From: Candidatus Babelota bacterium
GTDB lineage: Bacteria > Babelota > Babeliae > Babelales > UASB340
Direction of reading: 5' to 3'
NCBI GenBank assembly: GCA_014730005.1
Contig: WJIY01000017.1
Span: 72,800 to 115,303, forward strand
Length of the DNA: 42,504 nt
The translations under genes were made by a program, and so were the position numbers. The notes beneath the pieces are model-generated. The model did not search any database. It saw nothing but the letters and a program-made list of their open reading frames with translations, and was not told the origin of the DNA. Below are positions 1 to 42,504 of the stretch, one piece after another. Positions within the stretch are counted from its first letter, which is position 1. Every line of letters begins with the position of its first letter.

Positions 1-27
1 AACCAATATAGACTTTCCATTCAACAT
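1..27 (-). CDS. Partial CDS: N-terminus of probable FlaA1/CapD/PseB-like nucleotide-sugar dehydratase
   Basis: The minus strand opens at 27 with an ATG and reads nine codons, MLNGKSILV, before leaving the window. An AAAGGA ribosome-binding site lies about 10 nt upstream, inside the end of the fcl gene. This peptide closely resembles the first residues of extended-SDR nucleotide-sugar 4,6-dehydratases of the FlaA1/PseB/CapE type, which begin with a short leader, then the first beta strand and a TGGTGSFG loop. It would be the next gene of the glycan cluster, 13 nt after fcl. Only nine residues are visible, so the assignment rests on resemblance and position. Another SDR or nucleotide-binding enzyme is possible. 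Confidence 0.5.
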
Positions 28-40
28 ATCTATTTATCCT

Positions 41-1150
41 TTACATTACCACTCTATCTGCAATCTGTTTTAGATTTAATGATTGAATCCTCAGGGTACT
101 TAAGTACCATTCATATGTTTTTTTTATTCCTAATTCTAGATCAACTTTAAAACTCCAACCCAATTTTTTAGATTTTGAAATATCTAATAACTTTTTCAAA
201 GTACCGTCAGGTGTTTTAAAATCAAATTTTATTTCACCCTTAAAGCCAACAATGTTTTTAATTAAAAAAGCTAAATCTTTTATTTGAATATCATAACCAC
301 AACCAATATTTATAATTTCACCAATTTCATTATAATTATGATTTTTCATGATATAAAAGGCAGCATTTGCTAAATCTTCCACATATAAAAATTCTCTATT
401 AGGACTACCACTTCCCCATAACCTTACATAATCTGCAGTAATTCCAAGTCTTTGCAAAACTTTTTTAATTACTAATTCATTATTTAAATCTATATTTTGA
501 TCTAATTTATATCCTAAAAAATTTTTTTTTAGATCAATTCTTAACATCTCAATATTTTTTTCTTGTAACAATCTTGCCAAGTGAAACTTGCGTATTAAAG
601 CAGCCAAAACATGCGATGTTTCTAAATTAAAATTATCTCCCGGTCCATACAAATTAGTCGGCATTAAAGATATAAAATTTGTACCATATTGTTCATTATA
701 ATATCTACAGAGTTTAACAGCGGAAATTTTTGCAATAGCATAAGGTTCATTAGTCTCTTCTAAATAATCAGAAAGCAAATATTCTTCTTTTATGGGTTGT
801 TTAGAATTTTTGGGATAAATACAAGATGAACCTAAATTTAAAAGTTTTTTTACTTTATATTTATATGAAGCATGAATTACATTTGCTGCGATCATTAAAT
901 TATCATAAATAAATTCAGCCTTATATGTATTGTTAGCCAAAATCCCACCAACTTTGGCAGCTGCTAAAAAAACATATTCCGGACATTCTTTTTCGAAAAA
1001 ACTCTCAACTTGACTTTGTCTGCGTAAATCAAGTTCTCGAAAATCTTTTGTTATTATATTCTTATAACCATAATCATATAATTTTTTTAATATATTTGAA
1101 CCAACCAAACCGGTATGACCAGCAACATAAATCCTAGATTTTTTATTCAT
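41..1150 (-). CDS. fcl: GDP-L-fucose synthase (extended insert)
   Basis: Extended SDR epimerase/reductase that converts GDP-4-keto-6-deoxymannose to GDP-L-fucose with NADPH, in the cytoplasm. The dinucleotide-binding loop GHTGLVG is at residues 11-17, the serine pair LGSSCIYP at about 107-113, and the catalytic Y137/K141 lie in EPYAIAK. Residues such as AAAKVGGI (64-71) and SGSPNREFLYVEDL (247-260) are typical of Fcl/WcaG. At 369 aa it is longer than the usual 310-320. The extra length is an insert at about 195-240, between the ALIRKFH helix and the VRLWGSGSPNREF motif. Its ATG overlaps the end of the upstream methyltransferase by 8 nt, implying translational coupling. Its substrate is supplied by manC and gmd, about 16 kb upstream in the same cluster. 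Confidence 0.93.
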   Translation of the reverse strand: MNKKSRIYVAGHTGLVGSNILKKLYDYGYKNIITKDFRELDLRRQSQVESFFEKECPEYVFLAAAKVGGILANNTYKAEFIYDNLMIAANVIHASYKYKVKKLLNLGSSCIYPKNSKQPIKEEYLLSDYLEETNEPYAIAKISAVKLCRYYNEQYGTNFISLMPTNLYGPGDNFNLETSHVLAALIRKFHLARLLQEKNIEMLRIDLKKNFLGYKLDQNIDLNNELVIKKVLQRLGITADYVRLWGSGSPNREFLYVEDLANAAFYIMKNHNYNEIGEIINIGCGYDIQIKDLAFLIKNIVGFKGEIKFDFKTPDGTLKKLLDISKSKKLGWSFKVDLELGIKKTYEWYLSTLRIQSLNLKQIADRVVM

Positions 1151-1856
1151 CTTTTTTCTTTAAATAAAAGACCCAACTTTTTGGTATTATATAATTACCT
1201 AATCTATCTATAAACTTAAAATAACAAATTCCATTTGATATAAAATTTGCAAAATCAGTTAATTTTTTATGACTTAAAACTCTACCCATATCATGATTTA
1301 TTCGAAAGGGAGTAACTAACGACCAAAAGATTGTTCTTCTAAAACTATGACTACCTTTCTTAAAAATCTTAAAATTATTTTTATCAAAAAAATCAATTAA
1401 CTCTTTGCGAGTAAAAATATTTACATGTTTACATTTTTCAACCCAATCTGGATCCCAAAAAGAAAAATATTTCTCTGTAATAGAATTAGGTACAGATACA
1501 ATTAAAACTCCATCTGTATTTAATTTTTTGTAAAAATTATCTATCAAATTTTTATAATTTTTTATGTGTTCTAAAACTTCTCTACATAAAATATAATCCA
1601 ATTGCGGCAATTCTTTTGGCAATTCTTCTTTTTCAGCATTTAAACAAAAAAACTTAAATCTATATTTTTGGTCTTTAGTTAATTTTTTCAAAATCGTTTC
1701 TTCAGAATCAGGTTTTATATCAACTGCAACAACATTAAATCCTTTTTTTAGAAAAAAAACAGAATAATTTCCATTACCACATCCAAAGTCCAACACAGTT
1801 TTTTTAGAATATTCACCTTTTATAAATGAAAAATTTATTCCGCCAACATTTTCCAT
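1143..1856 (-). CDS. Class I SAM-dependent methyltransferase
   Basis: Small (237 aa) Rossmann-fold methyltransferase of the Methyltransf_11/UbiG-like kind. Motif I is VLDFGCGNGN at 21-30, the acidic end of strand 2 is VVAVDIKPD, and the post-motif II block is LDYILCREVLEHIKN, followed by GVLIVSVPN. It lies between the ABC transporter (10 nt gap) and fcl (8 nt overlap), so it probably methylates a sugar or a glycan end, as in many O-antigen clusters, where such methylation may cap chains. The acceptor cannot be read from the sequence. The start is ATG with a weak upstream GGA. No frameshift is seen, unlike the decayed methyltransferase near 13.5 kb. Confidence 0.85.
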   Translation of the reverse strand: MENVGGINFSFIKGEYSKKTVLDFGCGNGNYSVFFLKKGFNVVAVDIKPDSEETILKKLTKDQKYRFKFFCLNAEKEELPKELPQLDYILCREVLEHIKNYKNLIDNFYKKLNTDGVLIVSVPNSITEKYFSFWDPDWVEKCKHVNIFTRKELIDFFDKNNFKIFKKGSHSFRRTIFWSLVTPFRINHDMGRVLSHKKLTDFANFISNGICYFKFIDRLGNYIIPKSWVFYLKKKDE

Positions 1857-1866
1857 ATATTTCCAT

Positions 1867-3609
1867 TCAAACTATAACCCTATCTCTTTTTTTATCTTGC
1901 TGAATGTAAACATTATCAACAATTTTTATATCTCCACTTTCAATTTTATAAATTGCTTCACATCTTTGAATAGTTGTTAATCTATGTGCAACAATAATTA
2001 AAGTTTTATCTCTATTCAAATTATATATTTCATCCATAATTTTCGATTCAGTTTCATGATCAAGAGCCGATGTTGCCTCATCTAAAATTAAAATTTCAGG
2101 ATCTGAATATAAAGCCCTTGCTATTGCAATACGTTGTCTTTGTCCACCGCTAAATTTTACACCACCCTCACCCACTTTAGAATGTATACCATCTTGAGTT
2201 TGTAAAAAATTATAAATGTTCGCTTGTTTTAAAACTTCAATAATTTTTTCTTCATCATATTTTCTTCCAAATACCACATTTTCTGCTACGGTTCCATCAA
2301 AAAGATAAATCTGTTGAGGAATATAGCCAATTTTACTTCTCCAAGACTTTAAATTCTTCTCTGTTAATTCAGTTTTATCTATAAAAATAGATCCCGAAAT
2401 AGGTTGATAAAAACCCATTATAATATCAACTATTGTACTTTTTCCTGCACCGCTTTCACCAACAAATGCTGTTCTTTCTCCTTTTCTTATCTTCAAATTA
2501 ATATTTCTCAAAATATTATTTTTTTCATCATAATTAAAAGATAGATTTTGAAATTTGATAACCTTTTGAAAGTTTATATTTTCGTTACCCTGATTTTCCA
2601 ATTCAAATGTTAAATACTCTTGTATATGATTTAAAGCATGTTTAACAAACACAATCTTATTATACTCAGATAAAATTTTATTTATCGATGGTAAAAAACG
2701 ATAAAAAGCAAACGCATACATAGAAATTATTGGTATAATATTTTGAATATTGTTTTGCCAATAAAGCACATAAATAATTACAGCGATCAAAAGAGAAAAC
2801 CCCATTGTCTCAAGAATAATTCGTGGAGAATTTTGCAACATAACATTTAATGTATTGGCTTTCATTAATTTAGAAGTAACATTATCAAATCGATTTAAAA
2901 TCAATTTTTCATTAGACAATATTTTAATTAATTTAAAATTCCAAAACGATTCTGAAAAAACCCGAGCCATTTTTATGTTCAATTCATGACTCTTTTTTCC
3001 TGCAATAGATAATCTTCCTGAAAAAGTTTTCACTATAAATAAAACTTTTATAGACAAAAGAAAAGTTAAAACACAAGTCATTTTCCAATTAACCCATAAA
3101 AGAGTTAAATAAATAAATCCGACAGTAAGACTTTCAGCGCTTATTGTTAATAAAGCTAAAACAATCTGCGATACTTGTCCAGATGATCCAAAAATAACTG
3201 TACTAATTTTAGATGAATTATTAGATGTAAGATTTTTATATTTAAAATTTAAACAATATTCTAAAAACTTATAGGATAATCGTTTAAACCGACCTTGAGA
3301 AAATCGACTCATCGAATAATTAAAAAGAGATATAATAAAACCACGAAAAAAATAAAATAATATTAATGAAAAGCCAAAATAAATAACAAATTGACTTGTA
3401 GAACTAAAATTAAAAAAATTATAAACATAACTTGCATATTTGTTTTTAAATATACTATCTAAATTAGTCGCAACAGCAGCAAAAAGCATTATTAATGAAA
3501 TGCTAAATGTTTCTAAAAAAGAAACAAAAATTGATGCTAACAACAATAATAAAATAATTTTTTTTTCTCGTTTTGTAAGCAATAAATTTAGTCTTCCAAT
3601 CAAAGTCAT
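1867..3609 (-). CDS. ABC transporter, fused permease/ATPase; likely lipid-linked glycan flippase (MsbA/PglK-like)
   Basis: The 580-aa half-transporter has an N-terminal six-helix membrane domain (about 18-320) and a C-terminal ATPase. Walker A GESGAGKS is at 384-391, the Q-loop is in IPQQIYLF (about 430-437), the signature FSGGQRQR at 486-493, Walker B ILILDE at 506-511, and the switch histidine of AHRL at about 542. This is the type IV exporter architecture of MsbA and of PglK, which flips undecaprenyl-PP-oligosaccharides. Its position among glycosyltransferases, with no Wzx in the window, favours a glycan-lipid flippase as homodimer in the inner membrane. Its ATG overlaps the upstream GT4 stop as ATGA. 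The substrate is inference; a general lipid exporter is the alternative. Confidence 0.88.
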   Translation of the reverse strand: MTLIGRLNLLLTKREKKIILLLLLASIFVSFLETFSISLIMLFAAVATNLDSIFKNKYASYVYNFFNFSSTSQFVIYFGFSLILFYFFRGFIISLFNYSMSRFSQGRFKRLSYKFLEYCLNFKYKNLTSNNSSKISTVIFGSSGQVSQIVLALLTISAESLTVGFIYLTLLWVNWKMTCVLTFLLSIKVLFIVKTFSGRLSIAGKKSHELNIKMARVFSESFWNFKLIKILSNEKLILNRFDNVTSKLMKANTLNVMLQNSPRIILETMGFSLLIAVIIYVLYWQNNIQNIIPIISMYAFAFYRFLPSINKILSEYNKIVFVKHALNHIQEYLTFELENQGNENINFQKVIKFQNLSFNYDEKNNILRNINLKIRKGERTAFVGESGAGKSTIVDIIMGFYQPISGSIFIDKTELTEKNLKSWRSKIGYIPQQIYLFDGTVAENVVFGRKYDEEKIIEVLKQANIYNFLQTQDGIHSKVGEGGVKFSGGQRQRIAIARALYSDPEILILDEATSALDHETESKIMDEIYNLNRDKTLIIVAHRLTTIQRCEAIYKIESGDIKIVDNVYIQQDKKRDRVIV

Positions 3610-4820
3610 AAAATTAATTCTCGTTTTTTATAAATATTTTGAATCTTTTTTATTTGATCTTTTATATCAAAGTTTTTAATACAATATTGATAACCATTTT
3701 CACCAATTTTTTTATTTAAACCTTCATTTATCAATAACATATTCAATTTTTCAACCCACATTTTATAATTTTGCGGTTCAATTAAAAAACCAGTTTTACC
3801 ATCAATTATTAATTCATTTAATGGTGCCAATTTTGATGCAACAACAGGTTTAGCCATAAATCCTGCCTCTATAATAGGTCTTGCAAAATGTCCGACTGTT
3901 GCAGGAAAAACTATAACATCACAAGCAGCCATCACTTCCTCAATATTATTTATAGCTCCCAAAAATAAGACATTTTTTTTTATCGACTGCAAAATTTTAT
4001 TAACTCTTTTTTTATATACTTGTGAGGGAAAATGATTTTTTAAATTAAATTTGCTACAAATCTGTAAATTAAAATCTCCTGCAACTAAAAGCTGAACATC
4101 TGATCTTAATTTTAATAATCTTTTAAATATTTCAAAAATTATCAATGTTCCTTTTTCTTTAGATAATCCTCCCAAAAATAAAATTTTAGGTGTTTGAGTA
4201 GATAAATTGTATTTTAATAAAAAATTATTCATCAAAATATTTCTATTAAATTTTTTAGAATCAACGGCATTATAAATAATATTAACTTTAGAATTTGTCT
4301 TCCAAGGTAAAGAATCATTTTTACAAATTGGAACAATTGCACTCGAATATTTATCAACATATTTTTTAATAATTTTTTTTCTAAATCCCAAATAACCCTT
4401 AGCTAAAGGCTCACGAACATGAAAAATAACAGGTATATTTTTTTTATATGCAACCTTTGCCCATGCAATCAATGAACTTGTATTTAAATGAACTAAATCA
4501 GGCTGAATTTTTTCAAACCAATAATTCGCCACATAATAAATTGTTTTAAATGTATCTTTTAAAACTTTAAAAAATAAATGTGGATGATACCATTTATACC
4601 AACAAATTTTAGTATGAGAAAAATCATACAAATTCAAAGGCCCATAAACTTCAATCCCTTTAGATTTATATAAATCAACAACTTGAGAACCTTGCAAAAA
4701 CAAAACAATAGGATGATATTTTTCTTTATCCAAATTTTCGATCAAATATAATAAACTTAAAGGAGCTCCTCCAAGGCCTTTACCATGATGAATATATAAG
4801 ATTTTTTTCTTTCTATACAT
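3606..4820 (-). CDS. GT4 family glycosyltransferase
   Basis: GT-B fold retaining glycosyltransferase, 404 aa from the chosen start. The N-domain opens with KKILYIHHGKGLGGAPLSL (the glycine-rich GGA loop), and the C-domain has LFLGGLSKEKGT at about 215-225. The sugar-nucleotide site is ARPIIEAGFMAKPVVAS at about 313-329. The second glutamate of the E-x7-E motif is E318; the first position is a glycine (G310), as in a subset of the family. A longer frame begins at 4859. The ATG at 4820 is preferred because AGGAG stands 7 nt before it, and it leaves 29 nt after ugd. The donor and acceptor sugars cannot be told. The stop overlaps the ABC transporter start by 4 nt. Confidence 0.87.
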   Translation of the reverse strand: MYRKKKILYIHHGKGLGGAPLSLLYLIENLDKEKYHPIVLFLQGSQVVDLYKSKGIEVYGPLNLYDFSHTKICWYKWYHPHLFFKVLKDTFKTIYYVANYWFEKIQPDLVHLNTSSLIAWAKVAYKKNIPVIFHVREPLAKGYLGFRKKIIKKYVDKYSSAIVPICKNDSLPWKTNSKVNIIYNAVDSKKFNRNILMNNFLLKYNLSTQTPKILFLGGLSKEKGTLIIFEIFKRLLKLRSDVQLLVAGDFNLQICSKFNLKNHFPSQVYKKRVNKILQSIKKNVLFLGAINNIEEVMAACDVIVFPATVGHFARPIIEAGFMAKPVVASKLAPLNELIIDGKTGFLIEPQNYKMWVEKLNMLLINEGLNKKIGENGYQYCIKNFDIKDQIKKIQNIYKKRELIL

Positions 4821-4849
4821 TGAGGCGCTCCTAAAAAAATATCTTTTTT

Positions 4850-6241
4850 TTAAATACAAGAGCCAGGCTGTTTTTCTTTTGTCGTCTTTAAAAAATCTAA
4901 ATCTTTTTTAATATTATTAATATTATTTCTGCCAATACTAAAATACTTAATATTATTATTTTTCATAATGAATGGATCAAAAATATTCCTTGCATCAAAA
5001 ACCGTTTTATCTTTTAATAAGCAAAAATTTTGAATTTTTGAATTCAAAAATTCACGCCATTCTGTTAAAACAATCAAACAATCAGATTTTTCTAAAACCT
5101 CTTTTGCTGTATTTTTAAAAATTATTTTATCCCCAAAAATTGATTTCATGTTTTTCCATGCAACAGGATCATAAGCAATAATTTTTGCTTTTTGCTCTAA
5201 TAATTTTTCAATCACATCAATTGATGGAGCACAGCGGATATCATCCGTTTCTGGCTTAAATGCTAAACCCCAAATACCAATAACTTTTTTAGATATTTCT
5301 TTTCCATAAAAATTCAATATATGCTCAATAAACCATTTTTTTTGATCTTCGTTAATTTTATCAACTTGAGACACTAAACTCATCTCACAATCATTTTCCT
5401 CGCCCGTATTAATTAATGCTTTAACATCCTTGGGAAAACAACTACCTCCATATCCAATTCCCGCATTTAAAAAACAAGGCCCTATCCTTTTATCTAACGC
5501 CATACCTAACTTAATTTGAGATATATCAGCACCAACCTTATCTGCCAATAATGATAACTGGTTCATAAAACTTATTCGTGTAGCAAGCATTGCATTACTT
5601 GCATATTTTGTCAGTTCAGATGACTCCCGATTCATAACTATAAATTGTTCATCTTGCTTAATAAAAGGACGATATAAAGAATATAAAATTTGTTTTGCTT
5701 TTTCAGAGTTAATTCCTACAACAACACGATCTGGTATTAAAAAATCATGTAAAGCATCACCCTCTTTTAAAAATTCAGGATTTGAAGCAACATCAAATTC
5801 AAAATCAAGTTCTCTTTTTTTTAATTCTTTTGAAATTATAGTCTCAACTTTTATAGCAGTACCAACAGGCACAGTAGACTTATTAACAAACAAACAATAA
5901 CGATCTAAAGATTGACCAACCTCTTTTGCAACTCCCCAAACAGCAGATAAATCAGCTTTACCATCTTGCATTGACGGAGTACCGACACAAGAAAAAATAA
6001 TTTCAGGATGATGTTTCAAGACATCTGCAATATTTTGTACAAACACAATTCGATTATTTATAATTGCATCTGTTACTAGTTGATCCAGCCCTGGTTCATA
6101 AAAAGGAACATTGCCCTTTTGTAATTTTTCAATCTTAGAAATATCCCGTTCTACAATGATTACAAAATTATCCTTCTGTGCAAAACAAGCACCTGTAACT
6201 AACCCTACATAACCCGCACCAACTACCGCGACCTTTCTCAT
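4850..6241 (-). CDS. ugd: UDP-glucose 6-dehydrogenase
   Basis: Makes UDP-glucuronate from UDP-glucose by two NAD-dependent oxidations. The N-terminal NAD loop is VVGAGYVGLVTG (6-17), followed by the conserved KSTVPVGT (121-128) and NPEFLKEGDA (154-163). The catalytic cysteine is C268 in GYGGSCFPKD, and the C-terminal domain contains IGIWGLAFKPETDDIR. Length (463 aa) is normal for class II Ugd. AAAGGA precedes the ATG by about 5 nt. In this cluster UDP-GlcA feeds the UDP-xylose synthase at 10.8-11.8 kb and may also be a donor itself. It differs from the second nucleotide-sugar dehydrogenase at 28.4-29.7 kb, which is WecC-like. Confidence 0.95.
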   Translation of the reverse strand: MRKVAVVGAGYVGLVTGACFAQKDNFVIIVERDISKIEKLQKGNVPFYEPGLDQLVTDAIINNRIVFVQNIADVLKHHPEIIFSCVGTPSMQDGKADLSAVWGVAKEVGQSLDRYCLFVNKSTVPVGTAIKVETIISKELKKRELDFEFDVASNPEFLKEGDALHDFLIPDRVVVGINSEKAKQILYSLYRPFIKQDEQFIVMNRESSELTKYASNAMLATRISFMNQLSLLADKVGADISQIKLGMALDKRIGPCFLNAGIGYGGSCFPKDVKALINTGEENDCEMSLVSQVDKINEDQKKWFIEHILNFYGKEISKKVIGIWGLAFKPETDDIRCAPSIDVIEKLLEQKAKIIAYDPVAWKNMKSIFGDKIIFKNTAKEVLEKSDCLIVLTEWREFLNSKIQNFCLLKDKTVFDARNIFDPFIMKNNNIKYFSIGRNNINNIKKDLDFLKTTKEKQPGSCI

Positions 6242-6257
6242 ATCATTCCTTTACCTT

Positions 6258-7403
6258 TTATAAACAACTATTCCAAAAATCATATGTCCCTTTTGCTATT
6301 ATTTCGTAGGAATACTTTTCTAAAAATCTCTCATGCCCCATTTTTCCCATTTTTTCCCGAAGATGCGCTGAAGAAAAAAAGCAATCTAATTTCTCAGATA
6401 AATCATCGCAATTATTTTGTTCAAAAATTAGCCCTGAATCTCCTATAACATTAGGTATATCTCCCGCAGAACTACCAATTACTGGAACTTTACATGCCAT
6501 TGCCTCAATTAATATATGCCCAAATTGTTCTTTCCAACTTTCAGTATCATAAGAAGGTAAAATTAAACCATCAATTTGTTGCAAAATAGAAGCTACTTTT
6601 TTGTGTTGCACAGAGTTTTTAAATTCAATACGTTTTTTCAAATTTTTTTTAAATGCATAATCAACTAACTCTTTTTTATCTTTTCCTTCACCAATAAAAA
6701 TTAAATTCCAATTTTCATATTTATCGGCCAATTTTGAAAATGCATCAACCAATAAAAATATTCCCTTTTCTCTTACTATTCTTCCAATGAATCCAATATA
6801 TTTTTTATCAAAATTTTTATTAGTTTTGTATGCAGGAAAAAAATAATTTTGATTTACACCAAGTTGCAACAAAACCTTTATTGGTCTTTTAAATTTTTTC
6901 TCTTTTAAAATATTACCTGCCTCTAAATTACCAACAATAGCAGCATTTGAATTTTTCAAATTAAATTTTTCTATGAATTTCCAAATAAGTTTATATTTTA
7001 AAGAATGTTTTTGTTTCCAATTAACCCATGTAAAAAATATAAATTTTGCTCTTCTGCAAAAAATTTTTGAAAATAGAATTGTTTGAAAATAAGAAAAAGC
7101 ATTATCACCCTGTTCAACATGAATTAAATCCGGCTTAAAATTTTTTAATAATTGCGCCAAACAAAAAAAGTTGTATCCATATAAAACTTCATTCCCACAG
7201 TTAAAAGTTTTACAAGATACAAATTCACAGTTATCAAGATTATCTTTATATAAATCACCAGCATTAAGATTAAAAAGTGTGGCAGGCCAAAAACTTGGAA
7301 TCAAAACTTTAAGAAAAACATCAGGATATTTATATGCAAATCTTTTCCACTTTTCACGATTTATAGGGGCAATATATGTATGGCCTATTACAAGAACTTT
7401 CAT
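6258..7403 (-). CDS. GT4 family glycosyltransferase
   Basis: A 381-aa GT-B enzyme. The C-terminal nucleotide-sugar domain starts with IGFIGRIVREKGIFLLVDAF (GRIVREKG at 207-214). It carries the full E-x7-E motif, E292 and E300 in EQFGHILIEAMACKVPVIG, followed by GDIPNVIGDSG. The N-domain has the usual HVEQGDNAFSYF acceptor-side segment. It starts with ATG 13 nt after the preceding gene's stop; no good ribosome-binding site is visible, so coupling is likely. It is one of four GT4 paralogs in the cluster and probably adds one sugar of the repeat unit. Specificity is unknown. Confidence 0.88.
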   Translation of the reverse strand: MKVLVIGHTYIAPINREKWKRFAYKYPDVFLKVLIPSFWPATLFNLNAGDLYKDNLDNCEFVSCKTFNCGNEVLYGYNFFCLAQLLKNFKPDLIHVEQGDNAFSYFQTILFSKIFCRRAKFIFFTWVNWKQKHSLKYKLIWKFIEKFNLKNSNAAIVGNLEAGNILKEKKFKRPIKVLLQLGVNQNYFFPAYKTNKNFDKKYIGFIGRIVREKGIFLLVDAFSKLADKYENWNLIFIGEGKDKKELVDYAFKKNLKKRIEFKNSVQHKKVASILQQIDGLILPSYDTESWKEQFGHILIEAMACKVPVIGSSAGDIPNVIGDSGLIFEQNNCDDLSEKLDCFFSSAHLREKMGKMGHERFLEKYSYEIIAKGTYDFWNSCL

Positions 7404-7416
7404 AACTATTCAACAG

Positions 7417-8676
7417 TTAAATCAATGTCTCTTGTTCTACAAACTTTTTGTTATTTAAATTATCACTATTATCATTTCTTTCAAACATTTTTTTCAGTTC
7501 AGGGTAAACATGACAAAGACCAACTTTAAAAATTGAATAAATTTTATCCTGAGAAAAATTTTGTTCAATCAAACGCATTGCATTATTACTCATTTTTAAA
7601 TATAAATCAGGTGATGATAAAATTTTAATAGATTTTTTTATCATTTCCTTATCATCATTAATTTTCACCAAATATCCATTTTGTCCATCAATCACATAAT
7701 CTCGAGTACCGCCACAATCGGTTGCAACTATTGGAATACCGTAAGACAAAGCCTCCAATCCAACAATCCCTAAACCTTCTTGATATGAAGTAATCAACAT
7801 TAATGAAGATTTTTTATAATATTTTTCAATATCTTGAAAATCTAATAAACCTGTAAAAATAATATTTTTAAATGATTCAAAACCTTCAAACTTTCCTAAC
7901 ACCTTACTAGATGGTTTCATTCCAACCACATACAATTTCAATTCGGAATCCTTTTCATACAAACTATCGAAAACACGTAATAACATTTGTATATTTTTCC
8001 TTGGATCTGAAAATCTACCAACAGCAATTATATTTTTATTTAATTTGTTAGAACTTTTGATTTTAATTGGAAAATTACAAATCATTAAATTGTCTCTTTG
8101 ATATCCTAAGACTTGATCTACTCTCTTTTTTGTATTTTTACTTATAGTCCAAATAAAATCAGCTTTGCTTAAAATTTCTTTTTCAATTTTCTTCATCTTA
8201 ATTAAAGCCAATTTATCAATCAAATACCTAAACCAATTCAATTCTTTTACTCTGTCTAACTTGTCATCTTGATATGCTGTTCCAATCCACATAGCAAACT
8301 TTTTATTTAATTGAACTAAAGGGTATGCCGCAATACAAGACCCGCTTTTCATAAAAAAATAATCATAATCACGCAAAACTTTTTTCCAATCATTAATCGA
8401 AAATTTATAATGCCCAGGTTCCCAAAATGACCATCTTGCACCAATTTCTACACATTTCATTCCAAAATATGATTCATGCTTAATACTTGAACTAAATTTT
8501 ATCGGTCTTAGGTGTGCAGAAAGATCTTCATCAAAACTAAGAACAAAAATAGTTGGGTCGAAATATTTTTCACAAAATTTATAAACCTCTTTTACACATG
8601 TTAATACACCACCATATCCATAAGAATTTTTTATTGTTAAAATTGCAATTTTAGGTTTACAAAAATTTGAACTCAT
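7417..8676 (-). CDS. GT4 family glycosyltransferase
   Basis: A 419-aa GT-B glycosyltransferase. The N-terminal loop is NSYGYGGVLTCV (17-28). The C-domain begins at IIAVGRFSDPRKNIQMLLRV (216-235). The E-x7-E pair is E300/E308 in SYQEGLGIVGLEALSYGIP, followed by ATDCGGTRDYV, a standard donor-phosphate loop. An AAAGGG-type ribosome-binding site precedes the ATG at 8676. The first 20 nt overlap the 3' end of the CgeB-like gene. The charged C-terminal tail after residue 395 (MFERNDNSDNLNNKK) is outside the conserved fold. Sugar specificity cannot be assigned. Confidence 0.88.
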   Translation of the reverse strand: MSSNFCKPKIAILTIKNSYGYGGVLTCVKEVYKFCEKYFDPTIFVLSFDEDLSAHLRPIKFSSSIKHESYFGMKCVEIGARWSFWEPGHYKFSINDWKKVLRDYDYFFMKSGSCIAAYPLVQLNKKFAMWIGTAYQDDKLDRVKELNWFRYLIDKLALIKMKKIEKEILSKADFIWTISKNTKKRVDQVLGYQRDNLMICNFPIKIKSSNKLNKNIIAVGRFSDPRKNIQMLLRVFDSLYEKDSELKLYVVGMKPSSKVLGKFEGFESFKNIIFTGLLDFQDIEKYYKKSSLMLITSYQEGLGIVGLEALSYGIPIVATDCGGTRDYVIDGQNGYLVKINDDKEMIKKSIKILSSPDLYLKMSNNAMRLIEQNFSQDKIYSIFKVGLCHVYPELKKMFERNDNSDNLNNKKFVEQETLI

Positions 8677-9712
8677 TCTTTCTACCCTTTTTTACATTTA
8701 ATTCAAAAAAAATCTGAATCCAATTTTCTAAAATGTTTTGTAATGTAAATTGTTTCACAGATTTATAAGATTTTGCAGTTATCTGATTTCTTAAAAAATC
8801 ATTTTTCAAATAAAATTCTATTTTATTAACTAACTCATTTACATCTGCAAAACATTCAATATTTTCTCCTTCTTCAAACAAAAAATTAGCCTGCTCTACT
8901 GTTCTTTGTGTCAATAAAAAAGCGCCAGAGGCGGGCACTTCAAGTGTCCTCATATTATGAGAAGTCATATTTTGCTGACGAATAAAATTTAAAACAATTT
9001 TACTTTTTTTAAATATTTCCACTACTTTAGGAGGATAAATCGCCTCTCCTTTTAATTTATTAATCAAAATTGAATCTGATGATAACTTTTTATGCCACAT
9101 ATTCCCAAAAATACCAAGATTTAAATTGGGTAATTTTTCACAAAGCATTTTTAACCAAATCTCTCTGTCTTTACTCCATGTTCCAATAAAACAAACATCA
9201 TATAAATAATTATCCAAACCATTTTTTTGTGAATTATTATACAAATCTTGATCATATGCAAAAGGAAAATAATAAACTTTTTTACAACCAGCAGATTCCA
9301 AAACAGGAATTAACATTTTTGACCAAGTCAAAAAACAATCATAAATCGGCAATGATAACAAAATATTAGAAGTTGAATTCCCATTCCATAAAATAAATGG
9401 ATTATCTGGATAAAAATTAACTAAAACCGCATTAAAATTATTCTTAATTCTTCTTATAGTTGAAGCAAAAATATTTTCGGACTTTATAAAAAAAATTAGA
9501 TCCGGATAAAATTGAGCAACTTTTCTTTCCAAAAAAGTATTACATACAAAATCGTTTAATTTTTTAATCGAAACAAATTTTTTACGATAGTTAAATCTTT
9601 CAACTTCATATCCAAGTTTTTTAAAGCTTTTATAAAATGAAATTGCATATGTATAAATTTCTGGATTTGAATTAAACGATCCAACTACTAAAACTTTTTT
9701 AATTTGCTTCAC
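8657..9712 (-). CDS. CgeB-like glycosyltransferase (Glyco_trans_1_2 type)
   Basis: A 351-aa protein of the CgeB/spore-maturation-type family, a GT-B variant often found in glycan clusters. Evidence is the N-terminal VLVVGSFNSNPEIYTYAIS, the central YDVCFIGTWSKDREIWLKML (about 169-188), and the C-terminal SHNMRTLEVPASGAFLLTQR with FEEGENIECF, characteristic of Glyco_trans_1_2. This family lacks the classical GT4 E-x7-E spacing. It uses a GTG start whose GTGA overlaps the stop of the upstream GT4 by 4 nt. The role is presumably transfer of one sugar; donor and acceptor are unknown. Confidence 0.8.
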   Translation of the reverse strand: MKQIKKVLVVGSFNSNPEIYTYAISFYKSFKKLGYEVERFNYRKKFVSIKKLNDFVCNTFLERKVAQFYPDLIFFIKSENIFASTIRRIKNNFNAVLVNFYPDNPFILWNGNSTSNILLSLPIYDCFLTWSKMLIPVLESAGCKKVYYFPFAYDQDLYNNSQKNGLDNYLYDVCFIGTWSKDREIWLKMLCEKLPNLNLGIFGNMWHKKLSSDSILINKLKGEAIYPPKVVEIFKKSKIVLNFIRQQNMTSHNMRTLEVPASGAFLLTQRTVEQANFLFEEGENIECFADVNELVNKIEFYLKNDFLRNQITAKSYKSVKQFTLQNILENWIQIFFELNVKKGRKNEFKFL

Positions 9713-10878
9713 AAAATACTTTGATATGTTTTAATGATTTTTTTTCCATAATGATCCCAAGTAAAATTTTTAATTTTACTTTGACCCTTTAATCCCATTT
9801 TTTTAGCATCAGTTTTATTATTAAAACACCATAAAATTTTTTCTATTAAAGCATCTATATCTCTTATACCAACTATAAAACCATGTTTATTATCATCAAT
9901 TAATTCTTCCCCACCCGTATTATTTGTACAAATAACAGGTAAAGCACATGACATTGCCTCTGCAATCGTCATAGAAAGACCTTCTTCAATTGAAGGCAAA
10001 ACAAATACTGATGATTGATTGTAAAGTTTTGCCAATTTTTCACGACCTACAGATCCAAAAAAAATAACATTTTTAGGCAATTGTATTTTCTTTAAAACAT
10101 GTTTCAAATCATTTTGTAAATTACCAACTAACAATAATTCACTTTCTTTTTCAGGCAAATTTAATTTTTCCCAAGCTTCAATCAAATAAGGAATACCTTT
10201 CCGTAAACACATAAGTCCTACACAAATAACTCTGAATTTTCCATCATTTTTCTTGAAATTTTGAAATCGATCCGTAAAAAAATCTAAATTTACACCATAT
10301 GGAACTTTTAAAATTTTACCTGATCTAATTCCGTGCTTTATAAAAGATCGATACGTAAAATTTGAACATGTCATTATATAATCAGATTGTTTATATTCTT
10401 CCAAAACTTTATCAATATTCTGTTTTGGTAAAGCAACGCTTTTTAATCCAAATTTTTCATATTCTTCTAAAATTAATCTTTGTTGCTCAAGAATATGCGT
10501 TGAACCACACTCAACAATAATTTTTGCACCTGTTTTCCGAATTTCAGGAAGACTTTTTAAAAAATAATTTGCCCATCCAACAAAAATATCTATTTCTTTT
10601 ATTGTTTTTAGATTCTTACTTAACCAAGAATCAAAAATATTATCTTTGATAACATTAAAATTAGATTTATTAAAAAATTTGTACAATTTTAATTTTAAAA
10701 AAAAAGAATCTAATAACTTACCTTGTTTATGCTCACAAACAAATTTAGCAGGCAAATATTCTTTATCTCTTGTGGTATATCCAAATGTAAATAACTTTTC
10801 TAAATAATTTTTTTTCTCAAGTTGATGAGCAAGATGCAAAGCATGAAACCTGCCCCCTGCAGCTATTACGACTTTCAC
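9709..10878 (-). CDS. GT4 family glycosyltransferase
   Basis: A 389-aa GT-B enzyme beginning [20 protein letters not shown], a strand followed by an acceptor-binding loop, so the GTG at 10878 is a sensible start. The C-domain opens at [20 protein letters not shown] (217-236), and E-x7-E is E299/E307 in [20 protein letters not shown], followed by [11 protein letters not shown]. No ribosome-binding site is obvious before the GTG. The frame overlaps the 3' end of the UDP-xylose synthase frame by 62 nt, which is long for a coupled pair. Acceptor and donor are unknown. Confidence 0.87.
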
Positions 10879-11815
10879 AATTCAAAATACTTTCAAAATA
10901 TTTTATAGTCTTAATCAAGCCATCATTTAAACAAACTTTTGGTTCCCAATTTAATTTTTCTTTTGCTAATTTTATATCAGGTTTTCGTCTAATCGGATCA
11001 TCTTTTGGCAAATTCTTAAAAATAATCTTTGAATTACTGTTAGTTATTTTTAAAATTAAATCTGCTAATTCAAGCAAATTAAATTCTACAGGATTGCCCA
11101 AATTTACTGGGCCTGTAAAATCTAAATCTGAATCAATCATTTTCAAAAATCCGTCAATTAAATCATCAATATAACAAAAAGATCTCGTCTGACTTCCATT
11201 ACCATAAACCGTTAATGACTCACCTTTTAATGCCTGAATAATAAAATTACTTACAACTCTACCATCTTTGGGATCCATAGACGGACCATAAGTATTAAAA
11301 ATTCGAACAATTTTTATATTAACATTAAACATTCTTTTATAATCGAAAAATAAAGATTCCGCGCACCTTTTTCCTTCGTCATAACAAGAACGAATTCCCG
11401 TACAATTAACATTTCCTTTATAGCTTTCAATCTGAGGATGCATTAAAGGATCACCATAAACTTCGCTCGTTGATGCTTGAAAAATTTTTGCTTCATATTT
11501 TTTCGCTAATTCAAGCATATTCAAACTACCTAAAAAATTTGTTTTTATAGTGTGAATAGGATCTCTTTGATACCAAGGAGGTGAAGCCGGGCAGGCAAGA
11601 TTAAAAATAATATCCACTTTTATATCTATAGGATTAATAACATCATGTTTTATAAATTGAAAATTTTTATTCTCGAAAAATTTTTCAATATTTCTTACAT
11701 TTCCCGTCATTAAATTATCTAAAATGATAATACTATTACCTTGCTGCAATAAATTTTTAGCCAAATGACTACCTAAAAAACCAGCCCCCCCCGTTATTAA
11801 AATTTTTTTCTTCAT
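10817..11815 (-). CDS. uxs: UDP-glucuronate decarboxylase (UDP-xylose synthase)
   Basis: Extended SDR that oxidises, decarboxylates and re-reduces UDP-glucuronate to UDP-xylose. The NAD loop is GGAGFLG (9-15). The active site is STSEVYG (115-121) with Y145/K149 in CYDEGKR. Family hallmarks are [20 protein letters not shown] (72-91), [20 protein letters not shown] and [15 protein letters not shown]. With ugd nearby the route UDP-Glc to UDP-GlcA to UDP-Xyl is complete. Homology ends near residue 311; the last 21 residues are serine/cysteine-rich and simply read the start of the next glycosyltransferase gene out of frame. AAAGAGAG precedes the ATG. It is the first gene of the downstream minus-strand run. 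Confidence 0.92.
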
Positions 11816-12129
11816 GAACTCTCTTTTACCTCACAACATTAAAATTCGCATTTATAATTAATATAGCTATTTTTTTGTTAATTAAAACAAATAAACATAA
11901 TTCTTCATTGTTATAAGTATGATAAATTTAATTTTGTTCAAAAAGTAACTGTTTTTTTAATAATATTCTTTTCTATTTCAAATTAAACAGAACAATTCAA
12001 ACGAAAATGTATAAATTTTAAAAAATAACTGATAAATTTTAGCTTTACATATCTAAAATAAAAAGCTACAAATCAATAAAAAACAATACTCAAAAAACAT
12101 AACAATATTTATAAATAAAGGATATTGAT
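11816..12129. promoter_or_regulatory. Divergent intergenic region between uxs and the GtrB-like gene
   Basis: The 314-nt gap separates two divergent genes and must hold promoters for both directions. It is extremely AT-rich with no gene or stable GC hairpin. A plus-strand candidate is TTTACA at 12044-12049, 17 nt, then TACAAA at 12067-12072; an AAAGGA ribosome-binding site stands 8 nt before the ATG at 12130. For the minus strand several AT-rich -10-like blocks occur around 11850-11865, but no pair with good spacing stands out. In such AT-rich sequence chance matches are common. Confidence 0.35.
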
Positions 12130-13131
12130 ATGAGTAATGAAGCAATTTCTATCATTAGTCCTCTTTTCAACGAAGAAGAAAATATAGAACAACATTATCA
12201 TGAAATTTGTTCCGTCATAAAAAAATTAAAACATTTCAATTCCTATGAAATTATAATGGTTAATGATGGAAGTAGCGATAATTCATTAAATATTTTAAAA
12301 AATTTAGCAAAACAAGATCCAAATTTAAAAATTATATCTTTTACTAGAAATTTTGGACATGAAGCCGCATCAAGTGCTGGTTTAAAATATGCATCAGGCA
12401 AAGTAGCTGTGTTAATAGATGCTGATAGACAAGATCCACCAGAATTAATTTTAGAATTTGAAAAAGAATTTTTAAATGGCTATCACATAGTATATGGTCA
12501 ACGTAAAAAAAGATTGAAAGAAACTTTTATAAAAAAAATAACTTCCAAAGCTTTTTATCCAATTTTTAAATGGATAACAAAAGTTGATATGCCAAAAGAT
12601 ACAGGTGATTTTTGTCTGTTAAGCCGTAAAGCGCTTGATGCTATTAATCAACTTCCAGAAAATAATCGTTTTGTTCGTGGCTTGATTTATTGGACAGGAT
12701 TACCTAAAAAAGCAATTTTCTTTATTCGAAGAAGTCGTGGCGGAGGGAACACTAAATATAATTATTCAAAACTCACTATTTTTGCTTTAGAAAATATAAT
12801 TTCTTTTTCAATTGTTCCAATTTACTTCATTATATTTTTCTCTTTATTCATAATCATGACATGTTCTATTGGAACAATCACGGCATTAATTCTAAAACTT
12901 TTAGGTTTTGTTGCCATAACTGGATGGACATCAATTATAATCAGTATGCTTTTCTTATTTTCATTTACATTTTTATTTTTAGGCATTCTAGGTTTATATA
13001 TTGGAAAAATCTTTCAAGAAATAAAACAACGTCCATTATTTTTAATAAATGAAAAAATAAACTTTGAAGAAGAAATTATCAATTATTCTTATGCTTCAAA
13101 TAACAAATTCCATATAAGGTCAAACCTATAG
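12130..13131 (+). CDS. GT2 polyprenyl-phosphate glycosyltransferase (GtrB/DPM1-like)
   Basis: Inner-membrane GT-A enzyme of the DPM1/GtrB/ArnC group, which moves a sugar from a nucleotide to undecaprenyl phosphate. The catalytic domain (about 5-215) has SPLFNEEENI at 10-19, VNDGSSDNS at 44-52, FTRNFGHEAASSAG and the metal-binding DADRQDPPE at 97-105. Two long hydrophobic helices follow at about 222-300, then a basic cytosolic tail. Its product would be the lipid-linked sugar donor for the GT-C-like membrane proteins of this cluster, which take sugars from polyprenyl phosphate on the outer face. It is the only plus-strand gene in the glycan region and has its own AAAGGA site. Confidence 0.9.
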   Translation: MSNEAISIISPLFNEEENIEQHYHEICSVIKKLKHFNSYEIIMVNDGSSDNSLNILKNLAKQDPNLKIISFTRNFGHEAASSAGLKYASGKVAVLIDADRQDPPELILEFEKEFLNGYHIVYGQRKKRLKETFIKKITSKAFYPIFKWITKVDMPKDTGDFCLLSRKALDAINQLPENNRFVRGLIYWTGLPKKAIFFIRRSRGGGNTKYNYSKLTIFALENIISFSIVPIYFIIFFSLFIIMTCSIGTITALILKLLGFVAITGWTSIIISMLFLFSFTFLFLGILGLYIGKIFQEIKQRPLFLINEKINFEEEIINYSYASNNKFHIRSNL

Positions 13132-13159
13132 GAAAAGTATAATTTTTAGTTATAAAATA

Positions 13160-13800
13160 ATTTTTTAAATTTAAAATACTACTAAAATTGAATTCAAACA
13201 TTTAGGTAAATTTCTTGGAGCTTTTTTGACAAATTTCAATCATTTTGCCAATTTTATTTAAACCCATGCAAATGGAAAAATAAAAAACATCTAATAATTC
13301 AGTTTAAAATTAAAATCATTCAATAATTTTTTTAGGCTATCTTTATCATATCGTCGATAATGCTCCAAAAATTTATCATGATGACTATATAAAAAATTCA
13401 AAGCAGAAACTGTAAAAATAAAAATCACACCTTTTTTCAAAACTCTTGTTATTTCTTTAACAGCTAAATGATCATTTTTTATATGTTCTAAAACATCAAA
13501 TGCCACAACCATATCTAAATTCTGATCGTTATATGTAATTTGACAAATATCACCAATTTTTTTTCTTCCACACTATATTTTGGAATTAAATTTAATGCAT
13601 TGGAATCTATATCAACTACATAAACTTTGCCAAACTTTTTTAATATAAATAAACCTTCATCAATACCTCCCCCAATATTTAATATTTTTGCTTCTTCTCG
13701 TAACTGTATCCTACTAAATAAAATTTTAATCAATTTAAACTTTACTTTAAACCAAGAATTATCTGGTTTAATACCTAATTTGATAATCCTTATAATCCAT
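13160..13800 (-). pseudogene. Decayed class I SAM methyltransferase
   Basis: Three reading-frame pieces together spell one methyltransferase. A start-like MDYKDYQIRY runs from the ATG at 13800. After a frame change comes GIKPDNSWFKVKFKLIKIL and motif I EEAKILNIGGGIDEG. After a second change comes NLDMVVAFDVLEHIKNDH, then FLEHYRRYDKDSLKKLL. The second shift is at a run of eight T at 13557-13564; one more base would restore VEEKKIGDICQITYNDQ. Frame 13291-13512 ends at a TAG, but beyond it the same frame still reads family-like MFFIFPFAWV and KAPRNLPKCLNSILVVF, broken by TAA and TGA codons. With two frame changes and at least three in-frame stops it is inactive. It lies tail-to-tail with the GtrB-like gene. 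Confidence 0.8.
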
Positions 13801-13815
13801 TATAATTATCTTTTT

Positions 13816-14493
13816 TTACAAAATTACACAATTAAGTGAATAATCATCAATATCTTTACTATATCCCAACAACTTTGCAATATCTTTATATCCGCGCATC
13901 CAGGCATAATCTGCAGCATCTTGGTTACATAAATCAACTAGATCTTTATTCGCACCATTTATCACCAAAAATTGAACCATCTCATAATGACCATTTTGTG
14001 CAGCATAATGCAAAGGTGTACAGCTAAAATTATCAAGACTATTAATATCTATCGCCAAATATAAAAATAAAACAGCTAAATCAATGCGATTATATTTTGC
14101 AACATAATGCAAATAATTCATTCCACCATCGTCATCCTTAAAATTTAAGAATGCACCATTCATTAAAATCAACTGAACAACAATAGCAGATAAACTTTCA
14201 TCATTTGATTTCAATTTTATAAGAATAAATTTATTTAATGAAAACTTATCTTGTATATCTTGAATTACTCTATCCAATATTCCATGTAAATATTCTATCC
14301 CCAATTTATAAAGTTCTTTATTATTCATCGTTTCAAAGCTGCAATGTAATAAACTTTTATTTTCTTGTTTTAATAAAATACTTTTAAGCTCATTTAAAAA
14401 ATAATTAGGAAAAATTTTTTCAATCATTTGTTCATTCTGCATTGAATGCAATGTATTGAAAAATAAAAATAATATTAAACAAATAAATTTCAT
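13816..14493 (-). CDS. Exported ankyrin-repeat protein
   Basis: A 225-aa protein with a hydrophobic N-terminal signal, MKFICLILFLFFNTLHS, then a helical region of unknown type (about 20-110). Two to three ankyrin repeats follow at about 115-210; NYLHYVAKYNRIDLAVLFLY, TPLHYAAQNGHYEMVQFLV and DAADYAWMRGYKDIAKLLG carry the LHYAA and helix-turn-helix pattern. The frame extends to 14502, but the ATG at 14493 gives a clean signal peptide and an ATGA overlap with the preceding membrane protein, so it is preferred. Ankyrin proteins often mediate protein contacts in host-associated bacteria; here the signal sequence suggests export. Its place inside a glycan cluster is unusual. Function unknown. Confidence 0.78.
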   Translation of the reverse strand: MKFICLILFLFFNTLHSMQNEQMIEKIFPNYFLNELKSILLKQENKSLLHCSFETMNNKELYKLGIEYLHGILDRVIQDIQDKFSLNKFILIKLKSNDESLSAIVVQLILMNGAFLNFKDDDGGMNYLHYVAKYNRIDLAVLFLYLAIDINSLDNFSCTPLHYAAQNGHYEMVQFLVINGANKDLVDLCNQDAADYAWMRGYKDIAKLLGYSKDIDDYSLNCVIL

Positions 14494-16409
14494 AAACACC
14501 ATTCCAAAATCTTATATTTACCTTGAAAAGTATCCCATGTAACAAAAATCGTATTTTCATCAATCCATTCATTATCAAAAAGAAATATAACATCAGTTAT
14601 ATATTTATCTTGTAATCTTTTATTTATCATGTATTTACCCATAGAAAAATCGTACCATTTACCAATTTTTGGAATATTATTAGCCCAAACGTATGCCCTA
14701 TTTTTCTTGTTCCATCTTAAAGGGAAATGAGATAAATTCATCCACCAACAACAATGACTTTCATCTTCTGAAATCAACCTAAACCCTCTTTTATTATCAA
14801 TGTTTACAGATTTGACTCTACTTTTAACTCCTTTTATTTTATAATCATTCACACATCCCATACATCCTTTTTCAGCAAGCGTAGATAATCGCACGCAAGC
14901 AACCTTTAAATCTAAATCTTGTAAAAACATTTGAAAAACATTCTTGATATCAGATACAAAAGGAGAGCCTAAAACAATAAAATTTGATTTTTTTGCAAAA
15001 TTGTTTTCTGTAAAAAATTTAACAAATTTTTCTTGATAACCCTTAAAATTATTAATCAATGCAGGCACAGCCTTTATATTTTTATACATACCACCAAAAG
15101 TAGACACATAAGCAAATCCAACAATTAAAAATGAAAAAAATTGTTTTTTTACCAAACTAATATTTTCCTTTTTAAAAAAATCAATACCTAGCACAAAGGT
15201 AAATATTAAAATAGGATAAACTGCACTTATATATCTTGGATTTGGATAAGCAACAATACCTGGCCAAACAAATAAAATAATTCCAGAAAATAAGAAAAAA
15301 AAAATTTTTTTATGATTTCGATATGAATAAAAAATAAAAATTATTATAAAAAAAATTATCAACTTATTAAAAAAATCATCAAAACTAAGATTAAATAGAA
15401 CCTCAAACCATGGTTTAATTTTATCCATTAAAAAATTTAATTTGTTTTTCAATCCTGCAAATAAATAATTTGTAATTATATTACTATTTACAGAAGAAGG
15501 ATCGACTTTTGATAAAGCTGAAAATTTAACAGAATTTAAAACATTACTATTATTAGTAATATTAGTAAGATTGCCATTGACAATAACCGGATTAATTTTT
15601 TTAAAAAATATACTTTTCAAAAAAGGAACTTTCAATAAAAAATTATTAAAAGTTCTATTTAAACTTTGATATCCAAAAGAGTAAAATCTAATAAAAAAAT
15701 AAAAAATATATGTTACAAAAAAAGCCCATCCATTTAAAAAAACAGATTTAAATTTCTGTAAAAATGAGCACCTATAACAAAATAAAAATATTCCCCAGAA
15801 AATCCAAATACCCAATACAATAGTATTTTCCCTAGAAACAATCGATAGAAAAAACATAAAGGCGGATAAAATTTGCCATCCCATTTTTCTGCTAAACCAA
15901 AACTGTCTATAAAAAATTAATGATAAAATTAAAAAAAAAATTGCTAAAAAATTATGTAAGCATGACAACCACGCAATCCAATCATAAAATGGATAAAATG
16001 CTAATAGTAACGATCCCACAATAGCCAAATTAAATTGTATGAATAATAAACAAAAATAAAAAAATAAAACAACATTTAAAGAATGGAAAAAAACATTTGT
16101 TAAATAATATGCATATGGATTAAACCCAAAAAAATTATAAATAATTGTAAAAGGAATATGTTGTAATGGTCTGTAAAATCCAGAAATAAAATTTGGTTTA
16201 GGAATCGTAAAATTAATAGGATATATATAAGTTCTTTCATCTTCTGTGAAAAGCTTAAATAAATCATTCAAACTTCTTACAATACGCCCAGCAATATTTC
16301 CAACATCATCTACTTGAAACCAAACATCTCTACCTAAAAAAGCAAATATTATAAAAACCATCAAAAATAAAAAAATTGCACAATAATTTTTTTTAGCATA
16401 ACTGCTCAA
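14490..16409 (-). CDS. Polytopic GT-C-like membrane glycosyltransferase with soluble C-terminal domain
   Basis: A 639-aa protein with roughly ten to twelve membrane segments up to about residue 450, then a soluble region of about 180 residues. After helix 1 comes an acidic pair in FQVDDVGNI (D34, D35) and, further on, GFYRPL (77-82). An acidic first outer loop followed by a Y-R/W-P-L element is typical of GT-C enzymes, which use polyprenyl-phosphate sugars. The C-terminal part has a CMGC pair and a CCWW motif, possibly forming disulfides in the periplasm. The start is TTG at 16409, supported by AAGGG 7 nt before it, 11 nt after gmd. Acceptor unknown; it could instead be a polymerase-like protein. 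Confidence 0.68.
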   Translation of the reverse strand: MSSYAKKNYCAIFLFLMVFIIFAFLGRDVWFQVDDVGNIAGRIVRSLNDLFKLFTEDERTYIYPINFTIPKPNFISGFYRPLQHIPFTIIYNFFGFNPYAYYLTNVFFHSLNVVLFFYFCLLFIQFNLAIVGSLLLAFYPFYDWIAWLSCLHNFLAIFFLILSLIFYRQFWFSRKMGWQILSAFMFFLSIVSRENTIVLGIWIFWGIFLFCYRCSFLQKFKSVFLNGWAFFVTYIFYFFIRFYSFGYQSLNRTFNNFLLKVPFLKSIFFKKINPVIVNGNLTNITNNSNVLNSVKFSALSKVDPSSVNSNIITNYLFAGLKNKLNFLMDKIKPWFEVLFNLSFDDFFNKLIIFFIIIFIFYSYRNHKKIFFFLFSGIILFVWPGIVAYPNPRYISAVYPILIFTFVLGIDFFKKENISLVKKQFFSFLIVGFAYVSTFGGMYKNIKAVPALINNFKGYQEKFVKFFTENNFAKKSNFIVLGSPFVSDIKNVFQMFLQDLDLKVACVRLSTLAEKGCMGCVNDYKIKGVKSRVKSVNIDNKRGFRLISEDESHCCWWMNLSHFPLRWNKKNRAYVWANNIPKIGKWYDFSMGKYMINKRLQDKYITDVIFLFDNEWIDENTIFVTWDTFQGKYKILEWCL

Positions 16410-16420
16410 CTTATATCCCT

Positions 16421-17518
16421 TTAAAATTTGGTTAAATTTTTTACTTTTTTGTTTGGAAAAATAAATTTGTTATTTAACTTTTTTGCAACCAACTTTAAAT
16501 CTTCTCCAACCATAAGTTGTACCAATTCTTGAAAACTCATTTTAGTCATCCAACCCAATTCCTTTTTTGCCTTACTTGGATCTCCAATTAAAAGGTCAAC
16601 TTCTGTTGGTCTAAAATATTTCGGATCCACTTCAACCAAAACTTTTCCACTTTTTGAATCTATTCCTTTTTCTTTAATTCCAGAACCGGCCCAATTGATA
16701 GAAAGTCCTATCTGTCTAAAAGCTTCTTGCACAAAATCTCTTACTGAATAAGCCACACCAGTTGATATAACAAAATCTTTTGGTTTATCTTGTTGTAACA
16801 TCAACCACATAGCCTCAACATATTCTTTTGCATATCCCCAATCTCGTTTTGCATCTAAATTGCCTAAAAAAATTTTGTCCTGTAAACCATATTTTATATT
16901 TGCTACTGCCATTGTTATTTTTCGAGTAACAAAAGTTTCACCTCGACGTGGTGATTCATGATTAAATAAAATTCCATTACATGCAAACATGTCATATGCT
17001 TCACGATAATTTACCGTAACCCAATATCCATAAATTTTTGCAGCCGCATAGGGTGAACGAGGATAAAATGGTGTTTTTTCTGTTTGAGGAATTTCTTGAA
17101 CTTTTCCGTAAAGTTCACTTGTTGAAGCTTGATAAAATTTTGTTTTTTTATTTAATCCTAAAATTCTAACTGCTTCCAATATTCGCAATGTCCCTAATGC
17201 ATCAGAATTAGCTGTATATTCAGGTGTTTCAAAAGAAACATGAACATGGCTTTGAGCCGCTAAATTATAAATCTCATCCGGTTGTATTTGTTGAATAATT
17301 CTTATTAAATTAGTTGAATCAGTAAGATCTCCGTAATGTAAAACAAAATTACGTGAATCATAACGATGTCGATCTTGATAAATATGATCAATTCTAGAAG
17401 TATTAAAACTAGAAGATCGTCTTTTCAAACCATGTACCTGATAACCTTTTTCCAATAATAACTCAGCTAAATAAGATCCATCCTGACCAGTAATACCTGT
17501 TATCAATGCTTTTTTCAT
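16421..17518 (-). CDS. gmd: GDP-mannose 4,6-dehydratase
   Basis: Extended SDR that dehydrates GDP-D-mannose to GDP-4-keto-6-deoxymannose, the precursor of GDP-L-fucose. [10 protein letters not shown] (8-17) is the cofactor loop, [15 protein letters not shown] (33-47) is the Gmd-specific NADP-binding and dimer-contact segment, STSELYG is at 132-138 and the catalytic Y157/K161 lie in [24 protein letters not shown] is an exact family hallmark. Length is normal (365 aa). GGAGAG lies 5 nt before the ATG. It sits directly after manC (15 nt gap) and shares a pathway with fcl at the other end of the cluster. Confidence 0.96.
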
Positions 17519-17533
17519 TACTCTCTCCAGTCT

Positions 17534-18589
17534 CTATAAAAAGTTTTCCAAGCAATTCTGTTTAAGTTTATTTAAAACTTTTTTAACATTGTCTACTTGA
17601 TCTCTTTTGGCAACAAGTACAACATCTTCGTTTTCTATAAAACAAATATCTTTAATTCCAACAAAAACAATCAACTTTTTTTTTGTTTTATCAATTTCAA
17701 CTAAATTATTTTCACTATCTACTTGTATAACATCTAATGATTTATCTTTTGATAATTGATGTTTAAATGACAAAAAAACATCTAAATTTCCAATGTCACT
17801 CCATTGTAAAACACACGGTAAAATAGAAATATTTTCACTTTTTTCCATTACTGCATAATCAATTGAAATACTAGGAATATCTTTATACTCAATTTTATTA
17901 TTTATATAATCTTGCATAGCATTAAAAATATCTGGTGATTGTTTTTCAAATTCCTTAATAAGAACAGAAACCTTTGCCACAAAAACACCTATATTCCAAA
18001 ACATGTCATCTTGAATAAAATATTGTTGAGCTAAATTAATATTAGGTTTTTCACAAAATTGCAAAACATCGTATACTTTACCACTTTCAACTACATTATC
18101 TTTACCTTTTAAAGCTTGAATGTATCCATAACAAGTTAATGGTTTTGTTGGCATAACCCCTAAAGTTACAATTCGATTATTTACTGAAGCATACTCTATA
18201 GCAATTTTTAGATACTCTCTATAAGCCTCACCTTGTAAAACAAAAGAATCTGCAGGTAAAAAGGTTACTATTGCATCCGGATTTTTTTCACTAAGTTTTA
18301 AACAACTATAAAGTATTGCAGGTCCGGTATTTCTTGCATCTGATTCACTTAAAATATAACCCACCTTTCTTTTTACTAAAGGATGAATTAAATCTACATG
18401 ATTTTGATTGGTTATTATATAAATGTTTTTTTTTCCATAAGCCAAAGTATAAATTCTATCAATTGTATGTTCAAGCAAAGTTCTACTATCCAAAAACTTT
18501 AAAAATTGTTTTGGTCTACTTCTCCTACTCAATGGCCAAAGCCTTTCTCCTCCTCCGCCACTTAGGATTACAAAATAAGCATTCTTCAT
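17534..18589 (-). CDS. manC: Mannose-1-phosphate guanylyltransferase
   Basis: Makes GDP-mannose from GTP and mannose 1-phosphate. The pyrophosphorylase signature is LSGGGGERLWPLSRRSRPKQ at 9-28. DARNTGPAILYSCLKL is the nucleotide-contact segment, VTFLPADSFV includes the metal-binding aspartate, and FCEKPN and WNIGVFV complete the sugar site. At 351 aa it is the single-domain form, without the phosphomannose isomerase domain of bifunctional ManC/AlgA. An AAAGGAAG site precedes the ATG. It abuts the upstream membrane protein and precedes gmd, so GDP-mannose is channelled towards fucose and perhaps mannose residues. No phosphomannomutase gene is in the window. Confidence 0.93.
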   Translation of the reverse strand: MKNAYFVILSGGGGERLWPLSRRSRPKQFLKFLDSRTLLEHTIDRIYTLAYGKKNIYIITNQNHVDLIHPLVKRKVGYILSESDARNTGPAILYSCLKLSEKNPDAIVTFLPADSFVLQGEAYREYLKIAIEYASVNNRIVTLGVMPTKPLTCYGYIQALKGKDNVVESGKVYDVLQFCEKPNINLAQQYFIQDDMFWNIGVFVAKVSVLIKEFEKQSPDIFNAMQDYINNKIEYKDIPSISIDYAVMEKSENISILPCVLQWSDIGNLDVFLSFKHQLSKDKSLDVIQVDSENNLVEIDKTKKKLIVFVGIKDICFIENEDVVLVAKRDQVDNVKKVLNKLKQNCLENFL

Positions 18590-19894
18590 CTAACTTCCTT
18601 TGCTTATTTTCCAGGAAATTATTATTCCTCTTGCTGCAAGAATTATTAAAATAAATTCAAACATCATTCGAAAACGTGCACATCCATCATGTCCTGTTAT
18701 AAACGCAAAATAAAAAATAAAAAACGATAAAAGAAAAAAAACTTCCCATCGTTTATTTAAAATTAAACTGCCAAAAGCTATCAAACAAAATAAATATCGT
18801 AACACATTCCAAACCAGTTCAAAAAATCCAACAACTCTTACAATACACGAACATGTACCTGCAGAGATATAGGTCATTATCCTACATAAAAAATCTCCTT
18901 TAGTTTTAAAAAATGAAACATCGCCACCTTTAGTTGTTGGTTCAACAAGAACCTTTAAATTTGTAGTAAATAATCCTAAAAAAGTTTTTAAAACATTAAG
19001 CAACCAAATTTTGAAACATAAAAATGGATTTTGTTTTAAAGTCTGCATCCAAAGTTGATTAATTTTTTTCCAACTTTTACTTTCAAGTTTGTTTCCATTC
19101 AAAAGCGATTGTATATGCAGCAATTCTTTTTTTATTGAGCTATTATTTTTACAAGCCAAAACTTTAGGTAAAAAATAAAAATAAAGATTTTCATTCCCCA
19201 AAGCTCCAACAACAAATTGATTATAAGTAATCTTATTAAAAGACATGTACCCTAAAATCGGCAAATAAAAAAAAAGAGAAAAAATAATTACAGATTTTAT
19301 TCTATTTTTTGCAAAAACAAGCAAAAATAAAATTATAAAAAAGATAAAATAAAGAGCAGCTGGTTTTATTGCAATAGACAAACCTAAACAAAAAGCTGAT
19401 TCAATTAAATACAAAATTAAATTTGTTCTTAAAAACAAAACAAACCGTTCTAAAAATAAAACCAAAAAAAATGACAATAAAATCTCGGTCAAAATAAATT
19501 GAGAAAATACTAAAAATCCTAAATTTATAGAAAAAAGAATAAATGAAATTATGGCTGTATTTTTATCAAATAAATAATTTGCTATCCTAAAAATTAAAAA
19601 TCCAGTCAAAAGAGCAAGTAAAATTTGAACAAAAATCAATACCCAATTATTAATACCAAAAATCTTATAAAGAATACCTATAAAAAATGCATATCCCATT
19701 GAATAATAAGGAATATCCAAAGCCTGACCAGATTGTACAAAGTTATTATATTTATGAAAGGTTATCGCATTATTTAAATAAGCTTTTGAATCTATATCTT
19801 GATGTGAATTAATAAAAGAAACATTTTTATATAATAAAAAAGAAAAAAATATAAAAGTAAATGAAAAAATAACTAAAATTTGTTTATGATCCAA
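18590..19894 (-). CDS. Polytopic GT-C-like (PMT/ArnT-type) membrane protein
   Basis: About 434 aa with some ten membrane helices. A first outer loop after helix 1 reads SHQDIDSKAYLNNAITFHKY, with two acidic residues as in GT39/ArnT-type enzymes, followed by the YYSMGYAFFIGILYKIFG segment. Near the C-terminus ITGHDGCARFRMMFEFILII matches the GxxR-x-R-x-P/F-E-P pattern of the two paralogs at 23.3-26.2 kb, so it is a more distant relative of them. The frame can be opened at 19909, but a TTG at 19894 has GGGAGAG 6 nt upstream and is preferred. It presumably transfers a sugar from a polyprenyl phosphate on the periplasmic side. The acceptor is unknown. Confidence 0.7.
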   Translation of the reverse strand: MDHKQILVIFSFTFIFFSFLLYKNVSFINSHQDIDSKAYLNNAITFHKYNNFVQSGQALDIPYYSMGYAFFIGILYKIFGINNWVLIFVQILLALLTGFLIFRIANYLFDKNTAIISFILFSINLGFLVFSQFILTEILLSFFLVLFLERFVLFLRTNLILYLIESAFCLGLSIAIKPAALYFIFFIILFLLVFAKNRIKSVIIFSLFFYLPILGYMSFNKITYNQFVVGALGNENLYFYFLPKVLACKNNSSIKKELLHIQSLLNGNKLESKSWKKINQLWMQTLKQNPFLCFKIWLLNVLKTFLGLFTTNLKVLVEPTTKGGDVSFFKTKGDFLCRIMTYISAGTCSCIVRVVGFFELVWNVLRYLFCLIAFGSLILNKRWEVFFLLSFFIFYFAFITGHDGCARFRMMFEFILIILAARGIIISWKISKGS

Positions 19895-19913
19895 TAAAAA
19901 CTCTCCCAAATTT

Positions 19914-21812
19914 TTATTTTAATGCAAAAAAATTTTGGAGTGTCCATTTTTGAACTGCAAAACTAAACTTAGACACATTGTAAACATTTTCTAAATTATT
20001 AATAGTGGGAGAAAAGAATTTTTTTTGCTTTTTTGAATTATTTAACAAATTTTTATAATACAATGGAAAATATTTTCCGTGTTCAAACCAGTGATATGTT
20101 GGAGCTGCAAATCCTATTTTTTTTCGATATATAATTTCATGTGGTAAAAATTTTTCTGCAACTTTTTTCAATAAATATTTATTAACTCCATTTTTAAATT
20201 TTAACTTAGATGGAACTTTTAACATAAATTCAACAATCTTATAATCCAAAAAAGGCACTCTAGATTCTATACTTGCAGCCATCGACATTTTATCTGCGCG
20301 CATCAAAAGTAATTCAGGCAAGCGTTGTTTTAATTCTAAATAAGTTAATTGATTTATAAAATCAGCATTTGACTTTACTTTCTTTAAATCATATAAATGC
20401 GAATTCAAAATATGAAAACTATCAAAATTTTTATTTTTAAAGATAATTTTCTTTTGATGTTCATTAAATGCTATTGCACCACCCCAAAATAAGAATCTAT
20501 TATTCGACCAATTTCTTAGCATTTCTACATAATGAGTATTTTTCGAAAATATATTTTTATAAGTTTTATATAAAAACTTTTTAATAATATTGGGTATAAT
20601 TCTTTGTGTAGGGCTCCAATATATATCATAAAAATTTTTATATTTTGCATATGTAGAATATCCAAAAAATAACTCATCTGCACCCTCTCCAACCTGAGTA
20701 ACTGTAATCCCATTATCTTTAGCAAGTTTTGCAACATAATAAAAAGGAATACAAACACAATCAGCAAGTGGTTCATCTAATTGATAAACCATCGTATTAT
20801 AAAAGTCGAAGGCTTCTTTTTCAGAAATAATAATTTCATGATGATCTGTATCAAAATTTTTTGATATTAATCTAGCCCATTTTAATTCATTAGATCGGAT
20901 GTCATCATTAAATGCAACCGTAAAAGTTTTAATTTTTTTACTAAATTGAGACATTAAGGCAACATTTAAACTTGAATCAACTCCACCTGATAAAAAAGCA
21001 CCTACAGCAACATCAGATATCATTCTTTTCTTTACAGCTTGTGTAATTAAGCCTTCAATTTTTTCTATGCAATAATTTTCATCATACAACTCATTTTGAT
21101 TTTCATCTTTTTTTTGAAATATATTCAATGGGCAATACCATTGTTTTTTATGTACTATTCTGCTCGAATTAACTTTTAAATAATAACCAGCTGGTAATTT
21201 AAAAACTTTATCAAAAATAGTATTAGGAGCAGGTGCACACATAAAAGTCAAATAATGATATAAAGATTCATCATTTATCTTTTTTTTATTCCATGGTAAC
21301 CGCCATAAAGCTTTTATTTCTGATGCAAAACTCAAAATATTTTCTTGTTCACTATAATATAAAGGTTTTACACCAATTCTATCTCGAATAAGATAGAGCT
21401 CATTTTTTTGTAAATCAAAAAGTGAAATTGCAAACATTCCATCTAAATGATCTAAAAAATCTATTCCCCAATGTTTGTATGCATAAATTAAACTTTCAGT
21501 ATCTGAATTAGAAAAATATTTATATCCAAAAGAGTTTAATTGTTTTCTTAAATCAAGGTGATTATAAATTTCTCCGTTGAAACAAATTATCACAGTTTTT
21601 TGTTTATCACTCATTGGCTGACAAGCACAAGAAGATAAATCAATAATACTCAACCTACGATGAACTAATCCAATTTGATATTTATCTGATTTCCAAATTC
21701 CAAAATCATCGGGACCTCTATGATATAGTGATTGTTGCATCTTATTTAATAAATTCTGATCAATCTCAAAATTTGTTTTTGATAAATTCAAAAATCCTGC
21801 AATTCCACACAC
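19914..21812 (-). CDS. asnB: AsnB-type glutamine-dependent amidotransferase
   Basis: Class II glutamine amidotransferase plus ATP-dependent synthetase, 632 aa. The nucleophile is C2 in MCGIAGF. The glutaminase domain continues with HRGPDD (31-36) and FNGEIYNH (78-85). The synthetase PP-loop is SGGVDSS at 275-281, followed by GEGADELFFGY and the ESRVPFLDYKIVEF block. Family homology is to asparagine synthetase, but copies inside glycan clusters commonly amidate the carboxyl of a uronic acid, as WbpS/WbtH-type proteins are thought to do. With wecC upstream making a ManNAc uronate, that role is plausible here, but plain asparagine synthesis cannot be excluded. It uses a GTG start immediately after the stop of the upstream gene. 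Confidence 0.92.
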   Translation of the reverse strand: MCGIAGFLNLSKTNFEIDQNLLNKMQQSLYHRGPDDFGIWKSDKYQIGLVHRRLSIIDLSSCACQPMSDKQKTVIICFNGEIYNHLDLRKQLNSFGYKYFSNSDTESLIYAYKHWGIDFLDHLDGMFAISLFDLQKNELYLIRDRIGVKPLYYSEQENILSFASEIKALWRLPWNKKKINDESLYHYLTFMCAPAPNTIFDKVFKLPAGYYLKVNSSRIVHKKQWYCPLNIFQKKDENQNELYDENYCIEKIEGLITQAVKKRMISDVAVGAFLSGGVDSSLNVALMSQFSKKIKTFTVAFNDDIRSNELKWARLISKNFDTDHHEIIISEKEAFDFYNTMVYQLDEPLADCVCIPFYYVAKLAKDNGITVTQVGEGADELFFGYSTYAKYKNFYDIYWSPTQRIIPNIIKKFLYKTYKNIFSKNTHYVEMLRNWSNNRFLFWGGAIAFNEHQKKIIFKNKNFDSFHILNSHLYDLKKVKSNADFINQLTYLELKQRLPELLLMRADKMSMAASIESRVPFLDYKIVEFMLKVPSKLKFKNGVNKYLLKKVAEKFLPHEIIYRKKIGFAAPTYHWFEHGKYFPLYYKNLLNNSKKQKKFFSPTINNLENVYNVSKFSFAVQKWTLQNFFALK

Positions 21813-23282
21813 TTAAACCACCAAATCATGTTTTTCATTTTTTACAAATTGATTACTCAAAATCAATTCTTCATTTTTTATAATATCTTCAACAGATTGA
21901 ATTGCAGAAATCATTGCAAGATCCATATTATTATACTGATGAAGACCATTGCGGCCCATCAATTTTAAATTTGAAAAATTATTCAAATAATCTAAAATAA
22001 TTCTTAAATGATCTTGATAATTCGCGTCATAAACAGGATAAGCATACCCTTCTCTTAAAATCATTCCATCAATTATATCTTCACTTTTTACCAATCCCAT
22101 TTTTTGTAATTCTGCTTTACCAATTTCTAAAATTTTATCATCGGACATTTTCCATAAAACGTCATGTTCGTATGTAAAATATTCAAGGCTTAATCCCGTA
22201 TGATTGTCATCATCAACCATATACATTGAAAAATTATTCATATTTCCAATTCTGCCCATCATAACCTCCTTTTCATGAATATATAACCAATGATCTGGGC
22301 AAATATTTTTTTTATTTACAATCAAATTAACAGTTATCAATGCACGATAGCATAATTTTTTAGCAGCATTTACTATCATTTTTCCTGGCAAAGGATCCAA
22401 TCTTAAAATTAAATCTTTTAAAGGCATCGAGGATAAAAAATAATCTCCAAAATGTTCTGTTAAATTTCTTTCATCATTTGCCTTATCTGATGAATTGTAA
22501 GTTAATAAAGATTTAATTTTAAAATTTTTATGTTTTATTCTAACAACATTTTGATTCAAAGCTATCTTGCCTCCATAATCTTGATAAATTTTTCTACACA
22601 CTTTGTTCCATAAAGTTCCCGCACCAAAAGAGGGATAAAAAAATTTATCATTTAATGTTCTTGGAACATTTTTTTTAAACCAACGCCCAAAAAATGCATA
22701 AAATATGGCAGATGACAATGAAAACCTTTTAATTCTTTGTGCTGCCCAATCTGCAGAAATTTCTTTACAAGAAATCCCCCATACTTTTTCGGTATAGGTT
22801 TTGAAAAAAATAGAAAAAAGTCGATGTCCAAACCGGTTAGTTACCCAATCCTGAAAAGAACTAACATTTTTTATAGGAAACATTCTAATTTTTAAATAAC
22901 TTAGAATACAACGAATACATTCAAAAATAGAAAGACCACGTAAAACATTTAATGGTTGCAATGGATAATGGAACAAATGGTTTTTATAATATATGCGAGT
23001 AAATCTACTCAACTGAATAAAATCATTGCCATAAATTCTCTCCTCTTCCATCACATCATGCCACCATTTATTTATTTTTTCAGATTCAGTAATGAAATGA
23101 TGTGGACCTATATCAAACTTGCATTTTTTATACTCAAGAGTTTTCGAAAGTCCACCAACAACAGAATCTTTTTCCAAAATCTGAACATTAAAATTACTAG
23201 ATTTTAATAATTCAAAAGCTGCTGTTAATCCAGCAGGTCCCGCACCAATTATTACAACATTTTTTTTTAACTTTTCATCCAT
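21813..23282 (-). CDS. FAD-dependent oxidoreductase, protoporphyrinogen-oxidase/UDP-galactopyranose-mutase-like
   Basis: A 489-aa flavoprotein of the amine-oxidase/UGM-like superfamily that recurs in glycan clusters. The FAD loop VVIIGAGPAGLTAAFEL is at 9-25, followed by an acidic strand end LEKDSVVGGLSKT and the substrate-side DIGPHHFI. Other segments, TEKVWGISCKEISADWAAQR and YPSFGAGTLWNKV, are typical of this group. The C-terminal FAD contact is GRNGLHQYNNMDLAM. The frame extends to 23318, but the ATG at 23282 puts the flavin loop at the usual distance and has GAGAG before it. It overlaps the upstream gene by 16 nt. The reaction is unknown; mutase or redox modification of a sugar is suggested only by context. 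Confidence 0.82.
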   Translation of the reverse strand: MDEKLKKNVVIIGAGPAGLTAAFELLKSSNFNVQILEKDSVVGGLSKTLEYKKCKFDIGPHHFITESEKINKWWHDVMEEERIYGNDFIQLSRFTRIYYKNHLFHYPLQPLNVLRGLSIFECIRCILSYLKIRMFPIKNVSSFQDWVTNRFGHRLFSIFFKTYTEKVWGISCKEISADWAAQRIKRFSLSSAIFYAFFGRWFKKNVPRTLNDKFFYPSFGAGTLWNKVCRKIYQDYGGKIALNQNVVRIKHKNFKIKSLLTYNSSDKANDERNLTEHFGDYFLSSMPLKDLILRLDPLPGKMIVNAAKKLCYRALITVNLIVNKKNICPDHWLYIHEKEVMMGRIGNMNNFSMYMVDDDNHTGLSLEYFTYEHDVLWKMSDDKILEIGKAELQKMGLVKSEDIIDGMILREGYAYPVYDANYQDHLRIILDYLNNFSNLKLMGRNGLHQYNNMDLAMISAIQSVEDIIKNEELILSNQFVKNEKHDLVV

Positions 23283-24670
23283 AACACTCTCTTTTTCCTG
23301 AAAAAAAATTGCACCCAAAACTTAAATGACAATATTATCAAAAATGGTTCTATGGGCAACCTCAGACGAGCAAATCCACAAGCAATTGTTAAAAAAATCA
23401 ATATTCCAGAAATAACAACAGTTTTAACTAATAAACATAATAATTCGAAATCAAAAAACGAATTTACAACAAAACCCAAAAAACCTATCCATAAAAAAAC
23501 AAAAAATAAAATTTCCATGTAAATTAGAAAAATAAAAAATTTATTTGATGTATTTGGAATCAAGAATCTCAAAAAAATATTCTTCCAAGATCTATTCAAA
23601 TCATATTTTGGTAAATTTTCTACAGAATCTATAAATAACAGCTCTGCACTGTATAAAGAAAAACATGTTTTAAAAATATTTATTAAAAAATGCTGTACTG
23701 TTAAAAATGGATAACTAAAAAAACAATTTAAAGATACTTCTTGCATTACATTGCAATATTCAATTGCATTTAATGAATTTATTTTTTTTTGTTCTTTTAC
23801 AGCTTTAATATCATCACATTGCTTAGTTAAAAAATTTAACGATGTAACATAATCACATTGATTTGCCTTCATCAAAATTATAGCAGCCGAATGTTTTAAA
23901 AAATGAATTCCAGGTAAAGTATGAAAAAATATATAACCAGTTAAAAGCCAATTACGTAAAAGCCAACCAAAAACAATTAAAAACCAACCAGAAAATAAAA
24001 AAAGGCATAATTTTAATTTTTTCCTCCAATCGTTTTTCAATGTCAATAACAAAAATAATAAACCTATAATCAAATGATGTCCCACGGGACGAATTAATGA
24101 TGCAATACCTAAAAAAATTCCAGCCAAAAACATTTTTTTTAATTTAATGTTTAAATTAAAATTTAAACAAAAAAATAAATGCAAATTTGGTAAAAATAAA
24201 ATACAAAATAACAAAAAAAATATTGTAAAAAATGACTCTGTTAATGCTAAACCAGAAAATAAAATGTATCCCAAATGAAAAATGCTAAAAATAGAAACTA
24301 ATTTTGCTAACAATAAATCTGTGGAAAACAAAATTAAAGAAAGAATAAAAAGTAAAACTGGAATAAATGACGCAAAAAAAACTTGAACCCATAAGAAATT
24401 TTTTATGTCAGTATCATTAAATAATTTATAAAAAAAAGATAAAAACAAAGAGTAACCAGGAACTCGATAAAAATGATTTGAGCCATCCATATTTTTAATT
24501 CCATGACCATTTGCAACCATTTTTGCAACATTGTGATAAACATAAGTATCGTAATTCCAATAATTTTCATTTTTACTTAAAAAAAATCCAAAAAACAAAC
24601 CCCTGATAATAAATGAAACTACAAATAAACAAATTAAAAATTTTATATTATCTTTAAACAATTCGCTCAA
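23267..24670 (-). CDS. GT-C-like membrane glycosyltransferase (tandem paralog A)
   Basis: A 467-aa membrane protein of the ArnT/PMT (GT39-like) type. Helix 1 is ICLFVVSFIIRGLFFGF. The first outer loop has the acidic residue in NYWNYDTYVYHNVAK, then FYRVPGYSLFLSFFYKLF. About eleven further helices follow, and the last outer loop reads GFARLRLPIEPFLIIL. The same elements occur in the same order in the next gene upstream (24667-26184), so the two arose by duplication. The start is a TTG whose TTGA overlaps the upstream stop by 4 nt, with GGTGAG before it. It probably adds a polyprenyl-phosphate sugar at the periplasmic face. Substrate unknown. Confidence 0.75.
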   Translation of the reverse strand: MSELFKDNIKFLICLFVVSFIIRGLFFGFFLSKNENYWNYDTYVYHNVAKMVANGHGIKNMDGSNHFYRVPGYSLFLSFFYKLFNDTDIKNFLWVQVFFASFIPVLLFILSLILFSTDLLLAKLVSIFSIFHLGYILFSGLALTESFFTIFFLLFCILFLPNLHLFFCLNFNLNIKLKKMFLAGIFLGIASLIRPVGHHLIIGLLFLLLTLKNDWRKKLKLCLFLFSGWFLIVFGWLLRNWLLTGYIFFHTLPGIHFLKHSAAIILMKANQCDYVTSLNFLTKQCDDIKAVKEQKKINSLNAIEYCNVMQEVSLNCFFSYPFLTVQHFLINIFKTCFSLYSAELLFIDSVENLPKYDLNRSWKNIFLRFLIPNTSNKFFIFLIYMEILFFVFLWIGFLGFVVNSFFDFELLCLLVKTVVISGILIFLTIACGFARLRLPIEPFLIILSFKFWVQFFFRKKRVLWMKS

Positions 24671-26184
24671 ACTTTAAACTCACCAAAAAATCTTTTAAAT
24701 AAATTTGCCCAAAAACTGAATGAAAAAATTATTAAAAATGGTTCAATTGGTAATCGCATTCTGCTATATCCACCGGAAAGACCAATAAAAATAAAAAACC
24801 AAATAAATGGAATAACTTTTAAAAAGGAACATAAATAATATCTTTTAAAAATCGCTAAAATAATAAACCCAAAAAATCCAACCAAAATAAACATAAATAA
24901 TAAAATCTCTACCCAAATAATTAATCTTAAAAAAACACTATCAACTTTAGGTAATAAATACCGTTCAAACAAAGACCAAAGATTTCTATTTTTATTAAAA
25001 TAATCAAATTCTTTTCGATTATTATATAAGTAAACAATTTCGGCACTATATAAAGACAAACTAGTTCGTAAAATATCTGTTATCCAATTTTTGATTGCCA
25101 AAATTGGATAATTTTTAAAATATTTTATAGCTAAATCTTGACGAATATTACAAAGCTCAATTTCATTTAATTTTCTATTTAATTTTTGTTCTTGATTTTG
25201 AACAATTTGATCTAGCTGATTTTGTAAATATTTTTTTGAATCTTCATAAGATAAATTTTGTGTATGTGTTACAATTCTTGCCGCAGAAAAATATAAAAAA
25301 TGACCACCAGGTAATGTATGAAAAAATATATATCCAGTTAGCATCCAATTTCTTAGCAACCACCAAAAAACAATAAATAACCATCCGCTAAAAAGGAAAA
25401 CAATTTTTTTTATTTTTATTTTTAAAATATCTGATGAAAAAAACAAAAGTATGATAGGCAAAATAATCATATAATGACCAACCGGTCTTACTAATGATGT
25501 CATTCCCAAAAAAATACCCGCCAGAAATATTTTTTTACATTCATTATATTTAATTTTTTTTTCATATTTAACCTCTTGCTCTTTTTCTAAAGCAATAAAT
25601 GAAGGTCCAGTACATATTTCTGAACTACAATATAAAAATGGATTCATTTTTTCTAAATCTTGGTAACTAAAATAATGACGTCTACAAAAAAACAAATGAA
25701 AACTTGAAAAATATAAAATTGAAAAAATTAAAAACAAAAAAATAAATAATGATTCTGTCATAAAAAAACCTGAATACAAAATCAAGCCTAAATGAAAAGC
25801 ACTATAAATACTCGCGATTTTTGCAAGTAATAATAATTTGGGAAATAAAACAAGTGATAATAAAAAAATTAATATTGGAATCAAAGATGCTAAAATCAAC
25901 TGAAACCATAAAGCTTTATTTATTGCCATATCAAAAATTTTATAAAATAATGACAAAAAAAGAGGATAACCTGGCACTCTATAAAAATTATATTGCCCGT
26001 TAGTTACATAACCTTTATTTTGCGCAATATTAATTGCAATTTTATGATAAGCATTAGAATCAACCTGCCAATAATTTTTATTTCTATTCAAATAAAAATT
26101 AAAAACTAAAGCTCGAATAATAAAAGAAACGATTAATAAAATAAATAAAAATTTCTTCTCTTTTTTTGCAATTTCTATAAACAC
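24667..26184 (-). CDS. GT-C-like membrane glycosyltransferase (tandem paralog B)
   Basis: A 505-aa paralog of the preceding protein: helix 1 LIVSFIIRALVFNF, outer loop NYWQVDSNAYHKIA, YNFYRVPGYPLFLSLFYKIF, LLRNWMLTGYIFFHTLPGGH and the C-terminal GYSRMRLPIEPFLIIF all align. It has an extra hydrophilic loop of about 50 residues after FHLFFC, rich in K and E, absent from paralog A. The frame can be read from 26238, but a GTG at 26184 is preferred: GGAGAG lies 5 nt before it, and it begins 16 nt after the upstream stop instead of overlapping by 38 nt. GT39-like transfer from a polyprenyl-phosphate sugar is inferred. Confidence 0.75.
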   Translation of the reverse strand: MFIEIAKKEKKFLFILLIVSFIIRALVFNFYLNRNKNYWQVDSNAYHKIAINIAQNKGYVTNGQYNFYRVPGYPLFLSLFYKIFDMAINKALWFQLILASLIPILIFLLSLVLFPKLLLLAKIASIYSAFHLGLILYSGFFMTESLFIFLFLIFSILYFSSFHLFFCRRHYFSYQDLEKMNPFLYCSSEICTGPSFIALEKEQEVKYEKKIKYNECKKIFLAGIFLGMTSLVRPVGHYMIILPIILLFFSSDILKIKIKKIVFLFSGWLFIVFWWLLRNWMLTGYIFFHTLPGGHFLYFSAARIVTHTQNLSYEDSKKYLQNQLDQIVQNQEQKLNRKLNEIELCNIRQDLAIKYFKNYPILAIKNWITDILRTSLSLYSAEIVYLYNNRKEFDYFNKNRNLWSLFERYLLPKVDSVFLRLIIWVEILLFMFILVGFFGFIILAIFKRYYLCSFLKVIPFIWFFIFIGLSGGYSRMRLPIEPFLIIFSFSFWANLFKRFFGEFKV

Positions 26185-26200
26185 TAGCTCTCCAAATTTT

Positions 26201-28375
26201 TTAATCAAAATTCTCCCATCCCCCACCCTGTCTTGCAAGTTTATCTGCTATTAAACTTATTTTTGTTGCCATAATAATCCTCGAAAAAGAAATTGGTTCT
26301 TTTTTATTTCTATTTTTAGCTGCCTGTATAAATTGAGTTAATAAATTTTCATGCCCTTTATCTGGTGTTTTAACTTTTTTATTAAAATATGTAGGTAATC
26401 CATAACCTTTTAAACAAATAAAATCATCCATTAATATTGTTTTACCATCAAAAAATATTTCCATTCGTTCTTTTCCAATTTCACTTTCACCAATTGATGT
26501 ATAAGTTAAAGAACAACACGAACCATCCTTCATATTTAAATTAATAATTACATTATCATTACATAAAATATCATCATTTCTACAATTCAATGCCAAAACA
26601 GAAATATTTAACGGCTCAGAATCTATCAAAAAACAAAATAGATCAAAAATATGACACGCTTCCCCTATAATTCTTCCTCCATTTTGTTGATCCTGAATCC
26701 AATGTTCTTTGGGAATAAAGCCAACATTCATCCTATAATTAATAATTAAAGGATTAATCCTCTTACTTATTTCCTTTTTGATTTGCATACAAAAAGGGGA
26801 AAAAGAACGATTGAAATCAACACAATATAAAGAATTTGGATTTTTATCCAAAAATTCTTTCAATAATTTTAATTCATTAAAATTTACAGCTGCTGGTTTT
26901 TCAACAAATACCGCTTTACCGGATTTTAAACTTTCAATGCTTTGAATAAAATGAAATTTATGTGGAGTGGATATAACAACCATATTAATATCATTATCAA
27001 TAATAGTATTACGAATATCATTTCCTATATGTTTTATTTCATAACGTTTGGCAATATTAACAAGATTAGTCAAATCAGTATCAATAACATAATCAATCTT
27101 AATTTTATTATTTTTAAACAAAAGAGGTAATAATTTAACTTTTGCAAACCCACCTACACCAACAAAACCAACATTGATTTTACCTTTTGGAACTGTATAT
27201 TCTTTAACATCGATATCTTGTTTTTGTTTAAAATTATTCGAAATGTCTTGGGAACAATCATAATTTTGATAAGAAAATAAAGCACCCAAACTTTTTCCAT
27301 CTCTTAAATAAGAATATGCTATTTCAATTTGATCCAATCCAAACTCTTGAGAAATTAAAGAATCAATGTCTATTTTTTGTTGTTCAATTAAATTAACAAA
27401 TAATTCCATATTACGATTTTCTGTCCAACGAATATATGCATAAGGGTATTGCATACTTTTTTGTTCATATAAAGAATCATACCTTCCAGGTCCATAAGAA
27501 CATGAAATTAAAAAATCAATCTCTTTAGAATAAAAATCTTCACGCTTAAAATCTAACTTTACATCTCCAACTAAAACAACTTTACCTTTTCTTCTGGTAA
27601 TACTCATAGCATTATCAATAATAAAGCCTGAAGAAGAAGCTGCTGTAATAATTGTTGTATCAACACCATAATGAGAAGTTATAAAATCTATTTCTTTTCT
27701 TAAATTGACCATTGATGGATTTAAAACAAAATCAGTTCCAATTTTTTTTGCCTTTTCTAATCTATCTTGCTGTAAATCCACTCCAATAACCTGACATCCT
27801 GATAATTTTGCAAGCTGCACAGTAATTTGTCCTATCAACCCCAAACCCAACACACAAATTTTTTCCCCCAATCGCAATTCAGCTCTTCTTATACCCTGCA
27901 TAGCAATTGCGCCAATTGTAGAAATACTAGCTTGTTTTAAAAACTTTTTATTTTTAACTTTAGTAACTAAATTTTGTGGAACACAAACAACTTGCGCATG
28001 ATTAGCTAATCCAGATCCTGCACACGCAACATAATCCCCTATTCTTAGGTTTTGTACACTTTTACCAACAGCAATAATTTGACCAGAACATGAATATCCA
28101 ATATTTATTAAATTATCTTTTTTGCTTTTTATAAGAGAAATAGTTCCGCTTATTCCGTTCTCTTTTATTGCACCCAAAACTTTTTGTGTATTTTCTTTTG
28201 AGTTCGCTAAAAATTTATTGATTAATGACTTTTTAGAAGTATTCAAAGTAGCAATTTCAGTTCCACTACTAATAAAAGAAAAAGCAACTTTCACCAAAAC
28301 ATCATTTTCACCAACAATAGGAGTTGGTACATCATGCAATAAAGCTTTTCCTTTTTGCAAAAAAACTTGCTTCAT
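26201..28375 (-). CDS. Two-domain oxidoreductase: MDR alcohol-dehydrogenase domain fused to Gfo/Idh/MocA domain
   Basis: A 724-aa fusion. Residues 1 to about 370 are a medium-chain dehydrogenase/reductase: GroES-like part, then the NAD loop VLGLGLIGQITVQLAKLSG at 175-193. Residues about 398-724 are a Gfo/Idh/MocA oxidoreductase: NVGFVGVGGFAKVKLLPLL at 401-419, the EKP motif at 493-495, and the QNGGRIIGEACHIFDLFCF active-site helix. The fusion is known from exopolysaccharide and O-antigen clusters (called a bi-domain oxidoreductase) but has no well-established reaction; a paired oxidation and reduction of a sugar is an inference. AAAGGAAAG precedes the ATG. It lies 13 nt after wecC. Confidence 0.9.
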   Translation of the reverse strand: MKQVFLQKGKALLHDVPTPIVGENDVLVKVAFSFISSGTEIATLNTSKKSLINKFLANSKENTQKVLGAIKENGISGTISLIKSKKDNLINIGYSCSGQIIAVGKSVQNLRIGDYVACAGSGLANHAQVVCVPQNLVTKVKNKKFLKQASISTIGAIAMQGIRRAELRLGEKICVLGLGLIGQITVQLAKLSGCQVIGVDLQQDRLEKAKKIGTDFVLNPSMVNLRKEIDFITSHYGVDTTIITAASSSGFIIDNAMSITRRKGKVVLVGDVKLDFKREDFYSKEIDFLISCSYGPGRYDSLYEQKSMQYPYAYIRWTENRNMELFVNLIEQQKIDIDSLISQEFGLDQIEIAYSYLRDGKSLGALFSYQNYDCSQDISNNFKQKQDIDVKEYTVPKGKINVGFVGVGGFAKVKLLPLLFKNNKIKIDYVIDTDLTNLVNIAKRYEIKHIGNDIRNTIIDNDINMVVISTPHKFHFIQSIESLKSGKAVFVEKPAAVNFNELKLLKEFLDKNPNSLYCVDFNRSFSPFCMQIKKEISKRINPLIINYRMNVGFIPKEHWIQDQQNGGRIIGEACHIFDLFCFLIDSEPLNISVLALNCRNDDILCNDNVIINLNMKDGSCCSLTYTSIGESEIGKERMEIFFDGKTILMDDFICLKGYGLPTYFNKKVKTPDKGHENLLTQFIQAAKNRNKKEPISFSRIIMATKISLIADKLARQGGGWENFD

Positions 28376-28388
28376 TTTCTACTTTCCT

Positions 28389-29702
28389 TTAGGTATTAAA
28401 TTCAACTTTAGTATCCAAATATTCTTTAAAATTTAAATGCAAGTTACTTTTTGCTCTTAAATGGTTGTTTAATAATCCACATGTATCAATAACATTTTTT
28501 TTATTTAAATCTAACTTTTGCAATAAATAAAATTCTTTATGTTTTACAAGCACTAAAATTATATCGGCACTTTTGATACCATCAAGGATCTCTACAACTG
28601 GTTCAAAACCCAAGCTTTTAATTTTCTCAGTAGCAATATTAGGTTCACATACAGATAAGTTCAAAATAATTTTTTTTCTATTTAATTTTTTAGCTATTTT
28701 CAAAGCAGGAGATTCACGCATATCATCAACATTGGGTTTAAAAGTTAATCCTAAAATTAAACAATTTGGTTTTCTTTTTTTTTCCTCGTGAAAAATTTTT
28801 ATCTGTAACAAAGTTTGTTTAATTATCTTTTCTGGTTTTTCGTCATTTATTTTGCGAGCAACTTTTAACAGATTTGTTTTTTTAGGAAAAGCTTCAATCA
28901 AAAACCAAGGATCAACTGCAATACAATGTCCACCTACTCCACAACCAGGATTTAAAATATTCACCCTTGGATGTTTATTAGCCAAAGAAATAACATTGAA
29001 AGGATTTATTTTTGTACATTGCGCAAGATCGGCAATTTGATTTGCAAAAGCTATCGAAACATCACGATAACTATTCTCAACCAATTTTACCATTTCAGCT
29101 GTCTTATCATCAGTAAAATACAATTTGCCTGATACAAACTTTGAATAAAAATTTTTAGCTAATTCTGCCGATTTATCACAAGCTGCTCCAATAACTCTAT
29201 CATTTTTTATTAACTCTTCAAAAATTTTACCTGGCAAAACACGTTCCGGACAATGTGCAACAAAAAAATCTATACCCAATTTCAATCCCGATTTTTTTTC
29301 TAAAAAATTTGCAATCTTTTCCGTTGTGCCAACCGGGACTGTTGATTCTAATATTATAAGATTTCCAGGTGCCAAAACTTTTGCTATTTTAAATGCAGCA
29401 TCATAAACGAATGATAAATCTGCTAAATTATTTTTTTTATTTTTTTTAAATGGTGTTGGAACAGCAATTACAAAACAATCCGAATCTTTTAATTCATCGA
29501 TAACCTGAAACTTCTTATTCTTCAATACCTCATAAAGCCTTGAAGTAATTTCTGGCTCAACAATTGTAGAATTGCCTTTGCTTATTTGTTTAAGCTTATT
29601 TTTATCAATATCATATCCATAAACATTCAATCCACTTTGAGCTGCCAAAATTCCTGTTGGTAAACCTATATATCCCAAACCAAGAATCGAAATATTTTTC
29701 AT
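28389..29702 (-). CDS. wecC: UDP-N-acetyl-D-mannosamine dehydrogenase
   Basis: UDP-glucose/GDP-mannose dehydrogenase family enzyme, 437 aa. The NAD loop is LGLGYIGLPTG at 7-17, with ESTVPVGTTEK at 119-129. The catalytic cysteine is C260 in NPGCGVGGHCIAVDPWFLIE, and this VGGHCIAVDPWF form is characteristic of WecC rather than Ugd. The C-terminal domain has LGLTFKPNVDDMRESPA. It oxidises UDP-ManNAc to UDP-ManNAcA, and the adjacent wecB supplies UDP-ManNAc. GGAG stands 6 nt before the ATG. A UDP-GlcNAc or UDP-GalNAc dehydrogenase is the main alternative, made less likely by the wecB neighbour. Confidence 0.9.
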   Translation of the reverse strand: MKNISILGLGYIGLPTGILAAQSGLNVYGYDIDKNKLKQISKGNSTIVEPEITSRLYEVLKNKKFQVIDELKDSDCFVIAVPTPFKKNKKNNLADLSFVYDAAFKIAKVLAPGNLIILESTVPVGTTEKIANFLEKKSGLKLGIDFFVAHCPERVLPGKIFEELIKNDRVIGAACDKSAELAKNFYSKFVSGKLYFTDDKTAEMVKLVENSYRDVSIAFANQIADLAQCTKINPFNVISLANKHPRVNILNPGCGVGGHCIAVDPWFLIEAFPKKTNLLKVARKINDEKPEKIIKQTLLQIKIFHEEKKRKPNCLILGLTFKPNVDDMRESPALKIAKKLNRKKIILNLSVCEPNIATEKIKSLGFEPVVEILDGIKSADIILVLVKHKEFYLLQKLDLNKKNVIDTCGLLNNHLRAKSNLHLNFKEYLDTKVEFNT

Positions 29703-29724
29703 TACAACTCCAAACTTTTAAAAC

Positions 29725-30912
29725 TTATTGAAAAATAGCTTTCATATCTTTTGCATATTTATATGAAATCAAATTTTGATCATCTAATTTCAATTTAGTT
29801 TTCAAAATAGCAACAATTCTTTTACATGAATTTCCATCCCCATAAATCATAGAAGGCTTAATATCTAAATTTGATACCGAAAAAAATTTATACAAAGAAT
29901 TTAAAATTAAATTTTCATCTGTGCCTACTAAAATTTCACTACCATCCCAAATACCCTCCCAACGTTCTGTTATATCACGTAAAATCAAAACACGTTTACC
30001 TAAACTTACTGCTTCTTCTTGTATGCCACCTGAATCGGTTGCAATAATATCACAATTTATTAACACATAAACAAGATTTTTATAAGACAAAGGTTCAAGA
30101 AGAACAACATTTTTTACTAATCTAATTCCTGATTCATCAATAGCTTTTAAAACATTAGGATTAGGATGATATGGATATAAAATTATCACGTCCGTTTTTT
30201 CTTGAGCAAATCTTTTTATAGCACTAAATATTCGCAATAAACCGGCACCAAAAGATTCCCGTCTATGTGCCGTTAATAAGAGTATTTTTTGTTTATGTTT
30301 TTTATATTGCTCAATAAGTTGAACAATTTTTCTATCTATTTTTATAGTTTGTGTTTCAATTTTACTTCGCATAAAAAATAAAGCATCAACAATAGTATTT
30401 CCTGTACAAAACACATTTTCACGCTTTACCCCCTCTGATAATAAATTTGCGGCAGAAAAAGCTGTTGGCGCAAAATGATAAGTAGCAATTTGCCCAACAA
30501 CTTTTCTATTCATTTCCTCTGGAAAAGGAGATCGCATATTTCCAGTACGTAACCCTGCTTCTACATGACCTATTGGAATTGAAAGATAAAATGCAGAAAG
30601 CGCCGATGCCATTGTTGTTGTTGTATCTCCATGCACTAAAATTAAAGACGGTTTAATTTTTAAGTAAATCTCTTTTGTTTTTTCAAGAATTGTATTTTGA
30701 AGATAAAAAAGATCCTGATTTTTTTTCATAATTTTAAGGTTAAAATCAGGAATAATATCAAAAATTTTAAATACTTCCTCAAGTAATTCAAAATGTTGAA
30801 AAGTAGCACATAGCAAAACAGGAATATTTGACCTTTTTAATTCCAAATACAACGGAATCAATTTAATTGCTTCTGCACGAGTACCAATAACCAGCAAAAT
30901 TGGATTTATCAT
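29725..30912 (-). CDS. wecB: UDP-N-acetylglucosamine 2-epimerase (non-hydrolysing)
   Basis: Interconverts UDP-GlcNAc and UDP-ManNAc. At 395 aa it has the full GT-B-like epimerase fold: VIGTRAEAIKLIPLYLEL near the N-terminus, VHGDTTTTMASALSAFY, GHVEAGLRTGNMRSPFPEEM with the catalytic acidic residues, LLTAHRRESFG, and TDSGGIQEEAVSLGKRVLIL near the C-terminus. It starts with ATG after AGGA. It is separated by only 22 nt from each neighbour, wecC downstream and the unrecognised membrane protein upstream, so it is unlikely to have its own promoter. With wecC it makes UDP-ManNAcA for the surface glycan. Confidence 0.95.
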   Translation of the reverse strand: MINPILLVIGTRAEAIKLIPLYLELKRSNIPVLLCATFQHFELLEEVFKIFDIIPDFNLKIMKKNQDLFYLQNTILEKTKEIYLKIKPSLILVHGDTTTTMASALSAFYLSIPIGHVEAGLRTGNMRSPFPEEMNRKVVGQIATYHFAPTAFSAANLLSEGVKRENVFCTGNTIVDALFFMRSKIETQTIKIDRKIVQLIEQYKKHKQKILLLTAHRRESFGAGLLRIFSAIKRFAQEKTDVIILYPYHPNPNVLKAIDESGIRLVKNVVLLEPLSYKNLVYVLINCDIIATDSGGIQEEAVSLGKRVLILRDITERWEGIWDGSEILVGTDENLILNSLYKFFSVSNLDIKPSMIYGDGNSCKRIVAILKTKLKLDDQNLISYKYAKDMKAIFQ

Positions 30913-30934
30913 ACAATCCTAAAAAATATATTCT

Positions 30935-31777
30935 TTAATTAAAATTAACATTAACCGATGCTGGTATATGTGGATTATTTTCTAAAATCCGCTCTTTTTG
31001 TCTAATCTCTTCCCTTCTAATATTTTCTCTTGATTGTCTATCTTTTCCCTTTTCATTAATTTTGCTTGAATGAATATAATAAGTTAAAACTCGATCTTTA
31101 TCTCTTTCTTTAGTTTCATGCTCTCTTTTTCGAATTTCTTTTATGTGTTTTTCATATAATTTTACTTGAAACTTATAATCCGGATGTGAAATTAAAAGAC
31201 TCATTCGTTCCGTAATTAAATCAATTAAAATTTTAATATTCTCTTCTAAATCTTTAATTTTTTGAAGAAGTTTAGAATATGACGGATCATTTTTTATCTC
31301 CTTACGGGCTTTATCCAAACTAACCCTAGCATTCTTCAATGAACAAGTTGCAAATTCAAAATAATTTCTTGCCAAAACAAGAGGCCAACTTGTTCCAAAT
31401 TTTGCAATAATGCATTTTATTAATAAGTCCTCTGAACAAAAATTAGAACCAATTATTTCATCTGAAAAAATATTGCGTACAATATTTTTAGAAGCAAAAT
31501 ACCGAGCTTCAGGAGTATAAGATAATAAAATTTTATAAATAATATACCCAATCAATACACCTATCCCTGTTCCTACACCTGAAGAAATAAAAAAATCTTT
31601 TAAATTAAGTTTTTTTTTAAAGCTTTTGTTTAACATTAATCCACCCGATATTACTCCAGCAACACCACCAATCCCTGATGCCCACCATTTACAATGACTT
31701 TCTTTTAGTGGTTTAATAAAACTAAAAATAAAAAAAGTAACTAAAATAATAAAAAAATTAATCTTTTTATTCATCAT
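30935..31777 (-). CDS. Unrecognised membrane-anchored coiled-coil protein
   Basis: About 280 aa, family not recognised. Visible are an N-terminal hydrophobic helix NFFIILVTFFIFSFI, and a glycine-rich helical hairpin of two segments (ASGIGGVAGVISGGLM and SSGVGTGIGVLIGYIIYKIL) of the kind seen in small channel-like or membrane-inserting proteins. A hydrophilic helical remainder follows, increasingly rich in K, E and R, with coiled-coil character at about 165-260. The frame can begin at a GTG at 31786; the ATG pair at 31777/31774 fits the signal helix better, but no ribosome-binding site decides it. It lies between a SurA-like gene (10 nt gap) and wecB (22 nt gap) and may be co-transcribed with both. 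Function unknown. Confidence 0.6.
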   Translation of the reverse strand: MMNKKINFFIILVTFFIFSFIKPLKESHCKWWASGIGGVAGVISGGLMLNKSFKKKLNLKDFFISSGVGTGIGVLIGYIIYKILLSYTPEARYFASKNIVRNIFSDEIIGSNFCSEDLLIKCIIAKFGTSWPLVLARNYFEFATCSLKNARVSLDKARKEIKNDPSYSKLLQKIKDLEENIKILIDLITERMSLLISHPDYKFQVKLYEKHIKEIRKREHETKERDKDRVLTYYIHSSKINEKGKDRQSRENIRREEIRQKERILENNPHIPASVNVNFN

Positions 31778-31787
31778 AAAAAACACA

Positions 31788-32747
31788 TTATTTTAAATAA
31801 ACGATTAAAGCTTTCTTTCTAAGCTCCCCTTCAAAATCTTTTTCAAACTTATTTTTTTTATTTTCATGCAAAAATTGTTCAATTTCAGAATATCGCTCCT
31901 TAAGTGTTAAAAGACGCTCTCCTTTTTTATCTTCTAACTTAACTAACTGATACTTATCATTAATCTTAATTGGATCTGAAATTTGCCCGATATCCATTTC
32001 AGAAACAACATGTAATTTAGAAGTTAAAGCCGATTTTTCAATCCAACCTAATTCTTCCCATTTAAACTTATCTTCTTTTTTCAAAATATTATTGGCTGTA
32101 AGTAATTTAGGTGGAGTTTTATTTTCATCAACTAAATCATTGTCAATATCACATATTTTTAATAAATATTTTTCCTGAATCCTCACCGGATTTTTTTTAT
32201 AATATTGTTCAACCTCTTGTGAAGTAACAACCACTCGTTCACTAAATTCAGCATGTTTTAATTTTTCAACAGCCAACATTCGTGCCAGTTGATTTTTGTA
32301 TTCATTTAAAGAAAAACCTTCTCTTATTAGTTCTTCTTCAAATACATCATCTGGCATTTCTGCTAAGCCATTTTGAATTTTAAAAGCTGAAACCTGTTTA
32401 TCAACATCGGCTTGCGTAGGAAATAAGTGTCTTTCTGAAGATTTTTGTAAAAATAATTCTTCATTAATAGCCTCTTGCAATGTAAAAAAACCACCATTTT
32501 TTACAATTTTTGGAGTTTCCAGGTCTGATTGCAAAATACAAACTCCATTTACTTTGGCAACAATTTTATCAACAGTTTCCTTTTTAGGTTTTGATGTTTT
32601 CTGCTTATCTTTCAAATCAGTTTTTAAATTATCAACTTTTGCTTTACAAATATTTTTAGAATTATTTTTTACAGTCGCAGAATTAATAAATTTGCATGAA
32701 AATAATAATAAAAATAAAAAGACATAAAAGTTGTTTTGCACTACCAT
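31788..32747 (-). CDS. SurA-like periplasmic foldase
   Basis: About 319 aa. An N-terminal secretion signal NFYVFLFLLLFSCKF is followed by a lysine-rich linker and then VDKIVAKVNGVCILQSDLE, a clear match to the start of the SurA N-terminal domain. Helices such as ALQEAINEELFLQKSSER and EELIREGFSLNEYKNQLARM follow. The C-terminal half contains a reduced parvulin-like segment (ELGWIEKSAL ... MDIGQISDPIKINDKYQLVKLED) lacking most catalytic positions, so a chaperone role without isomerase activity is likely. A longer frame starts with GTG at 32786; the ATG at 32747 puts the signal at the N-terminus. LFSC could be a poor lipobox. It probably assists outer-membrane or exported proteins. Confidence 0.72.
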   Translation of the reverse strand: MVVQNNFYVFLFLLLFSCKFINSATVKNNSKNICKAKVDNLKTDLKDKQKTSKPKKETVDKIVAKVNGVCILQSDLETPKIVKNGGFFTLQEAINEELFLQKSSERHLFPTQADVDKQVSAFKIQNGLAEMPDDVFEEELIREGFSLNEYKNQLARMLAVEKLKHAEFSERVVVTSQEVEQYYKKNPVRIQEKYLLKICDIDNDLVDENKTPPKLLTANNILKKEDKFKWEELGWIEKSALTSKLHVVSEMDIGQISDPIKINDKYQLVKLEDKKGERLLTLKERYSEIEQFLHENKKNKFEKDFEGELRKKALIVYLK

Positions 32748-32811
32748 ATCAAAATACCATTCAATTTTAATATTTAAATCAAACACATACTATTTTATAT
32801 TTTAATAAAAT

Positions 32812-32844
32812 AAAAAAAGCGGGCAAGTTTTTTGCCCGCTTTTT
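32812..32844 (-). terminator. Intrinsic terminator of the PrsA-like gene
   Basis: A perfect 8-bp stem GCGGGCAA (32819-32826) pairs with TTGCCCGC (32832-32839) around a 5-nt loop. On the minus strand it is followed by a run of seven T, and on the plus strand by five T. It starts about 36 nt after the stop of the foldase gene at 32876, so it is the natural rho-independent terminator for that transcript. It also sets the upstream limit for a promoter of the SurA-to-glycan gene run. It is one of the few GC-rich hairpins outside the repeat array. Confidence 0.88.
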
Positions 32845-32875
32845 CATGTTTCTAAGTATTTTCAAAAAAACCTTT

Positions 32876-33916
32876 TTAAACAGCTGCTGATGGTGAAGTT
32901 TCTTTTACATCTTCCTCTTTTTGTTCGGCTTTCGTATCACTTTTAAAAAAGTTTTCATTAACATCAACTGTAAAGTCTTTTTTTATTTCACCAACTCTTT
33001 GTTCAAGTATATCTCTAAATTTATTATTTTTAAGCATTGCCTCTAATTGAGTTTTAATTTCACTTATCTGAAAGTATGTAGGATCCTGCTTATCAGAAAC
33101 ATAAATTACCCAAGTATTTTTACCAACATTAACTTTTTCAATTGCTGGCAAATTTTTCAAAGCAAATGCTTTTTGTCTTATAACAAGAGGAATATCATTT
33201 AATTCGAAGTCTTTCTTTTCTTTACTAATTCTTCCAAAATCCTGGAAGCTTTTTGCATCTTCCTTTTTAGCTAATTCAACAAAATCTGATTTTCTATCTT
33301 TTACTTCATCGTAAAAATTATTTGCTTTTTCTTTGTTATCAAACTTTATTGCTGACAACATAACCCCACCTGGTTCCTTAATAAATTTTTCTTTATTTTC
33401 TTTATAATAATCATTAATTTCACTATCAGAAACTTTAATATCATCAAAAATCTTTGATTCAAAACGTTGTACCAAAAGCGAACGTTTTACCAAATTTTTC
33501 ATTTCTTCAAAATTTTTAATAAATTCAGGATCCTGATCAATATTATTTTTATTGGCCCAAGCTAAAATGATTTCTTGCTTTATAAGCTCATCAAAAAATT
33601 TACGTTTTATAGGCATTGGTAAAGAATCAGTAGAAGCTCCTCTAAAATATGGGTTCATCTGCAACATTTGATTAAGATGTTTATTAAACTCGGACTCTCT
33701 TAAAACAGGTTTGCCATCAATATTTAATAAAACCTCACCTGTTCCTTGAGTTTCAGGTTTAGAAATTTCAATCTCTTTTTGTACAACCTCAACAATCTCT
33801 TCCGCTTTATCTGTCTTTTTTTTAAACCAATCAAAAATTTGCTTACAACCCGAAAACAAGACTAATATACTTAAACAAGTTCCTAATTTTACAATATTTT
33901 TAAAATTCCCCTTCAT
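32876..33916 (-). CDS. PrsA/PpiD-like lipoprotein foldase
   Basis: A 346-aa predicted lipoprotein: signal LGTCLSILVLFSGC with lipobox LFSGC, the cysteine then lipidated. A SurA_N-like chaperone domain follows, from GEVLLNIDGKPVLRESEFN to the long helices FDELIKQEIILAWANKNN and VSDSEINDYYKENKEKF. A parvulin-like domain has GVMLSAIKFDNKEKANNFYD and DFGRISKEK, then KNTWVIYVSDKQ, but the canonical catalytic histidines and FxxxA pattern are not evident. The longer frame opens at 33967; the ATG at 33916 is preferred because AAAGGAAG precedes it by 5 nt and it begins the signal peptide. It helps fold exported proteins in the periplasm. It has its own terminator. Confidence 0.8.
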   Translation of the reverse strand: MKGNFKNIVKLGTCLSILVLFSGCKQIFDWFKKKTDKAEEIVEVVQKEIEISKPETQGTGEVLLNIDGKPVLRESEFNKHLNQMLQMNPYFRGASTDSLPMPIKRKFFDELIKQEIILAWANKNNIDQDPEFIKNFEEMKNLVKRSLLVQRFESKIFDDIKVSDSEINDYYKENKEKFIKEPGGVMLSAIKFDNKEKANNFYDEVKDRKSDFVELAKKEDAKSFQDFGRISKEKKDFELNDIPLVIRQKAFALKNLPAIEKVNVGKNTWVIYVSDKQDPTYFQISEIKTQLEAMLKNNKFRDILEQRVGEIKKDFTVDVNENFFKSDTKAEQKEEDVKETSPSAAV

Positions 33917-34223
33917 AAAAACTTCCTTTACTATAAAGTGGTTAAACATCCAAGATATTAAAAACACAGCAATTCCATTTATTAGTGAATCAATTTATTA
34001 ATGAATCAATCGTATCACACACTATCAAATTTTCAAGTAGTCTACTTAAACTAAAAAATTAGAAAATTTATAAATATAGAATCCCATTTGTAATATATGT
34101 AATTACCGGTATAATTTTCAATATAAAAAATAAGTATTTTATTGAGTCAATCAACAAAAAGTTTTCTTTAATTATTAAAGATTCAACATTTTGCAATCTA
34201 AAATAATCAAAAAGGTTTAAAAT
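33917..34223. promoter_or_regulatory. Divergent intergenic region, PrsA-like gene / APC permease
   Basis: The 307-nt AT-rich gap between divergent genes must contain two promoters, but no convincing -35/-10 pair can be picked by eye. An imperfect tandem 16-bp direct repeat lies at 33981-33996 and 33997-34012 (13 of 16 identical, core GAATCAAT). It could be a protein-binding site or chance. An AAAAGG ribosome-binding site stands 8 nt before the plus-strand ATG at 34224. No RNA gene or short frame worth reporting is seen. Confidence 0.35.
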
Positions 34224-35513
34224 ATGGAAAAGCAGAAGATTTCACTTTTCACTGCTATTTTGATGAATATAAATGTAATGGTTGGAGCAGGAGCATTTGT
34301 AATGCCGTCATTAATGGCCAAAAAATCCGGATCTTTGAGCTTTTTAGGATGGACCGGAGTAGGTTTAATTTTTATTCCTTTAGTTTTTAGCATGGCAACT
34401 ATATCCAATCTATTTCCAGGTCAAAACAGTTTTTATAATTACAGCGAAAAGGGAATAAACAAATCTGCTGGTTTTATAAGCGGATGGCTATACTCGCTAG
34501 GTTATTCAAGTATGGCTGCAACAATAATAATTGCATTGAAAGATATCTTTGCAAAACAAATTCAAATTCCAATAATCCCCAATAATATGATAATATTTAG
34601 CGCAGTATTTATAGCTTTTTTTTGTTATCTAAACTTATTAAGTCTTTCTACTATAAGCAAAATTCAAAATTTTTCTACAATTTTCAAATTAGTACCAATA
34701 ATTTTTGTAATATTTGTAATGTTTTTTTATTACAATCCAAACATAACTTTTCCATTTAACCAAATCACTACAATAAAATATGCTTTACCCCTTGCCCTTT
34801 TCGGTTTCTGGGGATTTGAATCTTCATCAAATATAAGTCATTTAATACGAGGCGATAAAAAAAATGGATTTCTTTCTGTTATGATTGGTTTTTGTGCAGC
34901 CGTAATAATTTATACTTTATTCAATTTCGGATTACTTCAAATAATGGGAACAACCAATTTGATAATATATAAAAGTCCCGCTTTTCCCGAATTTTTATTA
35001 ATTAAATCAGAAGTAATTTTAAATCTATTAAAAGCAATTATTTCTGCTGCAATAATAACTTCTTATGCAAGTTGTGTTTTTGGAATAATACTTTCTATAT
35101 CTTCAAACATTGAATCTATGGCCAAAGAAAATTTATTCCCATACTCATACATAATTAAAAAAACTAATAAACATTTTCGTCCTACTCTTTGTGTTTGGAT
35201 TCTTGGAGCTACAATATTTTTCTTAGTAAATGTTGTAGGCAATAAAGAAATATTAACAGCAATTTGTAATATTGGAACAATAATAGCCTTTATATTAACA
35301 ATGATATCTATGTTAAAAATTCAAATAAATCAAAAAAATTATATTCAAACAATTCCAACAATTCTATCATTCGGTTCATGTTATATATTATTTTACTATA
35401 GCTGGCTCATGATAGGAGAAACTCTGATGCTAAAAATATTCCGGCTGCTGCCGTTAATTATATTAGCCTTAGGAGGTTTTATCATGTTTAAAATTAATGA
35501 GAACCAAAAATAG
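34224..35513 (+). CDS. APC-family amino-acid permease (tandem copy 1)
   Basis: A 429-aa inner-membrane transporter of the amino acid-polyamine-organocation superfamily with about twelve helices. TM1 has the broken-helix motif NINVMVGAGAFVMPSLMAKK, which contacts the amino-acid backbone in this fold. Further segments are FISGWLYSLGYSS in TM3 and LALFGFWGFESSSNISH in TM6, the second unwound helix. It probably imports an amino acid by proton or exchange coupling; the substrate cannot be read. It is followed 35 nt later by a paralog in the same orientation. In a reduced host-dependent bacterium it would serve nutrient scavenging, but that is context only. Confidence 0.88.
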   Translation: MEKQKISLFTAILMNINVMVGAGAFVMPSLMAKKSGSLSFLGWTGVGLIFIPLVFSMATISNLFPGQNSFYNYSEKGINKSAGFISGWLYSLGYSSMAATIIIALKDIFAKQIQIPIIPNNMIIFSAVFIAFFCYLNLLSLSTISKIQNFSTIFKLVPIIFVIFVMFFYYNPNITFPFNQITTIKYALPLALFGFWGFESSSNISHLIRGDKKNGFLSVMIGFCAAVIIYTLFNFGLLQIMGTTNLIIYKSPAFPEFLLIKSEVILNLLKAIISAAIITSYASCVFGIILSISSNIESMAKENLFPYSYIIKKTNKHFRPTLCVWILGATIFFLVNVVGNKEILTAICNIGTIIAFILTMISMLKIQINQKNYIQTIPTILSFGSCYILFYYSWLMIGETLMLKIFRLLPLIILALGGFIMFKINENQK

Positions 35514-35548
35514 ATTAAAATAATAAAAATCAAAAAATAGGAAATAAT

Positions 35549-36832
35549 ATGGAACAAAATCAAAATAAAATACCTTTATGGATAGCTATATTTATTAATA
35601 TCAATGTGATTGTTGGAGCTGCCTTCTTTTTAGGAGCAGCTGAAGTATCACAAAAAAGTGGAATGTTAGGCCCAATTTCGTGGATGATTTGGGGTCTTAT
35701 CATTTTTCCAATAGTTCTAGCTTTTGCAAAACTTTCAAATTTTTATCCTGAAGCTGGTGGAATATACATATATCCTAAAAAAGAATTAGGCGATTTTTGG
35801 GGATTTGTTGCAGGATGGGGATATTTTATTGCCACCATATCAGGTAATGCCATTATTATGCACAAATTTGCAATACGTTTTTCAGAACTTTTCTTCCCCA
35901 CATTTATTAAAAATTTAGATCCAAATTGTTTAATTTTCGATTTTTTATTAATAACATTTTTTTCTTTATTCAATCTTGCAAATATCAATTTTTTAGAAAA
36001 TGTGCAAATAATTTTTACAATTCTTAAATCAATTCCACTATTTTTTGTTGTAATATCTGGTTTTTATTTATTCAATTTAAATAATATTACAAGTGCTCCA
36101 CTTAATTATCACGGTTTTTTTGAAAGTATTCCTCTTGTTATATTTGCATACATGGGTTTTGAAGTATGTTGTGCAATAACACACCAAATAAAAGATGGTG
36201 AAAAAAATGCATCAAAGGCAATTTTGATTTCATTTGGATTAATAATGGCAATTTACGCCATTTTACAATTCTTTTTATTAGCAATACATGGATCTCAAAC
36301 AACATTTCCATTTTTAGAAATTTTTCCTAAATTAACAAACAATCAAACTATAATAACAATAGGAAATATAATTATTGATTCTGCAATAATGTCATCTTTT
36401 TTAGCCGGATATTATGGACTATTTTATGGAAACAACTGGGTACTTTATGCTCTTGCAAAAGAAAAAAGTTTACCTTTTAATAAACAATTAACAAAACTTA
36501 ACATTTATAAAACACCCTGGATTTGCGTTATATTGCAAGGACTTTTAACTTTTGGATTTTTATTAATAACACAAGATACTTTATATTTAATCTCAATGAG
36601 TGATTTTGCAATAATCATAGCTTATATTCTAGGTTCAATATCATTTGTAGCTATACTATTGCGTACAAAAAATACTAAAAATTTAATCCTAGGAATACTT
36701 GCAATTCTAAGTTGCTCATATTTTATGTATATTTGTATAAAAGAACTAGCCGAATCAGGCTTTCAATATTTAATTCCATTTTTGATAATTTTGGGCTTTG
36801 GTCTTTTATTAAATAAAATGAAAAGAAAATAA
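35549..36832 (+). CDS. APC-family amino-acid permease (tandem copy 2)
   Basis: A 427-aa paralog of the preceding transporter with the same layout: TM1 ININVIVGAAFFLGAAEVSQ, TM3 WGFVAGWGYFIATISGNA and TM6 VIFAYMGFEVCCAITHQIK. In TM1 the usual GAG is GAA, and TM6 carries a double cysteine, so its substrate may differ from copy 1. An AGGAA site precedes the ATG, and the pair is probably one transcript. Its stop codon lies within an AT-rich inverted repeat that may terminate transcription. Confidence 0.88.
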   Translation: MEQNQNKIPLWIAIFININVIVGAAFFLGAAEVSQKSGMLGPISWMIWGLIIFPIVLAFAKLSNFYPEAGGIYIYPKKELGDFWGFVAGWGYFIATISGNAIIMHKFAIRFSELFFPTFIKNLDPNCLIFDFLLITFFSLFNLANINFLENVQIIFTILKSIPLFFVVISGFYLFNLNNITSAPLNYHGFFESIPLVIFAYMGFEVCCAITHQIKDGEKNASKAILISFGLIMAIYAILQFFLLAIHGSQTTFPFLEIFPKLTNNQTIITIGNIIIDSAIMSSFLAGYYGLFYGNNWVLYALAKEKSLPFNKQLTKLNIYKTPWICVILQGLLTFGFLLITQDTLYLISMSDFAIIIAYILGSISFVAILLRTKNTKNLILGILAILSCSYFMYICIKELAESGFQYLIPFLIILGFGLLLNKMKRK

Positions 36833-36856
36833 TTTTTTCAATTTGATTATTTTCTT
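36823..36856 (+). terminator. Possible AT-rich terminator hairpin after the permease pair
   Basis: A perfect 11-bp inverted repeat, AAGAAAATAAT at 36823-36833 and ATTATTTTCTT at 36846-36856, with a 12-nt loop, spans the stop codon of the second permease. Only two of its pairs are G-C and the downstream T-run is short, so stability is low. It may still serve as terminator or 3'-end protector in this AT-rich genome; chance is possible. Confidence 0.3.
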
Positions 36857-37032
36857 GTTCTAATTTTTATAAAAGATTTAAATATAAAAATTATTTTCTT
36901 TCATATTTAAAATATAATTTACTTTTGATTGAAGGATTTATTATAAAAAACATGAACTTGATAATTGATTTGCAATAAAATAGGATGTAGGTCAGTAAGT
37001 ACACTCTCCCGGAATTATTTTAAAAATACCAA

Positions 37033-37200
37033 ATCCTTGGATATATCAAGTTTCGCTAACAAAGTACTCGGGATGATCCTTTGATACAATTTTGCAAAAA
37101 AAAATCACTCAGGATGAATGGATGAGTAAAATTGTATCGAAGGATTGATAAAATGGTTATTTTTAAGATTATTAATTATCGAGTTTGCATTATTAAAGAT
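37033..37200 (+). repeat. Degraded cluster of the palindromic element
   Basis: Within the 373-nt gap 36833-37205, which has no gene, lie eroded copies of the repeat that is intact at 41.3-42.5 kb. One spans 37033-37076 and keeps TTTCGCTAA and ACTCGGGATGA. A second in tandem runs from ATCCTTTGATACA (37076) to CACTCAGGATGA (37106-37117). An inverted end copy at 37128-37148 pairs with it: ATCCTTTGATACAATTTT (37076-37093) matches AAAATTGTATCGAAGGAT (37128-37145) in 17 of 18 positions. Then 37161-37200 resembles the 89-nt spacer of the intact array (TTTTAAGATTATTA versus TTTTAGGATTATTA). The hairpin might also act as a terminator for the two convergent genes. Confidence 0.7.
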
Positions 37201-37205
37201 TAGTT

Positions 37206-38471
37206 TTATGTCTTTTTATTTTTTTCTTCAAAAACTAAAACTTGATAAACACGCCTCGAAGTTGCTTGTTGTATTTGAAAACAATAATTTTTATAAAAAA
37301 CTCGCTCTCCTTTTTTAGGCAAATGTTGTAATTCTTCAGTTAAAAATCCAGCTAATGTAACCGAATCTTCTACTTCAAAATTAATATTTAAAAGATCTTC
37401 AACATCCTCTAATGAAATTTTTGCATCAATTAACCATCCGCCTCCCTCTAAAGGAATTATTTGGGCATGAATATTTTCATGTTCATCTCTTATTTCACCA
37501 ACTATTTCTTCTAAAACATCTTCTAAAGTAACAAGGCCAACAATACAGCCAAATTCATCAACCAATATAGCCATATGCATTTTTTTATGTAAAAACTCAC
37601 TTAACAACTGATTAATTTTTTTACTCTTTGGAACAAAAAGAATAGGTCTTACAATCTCTTTAATATTTTTTTCTTGTTTTGTTGAAAGCATATCAAAGAT
37701 ATCTTTTTGTAAAATAAAACCAATTATATTATCCTCTTTGTTTTCATAAACTGGTAATCTTGAATAATGAAATTTTGTAAAAATTATCATTGCATCATTA
37801 AGACTTGAATTAATATCAAATAATACCATATCAGTTTTAGGAATCATTATTTCATCAACAGTTGTTTGTCCAAGTCCAAAAATTTTTTGCAACATCTCAG
37901 ATTTTTCTGTTTCTATCAATCCTTTTTCGTCACTATAATCAATTAAAAATTCAATCTCTTTCTCAGATATATCTTCTTGTTGTTTTTCTAAAATATGCCC
38001 TTTACCCAATTTTTTGAAAAAGAAATCAGCTATATAAAGTAAAAAACTCACAACAGGATATAACAAATGAAATAACAAATTGATCAACCATAAGAAGGCT
38101 TTAAAAATTCTTTCATTATGTGCTTTTGCAACACTTTTAGGTATCATTTCACCAAAAATCAAAATGGTTATTGTTGCAAAAGGAACACCAATAATAATTC
38201 CAAAACTACCAAATAATTTTTTCATAATTTGTGCAACTAATACAGAACATAAAACATGTGCAAAATTATTGGCAATTAAAATTGTAATCAGAATTCTTTG
38301 AGGATTGTTTTCCCAAGAAGCAAATAATCTTGTATATCGTGAAAAAGATAATTTTAATTCTTTAATCTTAAACAATCTTAGTGCAGTAAAAGCAGTTTCT
38401 AAAAAAGCAAACAACCCTGCAAAAAATAAAGATATAAAAAAAAGAATGAGCTCAAAATAAAATATCGGCAT
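37206..38471 (-). CDS. CNNM/CorC-type membrane protein with CBS pair
   Basis: A 421-aa protein of the HlyC/CorC (UPF0053, CNNM) family. Residues about 1-185 are the DUF21 membrane domain with three to four helices and conserved small-residue stretches (LETAFTALRLFKIKEL, ILIANNFAHV, IFGEMIPKSVAKAHNER). Two CBS domains at about 205-325 include EIMIPKTDMVLFD, FHYSRLPVYENKEDNIIGF and MAILVDEFGCIVGLVTLEDV. The C-terminal CorC_HlyC domain (about 340-415) includes DSVTLAGFLTEELQHLPKKG. Relatives transport or control Mg2+ or other divalent cations in the inner membrane. It starts with ATG and a weak ribosome-binding site, 14 nt after the acyl-CoA ligase stop. Confidence 0.9.
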   Translation of the reverse strand: MPIFYFELILFFISLFFAGLFAFLETAFTALRLFKIKELKLSFSRYTRLFASWENNPQRILITILIANNFAHVLCSVLVAQIMKKLFGSFGIIIGVPFATITILIFGEMIPKSVAKAHNERIFKAFLWLINLLFHLLYPVVSFLLYIADFFFKKLGKGHILEKQQEDISEKEIEFLIDYSDEKGLIETEKSEMLQKIFGLGQTTVDEIMIPKTDMVLFDINSSLNDAMIIFTKFHYSRLPVYENKEDNIIGFILQKDIFDMLSTKQEKNIKEIVRPILFVPKSKKINQLLSEFLHKKMHMAILVDEFGCIVGLVTLEDVLEEIVGEIRDEHENIHAQIIPLEGGGWLIDAKISLEDVEDLLNINFEVEDSVTLAGFLTEELQHLPKKGERVFYKNYCFQIQQATSRRVYQVLVFEEKNKKT

Positions 38472-38485
38472 AAAGCATTTTATAT

Positions 38486-40087
38486 TTAAATATTCATAAG
38501 CTGTTTTTTATCAACTTTTCCCGTTGCATTCATAGGCAAATCATCTAAACAAACAAATTTTTTGGGAATTTTATATTGAGCCAAATTACTTGCACATAAT
38601 TCACGCAAACTTTTTTCAACATCTTGTCCACTAGATCTTACTGCTAAATAAGCAACTGGAATCTGACCCGCTAATGGTTCTTCTCTTCCAATAACCGCAG
38701 CTTTTATAACTGCTGGATGTGACATTAAAATATTTTCAATTTCCTGTGGGTAAATATTAAAACCTTTATGTATAATTAAATCTTTGCTGCGACCTTGAAT
38801 AGCCAATCTACCAGTTTCATCAATTTGTGCTAAATCACCAGTATTAAGCCACCCATCTTTTAAAATTTTATTTGTAGCTAGCGGTGCTTTATAATAACCA
38901 AGCATCACATTATCACCCTTGACCCACAATGTTCCCGGCTTATTTGTACTCAAAATATTTCCTTGTTCATCTCTTATTTGACACTGCATACCAACAACTG
39001 GATGCCCAACAACATCTGTTGCATAAGTTGAATTTTCAAAACTAAATGCAACAACAGGAGATGCTTCAGTTAAACCATAACCAGAACAAATTTTACGTCC
39101 ATAAATTGTTGCAAAAGCCATTCTGATTTTATCTGGAAGCATATCGGCACCAGAAACAAAAAGTCGTATTGAATCAAGGGGAGCTGTTTTTAGTAAACAA
39201 AGTAAACCATAAAGAGCTGGAAAACCAAAAAATAGCGTAGGTTTTTTTTGTAATCCTTGCAAAATTAATTTTCTATCAATTTTAGGAACAATAATAATAC
39301 TTGCACCACTAATTATAGGAAGCCACATACAAGTATTCTGTGCAAAAACGTGAAAAAGAGGAAGAACTGAAAAAAATCGTTCTTTTTGTTTGTGCCCAAA
39401 AATTTTTAAACGTGAATATGATTGCAAAGCATTTATTAAAACATTTTTGCAAGAAAGCATCACACCTTTAGGCAATCCTGTTGTTCCAGAAGTATAAAGT
39501 AACAAGCAAAGTTCATTTTCATCCAAATTTTCAATTTCAAAATCTTCAATTATGTCGGGAACAGAAAGTTGCATATCAATATCATTATCACTCAAGGTAA
39601 GAGGTAACTTTTCAACCAAACTTTCTTTTTTTAACTTATCCCATTTTTCTTTTAAACTTTCACTTACAATTGCAAATCTAGCTTCTGAATCTTTTACAAT
39701 ATGAGCCAATTCTTTTTGATGCAAAAAAACATTTAAAGGTACTACAACCGCCCCTACTTGCCAAATAGCGAAATAAGCAATATAAAACTGTATCGAATTC
39801 TCATAAAATAAAAGAACTTTATCTCTAGGAGTTATTCCTTTATCTTTTAATTTTTTGCTTAATAAAATACTGCGATAATAAAATTCTTTATAATTTATTG
39901 TTTTATCATCGCCAATGAGCGCTGGAGAATTAGCAAATTTTTGATATGCGATTTTTAAAATATTTCCTACATAAATCAATCTGCCATTTTCTGTAAAGGA
40001 GTTTTTAATATCAGAAAATATTTTTTCTTCATTTTTTCTGTTTTTAATCCATAAAAATATATTTTTAAGCTTATCAAGTGCTTCCAT
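38486..40087 (-). CDS. Long-chain acyl-CoA ligase-type AMP-forming enzyme
   Basis: ANL-superfamily adenylating enzyme, 533 aa. The phosphate loop is YTSGTTGLPKGVM at 198-210, A5 is GYGLTEASPVV at 336-346, and WLNTGDLAQIDETGRL contains the nucleotide-ribose aspartate. GRSKDLIIHKGFNIYPQEIE is the hinge and A8 motif, and the catalytic lysine is K524 in NATGKVDKKQ. The pattern best fits medium- or long-chain fatty acid-CoA ligases (FadD-like). It would activate fatty acids, perhaps taken from a host, for lipid synthesis. AGGAG precedes the ATG. It lies 21 nt after the ferredoxin gene and may be co-transcribed with it. Substrate chain length cannot be told. Confidence 0.9.
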   Translation of the reverse strand: MEALDKLKNIFLWIKNRKNEEKIFSDIKNSFTENGRLIYVGNILKIAYQKFANSPALIGDDKTINYKEFYYRSILLSKKLKDKGITPRDKVLLFYENSIQFYIAYFAIWQVGAVVVPLNVFLHQKELAHIVKDSEARFAIVSESLKEKWDKLKKESLVEKLPLTLSDNDIDMQLSVPDIIEDFEIENLDENELCLLLYTSGTTGLPKGVMLSCKNVLINALQSYSRLKIFGHKQKERFFSVLPLFHVFAQNTCMWLPIISGASIIIVPKIDRKLILQGLQKKPTLFFGFPALYGLLCLLKTAPLDSIRLFVSGADMLPDKIRMAFATIYGRKICSGYGLTEASPVVAFSFENSTYATDVVGHPVVGMQCQIRDEQGNILSTNKPGTLWVKGDNVMLGYYKAPLATNKILKDGWLNTGDLAQIDETGRLAIQGRSKDLIIHKGFNIYPQEIENILMSHPAVIKAAVIGREEPLAGQIPVAYLAVRSSGQDVEKSLRELCASNLAQYKIPKKFVCLDDLPMNATGKVDKKQLMNI

Positions 40088-40108
40088 TAAAAACTCCTAT
40101 GAAAATAT

Positions 40109-40294
40109 TTACTCCTCAACCTCTATTACACCAACTGGGCACATTTGTGCCGCCTCTTTTATTTTTTCTTTATTTTGTTCCAAATCTGCGTCCTTTTTAA
40201 GATGAGAAACATCTGACACTTTAAAAACCTCTGGACATACAACTTCACAAGTCCCGCAAGAAATACATCCAGGTAATATTTTAATTTTTAACAT
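40109..40294 (-). CDS. Single-cluster 4Fe-4S ferredoxin
   Basis: A 61-aa ferredoxin from the chosen start. Cysteines in GCISCGTCEVVCPEVF and in QMCPVGVIEVEE supply the C-x2-C-x2-C ... CP ligand set of monocluster bacterial ferredoxins. The extra cysteine before PEVF is common in the family, where it can form a disulfide, but its usual partner cysteine is absent here. The frame continues upstream to a TTG at 40333; the ATG at 40294 gives the normal 58-65 aa length, although no ribosome-binding site supports it. It is a small cytoplasmic electron carrier; its partner enzyme is not in the window. Confidence 0.85.
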   Translation of the reverse strand: MLKIKILPGCISCGTCEVVCPEVFKVSDVSHLKKDADLEQNKEKIKEAAQMCPVGVIEVEE

Positions 40295-40439
40295 TATTAA
40301 CGCCCATTCAATTATCTGCATAAATTCTTGCAATTATTTAAAAATAAATCAAATCCAAAAATTCTCGATTAGTTTAATTAAAAATTATGATCAAGACTAC
40401 AAAATATATAATGATTTTTAAAAAAAATTGAATTACAAG

Positions 40440-41099
40440 CTATTTATCATCTTTTTTATTTAAATCTGCAAAGGCACTAAAAATATCATGACCACCTGCG
40501 CATGAAGATTCATCTTGACATTTACTATCACAGCTAGAGCATGGTGATTTGTCATTATTTTCAAAATTCAATTCCTGCTCATCTTCATCTTGCAAATCAT
40601 CATCTGCCAATGTTGTTGCTTCAAGTAACAATTTCAATTCTTGCAAATCACCTTCTTTAACTGCATTTTTTAAATCTTCTAACATCAAATCCATCTCTTT
40701 TTTGCAAGCATAAATATCTTGTTCAACCTGTTTTTTAAATTCTTCCGTTGGCAATAATCCATCTTCATCTGAAATTATCATGTCTAATAATTCTTGAGCT
40801 TTTGTACGATCTTTCATCATTTTTATTTTAGTAATTGCCTCAAGTTGTTCGCGTAAAAAATCAATATCTTCAACAATTTTGCCTTCAGATTTTTCTTTAT
40901 ATTTGATTATGTAATCTTCGATAGCTTTTAAATTTTTTATTTTTTCAGAATCCTGACTTTGCTGAGCTTGCTTTAAATCTTGCTCAACAATATTTAAAAG
41001 CTGACAAAATGAATCTTCTGAAATTTTCAATAATTCTTTTTGCTTATCATGTAGGTATGAAGTTTGTTCAATTAAAGTATCTATCTTTTGTAAATCCAC
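40440..41099 (-). CDS. Unrecognised acidic coiled-coil protein with cysteine-rich tail
   Basis: A 219-aa protein, family not recognised. It is almost entirely charged helix: heptad-like segments at about 1-75 (LIEQTSYLHDKQKELLKISE) and 80-165, then a strongly acidic stretch (about 164-182). A short tail follows with CSSCDSKC and SSCAGGHD, five cysteines and a histidine that could bind a metal. It has no signal peptide or membrane segment, so it is probably cytoplasmic. It starts with GTG, supported by AAGGAA about 6 nt upstream. It lies alone between the ferredoxin and the repeat array. The tail resembles short cysteine clusters of metal-binding proteins, but no role is assigned. Confidence 0.65.
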   Translation of the reverse strand: MDLQKIDTLIEQTSYLHDKQKELLKISEDSFCQLLNIVEQDLKQAQQSQDSEKIKNLKAIEDYIIKYKEKSEGKIVEDIDFLREQLEAITKIKMMKDRTKAQELLDMIISDEDGLLPTEEFKKQVEQDIYACKKEMDLMLEDLKNAVKEGDLQELKLLLEATTLADDDLQDEDEQELNFENNDKSPCSSCDSKCQDESSCAGGHDIFSAFADLNKKDDK

Positions 41100-41360
41100 A
41101 ATGTTCCTTTTGTTTTAACTAAGATTTTATTAAAAATATGTATTTTAATATCATTTTATAGATTTTCTCAGAAAATTCATCTCTAGATATGTTTGCATCA
41201 AAACAAATAATTAAATTCAAATTATTTGTAACAAAAGGAGTTCGTATGGTTCTACTTTGTCTTTAGTCATGAATATGTCGAATGATTACCTCGAACGGGA
41301 GTTTATAATTTAATTGATTTTTAAGTGATTTACTTAATTCAGCTTGTCTTTTTTAGTCAT

Positions 41361-41418
41361 GATCCCTCGATACATCCGCCTTCGCTAAAAGCTACGGCGG
41401 ACACTCGGGATGAGCGGG
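41361..41418 (+). repeat. Palindromic repeat, copy 1
   Basis: Intact copy. It begins GATCCCTCGATACA and ends GGGATGAGCGGG. Outer arms ATCCC/GGGAT and inner arms TCCGCC/GGCGGA can pair around TTCGCTAAAAGCTAC, in which GCT and AGC can form a further short stem. It is far more GC-rich than its surroundings. Confidence 0.88.
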
Positions 41419-41521
41419 AAATAAAATCGTATCTTTTAGGATTATTACTTATTAAGTTCGCGCTTAATTATTAATGAGTTTACTTGATTCAGCTTGCCTT
41501 TAGTCATGATCCCTCGATACA
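41391..41521 (+). repeat. 131-bp perfect direct repeat, left copy
   Basis: Positions 41391-41521 are identical to 42374-42504. Each includes the right half of one palindrome, an 89-nt spacer (containing ATTAAG-TTCGCG-CTTAAT, a small hairpin) and the first bases of the next palindrome. The right copy is cut by the window edge, so the identity may go further. The two flank the GIY-YIG gene at a distance of 983 bp. Identity over an AT-rich spacer indicates recent duplication or gene conversion. Confidence 0.95.
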
Positions 41522-41564
41522 TCCGCCTCCGCTAAAGCTACGGCGGACACTCGGGATGAGCGGG
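41508..41564 (+). repeat. Palindromic repeat, copy 2
   Basis: Intact copy with the variant loop CTCCGCTAAAGCTAC, one base shorter than copy 1. Same orientation as copy 1 and 89 nt after it. Inner arms TCCGCC/GGCGGA are conserved. Confidence 0.88.
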
Positions 41565-41760
41565 GGGTGAGAGTTTGTAAGATTTTTTATGATTATTTTT
41601 GACATATTTCTCTTGATAAGATTCTCATATCTAAACAGGATGATCTAAGGATATTTTGATAAACGGACGGCATCAAGTGATTTTGATAAACATGCTAATC
41701 CCAAGTGATCTAATGGATGCTTCAAAAGTGAGCTTAAATATTTTTTGAATACAATTCCCC

Positions 41761-41814
41761 CCTCATCCCGAGTGTCCGACGTAGCTTTAGCGAAGGCGGA
41801 TGTATCGAGGGATC
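41761..41814 (-). repeat. Palindromic repeat, copy 3 (inverted, left border of the nuclease gene)
   Basis: Copy in the opposite orientation, 24 nt beyond the 3' end of the GIY-YIG gene. One inner-arm base differs (TCCGAC instead of TCCGCC). Its outer flank, read on the minus strand, contains TTGTATTCAAA, also found outside copy 4 (CTGTATTCAAA). Copies 3 and 4 with their flanks therefore form an inverted pair around the gene. Confidence 0.88.
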
Positions 41815-41838
41815 GTATTTATTTAATAGTTAATAGAA

Positions 41839-42126
41839 TTACTTGAATTTCTTTTTAGAAAAATTAGAAAGTTTCGTCCAATTTTTTTCAATCAATGCTT
41901 CTTTTTTTCTTCTAGACCAATTTTTTATTTTGCGTTCAACTACAAAGGCAGAATCTCTTGTTTCAAATGTTTGATAAAAAACTAATTTTATAGGACGTCG
42001 TTTAGATGTATATTTACAATACAAACCAATTTTATGTTCTGATATTCTTCTTTCTAAATCATCTGTATGACCTGTATAATAAGAGCCATCATTACATTTT
42101 AAAATATAAACAAAGAAGCAATTCAT
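41839..42126 (-). CDS. Single-domain GIY-YIG nuclease (UPF0213/YhbQ-like)
   Basis: A 95-aa protein consisting of just the GIY-YIG nuclease fold: VYILKCNDGSYYTGHTDDLE at 6-25 with Y7, Y17 and G19, the basic RRISEH at 26-31 including the catalytic arginine, YTSKRRPIKLVFYQTFETR, and the metal-binding glutamate E64 in VVERKIKNWSRRKKEALI. Key residues are all present, so it should be active; the family cuts DNA, but the target of this subfamily is not well defined. It has a short AGG site and an ATG start. It is enclosed by inverted copies of the palindromic repeat at 41761-41814 and 42194-42250, and by longer direct repeats outside, suggesting that gene and repeats form one unit. Confidence 0.93.
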   Translation of the reverse strand: MNCFFVYILKCNDGSYYTGHTDDLERRISEHKIGLYCKYTSKRRPIKLVFYQTFETRDSAFVVERKIKNWSRRKKEALIEKNWTKLSNFSKKKFK

Positions 42127-42193
42127 AAAAACCTAATCTGTAAAAATGTTTTATATAATAAGATTTAATTTATAAAAAAATACATATATATCA

Positions 42194-42250
42194 ATCCCTC
42201 GATACATCCGCCTTCGCTAAAAGCTACGGCGGACACTCGGGATGAGCGGG
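42194..42250 (+). repeat. Palindromic repeat, copy 4 (right border of the nuclease gene)
   Basis: Intact copy with the same loop as copy 1 (TTCGCTAAAAGCTAC). It stands 67 nt upstream of the GIY-YIG start, facing away from the gene, and forms the inverted partner of copy 3. Its outer flank shares the TGTATTCAA block with copy 3. Confidence 0.88.
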
Positions 42251-42294
42251 GGAGAAAAAACTGTATTCAAATGTTTTTTTAAATAATTAGTGTT

Positions 42295-42346
42295 GATCCC
42301 TCGATACGTTCGCATCCGCTAAAGCTACAACGGATACTCGGGATGA
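42295..42346 (+). repeat. Palindromic repeat, copy 5 (diverged)
   Basis: Diverged copy (inner arms TTCGCA and AACGGA no longer fully complementary). It is directly abutted by copy 6, giving a head-to-tail tandem. Outer arms ATCCC/GGGAT are kept. Confidence 0.82.
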
Positions 42347-42401
42347 CCCCTCGATACGTCCGCCTTCGCTAGAGCTACGGCGGACACTCGGGATGAGCGG
42401 G
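42347..42401 (+). repeat. Palindromic repeat, copy 6
   Basis: Copy in tandem with copy 5. Here the inner stem is extended to GTCCGCC/GGCGGAC, a perfect 7-bp pairing where the other copies have an A-C mismatch. The loop is TTCGCTAGAGCTAC. Confidence 0.85.
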
Positions 42402-42504
42402 AAATAAAATCGTATCTTTTAGGATTATTACTTATTAAGTTCGCGCTTAATTATTAATGAGTTTACTTGATTCAGCTTGCCTTTAGTCATGATCCCTCGA
42501 TACA
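42374..42504 (+). repeat. 131-bp perfect direct repeat, right copy
   Basis: Identical to 41391-41521 and ends only because the window ends. It includes the right half of copy 6, the 89-nt spacer and the first bases of copy 7. Confidence 0.95.
42491..42504 (+). repeat. Palindromic repeat, copy 7 (cut by window end)
   Basis: The first 14 bases, GATCCCTCGATACA, match the start of the repeat exactly. It follows the same 89-nt spacer that precedes copy 2, so the array clearly continues beyond the window. Confidence 0.8.

Follow-up and report, generated by a model that had tools for sequence, protein, structure and literature searches.

A GIY-YIG nuclease gene between inverted hairpins: a candidate REP/RAYT-like element with an unrelated enzyme

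The closest described counterparts of the locus analysed here are the GTAG REP/RAYT systems (REPtrons and REPINs), in which high-copy hairpins occur as dispersed solo copies and inverted pairs, a nuclease gene lies between inverted hairpins, and this gene persists vertically over the long term. Our locus shares all of these features, but its enzyme is of the GIY-YIG type rather than a Y1 HUH tyrosine transposase and its hairpins lack the GTAG tag. A second point of comparison is provided by free-standing GIY-YIG homing endonucleases of the phage T4 Seg type, small selfish intron-free genes that repair copies into the site that has been cut. The same route is proposed here for a similarly small, intron-free GIY-YIG gene, except that the enzyme would target a hairpin repeat, which brackets the gene as well, in place of a unique allele. 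The third comparison concerns the CGTC REPs (dRS3 of Neisseria, RPE-4/RPE-6 of Rickettsia), which are defined by a CGTC or TGTC/CCTC tag, an 8-9 bp stem and a CCA tail. These have been stated to lack a dedicated transposase, in a paper in which GIY-YIG genes are unmentioned (Di Nocera et al. 2013, PMC3733652). The palindromes of our locus (CCGYTCR..) do not show this combination and appear to be a family separate from the CGTC REPs. No paper linking GIY-YIG genes to REPs, RAYTs, MITEs or palindromes was found in the open-access literature, to which the search was confined, so that priority is not certain.

The window locus and its own genome

The window is the whole 42,504-nt stretch of DNA that was analysed. 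Repeat analysis of positions 41361-42504 identified a GC-rich imperfect palindrome of ~52 bp, in six full copies and one that is cut, around a single intact 95-aa GIY-YIG ORF, as the preliminary description of this DNA had reported. The features are as follows.

41361..41412, + strand: palindrome copy 1 (repeat analysis, blastn)
41390..41521: direct repeat, left copy, 132 bp, perfect (D3)
41506..41814: unit of palindrome, 190 bp and inverted palindrome, segmentally duplicated without the gene
41508..41559, + strand: palindrome copy 2 (repeat analysis, blastn)
41744..41756: outer inverted flank TTTGAATACAATT, pairing with 42259-42271 (I17; 13 nt, 92%)
41763..41814, - strand: palindrome copy 3, the left arm of the element, with outer end CATCCCGAG.. 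and inner end ..TCGAGGGATC toward the gene
41839..42126, - strand: stand-alone GIY-YIG nuclease gene, 95 aa, subfamily A, with Y7, Y17, R27, H31 and E64 kept
42194..42245, + strand: palindrome copy 4, forming the right arm and inverted with respect to copy 3
42259..42271: outer inverted flank AACTGTATTCAAA, pairing with 41744-41756 (I17)
42295..42346, + strand: palindrome copy 5, diverged, directly abutting copy 6
42345..42396, + strand: palindrome copy 6
42373..42504: direct repeat, right copy, 132 bp, reaching the contig end, possibly an assembly overlap
42491..42504, + strand: palindrome copy 7 (from 42491), cut by the contig end

The assignment of the window protein to the GIY-YIG superfamily is clear from its sequence. 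The ORF matches PF01541 with E=6e-18 (65.3 bits against a cut-off of 22.6), GIY-YIG is the sole domain detected, and the fold domain is accompanied by the conserved Y, Y, R, H and E residues; among 46 homologues, Y7, Y17, G19, R27 and E64 are invariant and H31 nearly so. The nearest solved structures are the UPF0213 proteins (PDB 1ZG2, 1YWL; E=1e-22), followed by SLX1, a structure-specific nuclease. YhbQ/UPF0213 proteins share the fold and size of the window protein, but its sequence clusters with subfamily A, separate from theirs.

Copies 3 and 4 point toward one another from either side of the gene (inverted-repeat score 43), and TTGAATACA and TGTATTCAA are inverted just outside them (I17), which bears out the earlier claim that these two copies are opposed and have common outer flanks. 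The orientation of copy 3 is that found in relatives, and the pair fits the layout of the family, CATCCCGAG..TATCGAGGGAT, gene, ATCCCTCGATA..CTCGGGATG. Folded as single-stranded DNA, copy 4 beats its shuffled versions (z=-2.4) and the decayed copy 3 does not (z=-0.7). The palindrome ends in CCGCTCA.. and GATCCC, and Rfam gave no match within the window. The outer array requires a more guarded reading. Positions 41390-41521 and 42373-42504 are identical at 132/132 positions, where the preliminary description had given a perfect 131-bp repeat, but the right copy extends to the point at which contig C2 (115303 bp), and with it the window, ends, and contigs C29, C34 and C51 likewise begin or end inside the window repeat. 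Consequently, neither copy 7 nor the perfection of the direct repeat is safe evidence, and copy 7 and the repeat itself may be partly assembly artefact. The picture of a gene nested in a palindrome array stands for the inner pair only: copies 3 and 4 delimit the gene-bearing unit, whereas the outer array is a tandem or segmental duplication cut by the contig end. The unit at 41506..41814 recurs, gene-free, in C51 (95%), C33 (83%) and C29 (85%, cut by the contig end).

The window belongs to a 1.15-Mb Dependentiae-like genome, provisionally so placed from the named relatives recovered with the subfamily. There, a blastn search with the palindrome consensus yielded 39 matches at E <= 1, of which ~30 are strong and concentrated at a few sites, and the exact palindrome pattern gave 17 matches vs none for the reversed control. 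A protein search found three subfamily A genes, and a fourth, degenerate relic is located on contig C23; the whole-genome search that the preliminary description had called for placed all four beside palindromes. Two of them, on C7 and C34, are bracketed by ~90-bp terminal inverted repeats (scores 66 and 92; 66 nt perfect in C7), which have the general form of the window's repeats (CCGTTCGCCCTG..GTCGAATGGG) with a different sequence. Over ~520 bp, the units on C7 and C34 share 90% identity in differing surroundings, as would be expected if one element had been duplicated. Three stops interrupt the C34 gene, and C34:2398-2445 is a hybrid palindrome, half window-type and half C7-type. On C23 (6442-7383; L235), the GIY-YIG relic beside its palindrome is followed by an IS4-like transposase relic, which lies between 63-nt inverted repeats containing palindrome sequence. 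By eye, Fic-like genes were seen to adjoin the palindrome clusters on C33 (L023) and C34 (L024).

Flanking hairpins across GIY-YIG subfamilies

The subfamily A alignment (A1) was scanned against 84,980 species and 80 loci were kept, from Sphingomonadales, Legionella, Chloroflexi, Methylococcales, Bacteroidota, Dependentiae and others. Since knowledge of the A flanks had gone into the explicit A motif, our primary test was motif-free: the 300-bp flanks of each gene were compared for their best ungapped inverted repeat, and a score of at least 16 counted as a pass. Inverted flanks were found at 53 of 74 A genes and at 0 of 588 random same-length intervals from the same loci, and chance inverted repeats were rejected on this ground. 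Because 27 of the 80 loci represent one ancient fixed Sphingomonadaceae site beside a trmJ-like methyltransferase gene, we also collapsed orthologous sites, after which 31 of 41 independent loci passed; in a new, held-out sample of 249 Pseudomonadota, 6 of 7 parsed A loci did so. The expectation of the preliminary description that such nuclease genes lie in repeats more often than chance is thereby borne out, and the opposite outcome, repeats unassociated with GIY-YIG genes or fixed genes free of repeats, was looked for and not found. The flanking repeats are inward-pointing hairpins of the form CCGTTCGnnnTGAG..TCGAAn'n'n' (in general nnnYGAG..TCGARn'n'n'), whose stems covary (2.27 of 3 pairs vs 1.24 when shuffled, at most 1.45) and whose outer ends read CCGTTCG or CCGCTCA, or TGTCA in Bacteroidota. 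Inward hairpins occur upstream of 72/80 A genes and downstream of 74/80, mostly within tens of bp. The arrangement that defines a REPtron, a nuclease gene between inverted dispersed hairpins, is thus present in copies 3 and 4 of the window and at the 53 homologues, with solo copies genome-wide. A genes are seldom on mobile replicons (6 plasmid records; phage matches distant only).

Two further observations concern individual A loci. At Sphingomonadaceae loci including L091, L093 and L104, the GIY-YIG frame continues stop-free across the palindrome downstream of it and into the sequence of a TrmJ-like RNA methyltransferase; the fused ORFs span 350-390 aa, the palindrome would then encode a linker, and a related plasmid record annotates two overlapping genes. 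The Legionella elements L142, L121 and L136 have a further outer inverted repeat (about CTTCCAATTAGCTTAAAGTTTTTGTTGAC) beyond the hairpins, as if nested in another repeat.

We compared four GIY-YIG subfamilies of equal size, namely A, B, C and the YhbQ/UPF0213 type. Subfamily B (NGTLYIGVT..) had inverted flanks at 16 of 30 loci vs 5 of 570 control intervals, and its palindrome, GTCATnCC..GGnAYCCAG, differs from that of A. The B flanks have the CGTC REP form (CGTCATTCCCGCG..CGGGAATCCAG), and in the gonococcus a B gene lies among dRS3-type repeats, CGTCATTCCCGC..GCGGGAAT. No inverted flanks were detected at 11 subfamily C loci or at 11 YhbQ/UPF0213-type loci; with the window gene in subfamily A, a YhbQ housekeeping gene was accordingly rejected as an identification. 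When explicit motifs were used, palA was present on both sides of 61/93 A loci and 0/38 B loci, palB on both sides of 10/38 B loci and 0/93 A loci, and neither flanked any of 640 random pairs. Abundance followed the same pattern in the 249 Pseudomonadota, with p values that ignore phylogeny: genomes rich in palA tended to carry an A gene (OR 43, p=2e-6) and those rich in palB a B gene (OR 9, p=2e-9), whereas the mismatched combination of palA with a B gene and no A gene showed no association (OR 1.3, p=0.6). The correlation was weaker in Dependentiae (p=0.11 with a threshold of >=15 copies, p=0.004 with one of >=5 chosen post hoc). Palindrome-rich Pseudomonadota had no detectable partner gene in 4 of 10 cases for A and 17 of 43 for B, as did 8 of 13 Dependentiae at >=15 copies. 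From these results, we can conclude that hairpin type follows nuclease subfamily and that genome-wide hairpin abundance tracks the matching gene. The palA-rich genomes with no detectable subfamily A gene include G088, G224, G282 and G294, as well as G003, G012, G014 and G044. As a separate observation, 9 of 11 Dependentiae genes of subfamily C (L075, L077, L078, L079 and L081-L085) lie ~10-330 bp downstream of a tRNA or tmRNA gene and co-directional with it, L081 being 12 bp after tRNA-Ala; this position suggests a tRNA-targeted GIY-YIG family.

Site histories and alternative explanations

The preliminary description had also proposed a search for empty sites, and its outcome differed between the subfamilies. 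The clean comparison of solo and occupied sites concerns subfamily B. On the Sphingobium plasmids L274, L281 and L284, the interval between fnrL and a response-regulator gene contains a B gene in the arrangement CGTCACCCCGGGCTTGACCCGGGGTCCCGC-gene-GCGGGACCCCGGGTCAAGCCCGGGGTGACG, while at the same site the related plasmids L277 and L279 have a single palindrome (CGTCACCCCGGGTCAAGCCCGGGGTGACG; CGTCACGCCGGGTCAAGCCGGGGGTGACG in L279) and plasmids L278 and L280 have neither gene nor palindrome. Because both flanking genes group the occupied copies in one supported clade, a single gain into a pre-existing hairpin would be the most economical history, and the solo and occupied states fit a homing pattern with predicted cleavage of the hairpin; the alternative is loss by deletion via the 8-bp ACCCCGGG repeat. 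For subfamily A the best site is that of L118, where gene and palindromes are both absent from four related species, but the junction is not clean and shows intergenic turnover. Just before this element (L118:4300-4940), ~60 bp from the 3' end of the pgsA-like gene upstream are repeated, a possible trace of the insertion event. Only occupied sites were seen when S. meliloti was compared with K101 and among Rhizobium plasmids. No consistent target-site duplication was established, and the 8-bp stem repeat at one informative site can be read as a duplication or as a deletion junction. Hairpins also occur as close pairs: in another Dependentiae genome, 8 of 9 palindrome pairs within 200 bp were inward, mostly ~100 bp apart, and one pair there (L233) has a truncated GIY-YIG gene between its hairpins, as expected of an internal-deletion derivative. 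Among the matches listed, inward pairs of A palindromes 50-150 bp apart were over-represented in G068 (7/8, p=4e-4) and G045 (8/14, p=0.01).

With respect to classical insertion sequences, which combine terminal inverted repeats with a DDE, HUH or serine transposase and a duplicated target, the window has inverted repeats, and an HUH transposase is excluded in its genome: PF01797 (Y1_Tnp) has no match there, so the true RAYT family is absent. The same holds for 13 of 19 palindrome-bearing genomes, this one included (12 of the 18 others), among them genomes with 401 and 201 palindrome copies, and RAYT mobilisation was rejected on this basis. A broader proposal is that the palindromes owe their movement to some other mobiliser, be it an IS200/IS605-RAYT enzyme, a DDE transposase or an unknown enzyme, and that the GIY-YIG gene is cargo. 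The IS4-like relic between palindrome-bearing inverted repeats on C23 would suit this proposal, as would the palindrome-rich genomes that have no GIY-YIG gene, but in addition to the scarcity of Y1_Tnp, no other gene was recurrent between palindromes in the loci examined, and cargo would not give two nuclease subfamilies each tied to its own palindrome. Thus, we regard hitchhiking as quite improbable.

Alternatively, the nuclease could be domesticated, trimming or maintaining hairpins of other origin that are kept as regulatory or terminator elements. Such a role accords with the vertical fixation of many A genes, as at the Sphingomonadaceae trmJ site, with the rank of the structure-specific SLX1 nucleases as closest solved relatives after UPF0213, and with the view that RAYTs, too, have been domesticated. 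However, it does not predict the gene-bearing units in different contexts of one genome on C7 and C34, the truncated-gene element L233 or the presence and absence of a gene at an orthologous hairpin, and we consider it unlikely. Finally, the palindromes might simply be fragile sites or hotspots of recombination at which small genes and duplications accumulate passively. The arrays of the window's genome do show segmental duplication and the hybrid palindrome of C34, and contigs break there, but passive collection would neither pick one nuclease subfamily per palindrome type, nor exclude YhbQ and C-type genes of the same size, nor yield a consistent inward orientation, which makes an insertion hotspot effect very improbable.

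A proposed hairpin-homing system

Our preferred reading, to which we assign a probability of roughly 60%, is that the unit at 41763-42245 is a member of a widespread two-part selfish system, comparable to REP/RAYT, that consists of a subfamily A nuclease and its matching hairpin repeat, the same hairpins numbering up to hundreds per genome, alone or in pairs. The REP/RAYT-like pairing with a GIY-YIG enzyme suggested in the preliminary description is supported by the inverted flanks, the subfamily-specific palindromes, their co-abundance with the gene and the absence of RAYTs from the genome. Some orthologous GIY-YIG genes are anciently fixed, as RAYTs are, and in many palindrome-rich genomes no partner gene was detected. 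We infer from the sequence patterns that the protein cuts or moves the hairpins. In the proposed mechanism, the nuclease would recognise its own hairpin, either as a single-strand hairpin or as a cruciform, and cut it; the broken halves would match the two halves of the hairpins flanking the gene, so that repair from a gene-bearing copy would insert the gene between two hairpin halves and the gene would thereby home into hairpins. Occasional mis-repair or strand invasion would seed new hairpins, fuse halves and build tandem arrays. Such cut-and-repair would explain the bracketed gene, the solo and double states, the hybrid palindromes and the arrays. GIY-YIG enzymes are hydrolytic, and strand transfer would therefore have to fall to host repair. 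The proposed system would resemble REP/RAYT in its outcome and GIY-YIG homing in its chemistry.

More tentatively, and at a little short of even odds, GIY-YIG nucleases may be the dedicated mobilising enzymes of at least two of the most widespread bacterial palindrome superfamilies, CCGTTCG..TGAG/TCGAA and the CGTC REPs including dRS3, with each subfamily recognising its own hairpin. The subfamily B nuclease would then be a candidate enzyme for a hairpin family said to lack one, and a subfamily-specific nuclease partner makes the missing-transposase question of the CGTC REPs directly testable. The recurrence of the hairpin/nuclease pairing across many bacterial groups suggests an undescribed kind of mobile hairpin element, and palindromic repeats of the A and B types are among the commonest noncoding repeats in bacteria. 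If the reading is true, the combination of a REP with a nuclease would have arisen repeatedly in evolution from enzymes unrelated to one another, and a function would be at hand for many small GIY-YIG genes, including some whose annotation is 'excinuclease ABC subunit C', as part of a class of hairpin-homing mobile elements whose enzyme is unrelated to every known bacterial transposase.
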